A stretch of 60,476 nt of DNA from an uncultured Chthonomonas sp. (GTDB taxonomy: Bacteria > Armatimonadota > Chthonomonadetes > Chthonomonadales > CAJBBX01), in NCBI GenBank assembly GCA_903951425.1, contig CAJBBX010000163.1:1-60476 (forward strand). Direction: 5' to 3'. Below are positions 1 through 60,476 of this stretch, one piece after another. The position numbers and the translations under genes are program-made. The notes below the pieces were generated by a model, which was given only the letters and a program-made list of their open reading frames with translations, did no database searches and was not told the DNA's origin. The first letter of the stretch is position 1; the number at the start of each line of letters is the position of its first letter.

Positions 1-2436
1 CCCATGGGATGGGACGCCTTCGGCCAGCCCGCGGAGAACGAGGCCATCAAGCGCGGCCGCAACCCGCGCGACATGGTGCCCGAGTACGCGGCCAGCTACA
101 AGCGCACCCTGAAGCTCATCGGCGCCACGTATGACTGGAGCCGCGAGATCAACTCCAGCCTGCCGGACTACTACCGCTGGACGCAGTGGTTCTTCCTGCT
201 CCTCTACCGCCGCGGCCTGGCCTATCGCGCCAACGCGCCGATCAACTGGTGCCCCTCCTGCAAGACGGGCCTGGCCAACGAAGAGGTCAAGGATGGACGC
301 TGCTGGCGCTGCGACGCGCCCGCCGAGAAGCGGCCTATGCCGCAGTGGTACTTCAGGATCACCGACTACGCCGAGCGGCTGTTGGGCGACCTGGAGACGA
401 TCGAGTGGTCTGAGGGCATCAAACAGTCGCAGCGCGAGTGGATCGGCCGCAGCGAGGGCGCCGAGGTCGACTTCCAGGTCTATGGGCACGATGCCACGAT
501 CCGCGTCTTCACCACGCGACCCGACACGCTTTGGGGCGCCACCTTCATGGTGCTGGCTCCGGAGCACCCGCTGGTGGCGGAGGTTACCACGGCGGAGTGG
601 CGCGACCAGGTCGAGGCCTACGCGCAGAAGGCCCGGAACGAGACCGACATCGAGCGCATGAGCACCGAGCGCACCAAGACCGGCGTCTTCACCGGCGCCT
701 ATGCCGACAACCCGGTCAACGGCAAGCCGATCCCGATCTGGGTGGCCGACTATGTGCTCATGGGCTACGGCACCGGAGCCATCATGGCGGTGCCCGCGCA
801 CGACCAGCGCGACTTCGAGTTCGCCCGCAAGTACGGGATCCCCATCGAGCGGGTCTACGCCGAGCCGGACGGCGTGCAGGACGGCGCCGAGATGGTGGCT
901 TCCGAGCCCGAGGGCGGGGCCATGCGGCGCTTTGCTCCGGGGCCAGGCGCCCGCGTGCCCGACTTCCCCTTTGAGGGCCTCCCGAGCAGCAAGGAGACCG
1001 TCGGGGTCGTCGTCCGCTGGCTGGAGGAGCACGGCGTCGGCGAGGGACGGGTGAACTACAAGCTTCGCGACTGGCTCATCAGCCGGCAGCGGTACTGGGG
1101 CGCCCCCATCCCCATCATCCACTGCCCACAGTGTGGCGAGGTGCCCGTACCCGATGAGCAACTGCCGGTGCTGTTGCCTGACGTGGAAAACTACAAGCCG
1201 TCCGGGACCGGCGAGTCGCCGCTGGCGACGATCCCCGAGTTTGTGGAGACGGCCTGCCCGACCTGCGGCGCGGCTGCCCGGCGAGAGACCGACACCATGG
1301 GCGGCTTCGCCTGCTCGTCCTGGTACTTCCTCCGGTTCGGCGATCCGCACAATGACCAGGTCTTCGCCGATCGTGCGCTCATCGACGCCTGGCTTCCGGT
1401 GGACCTCTACACGGGCGGCGCCGAGCACGCCGTGATGCATCTGCTCTACGCCCGGTTCTGGACCAAGGTGATGTACGACGCCGGCCTGGTCGGCTTCGTG
1501 GAGCCCTTCACCAAACTGCGCAACCAGGGCTCCATGCTGGCCTACACGCCCGGCCGGCGGCCCCGCGGCTCCGAGAGCGCAGGCGAAGAGGACGGCGGCG
1601 ACGAGAAGGTGATCGACTGGATCGTCCTCCGGCCCGAGGAGCGCGGCGACTACCCCGAGTCCGAGATCGTTTGGCGCTGGGTTCGCATGTCCAAGTCCAA
1701 GGGCAATGTGGTGCGGCCCGACGACATCGCCGAGCGCTACGGCGCGGACAGCCTGCGCGTCTACCTGATGTTCGTGGCGCCTTTCGAGGACAACGTGCAG
1801 TGGAGCGACGAGGGCATTCACGGCGCACTGCGCTTTATGAACCGCGTCTGGCGCTGGTGCATGGCCAACATGGATGCCTACACGGCGGGGTGGCGGGCCA
1901 CGCTCGCCGGCGCGGAGTTGGCCGGAGCCGACCGCAAGCTCCGCCGGAAGGTCCACCAGACCATCCGCAAGGTGACCGAGGACATCGAGGCGTTCCGCTT
2001 CAATACGGCCGTCGCGGCACTGATGGAGCTGGTGAACGAGCTTTACCTCTACAGCCCGCCGGACGCCGCAGCCGATGCCGACCCGGTCCGCGCTGCGCTC
2101 CGGGCCGAGGCGCTGGAGGCGCTCACGCTGCTCATGGCGCCCATCGCGCCCCACGCGGCCGACGAGCTCTGGGAGCGCATGGGGCATTCGGGCATCACGT
2201 ACCGGGCGGCGTGGCCGAGCTACGACGGGACCGTGGCGGCCGACGAGGAACTGACCATCATCGTGCAGGTGAACGGCAAGCTCCGCGACCGCATCACGGC
2301 GCCGGTGGGCATCAACGAGGCCGGCCTGCGCGAACTGGCCCTGGCCAGCCCCAAGCTGGTCGAGGAGGCCGCCGGCAAGACGATCCGCAAGGTGATCGTC
2401 GTGCCCGGCAAGCTCGTCAACGTGGTCATGGGCTAG
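1..2436 (+). CDS. leuS: Leucyl-tRNA synthetase, 5'-truncated by the window edge
   Basis: Charges tRNA-Leu with leucine in the cytoplasm (class I synthetase). The reading frame is open from base 1, and the first visible residues ([11 protein letters not shown]) are the conserved stretch that follows the HIGH-type motif, so roughly 45 N-terminal residues lie outside the window. Visible landmarks are a zinc-type Cys cluster (CPSCKTG ... CWRC, bases 250-312), the CP1 editing domain with [11 protein letters not shown] and the [15 protein letters not shown] segment, a second Cys pair set (CPQCG ... CPTCG), the KMSKS loop written MSKSK at 1687-1701, and a C-terminal anticodon-binding and tail domain. 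About 810 residues are present, normal for the family. It ends in TAG and is followed 20 bp later by asnS, probably in the same transcript. Confidence 0.97.
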
Positions 2437-2456
2437 GGAAGGCAAAGGAGCGGATC

Positions 2457-3848
2457 ATGCTTGGACCGGGCGGCTATGTGCGCGATATCCTGGCGATGCC
2501 GGTGGGCTCGTCGGTCGAAATCAGCGGGTGGGTGAAGACGCGGCGCGACAGTAAGGGCATCCACTTCGCGCAGGTGAACGACGGCAGCTGCATGCAGGAC
2601 CTGCAACTGGTGATCGATGACGGTGTCCTGACGGCTGAGAACCTGGCCCTGGTGACCACGGGCGCCTCGGTGACAGCCACGGGCGAACTGGTGGCTTCGC
2701 CAGGCGCGGGGCAGTCCGTGGAGCTCAAGGTGACCGGCCTCGCCGTTCACGGCGGCGCCGACACGGTAACCTATCCCCTTCAGAAGAAGGGGCATACCAT
2801 GGAGTTCCTCCGGGACATCGCGCACCTGCGTAGCCGGTCGAACACCTTCGGCGCCGTCTTCCGCGTCCGCAACGCCGTCTCGTACGCCATCCACCGCTTC
2901 TTCCAGGAGCGCGGCTTCATCTATGTCCACACGCCCGTGATCACCGCGTCCGACTGCGAGGGCGCCGGGGCCATGTTCGGCGTCACCACGCTGGACATGC
3001 TGAATGTGCCGCGGACCGAGGGCGGCGCCATCGACTTCTCCCAGGACTTCTTCGGCAAGCCCACCTACTTGACCGTGAGCGGCCAGCTTGAGGCCGAGAT
3101 CTTCGCCCTGGCCTTCAGCAACGTCTACACGTTTGGGCCTACCTTCCGGGCCGAGAACTCCAACACGCCGCGCCATCTGGCCGAGTTCTGGATGGTCGAG
3201 CCGGAGATGGCCTTCTGTGACCTCGCCGGCGATATGCGTCTGGCCGAGGACTTCCTGAAGTACGTGATCCGGTACGTGCTCGACACCTGCCTAGCCGATA
3301 TTGAGTTCTTCACGAAGCGCATCGACCCGACTGTCCTCGGCACGCTGGAGCATGTGGCTTCGGTGGACTTCGAGCACGTCACCTACACCGAGGCCGTGGA
3401 TATCCTCCAGCGCGCCGAGCGGAACTGGGAGTTCCCGGTGGAGTGGGGCTGCGACCTGCAGGCCGAGCACGAGCGGTTCCTCACCGAGGAGACCTTCAAG
3501 CGTCCTGTTATCGTCACCGACTACCCGAAGCAGATCAAGGCCTTCTACATGCGGGCCAATGACGACGGCAAGACCGTGCGTGCCATGGACGTGCTGGCTC
3601 CCCGCATCGGCGAGATCATCGGCGGAAGCCAGCGCGAGGAGCGGCACGACGTGCTGCAGGCGCGCCTCGTCGAGCAGGGCCTGGAGCTCGAGCCCTACTG
3701 GTGGTACCTGGACTTGCGGCGCTATGGCTCCGTCCCGCATGCGGGCTTCGGGCTGGGGGTTGAGCGCATCCTCATGTACCTGACCGGCATGAAGAACATC
3801 CGCGACGTGATCCCCTTCCCGCGCACGCCGGGCAGCGCGGATTTCTAG
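2457..3848 (+). CDS. asnS: Asparaginyl-tRNA synthetase
   Basis: Class IIb aminoacyl-tRNA synthetase that charges tRNA-Asn. It is 463 residues long, normal for the family. The start is the ATG at 2457, preceded by AAAGGAG at 2444-2450; the open frame extends much further upstream inside leuS but without homology there. An OB-fold tRNA-binding domain (about residues 15-105, with [15 protein letters not shown]) is followed by the class II core: motif 1 near [15 protein letters not shown], motif 2 as [21 protein letters not shown], and motif 3 as [15 protein letters not shown] near the C-terminus. The residues following motif 2 favour AsnS over AspS. A dedicated AsnS suggests direct Asn-tRNA charging here rather than only the GatCAB route. 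Confidence 0.96.
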
Positions 3849-3860
3849 CGAGGCACCGGC

Positions 3861-4559
3861 GTGTCGACGGAGCCGACAGGCGGCGACAACCAGGGCGTCA
3901 TCTGGAATCGGGGCCAGATCGCGGCGGGGGTAGTACTATTGGTGGCCCTTGCGGTGATGGCATCGGTGGCCTTCTTCGGCCGGGGCAGGGCCGTCGAGGA
4001 CGAGATCACGGTTTCGCCGCCTGGACAGCTCCATGCTGTAGGCGCCGCCGTGGGGTCGGCGGCGCCGGCCGGGCCGACTGTGGTTCACGTCATCGGGGCC
4101 GTGGCCAAGCCTGGCGTGGTGACGCTGAAGCCCGGAGCGCGGACGCAGGATGCCGTGGCTGCGGCCGGCGGCCCCACGCCTCAGGCAGATCTGCAGGCCA
4201 TCAACCTGGCTGAGCGCCTGGACGACGGCCGTCAGTTGGTCGTGCCGACGAAGGGCGATGTTGCTTCCGCCGAGGTGCGGCCCGTGCCGGTGGCGGCATC
4301 CCGCGGGAGAGGCTCGTCGGGTGACCGCCGCGACGGTCCAAAGAAACTGCGGACGGCGGGCGAGGGGACCGTTGACATCAACAGCGCCGCTGCCGAGGAT
4401 CTGCAGCGGTTGCCAGGCATCGGTCCCGCCATGGCTGTACGCATCGTGGAGCACCGCCGGCAGAGCGGCAAGTTCACCGCCGCCGAGCAACTGATGGATG
4501 TGTCGGGAATCGGCGCGAAGACCTTCGCCAAAATGCAGCCTTTCATTCGAGTTCGGTAA
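3861..4559 (+). CDS. comEA: ComEA-like membrane-anchored DNA-binding protein
   Basis: A 232-residue protein with one N-terminal membrane segment (about residues 17-37), an SLBB domain (about 73-130, starting VHVIGAVAKPGVV), a basic linker, and a C-terminal pair of helix-hairpin-helix motifs (VDINSAAAEDLQRLPGIGP ... MDVSGIGAKTF). This is the standard ComEA architecture, in which the anchored protein binds incoming double-stranded DNA on the outer side of the cytoplasmic membrane. The start is GTG at 3861, with only a weak GAGG upstream, 12 bp after asnS. No ComEC or pilus gene is in the window, so a role in transformation is inferred from the family. Confidence 0.85.
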   Translation: MSTEPTGGDNQGVIWNRGQIAAGVVLLVALAVMASVAFFGRGRAVEDEITVSPPGQLHAVGAAVGSAAPAGPTVVHVIGAVAKPGVVTLKPGARTQDAVAAAGGPTPQADLQAINLAERLDDGRQLVVPTKGDVASAEVRPVPVAASRGRGSSGDRRDGPKKLRTAGEGTVDINSAAAEDLQRLPGIGPAMAVRIVEHRRQSGKFTAAEQLMDVSGIGAKTFAKMQPFIRVR

Positions 4560-4611
4560 TGCAATCGGGCGTGATCGTTTGCCCGGTCGATCCAGGCCAA
4601 GGAGGCCCCAC

Positions 4612-5904
4612 ATGACTGAGAACGAGGCCCAGCAGCTGCTGGAGCAGGCCCTTCGCCATGCCACCGCAGAGCACACGGAACTGGTGCTGAGCGGGTCCAA
4701 CGTGGGCTCCACCCGGTTCGCCAACAACAGCATCACCCAGAACGTGGCCAAGGCCAACGTGCAGCTCTCGGTGAAGTCGGCCTTCGGCTGTCAGTTGGGC
4801 CGGTCGCGCACCAACCTGCTAACGCCTGAGGGCGTTCGCGACGCGGTGCAGCGCGCCGAGGCCATCGCCCGCGTGGCGGCTCCGGACACCGAGTTCATGC
4901 CTCCGCCGGGCCCGATCGAGTGTCCGACCGTACCGGCGTGGGACGATGCCGTGGCGGAGTGCGGTCCCGAGGTTCGGGCACAGGTCGTGGCGCAGACGCT
5001 GAAGCCCGTGGTCGGTGCGGGTCTGCGCGGCGCGGGTAGCTATGCTACGGAGTCGGGCTTCACGGCGCTACTGAACTCGGCCGGGCATCGGGCCTACCAT
5101 CGCGCCACGTCGGCCGAGCTGCTCTGCTCGGCCCTTGGCGGCGACAGCTCCGGCTGGGCCTCCGGTGGCGGATGGCGGCTCTCGCAGGTCGATGTTGAGG
5201 CCGTGTCCGCCACTGCGGTGGGCAAGGCGCTCACGGCCGCCGGTCCCGTCGCTGCCTTGGCCAAGCCCACGACGGTGATCCTCGAGCCCGCGGCGGTGGC
5301 GGAACTGCTGGCCTTCATGCTCTGGTCGCTGGACGCCAAGTCCGCCGATGAGGGCCGTAGCGCCTTCACGGGCAAGGTGGGAACCCAGATCGCCGCTCCG
5401 TCGATCTCCCTACGCAGCGAGCCGGCCCATCCGCTCTGCCCTGGCGCCTCGTTCGTTGAGGACGGCCTCCCCGCGAAGAGCGTGGAGTGGATCCGCGAGG
5501 GCGTCCTGCAGAACCTGGCCAACACCCGCTACTGGGCCTCCAAGAGCGGACGCCCCTTCGTAGGCCGGCCGACCAACATGGTGATCGACGGCGGCGGAAC
5601 GACGGTTGATGAGATGGTTTCAGCCACTGAGGAGGGGCTTCTGGTCACGCGGTTCTGGTACATCCGCTTCGTCGACCCCATGCGCCTTCTGCTCACAGGA
5701 ATGACGCGTGACGGCCTCTTCGCGGTGCGCGACGGGAAGGTGGTCGGCGGCGCCAAGAACATGCGCTTCAACGACAGCCCGCTGAGGGTGCTGTCAGCCG
5801 TCACGCACGTGGGCGTGCCGGAGGTGGTGGGATCGTACCTCGGCGCCTATGTGCCGGCCCTCCGTGTGGAGGGCTTCCAGTTCACCAGCGGCACCGAGTT
5901 CTAG
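4612..5904 (+). CDS. pmbA: TldE/PmbA-type metalloprotease subunit
   Basis: A 430-residue member of the TldD/PmbA (U62) family. The start is the ATG at 4612, with AAGGAGG at 4599-4605. The N-terminal half has the family's VLSGSNVGSTRFANNSI pattern, and the C-terminal half has GRPTNMVIDGGG followed by a conserved barrel ending in EGFQFTSGTEF. In characterised systems TldD supplies the HExxxH zinc site and TldE/PmbA is the partner lacking it. I see no HExxxH here, so this is assigned as the TldE/PmbA-like subunit. No tldD is adjacent, so a partner must be encoded elsewhere or the protein acts alone. It lies 52 bp downstream of the ComEA gene on the same strand. Confidence 0.85.
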   Translation: MTENEAQQLLEQALRHATAEHTELVLSGSNVGSTRFANNSITQNVAKANVQLSVKSAFGCQLGRSRTNLLTPEGVRDAVQRAEAIARVAAPDTEFMPPPGPIECPTVPAWDDAVAECGPEVRAQVVAQTLKPVVGAGLRGAGSYATESGFTALLNSAGHRAYHRATSAELLCSALGGDSSGWASGGGWRLSQVDVEAVSATAVGKALTAAGPVAALAKPTTVILEPAAVAELLAFMLWSLDAKSADEGRSAFTGKVGTQIAAPSISLRSEPAHPLCPGASFVEDGLPAKSVEWIREGVLQNLANTRYWASKSGRPFVGRPTNMVIDGGGTTVDEMVSATEEGLLVTRFWYIRFVDPMRLLLTGMTRDGLFAVRDGKVVGGAKNMRFNDSPLRVLSAVTHVGVPEVVGSYLGAYVPALRVEGFQFTSGTEF

Positions 5905-5919
5905 CGCTTGGCGGGCGCT

Positions 5920-6363
5920 TTACGGCGTGGTGGCCATGGGCAGGTCCCGTGGCTCCACGGCGGCGCCGGGATTGCCGGCGGGAGCCTGCCAGATGCGCCT
6001 CTGGCCGGTCCCGGAGTGGCGCCACGCCATCAGGGCTCGCGGCCGCGCGATGGCGGTCCAGATGACGGCCAGCAGCAGCACGGCGCAGGCGGCCGCCGCT
6101 GCCAACCGGAGGCCGCGGACGGCAGGGCGCCGGTGGACCCGTGTGGGCCTCGGCTCCAGCACCTCGGCGGCTCCGCCGCGGAGTACCAGCTCAATCTCGT
6201 TCCACTGCCGCACATGGGCGCGGCAGCCCGGGCAGGAGCCGACGTGGGCGGCCAGATCCTCGCCCATGTGCGCGCCCCTCTCGTCCAGCCAGTCGTCAAT
6301 CCGGGCGCGAGCTTGCCTGCAGTTCAGGGCGCCGCTCTTCTGCATGTTCTGTTGGCCCTTCAT
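5920..6363 (-). CDS. Zinc anti-sigma factor, membrane-anchored
   Basis: A 147-residue protein carrying an N-terminal zinc anti-sigma domain with an HX3CX2C motif (HVGSCPGC) preceded by an upstream Cys (LNCRQARARID), followed by a single hydrophobic segment (about residues 85-105, LRLAAAAACAVLLLAVIW) and a short tail. This is the usual layout of a ZAS-family anti-sigma factor that holds an ECF sigma factor at the membrane. Its ATG overlaps the stop of the upstream sigma gene as ATGA (6360-6363), which implies translational coupling and near-equal synthesis of the pair. The signal sensed is not evident from the sequence. Confidence 0.85.
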   Translation of the reverse strand: MKGQQNMQKSGALNCRQARARIDDWLDERGAHMGEDLAAHVGSCPGCRAHVRQWNEIELVLRGGAAEVLEPRPTRVHRRPAVRGLRLAAAAACAVLLLAVIWTAIARPRALMAWRHSGTGQRRIWQAPAGNPGAAVEPRDLPMATTP

Positions 6364-6956
6364 CGCTCCTGTCCCTCTGCCAGACCGTGGCGCAGGCGCT
6401 CCCTGGCCCGGTGAAGGCGGACCTTCACGGCGCTTACGGAAATGCCGGCCGTTCGGGATATCTCGTCGACGCTCATGTTCTCAAAATAAAACATAACCAT
6501 AACGATCCGGTAGTGATCCGGCAGGGCCGCAACTGCGTCACGAACATCGTGGGCCCGGTCTGCTGCGACTGCCTGCTCCTCCGGCCCGGGGCGAGGGTCC
6601 TGACGCCGCAGGGCGTCGAACGGCAGCATCAGCTTTCGCCGCCTGATGCGCCGCCGACATTCATTCAGCGTAATCCGGTAGAGCCAACTCTGCAGCAGTC
6701 CCTCGGTCCGGTAGTTCTGCATGGCCCGGTACGCTCGAATGAGCGCCTCCTGGGCCGCGTCCTCGCCTTCGGCCTGGCTCCCCAGCACCCGCGTAGAGAA
6801 CCGCATGAGCCGCTCCTGGTAGCGGCTCACGATGGCGTCGAACGCGGTCTTGTCACCGGACCTGCACCGTACGGCGAGCAGGTCATCGGTCTCCGCGGCT
6901 CGCGTGGCCGTCGGCGTCTCGTGTTCCATTAGGGTTGTGGCGAACCGCGTACTCAT
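6360..6956 (-). CDS. ECF-family RNA polymerase sigma factor
   Basis: A 198-residue sigma-70 family protein with only regions 2 and 4, the ECF arrangement. Region 2 spans about residues 40-105 (SRYQERLMRFSTRVLGSQAE ... EGLLQSWLYRITLNECR), including the -10 recognition helix. Region 4 spans about 130-190 (LPDHYRIVMVMFYFENMSVDEI ... SAVKVRLHRARERL) with a helix-turn-helix for the -35 element. The next gene encodes its probable anti-sigma factor and overlaps by 4 bases. The start at 6956 is the first in-frame ATG; a second Met (MEHETP) lies ten codons on. The start codon sits inside one arm of an inverted repeat. Confidence 0.93.
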   Translation of the reverse strand: MSTRFATTLMEHETPTATRAAETDDLLAVRCRSGDKTAFDAIVSRYQERLMRFSTRVLGSQAEGEDAAQEALIRAYRAMQNYRTEGLLQSWLYRITLNECRRRIRRRKLMLPFDALRRQDPRPGPEEQAVAADRAHDVRDAVAALPDHYRIVMVMFYFENMSVDEISRTAGISVSAVKVRLHRARERLRHGLAEGQER

Positions 6957-7006
6957 GGCTGCGGCTAGCGTACCACAAGCCCGCGCTCAGCACTTGTCCG
7001 CAGCCA
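6956..7006. repeat. Inverted repeat spanning the sigma-factor start
   Basis: A 9-bp perfect inverted repeat, TGGCTGCGG at 6956-6964 and CCGCAGCCA at 6998-7006, separated by 33 bp. It covers the start codon and leader of the leftward sigma gene. It could be an operator or an mRNA fold around the start site, but nine GC-rich base pairs in a high-GC genome can arise by chance. The rest of 6957-7162 holds the candidate mqnD promoter and nothing else I can identify. Confidence 0.3.
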
Positions 7007-7083
7007 AACGACCTGCCAAGCGCTCAGATCCTTCAGGCACACGTTGCTTGGTTGCCGATGGAACCCGTACGGGGCCGTGTCGG

Positions 7084-7111
7084 TTACACCTCCCGCGTGG
7101 GCTGGTAGACT
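7084..7111 (+). promoter_or_regulatory. Candidate promoter of mqnD
   Basis: TTACAC at 7084-7089 and TAGACT at 7106-7111 are separated by 16 bp. Each resembles the sigma-70 consensus at four of six positions. The site lies about 50 bp upstream of the mqnD start and points rightwards, diverging from the sigma/anti-sigma pair. Prediction from sequence only. Confidence 0.35.
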
Positions 7112-7162
7112 GATACATCACGACGCCCTCCTGGCGCGTCACCGCTGGAAGGTGCCCACAGC

Positions 7163-8035
7163 ATGTCCACTCTCGTTCGCATAGGCCACAGCCCGGATTC
7201 CGATGACGCCTTCATGTTCTACGGGCTCGCCTCGGGCTCGGTCCAGACCCCCGGCATCCAGTACGAACACGTGCTGCGGGACATCCAGACGCTGAACGAA
7301 TGGGCGCGCGAGGGGCGGCTGGAGACGACGGCCATCTCCGTGCATGCCTATGCCTACGTGGCCGATCGGTACGCGATCCTGACCCACGGCGCCAGCATGG
7401 GCGATGGCTACGGTCCCATGGTGGTGACCAGGCAGCCTGCCGCCGTGGCCGACCTTCGAGGCAAGGTGGTGGCCATACCGGGCCTCATGACCAGTGCCTA
7501 CCTGGCCCTCTCGCTCTACCTCGATGAGCCCATGGTGGAGGAGGGGACCGCGGGGGGCGAAGGCGCCATGCGGTACCGGGTGATGCCCTTCGACGCCATC
7601 ATGCCCGCGGTGATCGCCGGCGAAGTGGACGCGGGCCTGCTGATCCACGAAGGACAACTCACCTATGGCGATGCCGGGCTGAGCCTGATGGTTGACCTCG
7701 GAGCCTGGTGGAAGGAGCGAACAGGGCTACCGTTGCCGCTTGGCGTGAACGCCATTCGGCGCGACCTCTGCGCCGATCTGGCCGAAACGATTTCACGAGA
7801 CATAAAGAAGAGCATCGTCCTGGGTCTGGAACACCGCCCAGATGCCCTCGATTACGCGCTGACATTCGCCCGCGACATGCCCGCCGCCACCGCCGACCGG
7901 TTCGTGGGCATGTACGTGAACAGCTGGACCGTGGATATGGGAGAGGCGGGCAAGCGGAGCATCCGCCTGTTCCTGGAGGAGGCCCGGAGCCGCGGCCTGG
8001 CGCCCAGCGTGGGCGAAATCGACTTCGTGGACTGA
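7163..8035 (+). CDS. mqnD: 1,4-dihydroxy-6-naphthoate synthase (MqnD), menaquinone synthesis
   Basis: A 290-residue soluble enzyme of the periplasmic-binding-protein-like MqnA/MqnD superfamily. The N-terminal RIGHSPDSDDAFMFYGLA is the MqnD-type signature; MqnA starts differently (about RIGRISYLNxxP). In the futalosine route MqnD splits cyclic dehypoxanthine futalosine to 1,4-dihydroxy-6-naphthoate. Other recognisable segments are TTAISVHAYAYV and LGVNAIRRDL. There is no signal peptide, so it acts in the cytoplasm. The start is the ATG at 7163, with GGAAGG at 7147-7152 upstream. It is transcribed alone and convergently with the small gene at 8043. mqnE and mqnC of the same pathway lie 5-8 kb away; mqnA and mqnB are not in the window. 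Confidence 0.88.
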   Translation: MSTLVRIGHSPDSDDAFMFYGLASGSVQTPGIQYEHVLRDIQTLNEWAREGRLETTAISVHAYAYVADRYAILTHGASMGDGYGPMVVTRQPAAVADLRGKVVAIPGLMTSAYLALSLYLDEPMVEEGTAGGEGAMRYRVMPFDAIMPAVIAGEVDAGLLIHEGQLTYGDAGLSLMVDLGAWWKERTGLPLPLGVNAIRRDLCADLAETISRDIKKSIVLGLEHRPDALDYALTFARDMPAATADRFVGMYVNSWTVDMGEAGKRSIRLFLEEARSRGLAPSVGEIDFVD

Positions 8036-8048
8036 GGCGGCCTCAGTC
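8030..8048. terminator. Symmetric palindrome joining two convergent stop codons
   Basis: GACTGAGGCGGCCTCAGTC at 8030-8048 is a perfect palindrome with 9-bp arms and a single-base centre. It contains the TGA of mqnD and, on the other strand, the TGA of the small gene that ends at 8043. As RNA it would fold to an 8-bp stem with a 3-base loop in either transcript. No U-tract follows on either side, so intrinsic termination is uncertain. Confidence 0.4.
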
Positions 8049-8369
8049 GGCCACCTCGCCGAACAGGTGGTCGAACCTCTCGGAGAGGTCGTGCTCCAGC
8101 ATGGCGAAGGACATTTCGAACGACATCGTCCAGAGGAGCATCATCCCCTCTTCGGGCGGCATCTCGAGGACCCGGGCGTAGAAGTCCTTCAGGATGCTCT
8201 CGTAGGTGGTCTGCTCCTCGCAGATCTCGATTCGACGGCGGCTCCCTCGTGACTCGAACTCCCGCTCGCCCATCTTGTCGAGGAACTCGCGGACGTTGGC
8301 CGGCGTGGCGTGCTCCAGCCGCTTGCCAAACTCCTGACGTACCGCCCTGCGGAACTCGTCGATCCTCAC
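8043..8369 (-). CDS. Small conserved-looking protein of unknown function
   Basis: A 108-residue protein that I do not recognise. It starts at GTG 8369 with a weak GAGGG upstream, 28 bp after pfkA in the same direction, and ends in the shared palindrome with mqnD. The composition is charged and mostly helical, with an acidic, Met-rich central-to-C-terminal part (EMPPEEGMMLLWTMSFEMS) and no membrane segment, signal peptide or Cys cluster. Its position at the end of the hpf-fructokinase-pfkA run suggests it is cotranscribed. Reality as a gene is supported by codon use matching its neighbours and by tight packing. Confidence 0.6.
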   Translation of the reverse strand: MRIDEFRRAVRQEFGKRLEHATPANVREFLDKMGEREFESRGSRRRIEICEEQTTYESILKDFYARVLEMPPEEGMMLLWTMSFEMSFAMLEHDLSERFDHLFGEVAD

Positions 8370-8397
8370 CGCAGGCCCTCGTTGCGCTTCGGCTGGG

Positions 8398-9360
8398 TCA
8401 AGTGGCCGTCACTTCCAGGACGTCGAACAGGGAGGCGTCGAGCTTGTGCTCCTGCTGTAAGACTTCCTCCAGCGGGTTGGTGACGGTGGCGCCGCCTTCG
8501 TCCACGCCCACCATGAGGTTCGTGCTTCCGGCCAGGAGCAGGTCCGCCGCGCAGACGCCCATGCGGGTCGCCAATGATCGGTCGCGGGCGGTGGGTGATC
8601 CGCCGCGCTGGATGTGGCCCAGTACCGAGACGCGGGTCTCGATCCCCGTGACCTGTGTGATCGTCGCGCCCACTGCGGCCCCGCTGGCGGCGCCTTCGGC
8701 CACGACCACGATGCATGACATTTTGCCCCGTTCGCGCCAGGCCTGGATGCGCCGGCACAGCTCCACCATATCCACGTGGTGCTCCGGTGTGATGACGGCT
8801 TCTGCGCCGCCCGCCAGGGCGACCTCCATGGCGATGGATCCGTCAGCGCGGCCCATCACCTCAACCACGAAAACGCGGTCGTGCGACTCGGAGGTGTCGC
8901 GGATGCGGTCGATGGCCTCCAGAGCGGTGTTGACGGCGGTATCGAACCCGATGGTGTAGAGCGTGCCCGGGATATCGTTGTCGATGGTTCCGGGAAGACC
9001 GATGACATGCGCCCCGCAGGTCTTGTTCAGCGCCAGCGCGCCGCGGTAGGAGCCGTCGCCGCCGACAATGGCGATGCCCTCGATCCCGTGACGTGCGATG
9101 GTCTCGGCGGCCGCGGCCTGCCCCTCGGGCGTCTTGAACCGCTCGCATCGGGCTGTCTTAATGATCGTGCCGCCCTGGTCGATGATCCCGCTGACGGAGT
9201 GGAGACTCAAGGGTATGACGTGGTCATCCACCAGGCCGTGGTAGCCCCTCTCGATCCCGACTGCCTCGCCGCCCCTGGCGATGACGGTTCGGACTACGGC
9301 GCGGACCGCCGCGTTCATACCCGGTGCGTCGCCGCCGCTGGTGAGTACGCCAATGCGCAT
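8398..9360 (-). CDS. pfkA: ATP-dependent 6-phosphofructokinase
   Basis: Phosphorylates fructose 6-phosphate to the 1,6-bisphosphate in glycolysis. It has 320 residues, the length of bacterial PfkA. The N-terminus is MRIGVLTSGGDAPGMNAA, the phosphoryl-donor loop is VGGDGSYRG, and the catalytic segment is LPGTIDNDIPGT. The Gly of GGDGS (rather than the Asp of the GGDD form) indicates ATP rather than pyrophosphate as donor, according to family knowledge. The C-terminal substrate site VLGHIQRGGSPTARDR is present. ATG at 9360 is preceded by AGGGGAA. A fructokinase ends 18 bp upstream in the same direction, so the two kinases would take fructose to fructose 1,6-bisphosphate. Confidence 0.95.
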   Translation of the reverse strand: MRIGVLTSGGDAPGMNAAVRAVVRTVIARGGEAVGIERGYHGLVDDHVIPLSLHSVSGIIDQGGTIIKTARCERFKTPEGQAAAAETIARHGIEGIAIVGGDGSYRGALALNKTCGAHVIGLPGTIDNDIPGTLYTIGFDTAVNTALEAIDRIRDTSESHDRVFVVEVMGRADGSIAMEVALAGGAEAVITPEHHVDMVELCRRIQAWRERGKMSCIVVVAEGAASGAAVGATITQVTGIETRVSVLGHIQRGGSPTARDRSLATRMGVCAADLLLAGSTNLMVGVDEGGATVTNPLEEVLQQEHKLDASLFDVLEVTAT

Positions 9361-9378
9361 GGTGTTCCCCTGGCTCCG

Positions 9379-10377
9379 TTATCGTTGTCGTGGTGCGGCC
9401 ATCAGCTCATTCACGTCGGCAAGGCTCGGCAGGGCCGGAACGGCGCCCTTGCGCGTGGTGGCCAGCGCACCCACGGCGTTGGCGAAGGCGAAGGCCTCGG
9501 CCAGGTCCGCAGGCGGCCACTCGCGGTCCCGCGCCGAGGCTAGCCTCACCAGCATACCCGCCACGAATCCGTCGCCCGCGCCTGTGGTATCGACGGGCGT
9601 AACGGTGGGTGGTGTCGCTCGCCCGGCGGCGCCGTTAGTCGTGCGCCAGACGCACCCATCCGCTCCCATGGTGACGGCAACCAATCGCCGCACACCCAGG
9701 GCGATGAGGGCGTCCAGTATCGCGTCCAGCTGGGACGCGCCGGTCAGGAACTCGCCCTCTTCGTGGCTCACCTTCAGGACATCACATGAGGGGATCGCGG
9801 CCAACATGGCGCTCCGTGCGGTCCCGAGATCGGGCCAGAGCGCAGGTCGGAGGTTCGGGTCGAAGGAGATCAGCGCACCGGCCTCGCGCGCGATGGCGGC
9901 GGCCTGCAGCGTGGCGGAGCGTGATGGCTCCTGGATCAGACTGATACTCCCGAAATGGTAGGCGTCGCACTCGGCAAGCAGTGCAGTCGGCAACTCGTCG
10001 GGGCGATGCAGCATGTCGGCGCTGGGGTTGCGCCAAAAAGCGAAGTCCCGTTCGCCGTCGGTCTGGATCGAGACAAACGCCAGCCCTGTGCGGCTCTCGG
10101 GGTCCAGCATCAGCCCGCTTGTATCGACAGCGTCTTGGTTCAGCACATCGCGGATATGGCGTCCGAACGGATCGGCGCCCACCTTGCCGAGGAAGGCGGC
10201 CCGGCCGCCGAGCCGGGCCACCCCAACAGCCACGTTGGCAGGTGCGCCGCCGGCGGCCTTGATGAAGCCGGAAGCATCCGAAACGGTCACTCCCGCCTCA
10301 AGTGATACGAAGTCGATGAGGGCTTCGCCAAGGCACGCCACCAGCGGCGGCCGCTGCGTCACATGGCCTGGCCGCAT
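9379..10377 (-). CDS. PfkB-family carbohydrate kinase, probable fructokinase
   Basis: A 332-residue ribokinase-fold sugar kinase. Motifs are the N-terminal GEALIDFV, the sugar-binding GGAPANVAVGVARLG, and the ATP/anion-hole motif PVDTTGAGDGFVAGML with the catalytic Asp. The combination GEALID plus GGAPANVA is typical of fructokinases; 2-keto-3-deoxygluconate kinase or another hexokinase of the family cannot be excluded. The stop codon of hpf and the ATG at 10377 are directly adjacent. It is followed by pfkA 18 bp later, which supports a role feeding fructose 6-phosphate into glycolysis. Confidence 0.85.
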   Translation of the reverse strand: MRPGHVTQRPPLVACLGEALIDFVSLEAGVTVSDASGFIKAAGGAPANVAVGVARLGGRAAFLGKVGADPFGRHIRDVLNQDAVDTSGLMLDPESRTGLAFVSIQTDGERDFAFWRNPSADMLHRPDELPTALLAECDAYHFGSISLIQEPSRSATLQAAAIAREAGALISFDPNLRPALWPDLGTARSAMLAAIPSCDVLKVSHEEGEFLTGASQLDAILDALIALGVRRLVAVTMGADGCVWRTTNGAAGRATPPTVTPVDTTGAGDGFVAGMLVRLASARDREWPPADLAEAFAFANAVGALATTRKGAVPALPSLADVNELMAAPRQR

Positions 10378-10920
10378 CTAGGCTCCCGGCTCGATGAGGC
10401 CATAGGAGCCGTCGCGCCGGCGGTAGATGACGGAGACATCGCCGGTTTCAAGGTTGCGGAACACGAAGAACGGATGGTCGATCATCTCGAGCTGGAGCGC
10501 CGCCTCCTCGGGCAGCATGGGCTTCATGACGTAGTGCTTGCGGCGAGCGATCTTCGGCTGGAACGGCTCCTCGTCGCCCGGCGCGGGAGCCGTAGCAGGC
10601 TCAGTCACGTCCCGAATGGGCTTGCGGTGGTCGTGGCGGACACGGTCCTTGAAGCGCTTGACCTGCCTGTCCAGCTTAGCGGTCACGTTGTCGATTGCGG
10701 CGTGCAGTTCGGGGCATCGCTCCTCGCTGCGAAGGAAGACACCGTCGCCATCGACGTTCAGCTCAACGACGTACTGGCCGCGCTCGTATGTGCCCAACAG
10801 CTCCACGGTAGGCGGACGGTGGAACAGGCGCTCAAGCTTCGACAGCTTGCGCTCCGCGTACTCCGTCACCGTGTCCGGCACCCCTCCATGCTTGCCCTTC
10901 AGCGCGATCCTGGCTTCCAT
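10378..10920 (-). CDS. hpf: Long-form ribosome hibernation-promoting factor
   Basis: A 180-residue protein with the two-domain layout of long HPF. The N-terminal YfiA/RaiA fold (about residues 1-100) binds the 30S decoding region, and the C-terminal dimerisation domain (about 125-178, KHYVMKPMLPEEAALQLEMIDHPFFVF) ends in the characteristic RRRDGSYGLIEP. Long HPF dimerises ribosomes into inactive 100S particles in stationary phase. ATG at 10920 is preceded by AGGAGG. It lies between ispDF and the fructokinase in the leftward run. The linker between the domains is rich in Pro and Ala. Confidence 0.93.
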   Translation of the reverse strand: MEARIALKGKHGGVPDTVTEYAERKLSKLERLFHRPPTVELLGTYERGQYVVELNVDGDGVFLRSEERCPELHAAIDNVTAKLDRQVKRFKDRVRHDHRKPIRDVTEPATAPAPGDEEPFQPKIARRKHYVMKPMLPEEAALQLEMIDHPFFVFRNLETGDVSVIYRRRDGSYGLIEPGA

Positions 10921-10955
10921 CGTGAACCTCCTGTCCTGCAGAATGTGCGTTCCTA

Positions 10956-12122
10956 CTACCCTCCGGCCCGCTGCAGGGTCGCTACGGCCCAGCAGCCGAT
11001 ACCTTCTCGGCGACCCACGGGGCCCAGTCCCTCCGATGTAGTGGCTTTAATACTGATCCGCTCCGGTTCTAGTTCCAACGCCTGCGCCATGGCCTCTGCC
11101 ATGGCCGTCCGATGCGGCGCCAGACGGGGCGCCTCCGCCAGCACGGCCGCATCGATATTCGTTACCTGCCAGCCCGCCGCCCGGAGCCTGGCGCCAATCT
11201 CGGCCAGGAACTCAGTGCTGCGGCGGTTCCGATGGGCTGGATCGCCCGGCGGGAAGAGCAGGCCGATATCCCCCAGGCCGGCCGCACCCAGCAGTGCGTC
11301 ACAGACGGCGTGGACCACAACGTCGGCGTCCGAGTGCCCCTCCAGCCCCTGGGCATGCTCGATGCGCACGCCGCCCAGCCAGAGCTCGCGCTCTGACGTG
11401 AGCCGATGCACGTCGTAGCCGAGACCAGTCCGGACCTCACCGTCGGAGCGTCCGAGTAGCGCCCGCCTCACCGCGGCAAGGTCGACAGGAAGGGTCACCT
11501 TAACATTGGCGGCGTCGCCCGCCACGATGTGCACCGCGATGCCTGCGCGCTCCAGCAGCGACGACTCGTCGGTGGTCTCGTTGGCGGCGGGTCCGGCAAG
11601 GTCGTAGGCCCGCTCCAGCAGGTCGCGGCGGCACCCCTGCGGCGTCTGCACCAGGGCGATCCGTGGCCGGTCCAGCGTGGCCTCGACGCGTCCCTGGGCA
11701 TCGCAGAGCTTCGCCGTGTCGGTGCAGGGCAGGCCCGGAATGGCTACTCCATGCCTGCGGACACCGGCCAGTACCCGGTCGATGAGGTCCGGCGGCACAG
11801 CCGGGCGCGCGGCGTCATGCACCAAGACGGTCTGTACCCCCGCGTCGAGGCTCTCCAGCCCGCGCAGCACAGATGCCGCTCGTGTGGCGCCGCCTGCAAC
11901 GACCTGCGCCGCCTTGGTGAGCATCTTGGCGGCCTGTCGGATGCGGTCGAGCTCATCCGCCGCTCCGACGATGACGAGGCTGTCGATCCCCGGATGCGCG
12001 TCGAGCGCGCTAAGCGTCCATTCGATTAGGGGCTTCCCGCCGACGTCGGCCCAGATCTTGTTCTCTGCCCCGCCGAACCGGGCGCCCCGGCCCGCTGCCG
12101 GAACGATGGCGGCAACCGTCAT
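10956..12122 (-). CDS. ispDF: Bifunctional IspD-IspF enzyme of the MEP pathway
   Basis: A 388-residue fusion. The N-terminal half (about residues 1-225) is IspD, with IVPAAGRGARFGG for CTP binding and VLVHDAARPAV. It makes CDP-methylerythritol. The C-terminal half (about 230-388) is IspF, with GLGYDVHRL, the metal ligands in GLEGHSDADVVVHAVCDA, and GLGDIGLLFPPGD. It makes methylerythritol cyclodiphosphate. IspE, which acts between them, is not in the window. IspDF fusions are known in several bacterial groups. The ATG at 12122 overlaps the stop of the YacL-type gene as ATGA, implying coupled translation. dxs and a prenyl synthase of the same route lie elsewhere in this window. Confidence 0.95.
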   Translation of the reverse strand: MTVAAIVPAAGRGARFGGAENKIWADVGGKPLIEWTLSALDAHPGIDSLVIVGAADELDRIRQAAKMLTKAAQVVAGGATRAASVLRGLESLDAGVQTVLVHDAARPAVPPDLIDRVLAGVRRHGVAIPGLPCTDTAKLCDAQGRVEATLDRPRIALVQTPQGCRRDLLERAYDLAGPAANETTDESSLLERAGIAVHIVAGDAANVKVTLPVDLAAVRRALLGRSDGEVRTGLGYDVHRLTSERELWLGGVRIEHAQGLEGHSDADVVVHAVCDALLGAAGLGDIGLLFPPGDPAHRNRRSTEFLAEIGARLRAAGWQVTNIDAAVLAEAPRLAPHRTAMAEAMAQALELEPERISIKATTSEGLGPVGRREGIGCWAVATLQRAGG

Positions 12123-13255
12123 TCCGCGTCTCTGGCGCGCTCAGGCCGGGGCTTGACGCGCGCGAATACCATCTTCCCGGCTGAAGTCTGCAGTGCGCTG
12201 GTCACGGTGACCTCCACGTCTGCGCCGATGTGCTTGCGGCCATCATCGATGACGATCATTGTTCCGTCGTCTAGATACGCTACGCCCTGATTCGGTTCCT
12301 TCCCTTCGCGGGTCACGCTGACGCGCATCTCCTCGCCGGGCAGCATCACCGCCTTGAGCGCGTTGGCGAGCTCGTTGATGTTCATCACCGAGACGCCCTG
12401 CAATGAAGCGACCTTGTTAAGGTTGAAGTCGTTGGTGACGATGGTGCCGTTCAGCCGCTTGGCCAGCACCACCAGGCGGCCATCGACCTCGCGGGGCGCT
12501 CGGTCCGGCATGAAGTGGTCGAGGTTCCGCACGAGTAGCGGGTACTCCGCCTGAAGCTCTGCCAGCAGGTCCAGGCCGCGCCGACCGCGGGTGCGGCGCA
12601 CGGGGTCGGCGGCGTCGGCGATGTGCTGCAGCTCGTCGAGGACGAAGCCCGGCACGTAGAGCGTCCCCTCGATGAAGCCTGCCCGGCAGACGTCTACGAT
12701 GCGCCCGTCGATGATGACGTTGGTGTCCAGTATCTTGCACGAGGTTGGCACACTGCTGGGCATGGCGCCGTGCTCGCCGCGTGCGTGGGGGACGAATATG
12801 GCGGCAAGTTGGTCACCCATTCCCAGGGCATACCGTACGCCTAGATAGACGAATGCCACGCCAAGGATGAGTGCGATAAGGGGGCCGACGCGTGACATCC
12901 CGCTCAGCAGGAGCATGACCGGCGCGGTCACCATGAGGCCGAGCAGGACGCCGATGACCGCTGCGACCTTGTCGCGGGCCGACATCTGGTCGATGGAGTT
13001 CCCCAGCCGCACCAGCGCAGCGCCCAGCTTGGGACCCAGCACCGCGCCGCTGATGATGCCGATGATGCCGAAGGCGGCCACGGTGAACGAGCGGTACAGG
13101 GGGTAGGCCTGGCAGAGCTGGTCGAAGCTCGGCAGCGAGCCATAGGCCGGCCAACGAACGACGCTGCCCGCGGTGATGCCCATGGCCGTCATGCAGAGTA
13201 GAACCAGCGCACCGAACCACTGCTCGAAGCTGCGGACGCTTATGGCCGCCCTCAT
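12119..13255 (-). CDS. yacL: YacL-type membrane PIN-TRAM protein
   Basis: A 378-residue protein with four hydrophobic N-terminal segments (residues about 14-170), a PIN nuclease domain (about 190-300), and a C-terminal TRAM RNA-binding domain. PIN acidic residues are visible in ILDTNVIIDGRI, FVLDELQ and VTNDFNLNKVA. The TRAM region (MRVSVTREGKEPNQGVAYLDDG) is clear. This is the YacL architecture, which in Firmicutes and others commonly sits next to ispD, as it does here. The nuclease substrate is not known to me. The gene follows mqnC by about 54 bp and overlaps ispDF by 4 bases. Confidence 0.88.
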   Translation of the reverse strand: MRAAISVRSFEQWFGALVLLCMTAMGITAGSVVRWPAYGSLPSFDQLCQAYPLYRSFTVAAFGIIGIISGAVLGPKLGAALVRLGNSIDQMSARDKVAAVIGVLLGLMVTAPVMLLLSGMSRVGPLIALILGVAFVYLGVRYALGMGDQLAAIFVPHARGEHGAMPSSVPTSCKILDTNVIIDGRIVDVCRAGFIEGTLYVPGFVLDELQHIADAADPVRRTRGRRGLDLLAELQAEYPLLVRNLDHFMPDRAPREVDGRLVVLAKRLNGTIVTNDFNLNKVASLQGVSVMNINELANALKAVMLPGEEMRVSVTREGKEPNQGVAYLDDGTMIVIDDGRKHIGADVEVTVTSALQTSAGKMVFARVKPRPERARDAE

Positions 13256-13309
13256 AGGCTCACCTCGCTTGCTGTATCTCTAGAGACGGCTCAGACCCCC
13301 CTTGATGTT

Positions 13310-14413
13310 TCAGGTCTTGGGCCCCGGAATCGGCTCGTACTGCGTGTCTCGGCGAATCGGCTCGTACCCGGCCGCGCGAATCTGCCGCTCCAGCTCGTCG
13401 ATGGGCATGGTGAACCGGCATCCGGCGGCAGAGACGACGTTCTCCTCCATCATCGTCGAGCCGAAGTCGTCGAGCCCGTAGCCGAGCGCGATCTGCGCCA
13501 CTCGCGGGCCCTGCGTGACCCACGAAGCCTGCATGTGCGGCACGTTGTCCAGCGCCAGCCGCTACACGGCCACGGTCCGCAGGTAGTCGACGGCGCTGGC
13601 CCGCGAGCCGCCCAGTTCGGTGCCGTCGGGCTGGAACGACCAAGGGATGAACGCCGTGAAGCCGCTCGTCTCATCCTGGAGGTCGCGGATGCGCATCAGG
13701 TGTTCGACGCGATCCTCCCACGTATCGATGGAGCCGTACATCATGGTGGCCGTGGTCCGGATGCCGAGGCCATGGGCCACGCGCATGCAGTCGATCCACT
13801 CGTCGGCGGTGTCCTTGTGGGGCGAGATCTCGCGCCGCACCCGATCTGTCAGGATCTCGGCGCCGCCTCCGGGCATGCTGTCCAGACCCGCCGCCCGCAG
13901 GCGATCGAGCGTCTCAGGCAGTGTGAGGCGGCTGATCCGGGCGATGTAGATCGCCTCGGCAGGCGACAGGGCATGGAGGGTCACGGTCTTGTCCGCGAAG
14001 CCTCGCTTCACTGCCCGGAAGAGCTCCTCGAACCAATCGATCTTCAGCGAGGGGTTCAGGCCGCCCTGCAGGAGTACCTCGGTGCCGCCCACATCGACCA
14101 TCTCTTCGATCTTCTGGAGGATGGCCTCCAGCGGGAGAACATAGCCGCCATCGGAGCCGGGCACGCGGTAGAACGCGCAGAACTTGCACCGCACCCAGCA
14201 GACGTTCGTGTAGTTCACGTTGCGGCCGACCACATAGGTGACCGCCTGCGCCGGGTTCATCCGCCGGCGTACGCCATCGGCAGCGGCCGCCAGCCTCAGC
14301 AGATTGGCGTCTCGCGCCACCGCCAGGCACTCGTCCGCCACCAGCCGTCCACCGTCCGCCACGCGGGCGAGGGCCTCATCGAGGGACCTGGCGCTCGGTC
14401 GCACGTCACCCAT
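13310..14413 (-). pseudogene. mqnC: Cyclic dehypoxanthine futalosine synthase (MqnC) with in-frame UAG
   Basis: Radical SAM enzyme of the futalosine menaquinone pathway. The 4Fe-4S motif is CWVRCKFC, followed by AFYR, with later segments EVLLQGGLNP and DSMPGGGAEIL. The frame from ATG 14413 (overlapping the mqnE stop by 8 bases) is broken at codon 284 by TAG (13562-13564), between DYLRTVAV and RLALDNVPHMQASW. The downstream part stays in the same frame with full homology to the MqnC C-terminus and ends at TGA 13310. MqnC proteins usually have Ala or Ser at the stop position, so one base change (for example TCG to TAG) would explain it. It may be a true nonsense mutation or a sequencing error; the rest is undamaged, which argues against an old pseudogene. 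Confidence 0.85.
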
Positions 14414-15548
14414 GCCAAGCCTCCGCAGGAGCCACAGGCCGGTAGAGCGTGTCGCGCTCAACCGGCACGCGGCCCGCCTCGGTGATCAGCGCCTCCAGCT
14501 CCAGGCGGGAGAGGCTCTGCGAGGTCTGGCCCAGGCGGCCTTCGGGGAAGGTGATCTCATACTCCTGCACAGTGCCGTCGATATCGTCTGCGCCGTACCA
14601 GAGCGAGATCTGCGAGACCTGCACCGTACTCATCACCCAGAAGGACTTGATGTGCGCCAGGTTGTCCAGCAGGGCGCGGGAAACGGCTGCCATGCGCAGG
14701 TCGTCGATGCCCGTCGGGGCAGCCAGGTGCGACAGGTAGGTTCCCTCCGGGTGGAACGCCAGCGGGGTCAGGGCCAGCAGGTGCCCGGTCTCGTCCTGCA
14801 GCGCGCGAAGGGCCAGAAGGTGATCCACACGCTCCTCCGGTGTCTCGACGTGTCCGAAGAGCATGGTGGCGTACTGCGGCAGGCCGGCCGCCGCCACGTG
14901 CCGGGAGATGTCGATCCACTGGCTCGGCGTCAGCTTGTTCGGGTGGAGCAGTCCGTGGACGCGGTCCGACAGTACCTCGGCCCCGCCGCCGGGCACAGCG
15001 CCCAGCCCGGCCTCCATGAGAAGCTCAAGCGTCTCGGGCACGGGCCGGTCGGCGACGCGGGCGATCTGGTCGATCTCCACGGCCGTGAAGGCCTTGACGC
15101 AAGCCTCTGGCCTGGCGCGCTTGGCGGCTCGCAGCAGGTCGATGTAATACTCCAGCGGCAGGCGCGGGTCGATGCCTCCCACCATGTGGATCTCGGAGAG
15201 GCGCTCGTCGGGGCGCGCCGTCAGCGCGGCGTACACGTCGTCGGCGGTGAGCAGGTAGGGGGTGGGGCCGCCGTCCTTGGGGTTCCGCGCGAAGTAGCAG
15301 AAGCGGCAACCCTTGTTGCAGACGTTGGTGTAGTTGACGTGGCGGTTGAGGATGTAGTAGGTTTGGTCGCCGTTGAGCCGTTCGCGGGCCGCGTTGGCGA
15401 CCGTGCCCACTGCCGCTAGGTCGGGGCACGCCATCAGGCGGAGGCCATCCTCGCGACCCAGGCGGGCGCCGTCGAAGGTCTTGGCGTAGAGGTCGGTCAG
15501 CCCGGCCCTCTCCACAGCGGCGAGGGCCACGTCTGCTGCGCTATGCAT
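14406..15548 (-). CDS. mqnE: Aminofutalosine synthase (MqnE)
   Basis: A 380-residue radical SAM enzyme. The 4Fe-4S motif is CNKGCRFC, preceded by YYILNRHVNYTNV, and GLGAVPGGGAEVLSDRV follows. It joins 3-(1-carboxyvinyloxy)benzoate (the MqnA product) to SAM to give aminofutalosine, the second step of the futalosine route. It is paralogous to mqnC immediately downstream, and the two overlap by 8 bases. The motif spacing and the KGCRFCYFARN segment favour MqnE over MqnC. The start is the ATG at 15548, about 78 bp after gyrB in the same direction; the gap shows no clear promoter or terminator. Confidence 0.92.
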   Translation of the reverse strand: MHSAADVALAAVERAGLTDLYAKTFDGARLGREDGLRLMACPDLAAVGTVANAARERLNGDQTYYILNRHVNYTNVCNKGCRFCYFARNPKDGGPTPYLLTADDVYAALTARPDERLSEIHMVGGIDPRLPLEYYIDLLRAAKRARPEACVKAFTAVEIDQIARVADRPVPETLELLMEAGLGAVPGGGAEVLSDRVHGLLHPNKLTPSQWIDISRHVAAAGLPQYATMLFGHVETPEERVDHLLALRALQDETGHLLALTPLAFHPEGTYLSHLAAPTGIDDLRMAAVSRALLDNLAHIKSFWVMSTVQVSQISLWYGADDIDGTVQEYEITFPEGRLGQTSQSLSRLELEALITEAGRVPVERDTLYRPVAPAEAWHG

Positions 15549-15626
15549 GCTCGGTTCTACGCAGGCGGCGTTGCGACAGGCGCCCGCTTGGCCCGCAGTG
15601 GGACCGATTCGTCGGCACGGGACCGG

Positions 15627-17714
15627 CTAGCCGTGCCAGTCGACGTCCGAGACTTCCTTGGCGTGCCTGATGATGAAGTCGCGGCGCGGCTCCACCTTGT
15701 CGCCCATCAGGATGTCGAACATCTCCTGAGCATTGAACATGTCCTCAATGTCGACCTGCGCCAGTTTGCGTCGGTTTGGGTCCATGGTGGTATCGAAGAG
15801 GTCCTCTGGGTTCATTTCGCCGAGGCCTTTGAAGCGTGTGACCATGAGATCCTTGCGGTTTCGGACGCTCTTGACAATGTCGTCGCGCTCTTTCTCGGTC
15901 TGGGCGTAGTACTGCGTGTCCTTGCCCGCCTTGATGCGGAAGAGCGGCGGTTGGGCGACGTAGACGCACCCATCCTCGATGAGGGGCCGCATGTAGAGCC
16001 AGAAGAAGGTGAGCAGCAGTGTGCGGATGTGGTCGCCGTCCACGTCGGCGTCGGTCATGATGATGATCTTGTGGTAGCGGAGCTTCGAGAGGTCGTACGC
16101 GCCCTTCTTCTTGTCTCCGTTGCCGCCGTTCACCTCGGCGTAGGGATCGTCTTCCGCCTCGTCGCCGTTGCTCTCCTCGCCGCTGGTGATGCCGGTGCCC
16201 AGCGCGGTGATGAGCGACCGGATCTCTCGGTTCTCCAGGACTTTGTCCAAGCGGGCCTTGCCCACGTTGAGTATCTTGCCGCGTAGCGGGAGAACCGCCT
16301 GGGTGCGCCGGTCGCGGCCCTGCTTTGCGGAGCCGCCTGCAGAGTCGCCCTCCACCAGGTAGAGCTCGCATTTCGAGGGGTCGCGCTCGGTGCAGTCCGC
16401 CAGCTTGCCCGGCAGCGAGTTGCTCTCCAAGGCGCTCTGGCGTTTTACCAGATCGGCTGCCTTGCGTGCCGCGTCGCGGGCGCGCTGCGAGGTGAGGGCC
16501 TTGTCGATGATCCGCTTGCCGACGGCCGGGTTCTCTTCCAAGTAGGTGGTCAGCCGCTCACCCACGATGGAGTTGACGACGCCGTCGACCTCGGTGTTGG
16601 CAAGCTTCACTTTGGTCTGCGACTCGAACTGCGGGTTGGGCAACTTCACGGAGATGACGGCTGCCAGTCCCTCGCGCACGTCGTCGCCACTGAGGTTGGC
16701 TTCCTTCTCCTTGATCAGGTTCTGCTTCCGGGCGTAGGCGTTCAACACGCGCGTCAGGGCAGTCTTGAACCCGCTCAGGTGTGTGCCGCCGTCCGGTGTG
16801 TTGATCATGTTGGCGAAGCAGAGCACCGTCTCGGAGAAGTCATTGGAGTTGTACTGCATGGCGACGTCGAGCATGATGTCGTCGCGGGCGCCCGAGAAGT
16901 GGATCGCCTTGTGCATCGGGCTCTTGTTCTCGTTCAGGTATTCCACGAACTGCTGCAGGCCGTACTGATAGTGGAAGACCCGGTCTTCAACGCCTTCGCC
17001 GCCGTCGCGCTCATTGCGGAAGACCAGCACCACATCCTTGTTCAGGTAGGCGAGCTCACGCATGCGCCGGATGATGCGGTCGGGGTCGTACTGGATGTCG
17101 CCGAAGATCTCCGTGTCGGGTAGCCAGGTTACGCGGCTGCCGGTGCGACCGGGCTCGCACTCGGTCACCACATAGAGTGGCGTTGTGGTGGCGCCGCGCG
17201 TGAAGCCAATGCGGTGTTGCTTGCCGTCGCGCCAGACATCGATCGTGAGCCACTCCGATACGGCGTTTACGCACGAGACGCCCACGCCGTGGAGGCCACC
17301 GGAGACCTTGTACGAGCCGCTGTCGAACTTACCGCCGGCGTGCAGCTTGGTGAGCGCCAGCTCGACGCCCGGCATACCGGTCTGCTCGTTGATGTCCACC
17401 GGGATGCCGCGCCCGTCGTCGGTGACTGACACGCTGCCGTCTTCACAGAGCACCACATCGATGCGTGTGCAGTAGCCGGCCATGGCTTCGTCGATCGCGT
17501 TATCGCTTACCTCGACGAAGAGGTGCTGGAGGCCCCTGGCGTCCGTGCCGCCGATGTACATGGCCGGTCGTCGGCGCACTGCCTCCAAGCCCTCAAGGAC
17601 CTGAATCTGCTGCGCGTCGTAGACCGCGTCGACCCGCTCAAGCTGTGTACTTGCGTCTACCTCATCGTCATACTGCGAGACGTCGATCGGGGGCATCGTG
17701 AGATCGTCAGTCAT
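15627..17714 (-). CDS. gyrB: DNA gyrase subunit B
   Basis: ATPase subunit of type IIA topoisomerase, 695 residues from ATG 17714. That start is preferred over an upstream in-frame ATG at 17768 because GAAAGGA (17726-17732 on the reverse strand) lies 11 bases before it and the upstream codons overlap the promoter. The GHKL ATPase domain has LEAVRRRPAMYIGG, DNAIDEAMAGY and GGLHGVGVSCVNA. The TOPRIM domain begins at about residue 450 (LVEGDSAGGSAKQGRDR), with the metal-binding DADVDGDHIRTLLL. The C-terminus has RFKGLGEMNPEDLFDTTMDP. A ParE assignment is possible in principle, but GyrB fits better. A strong promoter lies just upstream. Confidence 0.94.
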   Translation of the reverse strand: MTDDLTMPPIDVSQYDDEVDASTQLERVDAVYDAQQIQVLEGLEAVRRRPAMYIGGTDARGLQHLFVEVSDNAIDEAMAGYCTRIDVVLCEDGSVSVTDDGRGIPVDINEQTGMPGVELALTKLHAGGKFDSGSYKVSGGLHGVGVSCVNAVSEWLTIDVWRDGKQHRIGFTRGATTTPLYVVTECEPGRTGSRVTWLPDTEIFGDIQYDPDRIIRRMRELAYLNKDVVLVFRNERDGGEGVEDRVFHYQYGLQQFVEYLNENKSPMHKAIHFSGARDDIMLDVAMQYNSNDFSETVLCFANMINTPDGGTHLSGFKTALTRVLNAYARKQNLIKEKEANLSGDDVREGLAAVISVKLPNPQFESQTKVKLANTEVDGVVNSIVGERLTTYLEENPAVGKRIIDKALTSQRARDAARKAADLVKRQSALESNSLPGKLADCTERDPSKCELYLVEGDSAGGSAKQGRDRRTQAVLPLRGKILNVGKARLDKVLENREIRSLITALGTGITSGEESNGDEAEDDPYAEVNGGNGDKKKGAYDLSKLRYHKIIIMTDADVDGDHIRTLLLTFFWLYMRPLIEDGCVYVAQPPLFRIKAGKDTQYYAQTEKERDDIVKSVRNRKDLMVTRFKGLGEMNPEDLFDTTMDPNRRKLAQVDIEDMFNAQEMFDILMGDKVEPRRDFIIRHAKEVSDVDWHG

Positions 17715-17754
17715 GCGGCAAGGTGTCCTTTCGGGGCCTCGGTGCTGAGTCAGA

Positions 17755-17783
17755 ATTATACCCGACACATAGACACCTATCGA
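17755..17783 (-). promoter_or_regulatory. Candidate gyrB promoter
   Basis: On the reverse strand, TCGATA (17778-17783) is followed by a 17-bp spacer and a perfect TATAAT (17755-17760). The expected start of transcription near 17748 gives a leader of about 34 bases to gyrB. Confidence 0.65.
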
Positions 17784-17819
17784 CCGGTCTGCGCCGTCGC
17801 GCGGAGGGGCTTGGAGCCA

Positions 17820-17839
17820 GGCCTCGCGGGCGCGAGGCC
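17820..17839. repeat. Palindrome between gyrB and the 5'-nucleotidase gene
   Basis: GGCCTCGC (17820-17827) and GCGAGGCC (17832-17839) form a perfect 8-bp inverted repeat around GGGC. It sits between the two divergent promoters, ending 10 bp before the extended -10 of the rightward gene, so it would overlap that promoter's -35 zone. Possible operator. Confidence 0.4.
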
Positions 17840-17849
17840 CCCTGCGCTA

Positions 17850-17858
17850 TGCTATAGT
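17850..17858 (+). promoter_or_regulatory. Candidate extended -10 promoter of the 5'-nucleotidase gene
   Basis: TGCTATAGT at 17850-17858 fits the extended -10 pattern TGnTATAnT. No convincing -35 is present at 17 bp, as is common for extended -10 promoters. The predicted leader is about 50 bases. Confidence 0.45.
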
Positions 17859-17915
17859 GGCTCGGCATGGCGATGATGTGCGGGCACACCTTACCCTGAT
17901 CGGAGGCATCACTTC

Positions 17916-19454
17916 GTGACCGATTACGCTCGGTTCGGCAGGCGCCGGATCGCCGCTCCGGCGGTGCTGGCCGCCCTGCTCCTGCTTTCCCTGCAGGCCG
18001 CTTCTCTTGCGCAGGTCTCCGAGAAGCTGACACTGCTGCATACCAATGACACACACGGCCACCTGCTCCCGTACAGCTATCCGCAGGTCTTCGATACTTC
18101 GTCACCGCTGGCGCAGCTTACGTCGCTTCGCGACATCGGCGGCATCGCGCGCCGTGCCACGCTGGCCGCAGCGATCAAGCGCGAGCCCGGCCGGACCGCC
18201 CTGCTGGTGGATGCCGGCGACTTCTGCGACGGGACACCCTTCTCCACCGAATACCGCGGCGAAGCCGACGTGGCCGCGATGAGCGCGGCGGGCTATGACC
18301 TGGCGTGTCCGGGCAACCACGAACTGAACAACACGATCACGCAGCTTCGGAAGCTCGGCGCCTCGGCCCGGTACCCGATGCTCTGCGCCAACCTGCTCGT
18401 GACCGAGACCGACAAGACCGTCTTTGAGCCCTACGCGATCCGGCAGATCGGGCAGGCTCGCGTGGCCTTCTTGGGCCTCCTCACGCAGGAGGCGCGAACC
18501 TACCCGGCGGCCAAGGAGGGGCTTACGGTCCGCTCGCCCGTTGCCACGGCCCGGCAGCTTGTCCCTGAGTTGCGCCGCGCCGCCGACTTCGTGGTGGTCC
18601 TTAGCCACCTCGGCGTGGACGAGGATCGCATTCTGGCGACGAGCGTTGACGGCATCGATCTGATCATCGGCGGCCACAGCCATACGCTCCTCTCGCGGCC
18701 GCTCCTGATGCCTCTGCCACCGTCGGGTAATCCGGACTCGGTGAATGGCACGTTGATCGCCCAGAGCTTCCAGTGGGGCGGGACGCTGGGTCGCCTTGAC
18801 CTAGAGCTCTACCGCAACGCAACCGGCGCTTGGTCCATACGGAGCTACAAGGCCCGCCTGCTGCCTGTCACGCGGTCTACCAGGGCCAACGCCGACGTGG
18901 CGCAGGTCGTCGATGGCTATTGGGATCCCATCAAGGCCCGCTACGGCGAGATTGTGGGCGAAGCGACGGGCGACTTCACCGAGAAGGCTGGCGACTTCGC
19001 CGAGTACAACCTGGTCTGCGACGCGGTGCGCCAACGGCTCGGCGTGCAGTTCGACCTCGAGAACATGGGCGGCGTTCGAGCGCCCATCGTGCGCGGGCCT
19101 ATCACCAAGGCCGACCTATCCACCGTCGATCCTTTCGGCAACACGGTGGTAAAGCTGACGGTCACCGGGGCTGGGCTCAAGCGCATCCTGGCCCGCCACA
19201 CACCGGCAGTCAGCGGCATTCGGTACCGGATCGAGCAGGGCAAGGTGGTGGAACTGACCGTGGACGGCAAGCCCGTCGCCGATACAGACCGCCTGACCGG
19301 CGCCACGAACAGCTTCCTTAATGGTCGCATTGATCGCGATGACGTGGTCTCGGCCGACGACACCGGCCTCAAACGCCTGGACCTGCTTGAGCAGCACATC
19401 CGCGAGGCCAGGAAGGTGACTCCCGCCTACGACGGCCGCCGCAAGGTGCGTTAA
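17916..19454 (+). CDS. Secreted 5'-nucleotidase / UDP-sugar hydrolase family protein
   Basis: A 512-residue two-domain enzyme that dephosphorylates extracytoplasmic nucleotides. The start is GTG 17916 with CGGAGG at 17901-17906. An N-terminal signal peptide (RRRIAAPAVLAALLLLSLQAASLAQ) is followed by a metallophosphatase domain whose metal and catalytic motifs are all visible: HTNDTHGHLLPY, DAGDFCDGTPFS, PGNHELNN, LSHLGVDEDR and GGHSHTLLS. The C-terminal 5_nucleotid_C domain (about residues 340-480) contains NTVVKLTVTGAGLKRIL. The exact substrate cannot be read from sequence. It is transcribed alone, and its stop codon overlaps that of the convergent M48 protease gene by 4 bases. Confidence 0.9.
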   Translation: MTDYARFGRRRIAAPAVLAALLLLSLQAASLAQVSEKLTLLHTNDTHGHLLPYSYPQVFDTSSPLAQLTSLRDIGGIARRATLAAAIKREPGRTALLVDAGDFCDGTPFSTEYRGEADVAAMSAAGYDLACPGNHELNNTITQLRKLGASARYPMLCANLLVTETDKTVFEPYAIRQIGQARVAFLGLLTQEARTYPAAKEGLTVRSPVATARQLVPELRRAADFVVVLSHLGVDEDRILATSVDGIDLIIGGHSHTLLSRPLLMPLPPSGNPDSVNGTLIAQSFQWGGTLGRLDLELYRNATGAWSIRSYKARLLPVTRSTRANADVAQVVDGYWDPIKARYGEIVGEATGDFTEKAGDFAEYNLVCDAVRQRLGVQFDLENMGGVRAPIVRGPITKADLSTVDPFGNTVVKLTVTGAGLKRILARHTPAVSGIRYRIEQGKVVELTVDGKPVADTDRLTGATNSFLNGRIDRDDVVSADDTGLKRLDLLEQHIREARKVTPAYDGRRKVR

Positions 19455-20767
19455 CGAACTTCCGGTAGCGTGAAGGGCGCGGCGGGCCTGGGCCTGCCGC
19501 GCCCGGCCGCCGGGCTGACGGAGAGACCGTACCAGAGGGCTCGCTCCACACGCTCCCGTAGCGGCGGGTGGCTGTAGAACCACCAGACCAGCGCGGGCGG
19601 GGGATCGGGATCGGCATAGTCGTGCCGGTAGAACGCGGCGTAGGCCCGCGCAGCGCTGATCCCGTTCTCGCTGATGGTTAGGCCGCGCGCGTCGGCCTGT
19701 CGCTCGAAGGTCCGCGACACGGCGGACTCGATGGGGCTCTGCAGGAAGAGCACTACGTTCAGGAGCAGGAGGGCCAGAGGCAGGCCCGCCGGGTCCCAGC
19801 TCGCCCGGATGCCGTGGACACGGAACGTGGCCCGGGTGATGCGCGGCAAGGCCAGGCTCAGCAGCTTGAAGATCAGGATCGCGCCCAGGATGCCGAGCAC
19901 GCAGCCGACCCAGACATGGTTGAGCGAGTAGTGGGCCAGTTCGTGCCCGACGATGGCCAGCACCTGTTCCGGCGGCAGCTTGGCCAGCGTGGTATCCCAG
20001 ATCACGATCCGCTTAGTGGGCCCGATACCGGTGACGTAGGCATTTAGCTTCGTCGTGCGCGAGCCGCTGTCCATCACGAGGACCTCTGGGTCGGGCGCCC
20101 CGGCCTTCTCGGCCATGCGCTCGATGCCCGCCCGCAGCGGCCCCTGCTCCAGTGGTCGGAACCGGTGGTACAGGGGGTCCACCGCTACGGGCCATAGCAC
20201 GGCCATCACCAGCACCCCGATGCCTGTCACGGCTGACATGGGTAGCCACCAGTCGCCGCGCCGCCGCTTCATCCAGTGGTAGGCCAGGGCGGCGAGAGGC
20301 GCGTAGAGGCAGGCCAGGAAGGCGTCGCGGGCGCGGTCGGCCAGCCACAGGCCGGGGCCAAGGGTGGCGAAACCGTAGGCGCGCTCCATCTGGTAGCCCA
20401 CGAGCCGCCATGGTAGCGCCCAGATAGCCGCGGCAACGACGACGCCCACCCAGCAGGCCATCACCTTCGCCGGCTCCCAGCGTACCCTCGCGGCCATCGC
20501 CTGCATGAGGGACGGGCCCAGGCCCCAGGTGACGATCAGCCAGAGCCCCGCGAAGTTCCAGAGCGTGCGAACGAAGTAGAGCGCGTAGAGCGCACGGTTG
20601 TAGGCCACCACATCGGGGTTCGGCGGCGGCAGCAGGATGTCGGCCACCTCGCGAACCAGGTTTACCGCGGTAGGCGTCACGCCGGACTGCGCCAATGCTG
20701 CGGTAGCGGCCAGCAGGCAGGCGACGGTCACCGCGGCCCAGGGCAGACGGCGGTTGGATTGGTTCAC
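19451..20767 (-). CDS. M48-family integral membrane metalloprotease
   Basis: A 438-residue protein related to the CAAX prenyl protease Ste24 group. It has an N-terminal signal/anchor segment, several transmembrane helices, and the zinc site GHELAHYSLNHVW, followed by the third-ligand region ERQADARGLTISEN. The pre-motif region (DSGSRTTKLNAYVTGIGPTKR) is typical of Ste24-like M48 enzymes. It probably cleaves membrane or secreted proteins in quality control. The start is GTG 20767, 6 bp after the upstream PLP-enzyme gene, so it is the last gene of a five-gene leftward operon. Confidence 0.88.
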   Translation of the reverse strand: MNQSNRRLPWAAVTVACLLAATAALAQSGVTPTAVNLVREVADILLPPPNPDVVAYNRALYALYFVRTLWNFAGLWLIVTWGLGPSLMQAMAARVRWEPAKVMACWVGVVVAAAIWALPWRLVGYQMERAYGFATLGPGLWLADRARDAFLACLYAPLAALAYHWMKRRRGDWWLPMSAVTGIGVLVMAVLWPVAVDPLYHRFRPLEQGPLRAGIERMAEKAGAPDPEVLVMDSGSRTTKLNAYVTGIGPTKRIVIWDTTLAKLPPEQVLAIVGHELAHYSLNHVWVGCVLGILGAILIFKLLSLALPRITRATFRVHGIRASWDPAGLPLALLLLNVVLFLQSPIESAVSRTFERQADARGLTISENGISAARAYAAFYRHDYADPDPPPALVWWFYSHPPLRERVERALWYGLSVSPAAGRGRPRPAAPFTLPEVR

Positions 20768-20773
20768 GGCGCG

Positions 20774-21958
20774 TCAGGCGCCCGCCAACGCTTGGTCGAG
20801 GTCGGCCATCAGGTCGTCGGCGTCCTCGAGCCCCACAGATAGGCGCACCACTCCGGGCGTGACGCCGCGGCGCAGGCGCTCTTCCGGCGTGAGCGGCTTG
20901 TGTGACATCTGCCACGGGTAGCTGAGGATGCTCTCTACACCGCCCAAGCTGCCCGTGAGGGCGAAGGTCCGAACGCTGTTGAGGAGCTTCACGGCCGCCG
21001 GTCCGCCGCCGGTCAGCTCGGCCGCGACCATGCCACCGAACCCGCCCGACATCTGCCGCGATGCCACGGCGTGGCCGGGGCTATCACTGAAACCCGGGTA
21101 CCAGACCCGCGCCACGTCGGACCGGGCGCGGAGCCAGTCGGCGATGGCGGCGGCGTTCGCGCAGTGCTGCCGCATACGAACCTGCAGTGTCTTCACTCCC
21201 CTGAGCGTGAGCCAGCAGTCGAACGGCGCCGCGATGGCCCCGCCGATTCTGGAGACCCCCTCGAGCCACTCCGCCATGCGTGCGTCCGAGGTGATGACCG
21301 CTCCGCCGATGAGATCAGAGTGGCCGCCCAGGTACTTGGTGGTGGAGTGCATGACGACATCGGCGCCCAGGCTCAGGGGCGTCTGGAGCGCGGGCGAAGC
21401 GAACGTGTTGTCCACGCAGAGGAGCGCCCCGACCTCGTGCGCCGCCGCGGCGCAGGAAGCGATGTCGGTGAGGCGCAGGAGCGGGTTGGAGGGCGTCTCA
21501 ACCCATGCCAGCCGGGTGTTGGGCTGCACGGCACGGGCAAAAGCGTGGGCGTCGCAGGCGTCGGCGTACCCGACCTCAACACCCATGGGCCTGATCAGCG
21601 CCTCCACCTGGGCGTAGGTGCCGCCGTAGAGATCCTCGGCCAGCAGGACGTGGTCGCCGGGGCGCAGGCTTCGGAATACTGCGTCGGACGCCGCTACACC
21701 GGAGGCGAAACAGAACGCGTGGGAGCCACCCTCGAGGGCGGCGAGGCACTCCTGGAGCGCGGTCCGCGTGGGGTTGGAGTGGCGGCTGTACTCGTATCCG
21801 CGATGCACGCCCACGGACTCGTAGGTGAAGACCGACGTGAGGTAGAGCGGCGTTACCGTGGCCCCGGTGGCAGGGTCGGCGTGCTGTCCGGCGTGGATGG
21901 CTCGAGTGGCGAACCCCGCGCCGGCCACTGCATCCGGAGGGTCAAGCTTGTCGGTCAT
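20774..21958 (-). CDS. Cys/Met-metabolism PLP-dependent enzyme (cystathionine synthase/lyase type)
   Basis: A 394-residue fold-type I PLP enzyme. Key segments are YSRHSNPTRTALQECLAALE, FASGVAASDAV, YGGTYAQVEALI, the Asp of VDNTFASPALQTPLSLGAD, and the PLP lysine in HSTTKYLGGHSDLIGG. The family includes cystathionine gamma-synthase (MetB), cystathionine beta- and gamma-lyase and O-acylhomoserine sulfhydrylase; sequence alone does not separate these reliably. ATG 21958 has AAGGAG 5 bases upstream. It lies between the PrcB lipoprotein and M48 protease genes and shares no obvious functional link with them. Confidence 0.9.
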   Translation of the reverse strand: MTDKLDPPDAVAGAGFATRAIHAGQHADPATGATVTPLYLTSVFTYESVGVHRGYEYSRHSNPTRTALQECLAALEGGSHAFCFASGVAASDAVFRSLRPGDHVLLAEDLYGGTYAQVEALIRPMGVEVGYADACDAHAFARAVQPNTRLAWVETPSNPLLRLTDIASCAAAAHEVGALLCVDNTFASPALQTPLSLGADVVMHSTTKYLGGHSDLIGGAVITSDARMAEWLEGVSRIGGAIAAPFDCWLTLRGVKTLQVRMRQHCANAAAIADWLRARSDVARVWYPGFSDSPGHAVASRQMSGGFGGMVAAELTGGGPAAVKLLNSVRTFALTGSLGGVESILSYPWQMSHKPLTPEERLRRGVTPGVVRLSVGLEDADDLMADLDQALAGA

Positions 21959-21976
21959 GCGGGCTCCTTGCGGGGG

Positions 21977-22429
21977 TCAGGTCCGTTCGATTTCCTTGAG
22001 TTCGATGCGCGCGTCGGCGGGGAGCTTCGGTACGCTCTTCATGCAGAAGGGCTGCGTGAATGCCTGGGACGTGATCGCTCCGCGGCCGGGCTTCGTCAAC
22101 TCGGCGGCCACGACGGCCGACTTGCCCGAGCGGCGCACTTCGCTGATCCGGACGGAGTACCCGCCTGTGCTGCGAGAGCCAGCGAAGACGACGACCACGT
22201 CGCAGGCCTTGAAGTCCAGTTTCGGGCAGGGCGCGGTCGGGCCCGCATGCTGCCGCCACAGCGCCGAGAAGGCGGTGGCGTCCCGCACGATGGCGTTACG
22301 CCGCACGCGGATGCCGCTGCTGCTCCCGCTGACGTCGAGCGCCGCGCCGTCGTCCGGCGACGCCGAGCAGGCGGTTGCCAGCAGGATGGCAGACGCGGCG
22401 GCCACGAGGGCCGGCAACACTTCCTTCAC
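21977..22429 (-). CDS. Lipoprotein with PrcB C-terminal-type domain
   Basis: A 150-residue exported protein. It begins at GTG 22429 (AAGGGAG upstream), has a lipoprotein signal peptide with lipobox LATAC, and a C-terminal domain with VVVVFAGSRSTGGYSVRI, the pattern of the PrcB_C domain (named after the protease-complex-associated protein PrcB of Treponema). By family knowledge such domains can bind or assist proteases. The M48 protease two genes downstream would be a natural place to look for a partner, but that is inference. Confidence 0.75.
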   Translation of the reverse strand: MKEVLPALVAAASAILLATACSASPDDGAALDVSGSSSGIRVRRNAIVRDATAFSALWRQHAGPTAPCPKLDFKACDVVVVFAGSRSTGGYSVRISEVRRSGKSAVVAAELTKPGRGAITSQAFTQPFCMKSVPKLPADARIELKEIERT

Positions 22430-22442
22430 GGCATGCTCCCTT

Positions 22443-23105
22443 CTAGAAGAGCGCGGGTTGCGCCTGCTTCTTCGCCTCGATCACTTTGCGTCGTGCCGAC
22501 CCGATATCGTCGATGAGCATCTGGCGGAACCGCTGGAACTCCTCGCCGCCGTGTCGCAGGATGAACGCCGGATGGAGCACTGCCATGATGTGCCGGCAGT
22601 ACGCGCCGCCGTCGCGCCATTGGCCCCGTTGCTGCAGCATCCGAATGTCCGGGTCGATGAGGGTCTTTGCCGACGGCGCCCCTACACTCAGGATGACGAG
22701 CGGCCGCAGGATGCCCAACTGCTCCGCCAGAAATGGGTAGCAGGCCCGCATCTCGTCCGGAGCCGGCGGCCGGTTCCTCGCCCGGCCGCCCTCGATGATG
22801 CAAGCGCGGCACTTCAGCACATTGCAGATGTAGACGTGCTTGCGGGTGATCCCGTTCGCCAGCAGGCACTCGTCGAGCAGCATCCCTGCGCGTCCCACGA
22901 AAGGACGGCCGGTCTGGTCCTCCTGCTCGCCGGGCCCCTCACCGACGATGACCAGCGGCGCATCCGGGTTCCCCTCGCCGAAGACGGTCTGCGTACGGGT
23001 CGCCGCGAGCGGGCACGCCGTGCAACCGGCCACCTGGATGGCCAGCGCATCCAGCCGAGCTGCGTGGTTCTGCTCCGGGTTCGTTCCGGTAGGCTCGTCA
23101 GCCAT
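22443..23105 (-). CDS. udg: Family 4 uracil-DNA glycosylase
   Basis: A 220-residue iron-sulphur uracil-DNA glycosylase that removes uracil from deaminated DNA. N-terminal Fe-S cysteines are in GCTACPLA, with the others in CRACIIEGG and RACYPFL. The catalytic/uracil-binding segment is VIVGEGPGEQEDQTGRPFVG, and the C-terminal site is MAVLHPAFILR. ATG 23105 overlaps the HIT gene by 8 bases. Family 4 enzymes are common in thermophiles and in many mesophiles. Confidence 0.93.
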   Translation of the reverse strand: MADEPTGTNPEQNHAARLDALAIQVAGCTACPLAATRTQTVFGEGNPDAPLVIVGEGPGEQEDQTGRPFVGRAGMLLDECLLANGITRKHVYICNVLKCRACIIEGGRARNRPPAPDEMRACYPFLAEQLGILRPLVILSVGAPSAKTLIDPDIRMLQQRGQWRDGGAYCRHIMAVLHPAFILRHGGEEFQRFRQMLIDDIGSARRKVIEAKKQAQPALF

Positions 23106-23607
23106 CGAGTTCGCCTCCGCGGCCGGCCAGTGCGAACGGCCCCATGAGCCGCTCGTAGGTCTCTGATAGGTGCTGAGGCACCACCCGCACGTCGCCGCAG
23201 ACAGCCATGAAGTTTGTGTCGCCGTTCCAGCGCGGCACGATGTGCATATGCAGGTGGTCGGCGATGCCTGCCCCGGCCACGCGGCCCATGTTCATGCCGA
23301 TGTTGAATCCGTCAGGTCCGAACGCGGTCTTCAGGGCGTTCACGCATCGCCGGGCCAGGAGCATCATCTCGGCGAGTTCGTCGGTCGTGAGGTCGTCCAT
23401 ATCCGCGCCGTGCCGGTAGGGAGCCACCATCAGGTGGCCGTTGGTGTACGGATAGGCGTTCAGGATCACGAACGCGAGCTTGCCGCGGTGCAGGATATGC
23501 AGTTCGGCGTCGCGATCCTGCGTGGGGAAGTCGCAGAAAATGCAGCCATCCGGCTTGGTCGCTTGCTCTATGTAGGTCATTCTCCACGGGGCCCAGATTC
23601 GGTCCAT
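23098..23607 (-). CDS. HIT-family nucleotide hydrolase
   Basis: A 169-residue histidine-triad protein with the active-site HLHMHIVPRW (HxHxH) and an N-terminal CIFC pair that may bind zinc. The family hydrolyses or transfers NMP groups (AMP-lysine hydrolases, Ap4A phosphorylases); the opening DRIWAPWRMTYI resembles Ap4A phosphorylase-like HIT proteins. The start is ATG 23607, with AAGGAGA upstream on the reverse strand. It is the first gene of the HIT-udg-PrcB-PLP enzyme-M48 operon and diverges from ispA. Confidence 0.9.
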   Translation of the reverse strand: MDRIWAPWRMTYIEQATKPDGCIFCDFPTQDRDAELHILHRGKLAFVILNAYPYTNGHLMVAPYRHGADMDDLTTDELAEMMLLARRCVNALKTAFGPDGFNIGMNMGRVAGAGIADHLHMHIVPRWNGDTNFMAVCGDVRVVPQHLSETYERLMGPFALAGRGGELDG

Positions 23608-23689
23608 GCCGGTCTCCTTCAGCTCTCATTCTACTCCGGTCGGCGTCCCCGGGAGCGCAGTGGCGGCGCAACGGCGCACCCTCATCATC

Positions 23690-23719
23690 TAGACGAGCCG
23701 CGCCCTTACCCGCTACAAT
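23690..23719 (+). promoter_or_regulatory. Candidate promoter of the prenyl-synthase operon
   Basis: TAGACG (23690-23695), an 18-bp spacer and TACAAT (23714-23719). It sits about 29 bp upstream of the chosen TTG start, which itself has a good Shine-Dalgarno. An ATG at 23718 lies within this -10 element and so cannot be the start if this promoter is used. Confidence 0.5.
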
Positions 23720-23747
23720 GTGCCCTAGCCTGAACGGAGGAGCAACA

Positions 23748-24632
23748 TTGGACCTGCAAGCGTACTTGGCGTCCCAGCGAGCACTGGTGGACGCGGCTCT
23801 CGGCCGCTTGTTACCGACCGCCCACGAGCGGCCCGGCAAGCTGCATGAGGCCATGCGCTACAGCGTCCTGGCTCCGGGCAAGCGGCTTCGTCCGCTGTTG
23901 ATGATCGCGGCAGCCGAGGCGGTAGGCGGCCGAGCCGATGAGGTGATTACTGCGGCCTGCGGGCTTGAGTGCATCCACGCTTTCTCGCTGATTCACGATG
24001 ACCTGCCGTGCATGGATAACGACGACTACCGCAGGGGCCGGCTGACCAGCCACAAGGTCTTTGGCGATGCCATGGCCCTCCTTTGCGGCGATGCGCTGCT
24101 GGCTTTGGCGTTCGAACTGGTCTGCCGAACGGCGGAGCATGTGCCCTACGAGCGAGTGGTTGCTGCGCTACAACTAGTCGCCCAGGCCACGGGTACCTTC
24201 GGCATGGTCGGCGGTCAGGTTGTCGACATGGAGTCCGAGGGGCATGAGGTGGACGAGGCGACGCTCACGTTCATCCACTCACGCAAGACCGGCGCCCTGA
24301 TCACTGCGGCCGTCGTCTGCGGCGCCCTGCTGGCCAATGGCTCGGCCGAGGCGGTGTCGGACCTTCGGCGCTACGGGCGGCACGTGGGGCTCGCCTTCCA
24401 GATCGCGGACGACATCCTGGACGTCATCGGCGACGAGGCGAAGCTCGGGAAGCCCGTGGGGAGCGACGCCAGGAGCGACAAGGCCACCTATCCAAGGCTC
24501 ATGGGCCTGGATGCCTCCCGCCGGCGAGCCGAGCTGGAGGTCGCCGCCGCGGTGGCTACGCTGGCCGGCTTCGGGGCCGAGGCCGACCCGCTGCGCGCTA
24601 TGGCCGCCTATATCGTGGAGCGGGACAGCTAG
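23748..24632 (+). CDS. ispA: Short-chain isoprenyl diphosphate synthase (farnesyl/geranylgeranyl type)
   Basis: A 294-residue polyprenyl synthetase that condenses IPP with allylic diphosphates. The start is TTG 23748 with CGGAGG at 23735-23740, preferred over the ATG at 23718 inside the predicted promoter. The first Asp-rich motif is ECIHAFSLIHDDLPCMD and the second is QIADDILDV, with GKRLRPLLMIAA upstream. The pattern resembles E. coli IspA and GGPP synthases; chain length cannot be assigned with certainty. It heads a rightward run with rbsK and the SelB-like gene. Its substrates come from the MEP enzymes encoded elsewhere in the window. Confidence 0.9.
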   Translation: MDLQAYLASQRALVDAALGRLLPTAHERPGKLHEAMRYSVLAPGKRLRPLLMIAAAEAVGGRADEVITAACGLECIHAFSLIHDDLPCMDNDDYRRGRLTSHKVFGDAMALLCGDALLALAFELVCRTAEHVPYERVVAALQLVAQATGTFGMVGGQVVDMESEGHEVDEATLTFIHSRKTGALITAAVVCGALLANGSAEAVSDLRRYGRHVGLAFQIADDILDVIGDEAKLGKPVGSDARSDKATYPRLMGLDASRRRAELEVAAAVATLAGFGAEADPLRAMAAYIVERDS

Positions 24633-24652
24633 CCTGACCGGGGAGAGTGACA

Positions 24653-25570
24653 ATGAGCTCGCTGGTTCGCATCGCCGTAGTCGGTAGCACCAACACGGAC
24701 ATGGTCGCCAAGGCAGAGCGCCTTCCGCGGCCCGGCGAGACGGTCATCGGCAGCTCCTTCGTTACCGTGGCCGGCGGCAAGGGCGCCAATCAGGCCGTGG
24801 CTGCCGCGCGGCTCGGGGCGGAGGTCACCTTTATCGGCGCGGTCGGCGACGACGCCATGGGAGCCGAGGCGGTGGCGGGCCTCGCCGCCGAGGGGATCGA
24901 CGTCACCCATGTGGTCACATTGCCAGGGCAGGCCTCGGGAGTGGCGCTGATTCTGGTGGACAACCGGGGCCAGAACTCCATCATGGTGGCGCCGGGCGCC
25001 AACATGGCCCTGATGCCCAAGCACATCGACCGCGCCGGGGCAGCCATCGCTGCGGCCGACGTGGTGGTGCTGCAGTGCGAGACGCCGCTGGCAACGGTGC
25101 AACACGCCGCGGCGCTGGCCCGGATGCACGGCGTGCGCGTGATCCTGAACCCCGCCCCTGCCCAGTCCGTGCCGGCGGCCCTGCTCCAGTCTGTTGACCT
25201 GCTGACGCCCAACGAGAATGAGGCTGACGCCCTGCTGGGCGAGCCCGGCGCCGCCGAGTCCGACCCCGGTCGCGCCGCCGCCATGCTGGCGGCTCTGGCC
25301 GGATGCCGGGTGATCATTACCCTGGGTGTGCTAGGTGCGGTGGCCTGCCAGGGCTCGGACATCGCCCGCATCGCCCCGCGCCGTGTCGATGCTGTCGACG
25401 CTACGGCGGCCGGCGACTGCTTCACGGGCGCGCTGGCGGTGGGCCTGGCCGAGGGGCTCTCGCTGCTCGACGCCGCGGCGCAGGCCACGTTGGCAGCGTC
25501 CATCTCGGTGACCCGCTTGGGCGCCCAGTGCTCGCTCCCGACGCGGGCCGAAGTGGAAGCCTGCCTCTGA
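24653..25570 (+). CDS. rbsK: Ribokinase-type sugar kinase
   Basis: A 305-residue PfkB-family kinase that most resembles ribokinase. Visible motifs are VGSTNTDMVAKAERLP, the substrate motif VAGGKGANQAVAAARLG, LTPNENEADALLG, and the catalytic DATAAGDCFTGAL. The start is ATG 24653, with GGGGAGAG at 24640-24647; a GTG two codons earlier is possible. Ribose phosphorylation would feed the pentose phosphate pathway. No ribose transporter is nearby, so other sugars or nucleosides remain possible. Confidence 0.85.
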   Translation: MSSLVRIAVVGSTNTDMVAKAERLPRPGETVIGSSFVTVAGGKGANQAVAAARLGAEVTFIGAVGDDAMGAEAVAGLAAEGIDVTHVVTLPGQASGVALILVDNRGQNSIMVAPGANMALMPKHIDRAGAAIAAADVVVLQCETPLATVQHAAALARMHGVRVILNPAPAQSVPAALLQSVDLLTPNENEADALLGEPGAAESDPGRAAAMLAALAGCRVIITLGVLGAVACQGSDIARIAPRRVDAVDATAAGDCFTGALAVGLAEGLSLLDAAAQATLAASISVTRLGAQCSLPTRAEVEACL

Positions 25571-25590
25571 GGCCCGGAGGCGCCGCGCCC

Positions 25591-27195
25591 ATGCGACAGG
25601 TTATCGTGGGCCTCGTCGGGATCCCCGACGGAGCCGCTGCGTATCTGGCCGCCTCCCTCCGCGTGGGGCCGTCAGAGCCGGAGTGCCTCCTTGCCGACGG
25701 CGCCCGCGCATGGCTCCATCCACCCGAGCCGGACGGCCCATGGCAGACTGCGCTGCTAGTGGGAGGCCGGGCTGTGGACCTGGTGCTTGTGGCGCTCGAT
25801 GCGGCCGTGCCCGACGGAGACGTGGCGTTGGCGCAGGTCGTCGAGGTCGTCGGAGGTCTCGGCATCGGCGGTTGCGTGGTAGCCGTCCTGGGGCCTCGGA
25901 CCGGACGAAGGCCAATCCGGCCCTGCGGGCCCGGTTCGCACTCGGCGGGGCCGCGCGTGCACAGGGCGCTGTGTGATCTCGCGACCGGCGGCGGACTGGC
26001 TTCGCTGCGCCGCGCCCTGCTGTCTGAGGCCTCACGTGCTATCCTGCCCGGTGAGGGTTCGTCCTTTCGCGCCCAGGTGAGCAGCGTCGGCTTGTCGCCG
26101 TCCGGCGGCGTCCTGCTTCGGTGCTGGATCACTGGCGGCGCCGTGCGCAACGGCGACCCGGCGCGCCTGATGCCCGAAGGGCGCGATGTTCGAATCGGCC
26201 TGCCGGCGCACCGGCGCGGTCTGTGGCCCGCCTCGGTCGCGGCCGGGCAGATCGAGGTGGCCCTGGCCGGGGTGGATCCGGCCGCCGTCGCGCCGGGTTG
26301 CCTCCTCACATCCGATCCCTCCGTTGTTGCCTCTCGTCGCCTGTGCCTTGAGCCGTCGGCCGAGGCCCATCCGATTGGCGCCGGCAGTCGCGCCGAGTTG
26401 CTCATCGGCGGCCGGACTGTGCCGGTGGCCCTGGGCCCCGCCGACGATGCACGTGTCGAAGCCGCATCCGATGCGCCCGTGGCCTTCGCGCCCGGCGACC
26501 TGTGCCTGCTCCAACGGCTGGGAGGCTCAGTGGTCTCGTGCCGCGTCTCATCGGTCGCCGATCCTGCTGCCAATGCGGCGCAGCCCGAGCCGCCTGACGC
26601 GCTGCTGCGCGACCGGGCGCTACGCGCGCTCCAGGCCTACCATGAGCGTTTCCCTGTGCGCCTCGGAATGCCCATCGCCGAGCTAGCGGCTGCAGTCTCC
26701 GATCCGGATGCGCCCGATCGCCTTGGCGCTTGGGCGGTGGGCCTGGTTGAGAGGGAGGGCGCCCTCGCGCGGTTGCCGGGCTTCGAGCCGACGCTCCCGG
26801 ACCGGCAGCAGGCGCTCTACGAGCGCGTGGTGGCGTGCCTGGCCGCTTCGCCGCGTCAGGCGCTACGGGTCGAGGCCGTCGCGGCCGAGGCGGGCGCCCG
26901 GCCCGACGCCGCCCGCGCCATGCTTGCGCTGGCGCTCCGCCGGGGCGATGCCGCGGAACTGCCCTCCAACGTCTACGTGCATGCCGCGGTCCTGGCCGAG
27001 GCTCGGGTAGCCCTGGTGGCCTGTTCCGCGGAGCAGGGGAGTGTCGGGGTCGCCGAGTTCCGAGACCGGATCGGCGCAGGACGCAAGCTGGCGCTGCTGC
27101 TGCTGGAGCGATTCGACGAGGACGGCGTCACCGTGCGCACGGGTGACCTGCGGCATCTGCAGCGTGCGTCGGACCCCTCGCCGGGTAGTGCTTGA
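25591..27195 (+). CDS. selB: SelB-like elongation factor with a degenerate GTPase domain
   Basis: A 534-residue protein starting at ATG 25591 (GGAGG at 25576-25580). From about residue 159 on it matches SelB. The EF-Tu-like domain 2 reads FRAQVSS ... LRCWITGGAVRNGD, domain 3 follows, and the C-terminal winged helices that normally bind the SECIS hairpin are recognisable (AYHERFPVRLGMPIAELA; VAEFRDRIGAGRKLALLLLE; FDEDGVTVRTGDLR). The first 158 residues occupy the place of the G domain but lack its motifs. The P-loop position reads GLVGIPDGAA instead of GHVDHGKT, the DxPGH element is absent, and the NKxD position reads LGPRTG. Hydrophobic strands such as VDLVLVALDAAVPDG remain. It cannot bind GTP in the usual way. 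It is not a truncated fragment; the frame is intact and codon use matches the neighbours. Confidence 0.82.
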   Translation: MRQVIVGLVGIPDGAAAYLAASLRVGPSEPECLLADGARAWLHPPEPDGPWQTALLVGGRAVDLVLVALDAAVPDGDVALAQVVEVVGGLGIGGCVVAVLGPRTGRRPIRPCGPGSHSAGPRVHRALCDLATGGGLASLRRALLSEASRAILPGEGSSFRAQVSSVGLSPSGGVLLRCWITGGAVRNGDPARLMPEGRDVRIGLPAHRRGLWPASVAAGQIEVALAGVDPAAVAPGCLLTSDPSVVASRRLCLEPSAEAHPIGAGSRAELLIGGRTVPVALGPADDARVEAASDAPVAFAPGDLCLLQRLGGSVVSCRVSSVADPAANAAQPEPPDALLRDRALRALQAYHERFPVRLGMPIAELAAAVSDPDAPDRLGAWAVGLVEREGALARLPGFEPTLPDRQQALYERVVACLAASPRQALRVEAVAAEAGARPDAARAMLALALRRGDAAELPSNVYVHAAVLAEARVALVACSAEQGSVGVAEFRDRIGAGRKLALLLLERFDEDGVTVRTGDLRHLQRASDPSPGSA

Positions 27196-27220
27196 CTCCT
27201 CTGATGCCCTGTGGCACAAT
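27192..27220 (+). promoter_or_regulatory. Candidate promoter of the four-GAF gene
   Basis: TTGACT (27192-27197), a 17-bp spacer and CACAAT (27215-27220). The -35 overlaps the stop codon of the SelB-like gene. Predicted transcription start is near 27227, inside the downstream arm of a long inverted repeat. Confidence 0.6.
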
Positions 27221-27234
27221 GCGCATCAGAGGAG
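27196..27234. repeat. Perfect 12-bp inverted repeat flanking the -10 element
   Basis: CTCCTCTGATGC (27196-27207) and GCATCAGAGGAG (27223-27234) are exact reverse complements separated by 15 bp that contain the CACAAT -10. The left arm touches the -35 and the right arm covers the predicted start and the GAGGAG sequence near the ribosome site. This is a likely operator; in a read-through transcript from the upstream gene it would also form a stable hairpin hiding GAGGAG. No U-tract follows. Confidence 0.6.
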
Positions 27235-27249
27235 CAGGGAATCTCGAAC

Positions 27250-29217
27250 ATGAGCGCGCTGTCGGAGGGTAGGCTGGGAAGCGAAGCGGCCGGTCTGGCC
27301 GGCGCCGCGCAGTTGCTCGTCGCCGGGGGCGACCTCACCGAGACGCTAACCGGTATCGCCGAGCAGGTGAGGATCGCGTCGGGCGCCTCAACCGTGGTGA
27401 TCGGCCTGCGCGGCGACAGCGATTCCGTGCTGGACTTCGCCGCCGTGGCGGGCGGTAGCGTGTCCGAGTTCGTGGGTCTTCGTGTCCTGGTGGACGACTC
27501 CGTGGCGGACGAGGCCATCCACTTCGGCGTCACCGGCCCCGCACCGGGCCAGGCGCCGATGCCCGAGGCTTCTCCCCACACGGTGTCGGCTCCGATCCGT
27601 GATGGACAGCGGGTCCTCGGCGCCCTTATCGCCTCATGGCCCTCGGGCGAGGCCACGGTTGCCGGCTCAGGTCTGCTCCCCGCCTTTGCCGCACTGGTCG
27701 CCGCCGCAGTTGTGCGGCGCCGCTTGGCGGGCGAGGCCGTTGCGCTGGATCGCAGGCTCAAGGCCCTCCTCAACACCACGGCCACCATCGGCGGTAGCCT
27801 CCACGTGGCGGAGACGCTGGATGCCGTGCTGGACGCCGCCGAAGCGGGCATTAACCTCCAGGCCGCTGCCGTTTTCCTGCTGAATGACGAGCGCTCCCAC
27901 CTCTTCATCGGAGCCGACCGGGGCCTGAGTGCCGAGCAACGCGATGTGCAGCTCTCGCCGGAGTCGGGTCCTGCGGCGGATGTCCTGGCCACAGGCTGCG
28001 CCCGGATTCTGGCCCTGGACGCAGGCGACCCCACTGCCGATGTGTTGCCTTTTGATGTGCCGCCTCGCTCCGCAATGCTCCTGCCCCTTCGCGGCCGGCG
28101 TGATCCCGTGGGACTGCTGGTGGTCGTGGGTGCGCACACTGAGGCATTCGACGGGTCCGACCTGCACCTGATGGAGGCCGTGACGGTGCAGGCAGGTGTC
28201 GCGGTGGAGAACGCCTGGCTCTTCGAGGAGGCCACGCGGCGCACCGAGGAGGCCACGGCGCTCTTCAACCTCTCGCAGCAGGCAGGAGCGCTGCTGGACC
28301 CAGATCATGTGTTTGACCTCGTCGCGACGCAGGTGCAGCACCTCCTGAACGTCGACCAGTTCGCGGTCCTGACGCTGGACCCCCGCACGGGGCGTCTGGT
28401 TCCACGATGCACCCGCGGCCTGGCGGGGACGCGCTTTGCGTCCATGCGTCCGGCGGTGGGTGAGGGGATTGCGGGCTGGGTGTACGAGTGGATGACGCCG
28501 AGCGCCGTCGCCGATGTTGCCGCCGACGCTCGGGAGCGCGTGGCGCCAATCCACGACTGCGGCGTTGTCTCGTGCCTCTGTGTGCCGATGGCCGCCGGTG
28601 AGCAAGTGCTGGGCGTTGTGATGGCGATGACCAGCCGCCGCCGCCTCTTCACAGTGGGCGAGATGGAACTGCTCTACACCATTGCGAACCAGGCGGCCAT
28701 CTCCTCAGACAATGCCGCGCTCTACCAGTCGGCCCGCGACCGGTCCGCCGCCATGCGCCGCTACTTTCGCACGATCGCCGGAGCCCTGGGTAGCGCCATT
28801 GGGCGCGAGGATGTGCCGCTGCTGCTTGCCAAGCTCTGCCTGGACGTCGTGGAGGCCGACCGCGCGGTGGTCTGGGCCTGCGGTCCCGAGGGCCTGACGC
28901 CCGTGGCCGATGCCGGCCGCCGAGCCGGCGGCGTGCTCGAGCCGTTGCCCTTGGGCGCGGGCCTCTCGGGCTGGGTCGCACGGCGCGGGCGCACCCTTGT
29001 GACGCAGGCGATCGCCGACGACGAGCGCGCCCGCGCCGAGTCGTGGCTCACGTCCGGTAGGTTCGCATCGTATCTGGGCGTGCCGCTACGCACCGAAGGT
29101 CGTGTCGCTGCTGTGCTGGCGCTGGCCACCGAGCTGCCGAGGGCCTACTCGACCAGCGAGATGCAGCTCCTGCGCCATTTCGCGCTTCGTGCGCGGGTAG
29201 CCGAGCGCATCGCATAG
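27250..29217 (+). CDS. Protein with four tandem GAF domains and no output domain
   Basis: A 655-residue soluble protein built of four GAF-like domains at about residues 15-150, 165-325, 345-495 and 510-650. Typical segments are [43 protein letters not shown] ... [16 protein letters not shown] and [14 protein letters not shown] ... [21 protein letters not shown] domains bind small ligands or chromophores, or mediate dimerisation. No kinase, GGDEF, phosphatase or DNA-binding domain follows the last GAF. ATG 27250 has AGGGA upstream at 27236-27240. It has its own promoter with a long palindrome and is followed by trxB. The ligand is unknown. Confidence 0.85.
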
Positions 29218-29264
29218 AGCCCGCGGCTTCCAGTACCGTCGCCCACGTTTCTAAGGAGTATCGA

Positions 29265-30268
29265 ATGACCCCTGAATCCGACATCCGCAACGTCATCATC
29301 CTGGGTAGCGGGCCAGCAGGCTACACGGCCGCGCTTTATGCTTCCCGCGCCGGCCTGGAGCCGTTGGTCATCGATGGCGGCGTTGGGTCGGGGCAGGGCC
29401 TTCAAGGGCAGGGCGGCCAGCTGACCATTACGACCGAGGTGGAGAATTACCCCGGCTTCCCCGAGGGAATCATGGGCCCCGAGCTCATGGCTCGCATGCG
29501 TGAGCAGGTGGCCCGGTTTGGCGCCGAGTTCGTGGAGGATCTGGCGACCGGGTTGGATCTGGCCGCTTCACCCTTCACCATCACCGTGGGCGATGAAGCC
29601 CACCGGTGCAAGGTCCTGATTGTAGCCACCGGCGCCTCCGCCCGATGGTTGGGCCTCGACGCCGAGCGCCCGGTCTGGGAGGGCGGCCTGGGCGGCGCGG
29701 GCGTGTCGGCCTGCGCCACCTGCGACGGTGCGCTTCCCGTCTTCCGCGGCAAGGAGGTGGCCGTGGTCGGCGGCGGAGACACGGCGGCCGAGGAGGCGCT
29801 CTACCTCACGCACTTCGCCGCCAAGGTCACCGTAGTCCACCGGCGCGACCAGCTTCGCGCATCGGCCATCATGCAGCGCCGCCTGCAGGAGAACCCGAAG
29901 TCGACTATCTCTGGAACAAGGTCATCACCGACATCGAGGATCCAGCCGAGCGCAAGGTGACCGCCATCGTGCTGAAGGACACCCTGACCGGCGAAACCAG
30001 CCGCCGGCCGGTGGCGGGCGTGTTCATGGCAATCGGCCACAGGCCCAACAGCGATCTCGTGCGCGACTGGGTAGAGCTCGACCCGGCGGGCTACATCCGT
30101 ACGCACCGCGAAGTACGGACCACGCGGCGCGGAGTCTTTGCCTGCGGCGACGTCCAGGACACCGAGTACCGGCAGGCAATCTCCGCCGCCGGATCGGGCT
30201 GCATGGCGGCCATCCAGGCCGAGCGCTACCTGGCCGCCCTGGAGGCCGGCGCTGAGGTCGAGTGGTAG
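29265..30268 (+). pseudogene. trxB: Thioredoxin reductase, split by a -1 frameshift
   Basis: An NADPH- and FAD-dependent flavoprotein of about 334 codons. The N-terminal FAD site is [20 protein letters not shown], the redox pair is in [11 protein letters not shown], the NADPH site is [17 protein letters not shown], and the C-terminal FAD site is GVFACGDVQDTEYRQ. Frame 1 runs to about 29900 (LQENPK) and the rest ([14 protein letters not shown] ... EVEW) continues in the -1 frame. Restoring one G so that AAGTCG reads AAGGTCG joins them seamlessly. Without correction, frame 1 ends at 29960 after unrelated residues. Start ATG 29265 has AAGGAG at 29252-29257. Every catalytic motif is intact, so a sequencing or assembly indel is at least as likely as a true loss. 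Confidence 0.88.
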
Positions 30269-30290
30269 CCCCGCGTTGGCCCATGCGCTG

Positions 30291-31403
30291 ATGACCTTCG
30301 CGCAGATCGCGGGCCAGGAACCTGCCGTCGCCGTGCTGCGCCGCACGCTCGCCGACGGTGGAAACTCCGGGTCGTTCCTCTTCACCGGTCCCCAGGGCTG
30401 CGGCAAGACCGCTACCGCCTGGGCGCTGGCGGCAGCGGTTTCGTGCCTTGAGCCCAAGACTGACCCGTACGACGCCTGCACGGAATGCGACGCCTGCAAG
30501 CGCCTGAGCCGCGGCGTCAACCCTGAGGTCTCGCTGGTGCAGCCCGCAGGCGACCAGACGCAGATCTGGCAGTTCTGGGACCGTGACGGTAAGCCCCGGG
30601 GCATTCTGCAGCACGCATTGCCCTACTCACCCTCCATCGGCCGCAAGCGCGTCTTCATCGTGGAGCGCGCCGACACGCTGACCGAAGGCGCTGCCAACAG
30701 CCTTCTGAAGGTGCTGGAGGAGCCGCCGCACTACGTCATGTTCATCCTCCTGGCGCCCCATTCCGGCCGTGTGCTGCCCACGATCCTCTCCCGTTGCCGC
30801 GTGGTCCGCTTCGGGGCCATGCCGTTGGCCGGCCTGGCGACGATGCTCGTAGATCGGCACTCTGTGGCACCGGAGAGGGCCGCGACGCTGGCCGCGCTGG
30901 CGCAGGGCTGCGTGGGCACCGCCCTGTCGCTGGCCTCCTCGAAGACGGCCTACGGCGAGATCGGCGTCTGCACCGATGCGGGCATGGCGCTCCTTTCGGC
31001 GTCAGGGCTCGGCGTGCTTCGGTGCGCCGAAGGGCTGCGCCAGGCCGCCAAGGGCCTGAAGTTCCTCGGCGATGAGCCTCCCGCCGCCGCGGCCGCTGCC
31101 GCGGCTCCCGCCGAGGCCGACAACACCAAGGAGCGTGCCGGACGCCGTCAGATGGGCGCTGCGCTGGACCTGGTAGCGGTGGTGGCGCGGGATGCGCTGG
31201 CCCTGGCCCTGGTCGGTCCGGGTGCTTCGATCGTCAACGAGGAGCGGCGCTCGGGCATCCTGGCCATGGCTGACCGGAGGCAACCGAACGAGTGGATCGC
31301 GGCCATCGACCAGATCGCCATCGCGCGACGCCGGGTCGACATGAACGCGAATCCGGCCATACTTACGGATGCCCTTGCGGTGACGTTGGCGGCTTCCGCC
31401 TGA
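30291..31403 (+). CDS. holB: DNA polymerase III delta' subunit (clamp loader)
   Basis: A 370-residue AAA+ protein of the clamp-loader family. It has Walker A GPQGCGKTAT, a zinc-type cluster CTECDACKRL, the region VFIVERADTLTEGAANSLLKVLEEPP and the arginine-finger segment LPTILSRCRVV. The Walker B region reads VERAD rather than a canonical DEAD box, as expected for delta'-type subunits. The start is the ATG at 30291, about 22 bp after trxB. Residues about 260-285 form an Ala-rich low-complexity insertion. A short gamma/DnaX-like role cannot be excluded, but the length and context favour delta'. Confidence 0.85.
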   Translation: MTFAQIAGQEPAVAVLRRTLADGGNSGSFLFTGPQGCGKTATAWALAAAVSCLEPKTDPYDACTECDACKRLSRGVNPEVSLVQPAGDQTQIWQFWDRDGKPRGILQHALPYSPSIGRKRVFIVERADTLTEGAANSLLKVLEEPPHYVMFILLAPHSGRVLPTILSRCRVVRFGAMPLAGLATMLVDRHSVAPERAATLAALAQGCVGTALSLASSKTAYGEIGVCTDAGMALLSASGLGVLRCAEGLRQAAKGLKFLGDEPPAAAAAAAAPAEADNTKERAGRRQMGAALDLVAVVARDALALALVGPGASIVNEERRSGILAMADRRQPNEWIAAIDQIAIARRRVDMNANPAILTDALAVTLAASA

Positions 31404-31455
31404 CGATGACCCGGGCCGCTCCGCGCTGATCGGAGCTGAAGACAAGGAGAGATGC

Positions 31456-31920
31456 ATGCCAGCACTTGTGGAGGGCGACAGGATCCGCTTGGTGACCCGC
31501 GAGGCGGTCCCCGCGGACCTCAAGTCGGGCCTCTATTACAACTATTTCGGTGGCCTTACGGGCGTGATCCGCAAGGTCTACTCGCCCGAGTCGGTGGTCG
31601 TCGAGATCGAGCAGGAGAGCCTGACCACCGAGATCCGGCGCCGTCACCACGACATCCGCGACCAGATGAAGACGAAGTGGCTCGACGGGCTCAGCGAAGA
31701 GGGCCGTAGCCGCCTGACGGAGCGCGAGCGTGACTTCCACCTGCGCTACGTCATCCTCGCCGCCATGAAGGACCTTGAGCCGCTGGAGGGTCCGACCACG
31801 GCAAAGCCGCTCGGCCCGGCATCGACCGCCGCCGCCGAAGCCGCCGAGGCTACCCGTCGCCTGAGCAGCCAGGAGCTCGCCGAGGCTGAAGAGGCGGAGT
31901 TGGCAAAGCACAGGGCGTAG
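31456..31920 (+). CDS. Unknown protein with SH3-like N-terminus and helical tail
   Basis: A 154-residue protein that I do not recognise. The start is ATG 31456, with AAGGAG at 31444-31449; an ATG at 31452 is in another frame. The first 50 residues (LVEGDRIRLVTREAVP ... GLTGVIRKVYSPESVVVEIE) look like a small beta-barrel of the SH3/KOW type, followed by a charged helical region (RRRHHDIRDQMKTKW ... LTERERDFHLRYVILAAMKDLE) and an Ala/Glu-rich tail that may form a coiled coil. It is the last gene of the rightward run after holB. A nucleic-acid-binding role would fit the fold and the basic patch, but this is a guess. Confidence 0.65.
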   Translation: MPALVEGDRIRLVTREAVPADLKSGLYYNYFGGLTGVIRKVYSPESVVVEIEQESLTTEIRRRHHDIRDQMKTKWLDGLSEEGRSRLTERERDFHLRYVILAAMKDLEPLEGPTTAKPLGPASTAAAEAAEATRRLSSQELAEAEEAELAKHRA

Positions 31921-31930
31921 GGGCAGATGT

Positions 31931-31976
31931 GACAACGGCGGCTGCACCCTGTGGTCGGGGCGGCCGCCGCGTTGTC
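31931..31976. terminator. Hairpin between the unknown gene and tRNA-Lys
   Basis: GACAACGGCGGC (31931-31942) pairs with the segment 31963-31976 to give a 12-bp stem with a 2-base bulge and a loop of about 20 bases. It lies downstream of both the rightward gene ending at 31920 and the leftward tRNA ending at 31981, so it could act in both directions. No U-tract is visible on either side. Confidence 0.4.
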
Positions 31977-31980
31977 TGGA

Positions 31981-32053
31981 TGAGGGCACTGGGACTCGAA
32001 CCCAGGACACCCGCCTTAAAAGGGCGGTGCTCTGCCGGCTGAGCTATACCCTC
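31981..32053 (-). tRNA. tRNA-Lys (anticodon UUU)
   Basis: The reverse strand folds into a complete cloverleaf. The acceptor is GAGGGTA/TGCCCTC with one G-T pair, the D stem is GCTC/GAGC, the anticodon stem is CCGCC/GGCGG around the loop CTTTTAA, and the T stem is CTGGG/CCCAG with loop TTCGAGT. The anticodon TTT lies at 32018-32020. The discriminator base is A; CCA is not encoded. It lies 26 bp downstream of the miaB stop on the same strand. Confidence 0.95.
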
Positions 32054-32064
32054 GCGCAGGGGGC

Positions 32065-32070
32065 ATTGTA
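32065..32070 (-). promoter_or_regulatory. Candidate -10 of tRNA-Lys
   Basis: TACAAT on the reverse strand ends 11 bases before the mature 5' end of tRNA-Lys. No good -35 is visible at 17-18 bp, which would lie inside the end of miaB, so cotranscription with miaB is also possible. Confidence 0.4.
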
Positions 32071-32079
32071 CCTCGCGGG

Positions 32080-33459
32080 CTAGGTCGGCGTCCCCAGAAA
32101 GCCCGTCAGGCCACCCTCCTCCACTTCCACGCGGACCAGCGAGCCGGGCGGCGTGACCTCCGTCGCGCCAGGGAAGTGGACCATCCGCAGCGTCCGGGTG
32201 TAGCCCGAGAGCATTGCCGCGTTGCGCGAACTAGGCCCCTCGACCAGCACCTCCACGACATCGCCCACGCAGGCCTGGCACTTCCGCGCGGAGATGCGGT
32301 TCTGCAGGTCGATCAGCGCGTTCAGCCGCGCGACCTTCACCTCTTGCGGCACCTGGTCGGGCATATCCGCCGCCTTCGTGCCAGGCCTGGGCGAGTAGGC
32401 GAACATGAAGGCCGCGTCGAACCGCGTATGGGCTACGTAGTCCATCGTGTTGCGGAACTGCTCGTCGGTCTCGCCGGGGTAGCCCAGCATCAGGTCCGTG
32501 GTGATGGCGACCCCCGGCACGGTGGCGCGCAGCTTCTGCACGATCACGTCGAACTCGGCCAGCGTGTATCCCCGGTGCATATGGCGCAGCAGGGCGTCGT
32601 CGGCGACCTGCAGGGGCAGATGTACGTGCTCGCAGACGTGTGGTAGCCGGGCGATGGCCTCCACCAGTTCATCGGTGAAGTCGCGCGGGTAGGGCGAGGT
32701 GAAGCGGATCCGCTCGATGCCCTCTATGCCGTCTATCATTCCCAGCAACTGGGCGAAGGGCACGCGGCCCTCGGGCAGGTTCTTCCCGTAGCTGTTCACC
32801 GTCTGGCCCAGGAGCGTCACATCTCGCACGCCCAGCGCGGCCAACTGCTGCACTTCCGCCATGACGTCGGCCGTGGGCCGGCTCCGTTCGCGCCCGCGCG
32901 TCAGGGGCACCACACAGAAGGTGCAGAACTTGTCGCAGCCGTACATGATCGGCACGTGCGCCTTGATGCTCGGGCGCCTGCCGGGAGCCCGTAGCGGGAT
33001 GTCGGAGACCACGGCGCCCTTGCGCTCGGGTAGCTCCAGTGCCCTGCCGGCGGCCTTGCGGCGCACGGACGCAGGCGCCTCGCGATCCGTGCGGGCCCAG
33101 GCCGCGCGCACCAGCTCGGGCAGCGCCGATATCTGGCCGGTGCCCACCACGAAGTCGACGAAGGGCGCCCGACGCAGGATCTCCTCGTGCTCGATCTGCG
33201 CCATGCAGCCGCAGACGCCGACCACGATGCCGGGCCGCTCCTCCTTCAGCTCCCGAAGCTCGCCCAGCTTGCTGAAGACCTTCTCTTCGGGCTTGCGGCG
33301 CACGGAGCAGGTGTTGAGGAGGATCACGTCGGCTGCGGTGGCGGTTGCCACGGGCATGAGGTCCAACTGCTCGAGGTAGAGCCCCATCTGCTCAGAGTCC
33401 TCCTCGTTCATCTGGCATCCCCAGGTCAGGACGTGGTAGCCCTTGGCGGTCTCGGTCAC
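32080..33459 (-). CDS. miaB: tRNA methylthiotransferase MiaB
   Basis: A 459-residue radical SAM methylthiotransferase that converts i6A37 to ms2i6A37 in tRNAs reading UNN codons. The N-terminal domain carries the second Fe-S cluster (TWGCQMNEEDSE, LLNTCSVR, GVCGCMAQ), the radical SAM site is YGCDKFCTFCVVPLTRGRERSR, and the last 65 residues form a TRAM domain. GCQMN distinguishes MiaB from MtaB and RimO. The adjacent tRNA-Lys has U36 and so should not be a MiaB substrate. The gene diverges from glcD across 94 bp. Confidence 0.95.
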   Translation of the reverse strand: MTETAKGYHVLTWGCQMNEEDSEQMGLYLEQLDLMPVATATAADVILLNTCSVRRKPEEKVFSKLGELRELKEERPGIVVGVCGCMAQIEHEEILRRAPFVDFVVGTGQISALPELVRAAWARTDREAPASVRRKAAGRALELPERKGAVVSDIPLRAPGRRPSIKAHVPIMYGCDKFCTFCVVPLTRGRERSRPTADVMAEVQQLAALGVRDVTLLGQTVNSYGKNLPEGRVPFAQLLGMIDGIEGIERIRFTSPYPRDFTDELVEAIARLPHVCEHVHLPLQVADDALLRHMHRGYTLAEFDVIVQKLRATVPGVAITTDLMLGYPGETDEQFRNTMDYVAHTRFDAAFMFAYSPRPGTKAADMPDQVPQEVKVARLNALIDLQNRISARKCQACVGDVVEVLVEGPSSRNAAMLSGYTRTLRMVHFPGATEVTPPGSLVRVEVEEGGLTGFLGTPT

Positions 33460-33541
33460 GTGGCGTCTCCTCCATCGGCATCGGCTGCCCGCCTCGCGGG
33501 CGGCTCGGTATTATGGACCGTTTGCGCGTGGGCTGCAGCGG

Positions 33542-33547
33542 TATACT
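33542..33547 (+). promoter_or_regulatory. -10 element giving a probably leaderless glcD mRNA
   Basis: TATACT at 33542-33547 lies 6 bases before the glcD ATG at 33554, so transcription would begin at or next to the start codon. No Shine-Dalgarno precedes that ATG. The 14 bases 33540-33553 recur exactly at 49391-49404 upstream of the tetR gene. Confidence 0.5.
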
Positions 33548-33553
33548 CGCTGT

Positions 33554-34981
33554 ATGCTTTGCCAGGCGCCATCGCAGAAGACCCTGACCCGGCTGGTGAC
33601 GGAGCTTCGCTCGATGCTCCGCGCCGACCAGGTGCTCACCGATTCCGTCGAGATGCTGGCCTACGAGTGCGATGCCTACACGATCCACAAGGGCCGGCCC
33701 GACGTGGTCGTCCATCCCGAGTCCACGGAGCAGTGCGCCGCCGTCGTGCGCCTCTGCGCCCGCATGGGCGTCCCCTTCACGCCGCGCGGCACGGGCACGG
33801 GTCTCTCCGGCGGGGCCACGCCCCTCTATGGCGGCGTCGTCATCAGTATCATGCGCATGAACCGCGTGCTCAGCATCAGCCCCGCCGATCTGCGCCTGCG
33901 CGCCCAGGCCGGCTGCATCAACTCCACCATCACGCGGGCGGTGGCGCCCTATGGCCTCCATTACGCGCCCGACCCCTCCAGCCAGACGGCCTGCACCGTG
34001 GGCGGGAATGTGGCCGAGAACGCCAGCGGACCCCATACGCTGAAGTACGGCGTGACGGCCAACCATGTGACCGCGCTCACCCTGGTGCTGCCCGACGGCT
34101 CCGTCGTCGAACTGGGATCCGACGCCGACGAGCCCTGCGGCTACGACCTGGTGGGCCTCCTCGTGGGCTCCGAGGGCACGCTCGGCATCGTTACCGAGGT
34201 GACCGTGCGCCTCACCCCGAACCCGCGCGAGGTCCGGACGCTGCTGGCGGTTTTCGGCTCTGTCGACGACGCCTCGCGTGCTGTGAGCCGCATCATCGCC
34301 GCGGGCATCGTCCCCTGCGCACTGGAGATGATGGACAGCATGATCATCAACGCGCTGGAGGACGCCTTCGCCATGGGCTTCCCCCGCGATGCCCAGGCGC
34401 TACTGCTGGTGGAGCTGGACGGCCTCGGGCCGGGGCTCGATGCCGAGACCGCCGACGTCAGCGACCTCTGCGCCGAGCATAACGCCCGTAGCGTGACTGC
34501 CGCCGCCTCCGAGGAAGAGCGGGCTCGGCTCTGGTTCGCTCGCAAGCAGGGCGTCGGTGTCCTGGGCCGCGTGGCGCCGAACAAGGTGACGCAGGACGGC
34601 GTGATCCCGCGCAGCCTCCTGCCCGAGGTGCTGGCCCGGATCCGCGGCATCGCTGAGAGCCACTCCGTGCGCCTCTGCAATATCTTCCACGCCGGCGACG
34701 GCAATCTGCACCCCTGCGTGATCTTCGATGAGCGCGATGCGGACGAGCTGCGCCGCGTTCTGGTCGCCAATGAGGAGATCCTGCGGCTCTGCGTGGAGGT
34801 GGGCGGCTCTATCACCGGCGAACACGGCGTGGGAGTAGAGAAGCGCGACGCCATGCCGCTCATGTTCTCCGAGGCCGACCTCGCAGCCATGCGCCGCGTG
34901 AAGTCAGCCTTCGATCCGGCGGGCCTCTGCAACCCCGGAAAGATCATCCCCGGGCCGTCGGCCGAGGCGGCTCCGCCATGA
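33554..34981 (+). CDS. glcD: Glycolate oxidase FAD subunit GlcD
   Basis: A 475-residue FAD-linked oxidase that oxidises glycolate to glyoxylate with GlcE and GlcF at the membrane. The FAD_binding_4 domain has PFTPRGTGTGLSGGATP, YAPDPSSQTACTVGGNVAENASGPH and GSEGTLGIVTEVTVRL. The C-terminal FAD oxidase domain has NIFHAGDGNLHP and GGSITGEHGVGVEKRD. The ATG at 33554 is chosen because homology begins just after it; the transcript is likely leaderless. glcE overlaps the stop by ATGA. D-lactate dehydrogenase is the main alternative for the family, but the D-E-F gene order strongly favours glycolate oxidase. Confidence 0.92.
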   Translation: MLCQAPSQKTLTRLVTELRSMLRADQVLTDSVEMLAYECDAYTIHKGRPDVVVHPESTEQCAAVVRLCARMGVPFTPRGTGTGLSGGATPLYGGVVISIMRMNRVLSISPADLRLRAQAGCINSTITRAVAPYGLHYAPDPSSQTACTVGGNVAENASGPHTLKYGVTANHVTALTLVLPDGSVVELGSDADEPCGYDLVGLLVGSEGTLGIVTEVTVRLTPNPREVRTLLAVFGSVDDASRAVSRIIAAGIVPCALEMMDSMIINALEDAFAMGFPRDAQALLLVELDGLGPGLDAETADVSDLCAEHNARSVTAAASEEERARLWFARKQGVGVLGRVAPNKVTQDGVIPRSLLPEVLARIRGIAESHSVRLCNIFHAGDGNLHPCVIFDERDADELRRVLVANEEILRLCVEVGGSITGEHGVGVEKRDAMPLMFSEADLAAMRRVKSAFDPAGLCNPGKIIPGPSAEAAPP

Positions 34982-36168
34982 GCGCATCCTATGCGCCCGC
35001 CATGGCCGTCCTCTGGCCCTGCGTGGCTGACAGGCCGCCGGCGGAGGCCGTCGCTCCCGCCTCACGCGCTGAGGCCGCCGTCGAGGTGGCCCGGGCGCTT
35101 CGCCACGGGCTCGGCATCGTGCCGGTGGGCGCGGGGACGCGCCTCGCCGAGGCGAACCTGATGCGAGGCGTCGAGTGGCTCGCCGTCGACATGACCCGCA
35201 TGGACCGCGTTCTCGCATACTCGCCGGATGACATGACCGTCGTGGTTGAGCCGGGCGTGACCGCCGAGGCCCTCCAGGCCGTCCTCGCCGAGGCCGGTCA
35301 ATTCGCCGCCCTGGGCCTTGCGTCGGGGCGAGGCGAGACTGTTGGAGGCCTGATAGCTGCCAACGCCCAGGGCCGGCGGCAGTGCGCCTTCGGCTTGCCC
35401 CGCGACCAGTTGCTCGGGTTCCGTGCGGCGCTTTCGACCGGCGACGAGGTCCGGTTCGGAGGCTGTACCGTGAAGAACGTGGCGGGCTACGACATGGGCA
35501 AGCTCTACTGCGGCTCCCATGGGACGCTGGGCCTCATCACTGAGCTGACGCTCCGGGTGCGGCCCCTGCCGTCCGTGCGCTCGACGCTCTCGCTGGCTGG
35601 CCCCGGCCTGGGGGATACCCTGTCTGCCGGAATGGCCCTGCACCTTGCGCGGCTGCTGCCCACAGGGCTAGTGGCCACGTTCGGCGCCGGATGCGCCCTG
35701 ACCGTGGAGTTCAGCGGCAGCCATGAAACGGTTGCCTGGCAACTGGAGCAGGCCAGACGCGTCTCGGCCGGCTACGGCCTGCAGACGGAGGCGGCGGCCA
35801 GTGTTGACCCGAGCCCGCCTGCCGTGCCCGATCCCGGCGTGGCCTGGCTTCGCGCCGCAACCGTGCCCACGGCAATTGAGGGCCTCTGCCGCGCCCTGGA
35901 GCCGTGCCTGAGCCGCGCCGTAGCCCACATCGCCGCCGGTCTGGTGGAGGCGGAAGTGACCCTCGCGGAGCCTCTGAACGACCTCGAGCGCCGCCTCTTC
36001 GCGGCCGGATGCAGCCACCTGCGCTGGACGCGCTTGCCGCAGTCCGAGCGCGCCACCCGCGATGCGTGGCGATTGCCCGCCGCCCAACTACCACTTATGC
36101 GCGCCGTAAAGGGCGCGTTGGACCCCGCCGGCGCCTTCGGCCCCGGGCGCTTCGCAGGCCGCATATGA
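34978..36168 (+). CDS. glcE: Glycolate oxidase subunit GlcE
   Basis: A 396-residue second FAD-binding subunit. It contains VVEPGVTAEALQAVLAEAGQ, LASGRGETVGGLIAANAQG and KNVAGYDMGKLYCGSHGTLGLITELTLR, a shorter FAD_binding_4 domain than GlcD. The ATG overlaps the glcD stop (34978-34981), and its own stop overlaps the glcF start, so the three subunits are translationally coupled. The last residues (PGRFAGRI) match the usual GlcE ending. Confidence 0.92.
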   Translation: MSASYAPAMAVLWPCVADRPPAEAVAPASRAEAAVEVARALRHGLGIVPVGAGTRLAEANLMRGVEWLAVDMTRMDRVLAYSPDDMTVVVEPGVTAEALQAVLAEAGQFAALGLASGRGETVGGLIAANAQGRRQCAFGLPRDQLLGFRAALSTGDEVRFGGCTVKNVAGYDMGKLYCGSHGTLGLITELTLRVRPLPSVRSTLSLAGPGLGDTLSAGMALHLARLLPTGLVATFGAGCALTVEFSGSHETVAWQLEQARRVSAGYGLQTEAAASVDPSPPAVPDPGVAWLRAATVPTAIEGLCRALEPCLSRAVAHIAAGLVEAEVTLAEPLNDLERRLFAAGCSHLRWTRLPQSERATRDAWRLPAAQLPLMRAVKGALDPAGAFGPGRFAGRI

Positions 36169-37451
36169 GCCGCAAGAGCCCCGCCGATATTGCCGCCGGC
36201 TGCATCCGCTGCGGCTTCTGCTTGGATGCTTGTCCCACCTTCAAGCTCACCGCGAACGAGGCCGAGTCGCCCCGCGGACGCATCTACCTCATGCGCCACG
36301 TGCTTGACGCCGGCCGCCCCATGGACGCCGCCGCCCTGACGCACCTGGACAACTGCCTGGGGTGCCGCGCCTGCGAGGCCGTCTGCCCCTCCGGCGTGCA
36401 GTACGGGTTGCTCATCGAGGGCTTCAGGGCCCGGATCGAGGAGGAGGGCCTGCGCCCCTCCGCCGAGGCCGGCGCCCGCGGGATGCTACTCGACACGCTG
36501 ACGGACCGTGGGCGGCTGGGCGCCTCGCTGGCCGGATTGTCTATGGTGGCAGGCATCCTGCGCAAGGCTCCTGCCATGCCGGGCCTCTTCGCCCGACTGC
36601 TCACCGGGGGGCAATCCCATGAGGCTGCCGTACCCCTCTCGGGCACCGGTAGGTCGGGCGGCCACCTGCCGGCCTTCACTGCCGCGGTCGGCAGGGCGCG
36701 CTGTACGGTTTGCCTGCTGGATGGCTGCGTCATGAGCGTGCTCTTCGCCAATGTGAACCGCGCCACCGCCGAACTGCTGTCGCATTGCGGCTGCAACGTG
36801 GTATGCCCGCATTCGGCCGGATGCTGCGGCGCCCTGGACGCCCACGCAGGCCGTCGTGAGCGTGCTCGGCAGCGCGCCAGGGCCCTGGTCGACGCGCTGG
36901 AGTGCGCGGACTACGATGTGCTGGTCACCAACTCGGCCGGATGCGGCTCCACGCTACGCGAGTACGGTGAGTTGTTGGCCGACGATGACCGCTACGCCGC
37001 CCGCGCCGCCGCGTTGGGCGCCCGGACGCGGGACATTTCCGAGTTCCTCGTGGAATTGGGCGTCGAGCCGCCCACAGGCCGCTTGGACGTGACGGTGGCC
37101 TATCACGACGCATGCCACCTGGCCCATGCCCAGCGCATCACATCGCCGCCCCGGGCCCTGCTGCGGTCCATAGCGGGCCTGGCTCTGGTTCCGCTGGCGG
37201 AGAGCGACCTCTGCTGCGGTAGCGCCGGCACCTACAACGTCACCCATCCCGAGACGGCCGCGGCGCTGCTGGAGCGCAAGGTGGCGAACATTATCGCCAG
37301 TGGCGCGTCCGTGGTGGCCGCGGGCAATCCGGGCTGCATCGCCTGGATGCGCGAAGGGCTTGCGCGAGCCGGCTCGACCATTCGCGTGACGCACACGGTG
37401 GAGTTGCTGGCCGAGGCCTATCGCCGCGGTGCGTCCCAGGCTGAAGCCTGA
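36165..37451 (+). CDS. glcF: Glycolate oxidase iron-sulphur subunit GlcF
   Basis: A 428-residue protein with two 4Fe-4S ferredoxin motifs near the N-terminus (CIRCGFCLDACP and CLGCRACEAVCP) and two CCG domains (around CPHSAGCCGALDAH and CCGSAGTYNVTHPE). It passes electrons from the flavin subunits to the quinone pool. The start is ATG 36165, overlapping the glcE stop; a long upstream open frame inside glcE is not coding. In this organism the acceptor would probably be menaquinone, given the mqn genes. Confidence 0.93.
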   Translation: MSRKSPADIAAGCIRCGFCLDACPTFKLTANEAESPRGRIYLMRHVLDAGRPMDAAALTHLDNCLGCRACEAVCPSGVQYGLLIEGFRARIEEEGLRPSAEAGARGMLLDTLTDRGRLGASLAGLSMVAGILRKAPAMPGLFARLLTGGQSHEAAVPLSGTGRSGGHLPAFTAAVGRARCTVCLLDGCVMSVLFANVNRATAELLSHCGCNVVCPHSAGCCGALDAHAGRRERARQRARALVDALECADYDVLVTNSAGCGSTLREYGELLADDDRYAARAAALGARTRDISEFLVELGVEPPTGRLDVTVAYHDACHLAHAQRITSPPRALLRSIAGLALVPLAESDLCCGSAGTYNVTHPETAAALLERKVANIIASGASVVAAGNPGCIAWMREGLARAGSTIRVTHTVELLAEAYRRGASQAEA

Positions 37452-37482
37452 CGCATATCCGACACAACCACGGGAGTCATCG

Positions 37483-38406
37483 ATGTCTCAAGTACCGGTC
37501 ATCATCGCAACCTGGAGATACGGCGCCAATGCCTGCACCGCTGCCTGGGGCCTGCTCGCCGAGGGCGGCTCCGCCCTGGACGCCGTGGGCCTGGCCGCCG
37601 CCGCCGTAGAGGATGACCCCGACGTGCTGTCGGTCGGCTCCGGAGGCCTGCCCAACGCAGAGGGTGTGATCGAACTAGACGCGGCGATCATGGACGGGCG
37701 GACCCACGGCGCCGGCGCTGTCGCGGGCCTCACGGGCATCCGAAATCCGATCTACGTGGCCCGCCGCATCATGGAGGCCACGCCGCACGTGATGCTCGTG
37801 GGCGGCAACGCGCGTCGGTGCGCGCTGGCGCAGGGCTTCCAGGTGGAGGAACTACACACCGAGGCCTCCCGTCGCCACTACACCGAATGGCTCGGCGACC
37901 GGACGGCTACCGAGGTGGCGCACTTCACGCCCGCTTCGGGGCCTGGTTCACACGACACAGTCGGCATCTGCGCGGTGGACCTGCACGGCGACATCGCGGC
38001 CGCCTGCACCACATCGGGCATGGCGTGGAAGGTGCCGGGCCGCGTGGGCGACTCGCCCATCATCGGCGCGGGCCTCTACGTCGACAACGAGGTCGGAGCC
38101 GCCAGCGCCACAGGCAACGGCGACGAGATGATGAAGGCCTGCCTCTCCTACCGCATCATCATGCTCATGGAGGCGGGAATGCACCCGCAGGAGGCTTGCG
38201 AGGAGACCATCCGCTACCTGCTCCGCAAGCGGCCTGGCAAGCAGGACGGCGGCGCCTCGGTTATCGCGGTTCGTAAGGACGGCGTCTGCGGCAACGCCGC
38301 CACGGCAGACGGCTTCCGGAGGCCCGATCGCCTCTGGCACTACGCCGTCCAGAACCCCGATGGCCTCGAGGTGAACGAGGGCGTTTACGTGCGGCTGGGA
38401 GCCTGA
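37483..38406 (+). CDS. Ntn-hydrolase: glycosylasparaginase / isoaspartyl peptidase family
   Basis: A 307-residue member of the asparaginase_2 (T2) family. These enzymes self-cleave and use the newly exposed N-terminal Thr as nucleophile; here that is Thr159 in GSHDTVGICAVD. Other conserved parts are DAVGLAAAAVEDDP, VGSGGLPNAEG, GRVGDSPIIGAGLYVD and SATGNGDEM. The GLPN and VGDSPIIGAG segments and the opening make N4-(beta-N-acetylglucosaminyl)asparaginase the closest match; isoaspartyl peptidase is the alternative. No signal peptide is visible. ATG 37483 has CGGGAG upstream. It overlaps the convergent MFS gene by 22 bases. Confidence 0.88.
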   Translation: MSQVPVIIATWRYGANACTAAWGLLAEGGSALDAVGLAAAAVEDDPDVLSVGSGGLPNAEGVIELDAAIMDGRTHGAGAVAGLTGIRNPIYVARRIMEATPHVMLVGGNARRCALAQGFQVEELHTEASRRHYTEWLGDRTATEVAHFTPASGPGSHDTVGICAVDLHGDIAAACTTSGMAWKVPGRVGDSPIIGAGLYVDNEVGAASATGNGDEMMKACLSYRIIMLMEAGMHPQEACEETIRYLLRKRPGKQDGGASVIAVRKDGVCGNAATADGFRRPDRLWHYAVQNPDGLEVNEGVYVRLGA

Positions 38407-39614
38407 GACACCGGTTCGGGCTCCCGCACGGCGGTGAAGAGCACGACAGCCCCCGCCGCCGCGATGCAGGCGAGGAAGCCATAGAGCAACCGGATGCCCA
38501 CCATGTCCGCCACGATGCCCGCTAGTAGCGGTCCCACGGCCCACGCCGCCGAGCCTGCCGCATTGAGGATGCTCTGGCCGGTGGCCTTCCGGCTGGCGCT
38601 TGAGAGGTCGTTCATGAACGCGAAGGGGACCACGGCCAGTACGCTGAAGGTGAGGCAGTGGAACGTCTGGAGCGCCAGCACGGGCCATGGGCTGACGAGC
38701 AGGGCGTAGGCTGCCAGGCGGAGCGGCAGTACGGCGAACGCAAGCCGCAGCGGCTTGAGGCGACCGATGCGATCCGAGACGCCGCCCCAAATGAGCAGGC
38801 CGGGAAGCTCGATGCCGGCGCTCACGATGAATGCGGCCGAGACGAACCATGGAGGCGCTGCAGCCCCGAACGAGGCCACGTAGAGGCTCAGGTTGCTCGA
38901 CAGGCACATGATGGCGAGGTAGGCCAGGAAGTAGGCCAGCACAAACGGGCGCACGCCCGGCCGCGACAGGATCGCCTGGGCATCGCGCCAATTGGTGCGG
39001 CTAGTCCGTTTCGTGGCGCGAACCCGCTTCACCATCAGCGTCATGGGGCCCGACACGGCGCAGAAACAGGCGATCCAGGTGAAGAAGCCTGGCGCATCGC
39101 CCAGGTGCGGCGCCACGAGTTTGATGGCCATGATGACCACGAAGCCGGCCGTGCCCCATGACCGGGCGATGGAGAACATGCGCCCGGCGGAGCGGTTCTC
39201 GAACACATCTGCGCCCAGCGCCGACGCCACCGATATGCCGACCGTGCCGCCCAGGCCCGCCACGAACTGAAGCGCCGCCAGTTCCGCCAGCGAGTTCACC
39301 TGCGGCATCACGAGGTAGGCCAAGCCCTGGATCAGCGAGCCCGTGACGATGAAGACCCGGCGGAGGCCTGTTCGATCGGACAGGATGCCGATCGGGATAA
39401 GCCCCAGTGCGCCACCGACGCTGGCCATGGCAAGCAGCAAGCCCACTTGCGAGTAGCTGAAGCCTGCTGCGCGGAAGTAGACCGGTACATGGGGCGATAT
39501 GAAAGCCACGGCGGCGAAGTAGGTGAAGTAGTACGCCGATAGCGCCGCCACATTGCGGCGGATCCACGGGCGGTGGCTTTCCGGCTCCCAGTCGGTCCTC
39601 GGTGGCGCACTCAT
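38385..39614 (-). CDS. MFS transporter
   Basis: A 409-residue integral membrane protein with about 12 hydrophobic segments and an MFS signature in the first loop (GIRLLYG-type C-half; GLIPIGILSDRTGLRRVF in the N-half; GGVSDRIGRLKPLRLA in the C-half). The substrate is unknown. It starts 3 bp after the stop of the UroD-like gene, so the two are probably cotranscribed and functionally linked. Its 3' end overlaps the Ntn-hydrolase gene tail to tail. Confidence 0.85.
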   Translation of the reverse strand: MSAPPRTDWEPESHRPWIRRNVAALSAYYFTYFAAVAFISPHVPVYFRAAGFSYSQVGLLLAMASVGGALGLIPIGILSDRTGLRRVFIVTGSLIQGLAYLVMPQVNSLAELAALQFVAGLGGTVGISVASALGADVFENRSAGRMFSIARSWGTAGFVVIMAIKLVAPHLGDAPGFFTWIACFCAVSGPMTLMVKRVRATKRTSRTNWRDAQAILSRPGVRPFVLAYFLAYLAIMCLSSNLSLYVASFGAAAPPWFVSAAFIVSAGIELPGLLIWGGVSDRIGRLKPLRLAFAVLPLRLAAYALLVSPWPVLALQTFHCLTFSVLAVVPFAFMNDLSSASRKATGQSILNAAGSAAWAVGPLLAGIVADMVGIRLLYGFLACIAAAGAVVLFTAVREPEPVSQAPSRT

Positions 39615-39617
39615 GGC

Positions 39618-40676
39618 CTACCGGTAGTCGCACTCCATGAATGCCGCAACCTTGCTCGAGATGGAGGCGTGCTTCTCCGGCACGCTGAGCACGTCGCACT
39701 CGCTGCCCAGGATGCGCGCGTGGCCCGTCTCCCGGATCCGTCGCACGATCTCGCGGCTCTGCTCAGCTACCATGGCCTCGGTCAGGTCGTCGGCGTAGAA
39801 CCGTTTTGTGGGTAGATTTCCGTACAGGACAATGTGGTCGGGCACCTTGGCCGCATCCTCCCAGAGCAGGCGGGAGCTACCCAGGCTCAGGATGTGCGGC
39901 TCCATGGCCACGAGGGCCTGGAGGATCGGGTCAACCAACTCGCCGCAGTCGTGTAGGAACAGGTCTACGTCGGCCTCGCGCAGCATGGCTCGCAGACGCT
40001 TCATGGGCCGGGTGAAGAAGCGCTCCAGGACGTCGGAGCCCTTCTTTAGCTGCTTGGGCGATATGTACACTGAGTTTACGGCCGGCTCGGCGATGACGAT
40101 CATCCGGGCGCCTGCGGCTATCTGGTCAGCCAGGGAGCGCTCAACGGCGATCTGTGCCAGGTCCAGCATCTGCTCGACCAGCAGCACCTCGGGGTCGTCC
40201 TGGCCGGTGAGGCCCAGGCCGGCCATGTAGATGGCGGCGATGGGATCCGCGATGAGCTTGGTCATCAGCGAGAAAGGGCCGATGACGAGTCCACACGGCG
40301 TCAGGTCGGTATGGCGGGCGATATACTGCACCGCGCCCACGTTGGCGGCATGGCGCGCGAGGCCTGTGCCTGAGAGCCCCGACGCGGCCCGCTGTATGGC
40401 GTCGCCGCCTGGAGCGGAGGAGAAGTGGTAGGTGGCGACCGCTTCGGCGTCGATGCCCTGCGTGGCGAGCAGTTCGGCCTTCTCTATGGTAAGGTCCATG
40501 AGCGGCAGCGCCAACGGCGTTTTGTACCGGTGCGCAGCCTGCTCGATGACCTGGCCCAAGCGGACGCCGTCCGTCAGGATGGCCTCGTGGTCGGGCTGCT
40601 CGCGCAGGATCATGTCGGTGCCGATGGGCAGGCGTGCGCCTGCTGCGGCCATGTCGAGGTAGGTGTTGCGGGTCAC
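39618..40676 (-). CDS. UroD/methyltransferase-family protein
   Basis: A 352-residue protein of the uroporphyrinogen decarboxylase superfamily, which also includes corrinoid methyltransferases. The start is GTG 40676, with AAGGA (40685-40689, reverse strand) 8 bases upstream; the open frame continues upstream without homology. Recognisable segments are LPIGTDMILREQ, FSLMTKLIADP, FLHDCGELVDPI and LGSECDVLSVPEKH. The classical UroD N-terminal substrate-binding RQAGRYLPE is absent, so haem synthesis is unlikely. A methyltransferase-like or unknown catabolic role, together with the MFS transporter 3 bp downstream, is more plausible. The intergenic region 40677-40879 shows no further feature. Confidence 0.7.
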   Translation of the reverse strand: MTRNTYLDMAAAGARLPIGTDMILREQPDHEAILTDGVRLGQVIEQAAHRYKTPLALPLMDLTIEKAELLATQGIDAEAVATYHFSSAPGGDAIQRAASGLSGTGLARHAANVGAVQYIARHTDLTPCGLVIGPFSLMTKLIADPIAAIYMAGLGLTGQDDPEVLLVEQMLDLAQIAVERSLADQIAAGARMIVIAEPAVNSVYISPKQLKKGSDVLERFFTRPMKRLRAMLREADVDLFLHDCGELVDPILQALVAMEPHILSLGSSRLLWEDAAKVPDHIVLYGNLPTKRFYADDLTEAMVAEQSREIVRRIRETGHARILGSECDVLSVPEKHASISSKVAAFMECDYR

Positions 40677-40879
40677 GATGGGAGTCCTTGGTGCATTGTG
40701 AGGATGGCGGAGGTGTGCCATTCTGTTAGCGTTGTGGCGATTAGCCTCCATGATACCGTCCGCCGATGGGTCAGGGGAACCGCTTCGCGGCGGCCCGTCG
40801 TAAGAATCGCAGTTCCGCCGGCGATCATGCCGGACCACGCAGCACTGGGCCGCCGGCCGGGCCCGCGAAAGGGGAGCGT

Positions 40880-43800
40880 GTGGCGTCCAAACCAACCCTG
40901 GCGGTCATGCTGGCCGCAGTCTGTCTCGCGCTGGGTGCGGCAGGCCAGACGAACCATAACATCAGCAACCGCCGTTTTGCCACCGTGGCCTCCGGGCCGA
41001 TGCATGTGCAGATCATCGAAGCCGGCCGGGACGCCTCCCCAGCGACGTTTCGAACGATGGTGGCCGACACCGTGAACCCTGCCCGGCGGGCCCGGGCCGC
41101 TGGGGCTGCCCGGTACTTGTCGGCGGTCTACGGCGGCCGGCAGCGCGGGCAGCGACCGTTCGTCGGCATCCCCGACGTCGTCTTCGTGCGCCGGAACGGC
41201 AAGGTATTGAGTCCGGCTCCCTCCTCTCGCGGCGGGAGCGGCCTCACGCTGGCTTTCCCGGCAACCGGCGCGGCGGGTAGCTGGCCGGCCGCGCTGCAGA
41301 TCGACCTGCAGGCGGCGTTCGGCGTCATCTATCCGCAGTTGGTGGCCATCTACGGCCAGCCCAGTTGGAGCGGGACGCTGACCCTCGTCGACGGCGATTC
41401 GCTGCCGTCGGGGCAGATCATCACGGACCCAAATGCGCTCTCCGGCGGCGTCTACAACGCCTCCATCGGTGAGGTGACCCTGGCCCAGTACAACTCGGCC
41501 CAGTCCATGCTGCTGAGCATGACCCAGATGCTCGCACTGGCGTTCCGCGGCACCCACGGCGTGGCCTACGACGCCTGGGAACGCGGCATGGCGCGCGCGG
41601 CGACGGTGGCCACACTCAGCGCCGCCCTGCCGGCCCTGAAGACTGTGGCCTCACAGGCCTATGGCGGCACACTTGGGGACCTGGCTCCGTCCGACCCGCT
41701 CTGGTCCTCGCTGGACAGGTATGACCTCTTGAACCAGCCGGCGCTTGGGAATGACCGTTTCTTCCCGGTATCCAAGGAGTCGAGTATCGCCAACGAGGTT
41801 GGCTTCCCATCGATGCTGATCCCGCGCCTCCAGATGTCGGGATCGGCATGGCTGAAGGTCTGGACCGAGGCGCCGGGCTTCTTCGCCGAGTTTAACCGGG
41901 CGTACTATGCTGCCCTGACGGGCGATCCGGCCACCAGCAACTCAGTGCCGAAGCTGGTGGCGGTGGCGTCCCAGGCGCTGGCCTCCGTGGGCGGTACGGC
42001 GGTAGAGGGGCTTCCGTTCACCGACTGGTACCAGCGGCAGTACGTCCTCGATACCAGCGTGTCGCCAGGCGGCAAGCTCTACACGATGGTCTCAAACCTG
42101 CGCCCCGACACCGACACGGCTGATGACTATGGCGTCGGCTGCGTCTTCTCGCACTACACCACCACGTTTGACGCCCAGGGCAACAGCGACGAGGTGGATA
42201 AGGCGGGGACCATCTACCCGATCTACACCGACTACACGACGACGACCCGCTTCTTCCTTGGCGCCCAGTACGAGCGCGCCGACATCCAGAACGGCGTGGG
42301 CTCGGTGGCCCCGACCTTCTTCAACACCATCGGCGGCGACCCGGCCTATGCGGGACGGATGCGCGTGGTGATGGACTTCCCGGTCAACGGCCTCAACTCG
42401 CGGCTCGCCGTGGCGCCCCGAGCCATGGGGACCTTGGCAGCTCCGCGCAACTTCTGGGGCGTGGTGGTGGGCGCGGACACGGGGACGGTGCGGATGGAGG
42501 CGGACGGCCTCAGCAGCGGTGATGTCACCGTGGCCCAGGGCGCCTTCAGCGCCTCAGTCGACGAGGCGTTCTTCACGCGGCCCCGGCGCGCGACCGTCAC
42601 CTACACGGGCGCCTCGGGCGTACCTGTGGTGCGGCGCGTGAATGTCGGGTTTGGCGAAGCCGTGCTGGTCGTGACCGTAGGCACCGAGGTCGATACGCGG
42701 GTCCACACGCTGCCGTCGGGCCTTGCGATGCTCTCCCTGCCGTTGCGGCCCCTGCAGGCGCGGCCGGTGGATGCCCTGCTGAGCCCTGCGACCTCACTTC
42801 CGCTCTTCGCCGAGGGATCGCTGCTGATGGCGCAGTGGGATCAGTCGGTCGTCGGCGAGGACAAGTACCGCCGCAGCCCGAGCCTCGATCCGCTGGAGCC
42901 CGGCAAGGGATACTGGATGAACTGGGCCGGAGGCGGCGATGTGAAGGTGGTCGGTCGCTCCACGGCCATGGACCCCGAGGTCACGGTACAGCTTCGCCAT
43001 GGCTGGAACCAGATCGGCAACCCCTATGAGGAGACCGTGCCGGTCTCGGCATTGCGGTTCCAGTACCTGGCGGACAATGTACCGGTGACGCTGGCCAGCG
43101 CGGTGACGAACGGCTGGATCGTGGCCCAGACCCTCCCGTCGGTGGGCCAGGTCGTCGCCTTCGGCTTCGATTCCCAGTTGGGATATGTCCCCGCCCAGAA
43201 CCTGGAGCCGTGGCGCGGCTACTGGATCCGCGTGCTGGTCTCCGAGGGCGTTACGATGAGCGTGTCGAACCCGTCGCCGTCGTCGGCGCGGCCTGCGCGG
43301 GTCGCATCGCCGACGCCTGGGGCGCCCGCCGGATGGGCCCTCCGCTTAACCACGACCTCCGCAGACGGCCTCGGCGCCACGGTCGCCTTCGGCCAGGCAG
43401 TCACGGGCCACAGCGGATACGACGCGGCCCTGGATGCCCTTGCTCCGCCTCCACCGGCGGCCTCGATGCCGGCCTTGTCGTTCGTACATGCCGACTGGGC
43501 CGGGCATTCTGGGCGCTACTGGTCCGACATCCGGGCCCTTGGGCAGACGGCCGCCTGGAAGTGCGAGGCCTCGGGCCTCAGCCCCAATACCGCGTACCGG
43601 TTCGCTTGGTCCAGCCTGGCGGGCGTGCCGCGTACCGTCCACCTGACAGCGGTCGATGAGTCCACGGGGCGCCGCGTGGACCTGCGCGCCGCCGGAGGTC
43701 TCGCCTTCACGACCGGCAACGAGACGACGCGCACGCTGCGCATCGAGGCTTCGGCCTCGTCGCAGTCGGCGTTGCGGGTCACGGCGCTGCAGGCGCTCTC

Positions 43801-44071
43801 ATCGAGAGCGGCCGGCGGCCTTGTCCGCGTAGCCTTCGACGTTACCAGCGCCGCCACCGTCACGGCGGAGATTCGATCGGCGTCCGGCGCGCCCGTGCGT
43901 CGGGTGAGTGCCGGGCGTGCGGTGCCTGCGGGGTCGCAGTCGCTCTCCTGGGACGGCCGCGATGACCGCGGAATATCAGTACCTGCGGGGTCGTACCTGA
44001 TGACCATAACGGCCCGAAATGACCTGGGCGAGGCCGCTCGTGCAGTGGCGCCTGTGGTGGTGGTCCGTTGA
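40880..44071 (+). CDS. Large secreted protein with GYW modules and FlgD-like C-terminus
   Basis: A 1063-residue exported protein of unknown function. GTG 40880 is chosen because AAAGGGGAG (40868-40875) precedes it and it places a signal peptide (KPTLAVMLAAVCLALGAAGQ) at the very N-terminus. The first 400 residues form an unassigned domain with an AYDAWERGMARA segment but no HExxH. Two related modules follow near residues 620-790, each ending in a Leu-Glu-Pro-x-x-Gly-Tyr-Trp turn (LEPGKGYWMNW, LEPWRGYWIRV), with HGWNQIGNPYE between them. The last 80 residues are a FlgD-like Ig fold (SLSWDGRDDRGISVPAGSY). Such tails occur on surface proteins of several deep-branching phyla. It is followed 32 bp later by a lipoprotein gene. 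Confidence 0.75.
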   Translation: MASKPTLAVMLAAVCLALGAAGQTNHNISNRRFATVASGPMHVQIIEAGRDASPATFRTMVADTVNPARRARAAGAARYLSAVYGGRQRGQRPFVGIPDVVFVRRNGKVLSPAPSSRGGSGLTLAFPATGAAGSWPAALQIDLQAAFGVIYPQLVAIYGQPSWSGTLTLVDGDSLPSGQIITDPNALSGGVYNASIGEVTLAQYNSAQSMLLSMTQMLALAFRGTHGVAYDAWERGMARAATVATLSAALPALKTVASQAYGGTLGDLAPSDPLWSSLDRYDLLNQPALGNDRFFPVSKESSIANEVGFPSMLIPRLQMSGSAWLKVWTEAPGFFAEFNRAYYAALTGDPATSNSVPKLVAVASQALASVGGTAVEGLPFTDWYQRQYVLDTSVSPGGKLYTMVSNLRPDTDTADDYGVGCVFSHYTTTFDAQGNSDEVDKAGTIYPIYTDYTTTTRFFLGAQYERADIQNGVGSVAPTFFNTIGGDPAYAGRMRVVMDFPVNGLNSRLAVAPRAMGTLAAPRNFWGVVVGADTGTVRMEADGLSSGDVTVAQGAFSASVDEAFFTRPRRATVTYTGASGVPVVRRVNVGFGEAVLVVTVGTEVDTRVHTLPSGLAMLSLPLRPLQARPVDALLSPATSLPLFAEGSLLMAQWDQSVVGEDKYRRSPSLDPLEPGKGYWMNWAGGGDVKVVGRSTAMDPEVTVQLRHGWNQIGNPYEETVPVSALRFQYLADNVPVTLASAVTNGWIVAQTLPSVGQVVAFGFDSQLGYVPAQNLEPWRGYWIRVLVSEGVTMSVSNPSPSSARPARVASPTPGAPAGWALRLTTTSADGLGATVAFGQAVTGHSGYDAALDALAPPPPAASMPALSFVHADWAGHSGRYWSDIRALGQTAAWKCEASGLSPNTAYRFAWSSLAGVPRTVHLTAVDESTGRRVDLRAAGGLAFTTGNETTRTLRIEASASSQSALRVTALQALSSRAAGGLVRVAFDVTSAATVTAEIRSASGAPVRRVSAGRAVPAGSQSLSWDGRDDRGISVPAGSYLMTITARNDLGEAARAVAPVVVVR

Positions 44072-44103
44072 GCTGTGCCGGACGAGGGGGAGGGAGACCC
44101 ACA

Positions 44104-44994
44104 TTGAGGCGGATGCTTGCGGTGTTGACGGCGGTCGCCCTGGTGGGCGCGCTTAGCGGCTGCGGCGGCGGCGGGGGGGGCGGCGCGACGGCTACGGCGA
44201 TCATTCGGGGACGGATCATGCTCGTCACCACCGCCGCGGCGCCTAGCCCGGCGGCCACCGTGACGGCAGGCGGCGCCACCGCTACGACAGCCGCGGACGG
44301 TTCTTTCGTGCTCACCGCGGTTCCGGTCACGACGACCCGCATCACAGTCACCGCCACCGGCATGAAGGCCCTGAGCCAGGCCCTTCCGACGCTTGAGGCG
44401 GGCAAGACGACCGACCTTGCCGATATCTACCTCTCCGATGTGGGCTACACCGCCGATATCACCACCCGGGTGGTGCGGTCGGATACAACGGCGGCTATCG
44501 CCGGAGCCACGGTGCTGGTGAGCGGCCTCTCTGTCGTATCAGGCGCCGACGGCATCGTCTCGATCACGGGGCTGCCCGTGGGGCTCGGTGGCGCGCAGCT
44601 TCAGGTGGGCGTCGCCAGGGCCACAGGCTTCGAAGACAAGGCGATCATCTTCGACCTGCCGTTGGGAGCCGGAGCCAATAGCGTGGGCGATATCGTCCTC
44701 TCGCCGCCGGTGGGTGACATCCCCGGCGGGCCCAGCAACATCCGGGGCAAGGTCACCTGGACCGGAGGCACAGCGTTTGGGGGCACGTCCGTTTCGCTGC
44801 TCGCCAGGCCGGGCGGCGCCGTGATCGCCAGCGGCATCACGCAAGACGCCGGAGACTACGGTTTCTGGGCTCCTGCGGGCTCCTACACGGTGGTGGCTGT
44901 CCGGACGGGCTACGCCGAGGCGCGGAAGGAGTGCGACCTCGCCATGCCTGACAAACCCATTCAGGTGGACCTGACGCTGACCGCCGCTCCTTGA
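44104..44994 (+). CDS. Lipoprotein with repeated carboxypeptidase-regulatory-like beta domains
   Basis: A 296-residue exported protein starting at TTG 44104, with GGGGGAGGGAG at 44086-44095. The lipoprotein signal peptide ends in the lipobox LSGC followed by a Gly run. Three CarboxypepD_reg/transthyretin-like beta domains follow, each with an internal Gly-rich turn (IIRGRIMLVTTAAAPSPAAT; ADITTRVVRSDTTAAIAGAT; NIRGKVTWTGGTAFGGTS). The family is adhesive or structural at the cell surface and not enzymatic. It probably forms a unit with the preceding large secreted protein. Confidence 0.75.
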   Translation: MRRMLAVLTAVALVGALSGCGGGGGGGATATAIIRGRIMLVTTAAAPSPAATVTAGGATATTAADGSFVLTAVPVTTTRITVTATGMKALSQALPTLEAGKTTDLADIYLSDVGYTADITTRVVRSDTTAAIAGATVLVSGLSVVSGADGIVSITGLPVGLGGAQLQVGVARATGFEDKAIIFDLPLGAGANSVGDIVLSPPVGDIPGGPSNIRGKVTWTGGTAFGGTSVSLLARPGGAVIASGITQDAGDYGFWAPAGSYTVVAVRTGYAEARKECDLAMPDKPIQVDLTLTAAP

Positions 44995-45005
44995 CCTGTG
45001 CGATC

Positions 45006-45041
45006 CGCCGGGTAGTCCGCCGTGTTGCGGGCTTCCCGGCG
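45006..45041. terminator. Hairpin between convergent genes
   Basis: CGCCGGG (45006-45012) and CCCGGCG (45035-45041) can pair as a 7-bp stem with a 22-base loop in the 56-bp gap between the lipoprotein gene and the convergent fusion gene. It lacks a U-tract and is only weak evidence for termination. Confidence 0.25.
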
Positions 45042-45050
45042 CGACGTCCC

Positions 45051-48000
45051 TCAGCCGACCCAGTCGCAACGGCTGTCGATGTAGGCCGCCGATCCGTCGC
45101 GCAGCCAGCCGTCCAGCTGGGCCTGGTCCTTCAGTTGCTGGCCTCGAAGCCTGGGGACCACCACGAAGCGGCACTCCAGCTCCGGCAACGCCGTCATGTC
45201 CCCCCAGAGCTTCTCGAACTGCACCACGGTGAGCACATCCTCCTGCCCGTGGCCCCACCGCCGCTTGACGTCCTTCAGGGTGATGTAGGTGGGCATCCGT
45301 GCGGCCACCGAGCGGACGGCGTCGGCTACCCGCGTTGCGTCGGCCAGGCCCTCCGCGTCGAGCCCGAAGAGCGAGAGCAGTGCGTCCACGCTGACCCAGG
45401 TGGTGAGCGAGTTGTAGTAGGTGAGGGCGAACTCGCTCTCTTCGCGCGGCATGGCCAGCCCTTCGACCAGGCGGGGCCTGCCGTCAACGCGCCCAAGGCC
45501 GCCGCCGCGATCGTCGAGCCTCCGGGTGATCACCTCGAAGCTCAGCGCCGCCCCCTGCTGCATATGCAGGCCCAGCACCTCCGGCGATAGCTCGGCGCCC
45601 AGCGTGTCGATGTTGTGGAGCATCAGGTACCGGGTCTGCGGCCGCTGCCGCAGCATCTGGAGCAGGACGCCGTTCTTCAGCAGGTTGGGGATCTCGTACC
45701 AGTGGCCCACAGGATGGGCGCACTGCGCCGGGACATTGTCCCGGTAGTCGCTGCCCTCCGGCGCCGACCTGGCCCACTCGATCATAGCGGCCTGAGCGCT
45801 CTCACGGACCTTCTGGGCCTGCGCGTCCAGCACCTGGTGGTGCATCTCCTCGTACTGGAACCGCAGGTCACGCTCCATGGGAGCCATGCGAAGGCCGATC
45901 GAGCGTCCCGGCGATAGGATGACGGGCGCCGGGCTGCCATAGTCGCCCTCGGCCGCCAGGCGATCCCGGATGGCCGCGTGGGTGAGGTAGCTGGTGGTGA
46001 CGACGTGCAGGGGGGCTGTGCCGTGCTCACGGGCGGCGCGGCGCGCTTTGGCGATATGCGTCTCGATGAAGGTCCGGTGTCTGCCGGAGAGCTTGGCGTA
46101 GGGGTGGAGGGCCTTCACCACCCCGGCTCCCTGTGTCCATCGCGATCCCACGCCGGCAGATAGGGTCACGATGGCCACCTCGCCGCGTCGCAGGGCATCG
46201 GCCGCGCGCTCGGCCATCCCGGGTGTGCAGTGGTCCGGCGACAGTGTATCCTCGGGACGCACGTCGGTGATCTGCGTGTTCACCGGAAGGCGGTTCTGCG
46301 CCAGACCGATGCGCCCCACGCGCAGGTCCTCGCGGATCGCCTCGTGCTCTTCGGCGTCGAAGCCCGCTTCACGCAGCAGGTCGTCCAGGGCGCCGTTCGC
46401 CTCGCCGGCATGGCTCCTGCGCGGGAGCAGGCGGTGGAAGAGCTCGGGCACGAGGGCGGCCATATCGGCGCGGTCGCGGCAGGCGCGGCCAAAACGGTCC
46501 AGGTCGGCCTGTCGGGCGTCGGTATCGGGCAGGTCTGATGCCCGGACCAGGTTGGGCACGGAGAGGGCGTAGTAGCCCGGAGGCATCACTGCCGTGGCCT
46601 CCTCCATCAGGTCGGCGAACGTGCCCGCCTCGTTGATTGCGAAGTCGTACACCACAGGCTCCATGGCGAAGGGCAGGCCCGTCTCCAACCGCCTCTTGGC
46701 CGATGACATGACCACCTGCATCTCGTCCATGGCTCGGGCGCGGACTTCGGGCCTGAAGAGGAACCCCATGCCGCCGCCCGACATCCCGCCCAACATCCAG
46801 AAGCCCATGAAGTCGGAGCCGAAGCGGGCCCGGGCATCGGTGATGAGGGTCTCCGTATACTGGTTCGAAGCCCAGGGGATAATGGTCTGTAGCGGCCCGG
46901 TGAAGTTGCGTGTCGTGAGGGCACCTATCTGCTCGACGTCGCCCGCCTGGAGCGCCGCCACGAGGGCGTCGAAGACGCCGGATGCCTCCTGCCGGGCCAG
47001 CCACTCGGCTTCGGATCGCAGCAGGTACTTCTCCGTTACCATCTCCAGGATCGGCCCCACGTTCTGGGCCATGCCGCCGTGCACCAGCACAAGGCTCTGC
47101 TCCAGGCGCCGGCGCGCTTCAGCGGAGACTGCTTCCTCATCGAGCACCCGGTGCCCAGGCAGGAGGGTTCCGCGGCTTACGCCGTGCTCCGGGTCGCCGG
47201 GCTGCGGCACCTGACCGGTGATCAGCTTGATGCCCGGCCAGACGCCGCCGCTGTCCTGCCATCCTCCGCCGGAGCCGGCCAGCCACTCGCCCAGAATGGC
47301 TCGAGCCGCCACTGTGCGTCGCTCCCGCTCATCTAGGGCGCCCGTCAGTTGCGCGGTCTGGCCGGTGGCGCGCATGCAGGCGGCGATTAGCGAGGCCAGG
47401 AGGTTGGTGGAGACGGCAAGCCGCGAGCCCTTGGGGATGTCGTTGACGCTGCTGACGAGTTCAAGCCCGTGGCCGGGTCCAACTACCGTAGCAAGCAGTT
47501 CTTCAAGGCTCTGGCCCGATCCCTCGATCCCCGGAGGCACGATGCCGGAGGCGATGAGGGCGGCCTTCAGCAGTCCGAGGTAGTCGCGCGCGAAGTCGAA
47601 GACCTCGCTGAGGTCGGAGACGCGGCGCTCGACGGAGAGGTCGATGCTTGCCAGCCGGATGACCGGCTCATCGATCACGCGCAGGAAAGCCTGCACCGGA
47701 GGCGTGGGCTCTGGGTCGCGCCCATGGACGGCAAGGTTGATCGAGACATTGAGGACGCGCGCGCCCTCGGGGTAATCCATCCCCAGGAAGAAGATATCGC
47801 TCCAGCCGCTGTGGCTCAGGTCCATGCGGACGGGTGTCCGTTCGCGCAGGATCGGGAAGCCGCCGTCGGGAGCGCGGTCCAGCATCTCGGAGCGGATCCG
47901 GAGCGGGTGGTCCTGGGGGTGCCCCGTGCGGAACATCCACTGGTTGCCGCGCACGGACCGCACGCTCTTCCGCACCTGGTCCGCCAGCGTCTGGAACCCG

Positions 48001-48377
48001 AGCCGGTGGTACGCCGCTGCCAGGGCGCTGGAGAGCCCGTCGCTGGGGCCGTCCCGGTGCATCGTCCGCAGGAAGTGCTGGATGGCCTCTTCGAAGCGGC
48101 GCTCCAGGACGTGGAGGTAGCCCTCGTAAGGCAGGCGGCCGCCCGCCGGCAGTTCGGACCGGGCGGGAAGATGGAACCGGTGCAAGGCATACAGGAAGAA
48201 GCAGGCCCGCACGCGCTGGTAGAGGTTGGGTTCGCGGCGCCGATAGGCCTCCAGGGCGGCGGCCTCCGCGAGGAGCTCCTCAACCGACATGCCGGCGCAG
48301 GCGCGCTCCAGCGTGCTGTTCCGGAGGTCGGCGTCGTCCGCGGTGACAATGCCGACAAGCCGGCTGGGGGCGCTCAT
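45051..48377 (-). CDS. Fusion of a fucokinase-type GHMP kinase and a UDPGP-family nucleotidyltransferase
   Basis: An 1108-residue bifunctional protein. Residues about 180-600 are a GHMP sugar kinase of the fucokinase type: substrate site TPVRMDLSHSGWSDIFF (residues 181-197), ATP loop VNDIPKGSRLAVSTNLLASL (311-330), GGGWQDSGGVWPGIK (370-384) and motif 3 GGMSGGGMGF (530-539). Residues about 660-1060 are a UDPGP-type pyrophosphorylase: LRRGEVAIVTLSAGVGSRW (729-747) with Lys755 in KALHPYAKL, MLHNIDTLGAELSP for the Asp site, and a C-terminal beta region. The first 180 residues are helical and unassigned. A kinase plus pyrophosphorylase would turn a free sugar into an NDP-sugar in one polypeptide. 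In the known FKP enzymes the pyrophosphorylase comes first and is of a different family. The sugar is unknown. Confidence 0.85.
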   Translation of the reverse strand: MSAPSRLVGIVTADDADLRNSTLERACAGMSVEELLAEAAALEAYRRREPNLYQRVRACFFLYALHRFHLPARSELPAGGRLPYEGYLHVLERRFEEAIQHFLRTMHRDGPSDGLSSALAAAYHRLGFQTLADQVRKSVRSVRGNQWMFRTGHPQDHPLRIRSEMLDRAPDGGFPILRERTPVRMDLSHSGWSDIFFLGMDYPEGARVLNVSINLAVHGRDPEPTPPVQAFLRVIDEPVIRLASIDLSVERRVSDLSEVFDFARDYLGLLKAALIASGIVPPGIEGSGQSLEELLATVVGPGHGLELVSSVNDIPKGSRLAVSTNLLASLIAACMRATGQTAQLTGALDERERRTVAARAILGEWLAGSGGGWQDSGGVWPGIKLITGQVPQPGDPEHGVSRGTLLPGHRVLDEEAVSAEARRRLEQSLVLVHGGMAQNVGPILEMVTEKYLLRSEAEWLARQEASGVFDALVAALQAGDVEQIGALTTRNFTGPLQTIIPWASNQYTETLITDARARFGSDFMGFWMLGGMSGGGMGFLFRPEVRARAMDEMQVVMSSAKRRLETGLPFAMEPVVYDFAINEAGTFADLMEEATAVMPPGYYALSVPNLVRASDLPDTDARQADLDRFGRACRDRADMAALVPELFHRLLPRRSHAGEANGALDDLLREAGFDAEEHEAIREDLRVGRIGLAQNRLPVNTQITDVRPEDTLSPDHCTPGMAERAADALRRGEVAIVTLSAGVGSRWTQGAGVVKALHPYAKLSGRHRTFIETHIAKARRAAREHGTAPLHVVTTSYLTHAAIRDRLAAEGDYGSPAPVILSPGRSIGLRMAPMERDLRFQYEEMHHQVLDAQAQKVRESAQAAMIEWARSAPEGSDYRDNVPAQCAHPVGHWYEIPNLLKNGVLLQMLRQRPQTRYLMLHNIDTLGAELSPEVLGLHMQQGAALSFEVITRRLDDRGGGLGRVDGRPRLVEGLAMPREESEFALTYYNSLTTWVSVDALLSLFGLDAEGLADATRVADAVRSVAARMPTYITLKDVKRRWGHGQEDVLTVVQFEKLWGDMTALPELECRFVVVPRLRGQQLKDQAQLDGWLRDGSAAYIDSRCDWVG

Positions 48378-49252
48378 GTCAGCGGCGCCATGGGCCCGAG
48401 CGGCGCGCCGCCGGACGCTGCCTGCGCCAGGTTCTCGGTAATGAGCGCCAGGAGCAGGTCTCGGTCCCTGCCGTTGAGCGCCAGGCCCATCTGCGCCAGC
48501 AGCATACCGTAACGCACGTCCACCGGGTACCGGATGCCCTGCACCTCCAGCGCCTCGTACCGTTCGCGCCGGGCCAGCTCATTCAGCGCAGGCGACAGCT
48601 CCAGCTTCTCGTTCGGCTTCCTGGCGGCGTACAGGTCCGCGAGGATCTCCATAACGACCGGGGTGAGAACGTGCATGCCGGAGAAGCAGAGGTAGTGCCC
48701 CGCGCGGATGCCTGGGATGACTAGCTCCTGCTCGGCGAGGGTGGGAGAGGGCTTTTCACGGACTGCCCCGACGAGGTAGCGGTCCGGCGTGCCCGGTACG
48801 CGCGCGCCGCCGATGACCCCGAAGTAGGGCAGCAGGCCCTCACGGGTGGGCTGCACGCTTGACACGGAGCAATCGGTGGTCTCGGCGACGCTGACCACCT
48901 GCTGGGCGTAGGAGCGGCCGCGGGCGACATAGACATGGTCGCCCATGAGGTGGAGGAAGGGTTCGCCCTCCGTGAACTCGCGTGCGCAGAGCACGGCGTG
49001 GCCGTAACCGTCCGCCTCGGGCTGCGTCACGAACGCCAGGTGCGGCGCCAACTCCTCAACCGCGTCGGCGTAGGCGGCTTCGTCTCCGGGGCAGACCACG
49101 ACGCACACGGCCTCCACCCCGGCGCCCAGCGCCTCCTGGACGATGATGCGGAGCACCGACTTCCGCGAACCGTCACAGTCGACCAGCGTATGCAGCGGGA
49201 GTGCACGCTCGCGGCGCGCGGCCGCCGTGATGACGGCTCTGCGGACCTTCAT
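48374..49252 (-). CDS. GalU-like nucleotidyltransferase lacking the canonical GxGTR loop
   Basis: A 292-residue protein with the GalU-type Rossmann-like fold: KVRRAVITAA at the N-terminus, FVTQPEADGYGHAVLCA for base binding, the metal Asp in FLHLMGDHVYV, FGVIGG, and a C-terminal helical part. The loop that in GalU reads GxGTRFLPxTK is here ARRERALPLHT, followed by LVDCDGSRKSVLRIIVQEAL. The Arg and the Leu-Pro survive but both glycines and the Thr are gone. The rest looks undamaged. The stop overlaps the start of the kinase/UDPGP fusion by ATGA, so the two proteins are made together and probably work on the same sugar. Confidence 0.8.
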   Translation of the reverse strand: MKVRRAVITAAARRERALPLHTLVDCDGSRKSVLRIIVQEALGAGVEAVCVVVCPGDEAAYADAVEELAPHLAFVTQPEADGYGHAVLCAREFTEGEPFLHLMGDHVYVARGRSYAQQVVSVAETTDCSVSSVQPTREGLLPYFGVIGGARVPGTPDRYLVGAVREKPSPTLAEQELVIPGIRAGHYLCFSGMHVLTPVVMEILADLYAARKPNEKLELSPALNELARRERYEALEVQGIRYPVDVRYGMLLAQMGLALNGRDRDLLLALITENLAQAASGGAPLGPMAPLT

Positions 49253-49392
49253 GGGTGGTCTCCTTCATGGTTGGGCGCGCACACGGCCGGCGCAACGCCC
49301 GGCGTGGCAATCGTCTGGACTGAGGACCGCCGGCATTTTACCTTGCGTTGCCGGAGAGGGCCGGTGGGCGACCGGTTTGCAGTCGCGGCGGG

Positions 49393-49398
49393 TATACT
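49393..49398 (+). promoter_or_regulatory. -10 element of the tetR-tolC unit
   Basis: TATACT at 49393-49398, within the 14-mer GGTATACTCGCTGT (49391-49404) that is identical to the one before glcD. No -35 at normal spacing is obvious. Predicted transcription start is near 49405. Confidence 0.45.
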
Positions 49399-49403
49399 CG
49401 CTG

Positions 49404-49423
49404 TTGAGTGAACGTTTAATCAA
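49404..49423. promoter_or_regulatory. Candidate TetR operator
   Basis: TTGAGTGAACGTTTAATCAA is a near-palindrome in which 8 of 10 base pairs are symmetric around AACGTT. It overlaps the predicted transcription start of the tetR gene, the usual place for autoregulation by this family. Confidence 0.45.
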
Positions 49424-49446
49424 ACCGCCACCGGAACACGACCGCA

Positions 49447-50076
49447 GTGAAAACTCGATCCCATCGCCTGCCCGCCCAGAGCCGGCGCGAACAGATACTG
49501 GATGCCGCCATGGCGCTCTTCTGTGAGAAGGGCGTTCGCGGCACTTCGGTCCGCGAGATTGCCCGCTCCGTGGGCGTCACGGAGGGGCTGCTCTACCATT
49601 ACTTCAGCAGCAAGGGCGACCTGGTGGCGGCCTGCTGGGCGGAGCGCTCCTGGAAGCAGCACATTGAGCTGATGGTGCCGCAGGCAGCCGAACGCCCCCT
49701 TCGCGACGCTCTCAGGTCGTTGCTCACCGACATGATGCGCGGCATCCACCAGAGCGGCGCCCTGGTGCGTATGCAGATGGCCGAGATGCTGCAGGATGCC
49801 GACCTCGCCGGCGCCGTGGGAGCCCAATCCGCCTCCGGCCGCCAGATCATCGCGGATTTCGTCGCTGAGCGGCAGCGGCGCGGCGAAGTACGCCCCGATG
49901 TCGATCCTATGACCCTCGCCTGGCTGCTGCTGGGCTATGTGCACACCATCTTCCTGCTCGCCGGGCGTGTCTGCGGCCCGGAGTGGGATGCCCTTGTGGA
50001 GACCCATGTCGAGCGGGTCGTGGCCATCGTGGCCGACGGCGCCGCCGAGCCCGCCGGCCCGGTGCGGCAGACATAG
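49447..50076 (+). CDS. TetR-family transcriptional regulator
   Basis: A 209-residue regulator with an N-terminal helix-turn-helix (about residues 14-60: REQILDAAMALF ... TSVREIARSVGVTEGLLYHYFSSKGDL) and an all-helical C-terminal ligand domain. The start is GTG 49447, with no strong Shine-Dalgarno. A palindrome overlaps the predicted transcription start. It lies 77 bp before a tolC homologue on the same strand, so it probably controls an export function as well as itself. The inducing ligand cannot be predicted. Confidence 0.9.
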   Translation: MKTRSHRLPAQSRREQILDAAMALFCEKGVRGTSVREIARSVGVTEGLLYHYFSSKGDLVAACWAERSWKQHIELMVPQAAERPLRDALRSLLTDMMRGIHQSGALVRMQMAEMLQDADLAGAVGAQSASGRQIIADFVAERQRRGEVRPDVDPMTLAWLLLGYVHTIFLLAGRVCGPEWDALVETHVERVVAIVADGAAEPAGPVRQT

Positions 50077-50153
50077 CCTCCATGCAACATACTGTCTACG
50101 GGTACGGGCGCTACGAACGCGCTTGTGTCCCGTTTGCACCAAGGAGTACGCAC

Positions 50154-51551
50154 ATGACGGCTTCACGTGTCCTGACCGGCGGCCTGTCCGCGGTCTGGGT
50201 CCTGGCATCGCTGGCGGCAGCTGCCGCCCCTGGCGACGACCAGCCTTCTACGCGCCCGGGATCGCAGCCCGCCGCTATGCGCCTGAGCCTGACCCAGGCG
50301 GTCGGCATCGCAGTGAGCAAGAGCAAGGCGCTGGCCATCGCCTCGCAGTCGCTGCGGAAGGCCGGGGGCAAAGTCGGTGAAGCGAAGGCGGTGACGCATC
50401 CCACGGCGACTGCGGCCATCACCGGCACCCGTCTGGACAAGGGCACCACGGTGAAGCTGAATGACGCCGACGTGCCGATCACGGTCCAGAACCAGATCGG
50501 CGTCACGGTGCAGGCGGCGCTTCCACTGGACGTGGCCGGCCAGATCCGCGCCGCGCTCTCCATCGCCGAGTTTCTGGACCTCGTCGCCAAGTTGGACGTG
50601 GCCCGAATTCGGAACGGAGTGGTCGCCGATGTACGGTCCGCCTATCTGGATGTCCTGCGGGCCAGGGCCTTCGTGACGGTGGCCGAGCAGGCACTGAAGA
50701 ACTCCAAGGAGCGTAGCTCCACCGCCCAGGCCTACCTGAAGGCCGGGACCGGCACCCGGTTTGATACGCTCCGCGCCGAGACCGACGTGGCCAACTCGGA
50801 GCAGGTCCTGATCTCTGCCAGGAACCGGGTGGACCTTGCCGTGGCAGCCCTCAACAATGCCATGGGCCAGGACCAGAACACGCCGCTGGAACTGGAAGAT
50901 GCCAAGGTAGGCGACACCAAGGCCGATCCTGATCCGCTGGCCAAGGCCATGCAGGAGGCGTATGACCGGCGGCCCGAGGCGCTGCAGGTGGACCTGCAGA
51001 TCAAGGCCGCCGACAAGGGGCTGATCCTGGCTGACCGCAGCGTCATGCCCACCTTCGGGCTCGGCTGGAACCTCTCGTTCAACCCCAACGTGGGTGCGTT
51101 GGGCCGATCCACCAGTTGGGCCGCGGTTGCCTCTGTTTCGTTGCCGCTCTTTGACGGCGGACTTGCCAGATCGCGCAAGGTGCAGGCCCAGTCCGACGCC
51201 GCCTCCATCCGGATCGTTAAGCAGCAGGTGCTGGACGGCGTGGCGCTTGAGGTTCGCTCGGCCTACCTTGGCTGGGTCGAGGCCGGAGAGCGTATGAAGG
51301 TCACCGGCGCCGCCCTCGTTCAGGCCGAGGAGCAGTACCGGTTGGCGCAGGTCCGCTTCCGCAACGGCGTCACGCTTATGCCGGGCGCCTCACCCCTCCT
51401 CGAGGTGAGCGATGCCCAGACGGCCCTGACGCAAGCCCAGGCCAACCGCATAAACGCCGAATACGACCTCCTCGGTTCGCAGACCAAGCTGCAGAGGGCC
51501 CTGGGCCGCTACGCCTACGAGCGCGAGCCGGCAAGGGCCGCAGGGAGATGA
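50154..51551 (+). CDS. TolC-family outer membrane efflux protein
   Basis: A 465-residue exported protein. The start is ATG 50154, with AAGGAG at 50141-50146, followed by a signal peptide (about residues 1-24). Two OEP repeats with long amphipathic helices (LTQAVGIAVSKSKALAIASQS; VRSAYLDVLRARAFVTVAEQAL; AYLKAGTGTRFDTLRAETDVANSEQ) and the second-half equivalents (VRSAYLGWVEAGERMKV; LEVSDAQTALTQAQANRINAEYDLL) give the TolC fold. It forms the outer-membrane channel for a tripartite pump or type I secretion. No membrane fusion protein or pump gene is adjacent. Its presence implies a double-membrane envelope. Confidence 0.9.
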   Translation: MTASRVLTGGLSAVWVLASLAAAAAPGDDQPSTRPGSQPAAMRLSLTQAVGIAVSKSKALAIASQSLRKAGGKVGEAKAVTHPTATAAITGTRLDKGTTVKLNDADVPITVQNQIGVTVQAALPLDVAGQIRAALSIAEFLDLVAKLDVARIRNGVVADVRSAYLDVLRARAFVTVAEQALKNSKERSSTAQAYLKAGTGTRFDTLRAETDVANSEQVLISARNRVDLAVAALNNAMGQDQNTPLELEDAKVGDTKADPDPLAKAMQEAYDRRPEALQVDLQIKAADKGLILADRSVMPTFGLGWNLSFNPNVGALGRSTSWAAVASVSLPLFDGGLARSRKVQAQSDAASIRIVKQQVLDGVALEVRSAYLGWVEAGERMKVTGAALVQAEEQYRLAQVRFRNGVTLMPGASPLLEVSDAQTALTQAQANRINAEYDLLGSQTKLQRALGRYAYEREPARAAGR

Positions 51552-51660
51552 TCTGGCCTCGCCGCATGTCTGCCTGGCGTTGCAGGATATCGGTGGCGTG
51601 CGGCGAATCTGTAAATCCTCAGGCGCCTGACGGCGCAGCCGCTGAGGGAAGGACGCCGCG

Positions 51661-53001
51661 TTGAACTACCCGATCTGGGACGTGCCGCTAACGGGGGGAG
51701 GGTTGCTCATCGCAGCTATCGCCGTGGTACACGTCTTCATATCGCATTTCGCGATCGGCGGCGGCCTATTCCTCGTGCTGACGGAGCGCATGGGCCTCAG
51801 GGCCCGCGACGCCGCCGTGCTGGAATACGCCAGGCACCACACCAACTTCCTCACGCTCGTCATCCTCGTTTTTGGAGCAGTCACCGGCGTGGGCGTCTGG
51901 TGGACGATCGCGCTGGTCAACCCCACCGCCGTCTCCGCCCTGGTACACCTCTTCGCGTGGGTCTGGGCCATCGCGTGGGTCTTCTTCCTGGTCGAGATCG
52001 TGGCGGCGCTGGTCTACCGCTACGGCTGGGGCCGTATGGATGCCCGCACGCACCAGGCCGTGGGCTGGGTCTACTTCGGTTCGGCGTGGCTCAGCCTGCT
52101 TATGATCAACGGCATCCTCACGTTTATGCTCACGTCCGGCAAGTGGCCTGAGACGCAGTCGCTGACCGATGCGTGGATGAATCCGGGGATGCTCCCGTCG
52201 CTGGCAATGCGGAGCGCGGTCTGCGTCGCCCTCGCCGGCGTCTACGCGCTGATCACCTCGTCGCAATTGGCCGACCTCGCGCTCAAGGAGCGGATGGTGC
52301 GCTACTCGGCCAAGTGGGTGATCGTCGGCGCCGGCGTGATACCCTTCGCCGGGCTCTGGTTCGCCGGGACACTTCCCGAGCAGGCGCGCTTCCTGGCCTC
52401 CGGCGGGACGCCCATGGTCACTGCGTTTACCGTAGCTTCGGTGCTGCTCTCCGGCCTCCTGATCACCGGCACGGTCTTCGGCCCGATGCTCTTCCCGCGC
52501 CAGACCCACGTGACGTTCGCCTGCGTGCTGGCTGCCCTGGCGCTGGGAGCAACCGGCGCGACGGAGTGGGTGCGTGAGGCGGTGCGCAAGCCCTACGTCA
52601 TCTACGAGTACATGTACTCGAACTCGCTTCGTCCCGCCGACCTGGCCGATGTCTCTTCGCTGGGGCTCCTCGCAAGTTCGCGGTGGCATGTGCCGGCAAA
52701 GTCGGACTGGAATGACCCGGTGAAGATCGGCCGAAGCGTCTTCCGGGTCCAGTGCTCAAGCTGCCATACCGTATCGGGGCTGAACAGCATCAGGTTCGCC
52801 ACGCGGGGATGGGACAAGGCGCTCCTGGACCAGCAGATCCAGTACCTGAACACTCTCAAGGGGGCCATGCCGCCCTTCATCGGTACCGACGAGGAGCGCG
52901 GCGGCCTTGTCGCGTACCTGATCTCGCTCCAGGCTGAGGGGCCAGGCGCCTCGGCGGCCTTGCCTGCGCGATCGGAAGGGGAGCGGCTATGCCGACGGTG
53001 A
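51661..53001 (+). CDS. CydA-like membrane protein with C-terminal cytochrome c domain
   Basis: A 446-residue protein. TTG 51661 is preceded by GGGAAGGA (51646-51653). The first 320 residues hold about eight or nine membrane helices resembling cytochrome bd subunit I. His24 and His29 lie in HVFISHFAIGGG, and the stretch LVILVFGAVTGVGVWWTIAL ... FFLVEIVAALVYR matches the CydA helix II-IV region. The CydA GRQPW motif is absent. Residues about 350-430 are a monohaem cytochrome c domain with CSSCH at 365-369 and a probable axial Met403 in GAMPPF. It is likely an electron-transfer subunit linking quinol and a c-haem. The partner gene overlaps its 3' end by 13 bases. Confidence 0.75.
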   Translation: MNYPIWDVPLTGGGLLIAAIAVVHVFISHFAIGGGLFLVLTERMGLRARDAAVLEYARHHTNFLTLVILVFGAVTGVGVWWTIALVNPTAVSALVHLFAWVWAIAWVFFLVEIVAALVYRYGWGRMDARTHQAVGWVYFGSAWLSLLMINGILTFMLTSGKWPETQSLTDAWMNPGMLPSLAMRSAVCVALAGVYALITSSQLADLALKERMVRYSAKWVIVGAGVIPFAGLWFAGTLPEQARFLASGGTPMVTAFTVASVLLSGLLITGTVFGPMLFPRQTHVTFACVLAALALGATGATEWVREAVRKPYVIYEYMYSNSLRPADLADVSSLGLLASSRWHVPAKSDWNDPVKIGRSVFRVQCSSCHTVSGLNSIRFATRGWDKALLDQQIQYLNTLKGAMPPFIGTDEERGGLVAYLISLQAEGPGASAALPARSEGERLCRR

Positions 53002-54077
53002 TTCCGCCGATCGATCCGCTCGGGCTCCCGGCGGCGGCTGCTCTCCTGAAGGCGCTCTCCCTACTCACGTTCACGCTCCATCTGGTGGCCATGAACGTGA
53101 CCGTGGGTGGCTTGATGATGGCGCTCGTGTATGGCCGATGCCGCGAGGGCCACCCCGGCGCGCTCTTTGCCGCCAGGATGCGCGCCCTGCTCCCGTCCGC
53201 CATGGCCCTCACCATCACGCTCGGCGTGGCGCCGCTGCTTTTTGTTCAGGTGCTCTATGGCCAGGCCTTCTACACCTCTTCGGTGCTGATGGCTTGGAGT
53301 TGGCTCTTGGTGATCCCTGCCCTGTGCGTGGCCTACCTGGGGCTCTATCTGGCCTACCTACGACCTTCGTGGATCGGGGACCGCAGTCAGGCGCTCGCCT
53401 GGTTCAGCGTAGCCCTGACGCTATTGGTCGCGGCCATCTTCGCGAACAACATGACGCTGATGCTTCAGCCGGGGCTCTGGGCGCCGCTCTACGCGACGAG
53501 CGCCTACGGCATCGCCCTGAACCTGGGCGATCCCATGCTCCCGGCGAGGTACCTACATACCGTTCTAGCGGCTCCGGTCGTGGCTGGTCTGGTCGGCGCC
53601 CTCATGGGTCGTCGCTTCCGGTCACCGGATGCCGAGTGGGCCGTCTGGGCATGGCGTACGGGCGTGCGTTGGTTCCACGTGGGGGCCGGCCTGCTGATGC
53701 TATCGGGCGTCTGGTATCTGCTCTCGCTGCCTCCCCGTGTTGGGAGTCAGTTCCTGGGCGCGTCCGCACACGACACGGGTGTGCTGACCTTGGGGATTGT
53801 GCTGGGAGTGGTGGCGTTGGCCGTTGCCAAGCGATCCGCGTGGCTCGCAACGGTTCTGACGGGGCTGGGCGTGGGATGCATGGTCGTGGCCCGGCACCGG
53901 GTGCGCGAGTACATGCTCTATCCCCACGTGAACGCGGCCGGTATCCCCGTCCATGCCGACAGCGTCTGGGCGATTGCCTTCGCGGTGACGCTGGCCCTAG
54001 GAGCCGCTGCCGTTGCCTGGTTGGTCTACCGTGCGCTTCGATGTTCTGGATCGACTGAAGGCGCGGCGCCGGACTAA
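52989..54077 (+). CDS. Second CydA-like multi-spanning membrane subunit
   Basis: A 362-residue protein with about nine transmembrane segments and no soluble domain. Its first 140 residues repeat the arrangement of the preceding CydA-like protein: an early His (LTFTLHLVAMNVTVGG), a helix with GVAPLLFVQVLYGQ, then WSWLLVIPALCVAYLGLYL. A further conserved-looking His is in RYLHTVLAAP. It looks like a paralogous subunit rather than CydB, as in CydA-CydA' type complexes. The start ATG 52989 lies inside the end of the upstream gene, with AAGGGGAG before it, so the two are coupled. The gene is followed by an unrelated sugar aminotransferase. Confidence 0.7.
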   Translation: MPTVIPPIDPLGLPAAAALLKALSLLTFTLHLVAMNVTVGGLMMALVYGRCREGHPGALFAARMRALLPSAMALTITLGVAPLLFVQVLYGQAFYTSSVLMAWSWLLVIPALCVAYLGLYLAYLRPSWIGDRSQALAWFSVALTLLVAAIFANNMTLMLQPGLWAPLYATSAYGIALNLGDPMLPARYLHTVLAAPVVAGLVGALMGRRFRSPDAEWAVWAWRTGVRWFHVGAGLLMLSGVWYLLSLPPRVGSQFLGASAHDTGVLTLGIVLGVVALAVAKRSAWLATVLTGLGVGCMVVARHRVREYMLYPHVNAAGIPVHADSVWAIAFAVTLALGAAAVAWLVYRALRCSGSTEGAAPD

Positions 54078-54126
54078 GTCGTTCGGCATGATAATGCAAA
54101 AATACAAAGTGGTTGGAGACATCGCA

Positions 54127-55230
54127 TTGAGAGTACCGCTTGCTGACCTCCCGTCCCAGTACCAGTCGATGAAGGGCGAGATCGACGACGCCGTGCAGAG
54201 GGTCCTCAGCAGCGGCAGTTTCATCCTGGGGCCCGAGGTCGCGGCCCTCGAGGGTGAGATGGCCGAAGCCACCGGGGCTTCCTTCGCCGTGGGCGTCAAC
54301 TCGGGCACGGACGCGCTCCTGCTGGCGCTACTGGCATGCGGCGTGGTGAAGGGTGACGAGGTCGTGACGACGCCGTTCACATTCGTGGCGACAATCGAAG
54401 CGATCATCCACGCCGGGGCGACGCCGGTGTTCGCCGATATCGACCCTGAGACCTTTAACCTGGACCCCGAAAGCGTGGCTCGGGCTATAGGCCCGAAGAC
54501 GCGCGCCATAATGCCCGTGGACCTCTTCGGCCAGATGGCCGATCGAACGGCCATCGGCGGATTGGCTGCCTCGAACGGTTGCTCCGTCGTATGGGACTCA
54601 GCGCAGGCCATCGGCTCGGAGTACCACAACCAACCTGTGGGCGCCTACGGCGATTGCGCCACGCTCTCCTTCTTCCCGACGAAGAACCTGGGCGGCTGCG
54701 GAGACGGCGGCATGGTGCTGACACGATCGGCCGACATCCAGGCGCGCCTGCTCAAGCTCCGCTTCCACGGCAGTGGCGGCGGCTACTACTATGACCAGAT
54801 CGGCTACTGCAGCCGTCTAGACGCGATCCAAGCCGCCATCCTGCGTGTGAAGCTGGGCCACCTGAACCAGTGGACGGAGTCGCGGCGGCGCCATGCCGCA
54901 ACGTACCGCTCGGTCCTGCAGGGTTGCTCCGTGCAGTTGCCTGCTGAGACCGATGGGGCATACCACACCTACCATCAGTTCACCATCAGGCACCCGCGCC
55001 GCGATGAACTGAAGTCCTACCTGAAGGATCGCGGCATCGATTCGGGTATCTACTATCCGGCCCCTCTGCATACGCAGTCGGGCTATGCGGGACTGGGCTA
55101 CGCGGTCGGCGACTTCCCGGCGGCCGAGCTTGCAGCTGCCGAGGTGCTGTCGCTTCCCGTCCATCCGGGTCTGACCGACGAACAGGTGAACTATGCAGCG
55201 CAGACGGTCCGCGAGTTTGCCACGCGCTAG
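54127..55230 (+). CDS. DegT/DnrJ/EryC1-type sugar aminotransferase
   Basis: A 367-residue PLP enzyme that aminates keto-NDP-sugars. TTG 54127 is chosen because GGAG (54115-54118) lies 8 bases upstream and it gives the standard N-terminus MRVPLADLPSQY; ATGs at 54088 and 54094 are also in frame. The family landmarks are SGSFILGPEVAALE, GVNSGTDALLLAL, TPFTFVATIEAIIHAGATPVF, the Asp of VVWDSAQAIG, and the PLP Lys186 in FFPTKNLGGCGDGG. It begins the sugar-nucleotide group with the pyrophosphorylase and DUF4432 genes that follow. Confidence 0.9.
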   Translation: MRVPLADLPSQYQSMKGEIDDAVQRVLSSGSFILGPEVAALEGEMAEATGASFAVGVNSGTDALLLALLACGVVKGDEVVTTPFTFVATIEAIIHAGATPVFADIDPETFNLDPESVARAIGPKTRAIMPVDLFGQMADRTAIGGLAASNGCSVVWDSAQAIGSEYHNQPVGAYGDCATLSFFPTKNLGGCGDGGMVLTRSADIQARLLKLRFHGSGGGYYYDQIGYCSRLDAIQAAILRVKLGHLNQWTESRRRHAATYRSVLQGCSVQLPAETDGAYHTYHQFTIRHPRRDELKSYLKDRGIDSGIYYPAPLHTQSGYAGLGYAVGDFPAAELAAAEVLSLPVHPGLTDEQVNYAAQTVREFATR

Positions 55231-55289
55231 CTGGGCCGCGCACATACGCTGAGCCCCACCGGGCTCCAACCAAGGGAGGTTACACGGCA

Positions 55290-56336
55290 GTGAAGGCGAT
55301 GATTCTGGCCGCTGGCGTGGGTTCACGACTGGACCCGCTCACCCGCAACTTGCCCAAGCCCCTCGTGCCCATCGTGAACAGGCCGGTCATGGAGCACATC
55401 GTCTATATGCTCCGCGACCACGGCATCGTTGACATCGTCGTCAACCTCCACTACCTGGGCGAGCAGATCGAGGCTTACTTCGGCGACGGTAGCCGCTTCG
55501 GCGTGAACCTGCACTACCAGCGCGAAGAGCAGCTCTGGGGCGATGCCGGTAGTGTCAAGCGAGCCGAGGATATCCTGAAGGACGACACCTTCATCGTTGT
55601 GGGCGGGGACGACCTCTCCGACATGGATATCGGCCGGCTCCTGAAGGCGCACAAAGACAAGAAGGCTCTGGCCACTATCGGCCTGAGCCTGGTCGATGAC
55701 CCGTCGCAGTACGGCATCGTGCTGCTGAACGAGGAGGGCCGCGTCACCCGGTTCCTGGAGAAGCCCAAGGGCGAGGTCATCTTCTCCAACATGGCCAACA
55801 CGGGCTTCTACGTCTTCGAGCCCGAGGTCTTCGACCTGATCCCGCGCGGTACCTTCTACCTCCTCGGTCGCACCCTCTTCCCGCTCCTCCTGCAGCAGCA
55901 GCGGCCCGTCTACGGTCACCTTACGGCCTCCTACTGGCGCGATGTAGGCGATCTCGCGGCCTACCGGAGCGCCCATCTGGACGCCCTGGCCGATCGTGTG
56001 CGCATCAAGTTCCCGGTGCCGCAGCAGCGCAAGTTCGTCTGGATCGGCGAGAACGTTGAGATCGACTCCACAGCGGAGATCGGCTATCCTGTGGTCATAG
56101 GCGACAACTGCAAGATCGGCCCCGGAGCCCGCGTGCTGGAGAACACCATCATCGGGCAGGGATGCGAGGTCGAGAGCGGCGCCGTGGTGAAGGAATCGAT
56201 CCTCTGGGACGGCGCCGTTGTGCTGGAGGGCACCTGGCTGGAGCGGTGCGTGGTGGGGAGCAACTGCCACGTTCGCACCAACGTGGCGGTCTTCGACGGA
56301 CTGATCGTCAGCCCCCAGCGCCCCGCAGGGAGATAG
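55290..56336 (+). CDS. NDP-sugar pyrophosphorylase with left-handed beta-helix
   Basis: A 348-residue sugar-1-phosphate nucleotidyltransferase. GTG 55290 follows AAGGGAGG. The N-terminal catalytic domain has MILAAGVGSRLDPLTRNLPKPLVPI, the metal Asp in VVGGDDLSDMDI and RFLEKPKGEVI. The C-terminal 90 residues form hexapeptide repeats (IGYPVVIGDNCKIGPGARVLEN). The layout is that of mannose-1-phosphate guanylyltransferase or glucose-1-phosphate thymidylyl/uridylyltransferase; base specificity cannot be assigned by eye. It probably supplies the activated sugar handled by the neighbouring aminotransferase. Confidence 0.88.
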   Translation: MKAMILAAGVGSRLDPLTRNLPKPLVPIVNRPVMEHIVYMLRDHGIVDIVVNLHYLGEQIEAYFGDGSRFGVNLHYQREEQLWGDAGSVKRAEDILKDDTFIVVGGDDLSDMDIGRLLKAHKDKKALATIGLSLVDDPSQYGIVLLNEEGRVTRFLEKPKGEVIFSNMANTGFYVFEPEVFDLIPRGTFYLLGRTLFPLLLQQQRPVYGHLTASYWRDVGDLAAYRSAHLDALADRVRIKFPVPQQRKFVWIGENVEIDSTAEIGYPVVIGDNCKIGPGARVLENTIIGQGCEVESGAVVKESILWDGAVVLEGTWLERCVVGSNCHVRTNVAVFDGLIVSPQRPAGR

Positions 56337-56340
56337 CAGC

Positions 56341-57369
56341 ATGACCCGATGGAACCCCAGCGCCTACGGTCGCCAGTCCCTGCGCGAGATGGTGGGCGAT
56401 ATGTCGCAAGTGGCGGCGGCCCGGCCTGTGCGGCTGACCGACGGCGCTGACGACGGCGTCTCGGCGGTGGACTTCCACAACAGCTCCGGCCTGGAGTTCA
56501 CCGTGCTGCCCAGCCGTGGGCTTGACATCACCGCAGCCCGCTTCTGCGGCATGTCGCTGGCATGGCGATCGCCCATGGGTGATCGCCACCCGGCGTACTT
56601 TGAGCCCGAGGGCCTCGGCTGGCTGCGGACCTTCCCCGGAGGCCTTCTGACGACCTGCGGCTATACGTACATGGGTCCGCCCGTGCGCGACGGCGGGGCC
56701 GAGCTGGGTCTCCATGGCCGCGCAAGCACGCTGCCGGCTGCCTCGGTCCGTTGCGACGCGGACTGGGTCGACGGTGAGTACGTCGTGTCGGTGTCCGGTA
56801 AGGTGCGCGAGGCGGTGCTGTTCGGCGACTGCGTGGAGATGGAGCGCCGCATCTGGTGCCGCCTGGGAGAGCCCGCGATCCACATCGAGGACCAGGTCAC
56901 CAACATCGGCTTCCAACCCGCGCCGTTGATGCTGCTTTACCACATGAACTACGGGTTCCCGGTGGTGCAGCCGGGCTCACGTCTGCAAATGCCCCCCGGC
57001 TCGGTTGAGCCTCGCGACGCTGAAGCGGCCGACGGCTTCGACCGCTGGTCGACGTTCGAGTCGCCCACGCCTGGGTTCCGCGAGAAGGTCTACTACCACC
57101 TGCCCGAGCCGGACGCGAACGGCATGGTCGAGGCGCGGTTGGTTAACCCGCAGGGCTTCGGCGTGGCGATCTGTTACCCGCAGGCGGCGTTGCCCTGCCT
57201 GACGCAGTGGAAGCAGATGGGCCAGGGAACGTATACCGTAGGCGTGGAGCCTGGTACGGCCTTCGTCAGTGGTCGCCCGGCCGAGCGCGTTGCCGGTCGG
57301 GTGCCGCTGCTTGCTCCCGGCGAGACGCGGAGCTTCTCGATCACCGTGAGGGTGCTCGCGGACAAGTAA
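56341..57369 (+). CDS. DUF4432 / aldose-1-epimerase-like protein
   Basis: A 342-residue protein with the galactose-mutarotase beta-sandwich pattern. Typical segments are SGLEFTVLPSRGLDITAARFCGMSLAWRSP, GGLLTTCGYTYMGPP, ELGLHGRAST and LLYHMNYGFPVV. This fits the DUF4432 group of aldose epimerase-like proteins. The likely catalytic His and Glu lie in GLHGRA and GVEPGTAFV. ATG 56341 follows an AGGGAGA site, 4 bp after the pyrophosphorylase stop. It is probably the last gene of the sugar operon. Confidence 0.82.
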   Translation: MTRWNPSAYGRQSLREMVGDMSQVAAARPVRLTDGADDGVSAVDFHNSSGLEFTVLPSRGLDITAARFCGMSLAWRSPMGDRHPAYFEPEGLGWLRTFPGGLLTTCGYTYMGPPVRDGGAELGLHGRASTLPAASVRCDADWVDGEYVVSVSGKVREAVLFGDCVEMERRIWCRLGEPAIHIEDQVTNIGFQPAPLMLLYHMNYGFPVVQPGSRLQMPPGSVEPRDAEAADGFDRWSTFESPTPGFREKVYYHLPEPDANGMVEARLVNPQGFGVAICYPQAALPCLTQWKQMGQGTYTVGVEPGTAFVSGRPAERVAGRVPLLAPGETRSFSITVRVLADK

Positions 57370-57392
57370 AGCGTCGGTGGACGTGCGGCCCG

Positions 57393-59297
57393 TCAGCCCT
57401 GGCGGGCCGCCAGCTCCCTTCCTGCCTCGATCAGCGCTTCCGCCGTCAGGCCGCACTCGGCGCGCAGGACGCTCTGGCTGCCATGCTCCACGAAGTGGTC
57501 GGGCAGGCCCACGTGCAGCGTCCGCACCGAGGTCAGTCCCCGTTTGGCCAGGAGCTCCAGCACTGCGGAGCCGAACCCGCCTGTCCGCGCATTCTCCTCA
57601 ACCAGCGCCAGCCGGCCGGTGCGCCGGGCGGCGGCCACAATGGCTTCTTCATCCAGCGGCTTGGCGAATCGCGAGTTGAGAAGGCCGGCTGAGATCCCCT
57701 CGGTCCTGAGCGCCGTGGCGGCCTCGAAGCAGGGCCGCACCATGCTCCCGATGGCCACGAACGTCACGTCGTCGCCCGCCAGCAGTTCCTCCGCCTTGCC
57801 CAGCTCGACAGGCTGTTCCGGCTTGCCCCAGTCGATGCCCATCGCCGAGCCGCGCGGGTACCGCACCGCGATGGCCGAGGCGTTGGGACCGCTGACGTGG
57901 GCATGGGCGAACCAGAGCATGGCCTTCAGCTCGTCGCCGTCCTTGGGCGCCATCACCACCATATCCGGGATGCACCGGAGGTAGGTCAGGTCGAAGACGC
58001 CGTGGTGGGTACCGCCGTCCTCGCCCACAAGGCCTGCGCGGTCCAGCGCAAAGATGACGGGCAGCTTCTGCAGCGACACGTCGTGGGCGATCATGTCGAA
58101 CGAGCGCTGCAGGAAGGTGCTGTAGATGGCTACCACAGGCCTGCAGCCCCTGGCTGCCATGCCCGCAGCGAAGCAGACCGCGTGTCCCTCGGCGATGCCC
58201 ACGTCGAAGCAGCGCGTGGGGAAGCGGTCGCTGAGCCGGGTCAGCCCCGTGCCGTCCGGCATGGCGGCGGTGATGCCGACGACGGCCGGATCGGCCGCGG
58301 CGATCTCCACCAGCGTATCGCCGAAGACCGATGTGTAGGTCGCACCGGCGCCGCCGCCCTCGGGTAGGCCGACCGACGGCTCGAACGGCGTGACTGCGTG
58401 GTACCGCCGGGCGTCGTCCTCGGCAGGCGTGTAGCCGCGGCCCTTGGTGGTGATCAGGTGGACCAGGACGGGGCCCTTCATGCGGCGGACCTGGCTGAAG
58501 ACGTCCCTGAGCAGAGGGAGGTCGTGGCCGTCCAGCGGCCCGATGTATTGGAAGCCCATCATCTCGAAGACGACGCCCGTCTGCCGCGGCGCGACGAGGT
58601 TGGTGACGCCGTGCTTCAGCAGGCCTCCGGCGGCGCGCGAGGCCATCTCGCCTGCGGGAAGCCGCATGAGGACGTCCTTCGTTTTCCGCTCGAGGCCCTG
58701 GTACCACGGGGTCGTTCGCAGCTTCGCAAGATAGCGCGACAGCGCGCCCACATTGGCCGCGATGGACATGGCGTTGTCGTTGAGGACCACCGTGATGCCG
58801 CGTCCGCTGTGCCCGGCGTTGTTCAGGCCCTCCCAGGCCAGCCCGCCGGTGAGGCCTGCGTCGCCGATCACGGCCACGACGCTCTCGTCTCCGCCGACGA
58901 CGTCCCGGGCCACAGCGAAGCCGTAGGCTGCCGATATGGACGTGCTGGCATGACCCGCTCCGTAGACGTCATAGGGGCTCTCATCGCGCCGCAGGAAGCC
59001 GCTGATGCCGCCGTACTGCCGCAGTGAGGGGAAGTCGGACAGTCGGCCCGTGAGCATCTTGTGCGCGTAGCACTGGTGCCCCACATCGAAGACGATCTTG
59101 TCGTGCGGCACTTTGTAGACTGCGTGGAGGGCCACGATCAGGTCCACGGCGCCCAGGTTAGACGCGAAGTGGCCGCCCGTTCTCGATAGGTTGTCGACGA
59201 TCGCCTGGCGGAGTTCCTCGGCTACCTGCTTCAGTTCGTCGCCGCCGAGGCGCTTGAGGTCGTCTGGGCCGGAAATGCTGTCAAGCAGCTTCGGCAT
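57393..59297 (-). CDS. dxs: 1-deoxy-D-xylulose-5-phosphate synthase
   Basis: A 634-residue thiamine-diphosphate enzyme that makes DXP from pyruvate and glyceraldehyde 3-phosphate, the first MEP step. ATG 59297 is chosen, with AAGGA 9 bases upstream; an open frame to 59546 lacks homology. Landmarks are the catalytic His in TGGHFASNLGAVDL, GAGHASTSISAAYGFA, the TPP motif region IGDAGLTGGLAWEGLNNAG, DVGIAEGHAVCFAAG, AIYSTFLQRSFD and GEDGGTHHGVFDL. The usual GDG of the TPP motif reads GDAG, and IAEQHA reads IAEGHA. A promoter lies upstream. It works with ispDF and ispA elsewhere in the window. Confidence 0.95.
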   Translation of the reverse strand: MPKLLDSISGPDDLKRLGGDELKQVAEELRQAIVDNLSRTGGHFASNLGAVDLIVALHAVYKVPHDKIVFDVGHQCYAHKMLTGRLSDFPSLRQYGGISGFLRRDESPYDVYGAGHASTSISAAYGFAVARDVVGGDESVVAVIGDAGLTGGLAWEGLNNAGHSGRGITVVLNDNAMSIAANVGALSRYLAKLRTTPWYQGLERKTKDVLMRLPAGEMASRAAGGLLKHGVTNLVAPRQTGVVFEMMGFQYIGPLDGHDLPLLRDVFSQVRRMKGPVLVHLITTKGRGYTPAEDDARRYHAVTPFEPSVGLPEGGGAGATYTSVFGDTLVEIAAADPAVVGITAAMPDGTGLTRLSDRFPTRCFDVGIAEGHAVCFAAGMAARGCRPVVAIYSTFLQRSFDMIAHDVSLQKLPVIFALDRAGLVGEDGGTHHGVFDLTYLRCIPDMVVMAPKDGDELKAMLWFAHAHVSGPNASAIAVRYPRGSAMGIDWGKPEQPVELGKAEELLAGDDVTFVAIGSMVRPCFEAATALRTEGISAGLLNSRFAKPLDEEAIVAAARRTGRLALVEENARTGGFGSAVLELLAKRGLTSVRTLHVGLPDHFVEHGSQSVLRAECGLTAEALIEAGRELAARQG

Positions 59298-59367
59298 GCG
59301 TGGAGGTCCTTGCTGCGCGCGGAGTGGCGGCGGCGCACGGATGTGTCGGCGCCGCATGGCAAAAGAT

Positions 59368-59397
59368 ATATTACCTTGCCCGCCGCGTCGGTGCCAA
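59368..59397 (-). promoter_or_regulatory. Candidate dxs promoter
   Basis: On the reverse strand, TTGGCA (59392-59397) is followed by an 18-bp spacer and TAATAT (59368-59373) in a locally AT-rich patch. The predicted leader to dxs is about 64 bases. The remainder of the 200-bp gap 59298-59497 holds no other feature I can identify. Confidence 0.6.
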
Positions 59398-59497
59398 GCG
59401 CCGGATGGCGGCTTAGCCTCAGCGAGAGCAGGCCCCTCTGCAAACGCGGGGAGCTGCTGATCGCCAAGTGCGCGCCGGGTCGTCATGATGAGAGGCG

Positions 59498-60476
59498 CTA
59501 CGGCACCACGTTGAAGCCAGTGGTGGCGGTTAGGGCCTTGTACCATGCGTCGCCGGCGAACCCGGCTGCGGCGGTGTGCGCTCCGGTGGCTTCGCCGGCC
59601 GGGATCGCCCAGGTGGCAGAGGCCCAGCCGTCGGCGGCTACGGAGCTGGTGCCGACCTCGGAGCCGTTCACCTTGAAGGTGATCGACTTGCCGGGCTGGA
59701 TCGCGTAGTCGGGCAGGCTACGGACATAGGCCTTGAGGACGTGGTTGGTCCCCTTCTTGCCGCTGCGGACGTAGGGCCAGATGTAGAGGTCGCCGGCCGT
59801 GACGGTGAGCTTCCCGGTGTTGGCCGAGGCCATATAGCCTCCGTCGCCGGCGAACTCGCCGCGGATGGTGCGGATGCCCGCGCCGGCGCCTTCGGTCACG
59901 GTGTAGCCCACCTGCAGGTAACCCGAGCTGTTGGTGTTGCCCGAGGCAAGCCCGGTGCCGTCCAGCTTAATCACCATGGGCTTGCCCGGGATGATGACGT
60001 TGGTCGGGGTGTAGAGGTAGGACTTGAGGACCGTGTAGGTCTTGACCTTCGCTGTGCGGTCGACCACGTAGACCTTGGTGTTGGTGGTGGTTGCCGTTAG
60101 GGTCGCCGTGGCGGACGAGGCCTTGTAGAGCGTGTCCGCGGCGAACGAGACGCCGATGGCATGGGCGCCCGCCGCCGTGGCGACGGTGTAGTTGAGCAGG
60201 GCCTGGCCGGAGGCGTCAGTGTTGGCGGATCCTACGCCGGTTCCCGCCACCGTGAAGGCGACGGCCCTGCCGGAGAGCCACGCATTGTCTGTGGTGCGCT
60301 TCAGGTAGGCCTTCAGCGCCACAGTCGTGGTGACGAGGCCCGTGCGGTCCACGGTGCTGAGGCCGGTAGTGGCCTGGGTTACCGTGAGCGTGTTCGATCC
60401 GGAGCTGGGTTCGTAGGTCGCGTCGCCCGCGAAGGCCCCGCCCAGCGTGTGTGCGCCCGCCGACAGGGCGTCAGTC
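59498..60476 (-). CDS. Surface protein with tandem Ig-like repeats, N-terminal part beyond the window
   Basis: The frame stays open to the right edge of the window, so only the C-terminal 326 or so residues are visible. They form at least three to four repeats of about 90 residues, each with an opening strand (LKAYLKRTTDNAWLSGR; LKSYLYTPTNVIIPGK; LKAYVRSLPDYAIQPGK), a middle GTGVGSANTDASG-type turn, and a closing AGxHxxxxxFAGDxxYxxxxxT segment (AGAHTLGGAFAGD; GAHAIGVSFAADTLYKAS; GAHTAAAGFAGDAWYKAL). This is the bacterial Ig-like group 3/5 style of repeat, typical of adhesins. The repeat homology continues into the bases beyond 60352, which rules out a start at the GTG there. Confidence 0.75.
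   Translation of the reverse strand, partial: TDALSAGAHTLGGAFAGDATYEPSSGSNTLTVTQATTGLSTVDRTGLVTTTVALKAYLKRTTDNAWLSGRAVAFTVAGTGVGSANTDASGQALLNYTVATAAGAHAIGVSFAADTLYKASSATATLTATTTNTKVYVVDRTAKVKTYTVLKSYLYTPTNVIIPGKPMVIKLDGTGLASGNTNSSGYLQVGYTVTEGAGAGIRTIRGEFAGDGGYMASANTGKLTVTAGDLYIWPYVRSGKKGTNHVLKAYVRSLPDYAIQPGKSITFKVNGSEVGTSSVAADGWASATWAIPAGEATGAHTAAAGFAGDAWYKALTATTGFNVVP

Follow-up and report, generated by a model that had tools for sequence, protein, structure and literature searches.

We describe an orthologue, as judged from sequence and gene order, of the selenocysteine (Sec) elongation factor SelB that has lost every motif for GTP binding and is maintained under purifying selection in a genome without the Sec machinery. 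The gene lies in a stretch of 60,476 nt that was analysed as a whole (contig CAJBBX010000163.1; hereafter the window). Degenerate or truncated SelB proteins recur in Sec-less Armatimonadota, and we consider it fairly likely that SelB was repeatedly kept after Sec loss as a GTP-independent nucleic-acid-binding protein, probably one that binds mRNA hairpins, with a predicted role as regulator or translation accessory factor.

Results

A SelB-Type Protein Without G Motifs

The gene is an open frame with an ATG start that begins 20 nt past the end of a pfkB-type sugar kinase gene (Table 1). Its GC3 is 0.80, compared with 0.82-0.91 in the neighboring genes. Hence, the full frame and the normal codon use that an earlier note on this DNA had claimed were both confirmed. 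Pfam searches with the 534-aa protein returned SelB-wing_2 (PF09106, 3.9e-8) and SelB-wing_3 (PF09107, 5.4e-15), both over the cut-off, and no GTP_EFTU domain. The protein matches solved C-terminal domains of SelB in a phmmer search (2ply, 7.9e-13), and its TIGR00475 score was 40.6 bits against a cut-off of 242. Two sister species encode a SelB-type protein of the same architecture with 80-81% identity. A structure model reached a mean pLDDT of 40 from three sequences and was therefore discarded.

Aligning the protein with four intact SelBs from its family revealed where it has been altered. GHVDHGKT is changed to GIPDGAAA, the switch I sequence RGMTIDLG is missing, DVPGHERF is reduced to DGP----WQ and TKxD is replaced by GPRTG. 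Deletions have removed winged helix 1 (WH1) and the last part of domain 3. None of the six frames of 24601-27400 contains a G motif, and therefore no normal G domain is hidden there; a frameshift before 25591 that would conceal one, as considered in the earlier note, was ruled out, as was a second G domain. The central claim of that note, a SelB homologue without any G motif, thus holds for G1, switch I, G3, and G4, in the protein and in all frames.

Residues 1-120 likely represent the former G domain. A profile comparison of this part alone was not significant, while residues 132-163 match the end of the SelB G domain (E 2.7e-4). The assignment is based on position, on the first ten residues (MRQVIVGxVG, in the window protein MRQVIVGLVG, versus MKHVIIGTAG in the intact family SelBs), on a segment that aligns between them (VDLVLVALDAA / MDVALMVIAAD), and on relatives of intermediate form, among them G051, whose full-length SelB has lost all G motifs. 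We also considered that the N-terminal part was taken from another gene and found no other convincing copy in the family.

Domains 2-3 were recognized by profile comparison only, with residues 151-340 matching those of SelBs from Sec-using genomes (probability 95%, E 1.8e-8). The motif of winged helix 4 (WH4), FRD..G.GRK...T.R.GD.R, is very close to that of E. coli SelB. In the earlier note, domains 2 and 3 were called clearly recognizable along with the winged helices at the C-terminus. This is correct for domain 2 and WH2-WH4, but domain 3 is truncated and WH1 is gone.

Table 1. Predicted features of the SelB-type gene and its upstream neighbors (window positions).
Feature	Position	Strand	Evidence
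Degenerate SelB orthologue, 534 aa	25591..27195	+	Open frame; Pfam SelB-wing_2/3; positional orthologue of intact family SelB; dN/dS 0.22
Putative former GTPase domain, residues 1-153, without any remaining G motif	25591..26049	+	Alignment; residues 132-163 match SelB G-domain end, E 2.7e-4
Domain 2 plus truncated domain 3, about residues 154-325; conserved YSPM..(I/L)GGG segment of domain 3 deleted	26050..26566	+	Profile comparison; alignment; dN/dS about 0.37
Winged helix 2, residues 344-394; preceding WH1 deleted	26620..26772	+	PF09106, 3.9e-8; alignment
Winged helix 3, about residues 404-470	26800..27000	+	phmmer alignment to 2ply/1lva, residues 343-521
Winged helix 4, residues 480-523, motif FRDRIGAGRK...TVRTGDLRHL common to E. 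coli SelB	27028..27159	+	PF09107, 5.4e-15; alignment to 5lzb chain z
pfkB-type sugar kinase, the gene just before; conserved SelB neighbor in family	24647..25570	+	Directly upstream of intact SelB in G035, G036, G037 and of short remnant in G033, G034
Polyprenyl synthetase gene, also a conserved neighbor	23718..24632	+	Near SelB or remnant in G033-G036

Sec Machinery and Descent in Place

Since the earlier note had proposed a search of the rest of the genome for selA, selC, selD, and a second selB, we looked for these genes in the window genome (6.08 Mb, 100% complete). All were absent: selA was not found, selD gave no match over the cut-off, there was no tRNA-Sec (selC) and no second or intact selB, other SelB-type G domains in this genome being below the family cut-off. 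The only RF01852 match over the cut-off (48 bits) was a tRNA-Ser(CGA). The absence of selA, selC, selD, and intact selB is shared by three species of the genus (98-100% complete). Given this agreement between near-complete sister genomes, we rejected the idea that Sec genes were missed through MAG gaps. In family f22, three genomes (G193, G194, and G197) carry tRNA-Sec-like genes that score about 57-58 bits against a cut-off of 47 and have no listed selA or SelB-wing_3 match; these might be unusual long-arm tRNAs or Sec remnants.

Four genomes of the same family as the window genome (G030, G035, G036, and G037) possess selA, tRNA-Sec, and an intact SelB. The selD genes of G030 (L205), G037 (L206), and G036 (L207) contain an in-frame TGA and probably encode selenoproteins themselves. 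The intact SelB and its remnants share upstream neighbors with the window gene (Table 1), and in G033 and G034 pfkB is followed by a WH3-WH4-only remnant within an open frame of 214-239 aa. On the evidence of gene order and sequence, the window gene is the vertical descendant, in place, of SelB in a lineage that lost Sec decoding. Elsewhere in the window, a trxB-like thioredoxin reductase gene (29265-30268) is split by a frameshift into two frames in the assembly; in a sister species it is a single intact frame of 334 aa (L011 9675-10679).

Purifying Selection on the Degenerate Protein

In three species of the genus the frame is open at a dS of about 0.5, and dN/dS of the gene is 0.21-0.23, compared with 0.02-0.17 for eight neighbors. 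Within the genus, residues 1-110 are the best-conserved part (0.08-0.13), followed by WH2 (0.12-0.22) and WH3-WH4 (0.15-0.21), and values are highest in domains 2-3 (about 0.37). The protein is thus maintained under purifying selection, as had been supposed, and the former G domain most of all. The earlier note had also envisaged an intact SelB in relatives combined with relaxed selection on this copy; the intact gene does exist in the family (G030, G035, G036, and G037), but relaxed selection was not observed. Elsewhere, dN/dS was 0.07-0.15 for the closest pairs of genus g85, 0.06 for G118/G119, 0.04 for G081/G088, and 0.07 for G091/G096. In g85 the DNA upstream of the genes is not conserved, whereas the protein is.

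SelB Remnants Recur in Sec-less Armatimonadota

Of 291 Armatimonadota genomes, 197 have a SelB-wing_3 match; of 14 control genomes, only E. coli has one. We read 95 loci in Armatimonadota; the counts given here refer to 44 SelB loci of Sec-using genomes and 47 SelB-type loci of Sec-less genomes. G1 and G3 were both intact in 43/44 of the former but in only 2/47 of the latter (Fisher p 2e-22, uncorrected for relatedness). The exception in a Sec-using genome, G047, is cut by a contig end. The two Sec-less loci that passed are those of G014 and G096, the latter with an altered P-loop (GPHEAGKS) and without TKxD. The intact SelB of G014 without a found selA is probably due to an assembly gap, as its sister G013 has a tRNA-Sec. 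We counted G034 as Sec-less despite a selA at a contig edge (G034:C41:80-1411). This genome has 6% contamination, no tRNA-Sec over the cut-off and only a short SelB remnant, and its selA is possibly a contaminant.

All of the 47 Sec-less loci, which come from five families, are degenerate or truncated, except for that of G014. Full-length forms with broken G motifs are found in G046, G051, G053, G089, G091, and G096. The Sec-less loci often lie where SelB originally stood. Many others are reduced to 110-280 aa of winged helices: proteins of about 250-280 aa with four winged helices (G015-G018, G073, G080-G082, G087, and G092-G095) and WH3-WH4-only proteins of about 110-150 aa (G033, G034, G136, G144, and f16 genomes from G158 to G175). 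Minimal forms match the solved WH3-WH4 domain of SelB (1wsu, 5e-5 and 2.6e-6). An asparaginase_2-type gene lies directly upstream of the intact SelB or the remnant in 28 genomes of families f2 and f15, and the remnants there are hence also SelB in place. In G118 (L189) and G119 (L190) a remnant apparently retains the latter half of the G domain, joined to the winged helices, a further decay intermediate. G243 has two SelB-type loci, C194:4614-5186 and C121:51273-51866, in open frames of 636 and 660 aa, and possibly has two SelBs.

Families f1, f2, f8, f15, and f16 contain remnants (INDEPENDENCE), and in each of them there are also Sec-using genomes whose SelB is intact. Both states are found within six genera (g52, g56, g64, g66, g76, and g80). 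A gene tree of the C-terminal region gave 17 parsimony changes of Sec status, at least four of them forced by well-supported branches, and some genera may have regained Sec by transfer.

The tail of WH4, T.R.GD.R, is kept in 15/47 Sec-less loci compared with 37/44 of Sec-using genomes; it is kept in genus g1 and absent in g85. With the tail altered in so many Sec-less forms, their RNA specificity has probably shifted and may even be lost. Hairpin scans for a target RNA gave nothing convincing. A conserved hairpin at the start codon reached a z of about -4 in an alignment fold, but single-sequence folds gave z values of +0.4, -0.8, and +0.1, and we rejected it. Upstream of the minimal g85 genes no convincing conserved RNA was found.

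Discussion

Domain IV of SelB, which comprises four winged helices, recognizes the SECIS hairpin (PMC8124441). We propose that the window protein has been kept for these C-terminal winged helices, which in SelB grip the mRNA hairpin. In the elongation-factor part, GTP binding in the known way would be gone, and tRNA carriage probably as well. After the loss of Sec, many Armatimonadota would independently have acquired or retained the same residual use, in many cases through a protein of 110-280 aa that consists of hardly more than winged helices. The likeliest activity seems to be the binding of an RNA hairpin without GTP, because the window protein has kept the WH4 motif, close to that of E. 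coli SelB. Moreover, the repeated retention of the winged-helix module hints at a second function that would pre-date Sec loss. SelB may then already be a two-function protein in Sec-using relatives, its winged helices having a Sec-independent role, and at each Sec loss the module would have been kept and trimmed to its essentials. We put this forward tentatively, at somewhat less than even chances.

The protein might also be a pseudogene that decays slowly after Sec loss. Its dN/dS of 0.22 does exceed that of most neighbors, and domain 3 and WH1 are partly deleted with domains 2-3 at about 0.37. However, the frame has stayed open in three species, both the N-terminal part and WH3-WH4 are constrained, independent remnants are strongly constrained, and SelB remnants are retained in dozens of Sec-less genomes; we therefore disfavor decay as very improbable. 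Even more improbable is a Sec decoding system that is still at work, its components having escaped the assemblies or its G function being provided by a separate GTPase. All genomes analysed were drafts or single database entries, G014 has an intact SelB for which no selA was found, and in G034 a selA lies at the edge of a contig. However, the absence of the machinery in three near-complete species of the genus, with other SelB-type G domains of the window genome below the family cut-off, speaks strongly against it. For the separate GTPase partner suggested in the earlier note we found no support.

Two further possibilities accept that the protein is functional and place its activity elsewhere. 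The former G domain is the best-conserved part in g1, so that the function may reside there and not in the winged helices. It could then be the working part of a GTP-independent tRNA- or ribosome-binding factor similar to archaeal aSelBL, an earlier example of a SelB maintained despite its broken G domain (PMC3037878). This appears improbable, since several lineages have no G domain or domains 2-3 at all, and the window protein has a truncated domain 3 and keeps the C-terminal part that aSelBL lacks. Alternatively, the winged helices could now bind DNA and regulate transcription, or mediate protein-protein contacts, and not bind RNA. Winged helices commonly bind DNA and can also bind protein, a minimal form gave one weak GntR-type match (2di3, E 0.08), helix-turn-helix matches of G118 stayed below the cut-off, and the RNA motif of WH4 is altered in many Sec-less forms. 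We regard this as unlikely, although worth keeping in mind, because the sequence is still closest to SelB WH3-WH4 and the full motif of SECIS-binding SelB is kept in g1. RNA-hairpin binding by the winged helices remains our preferred reading.

SelB together with SelC has been used as a signature of the Sec trait (PMC1273633), and a survey that drew its 75 SelB sequences from 75 Sec-decoding genomes put no orphan SelB to one side (PMC1794560). The repeated retention of a GTPase-stripped SelB in Sec-less genomes breaks this rule, and a SelB-wing match in an annotation does not imply selenocysteine. The phylum offers natural experiments with an intact protein, a broken G domain, four winged helices, and two winged helices. 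Should the winged helices act independently of Sec, their binding partner becomes a direct question, for which the forms of 110-140 aa are handy test objects.

In the openly accessible literature that we searched, we found no report of C-terminal-only SelB or SelB-like proteins in bacteria, only archaeal aSelBL. SelA homologues occur in organisms without selenoproteins (PMC1794560) and are likewise Sec-pathway proteins kept after trait loss, although a different protein is concerned. Compared with bacterial SelB (TIGR00475; Moorella 2ply/1lva/1wsu, E. coli 5lzb), the window protein has the orthologous position, domain 2, WH2, WH3, and WH4 with its motif, but lacks the GTP-binding motifs and WH1, has a shortened domain 3 and resides in a genome without Sec machinery. 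The nearest precedent is archaeal aSelBL, a SelB relative in Sec-less archaea with a disrupted G domain that is apparently maintained and has no C-terminal SECIS-binding domain (PMC3037878). Both are SelB descendants in Sec-less organisms. However, aSelBL keeps the tRNA/ribosome-binding elongation-factor body with intact domains 2-3, whereas the window protein has lost this body and keeps the C-terminal winged helices. Furthermore, aSelBL is inferred to derive from a duplication, while the window protein is SelB itself, in place.
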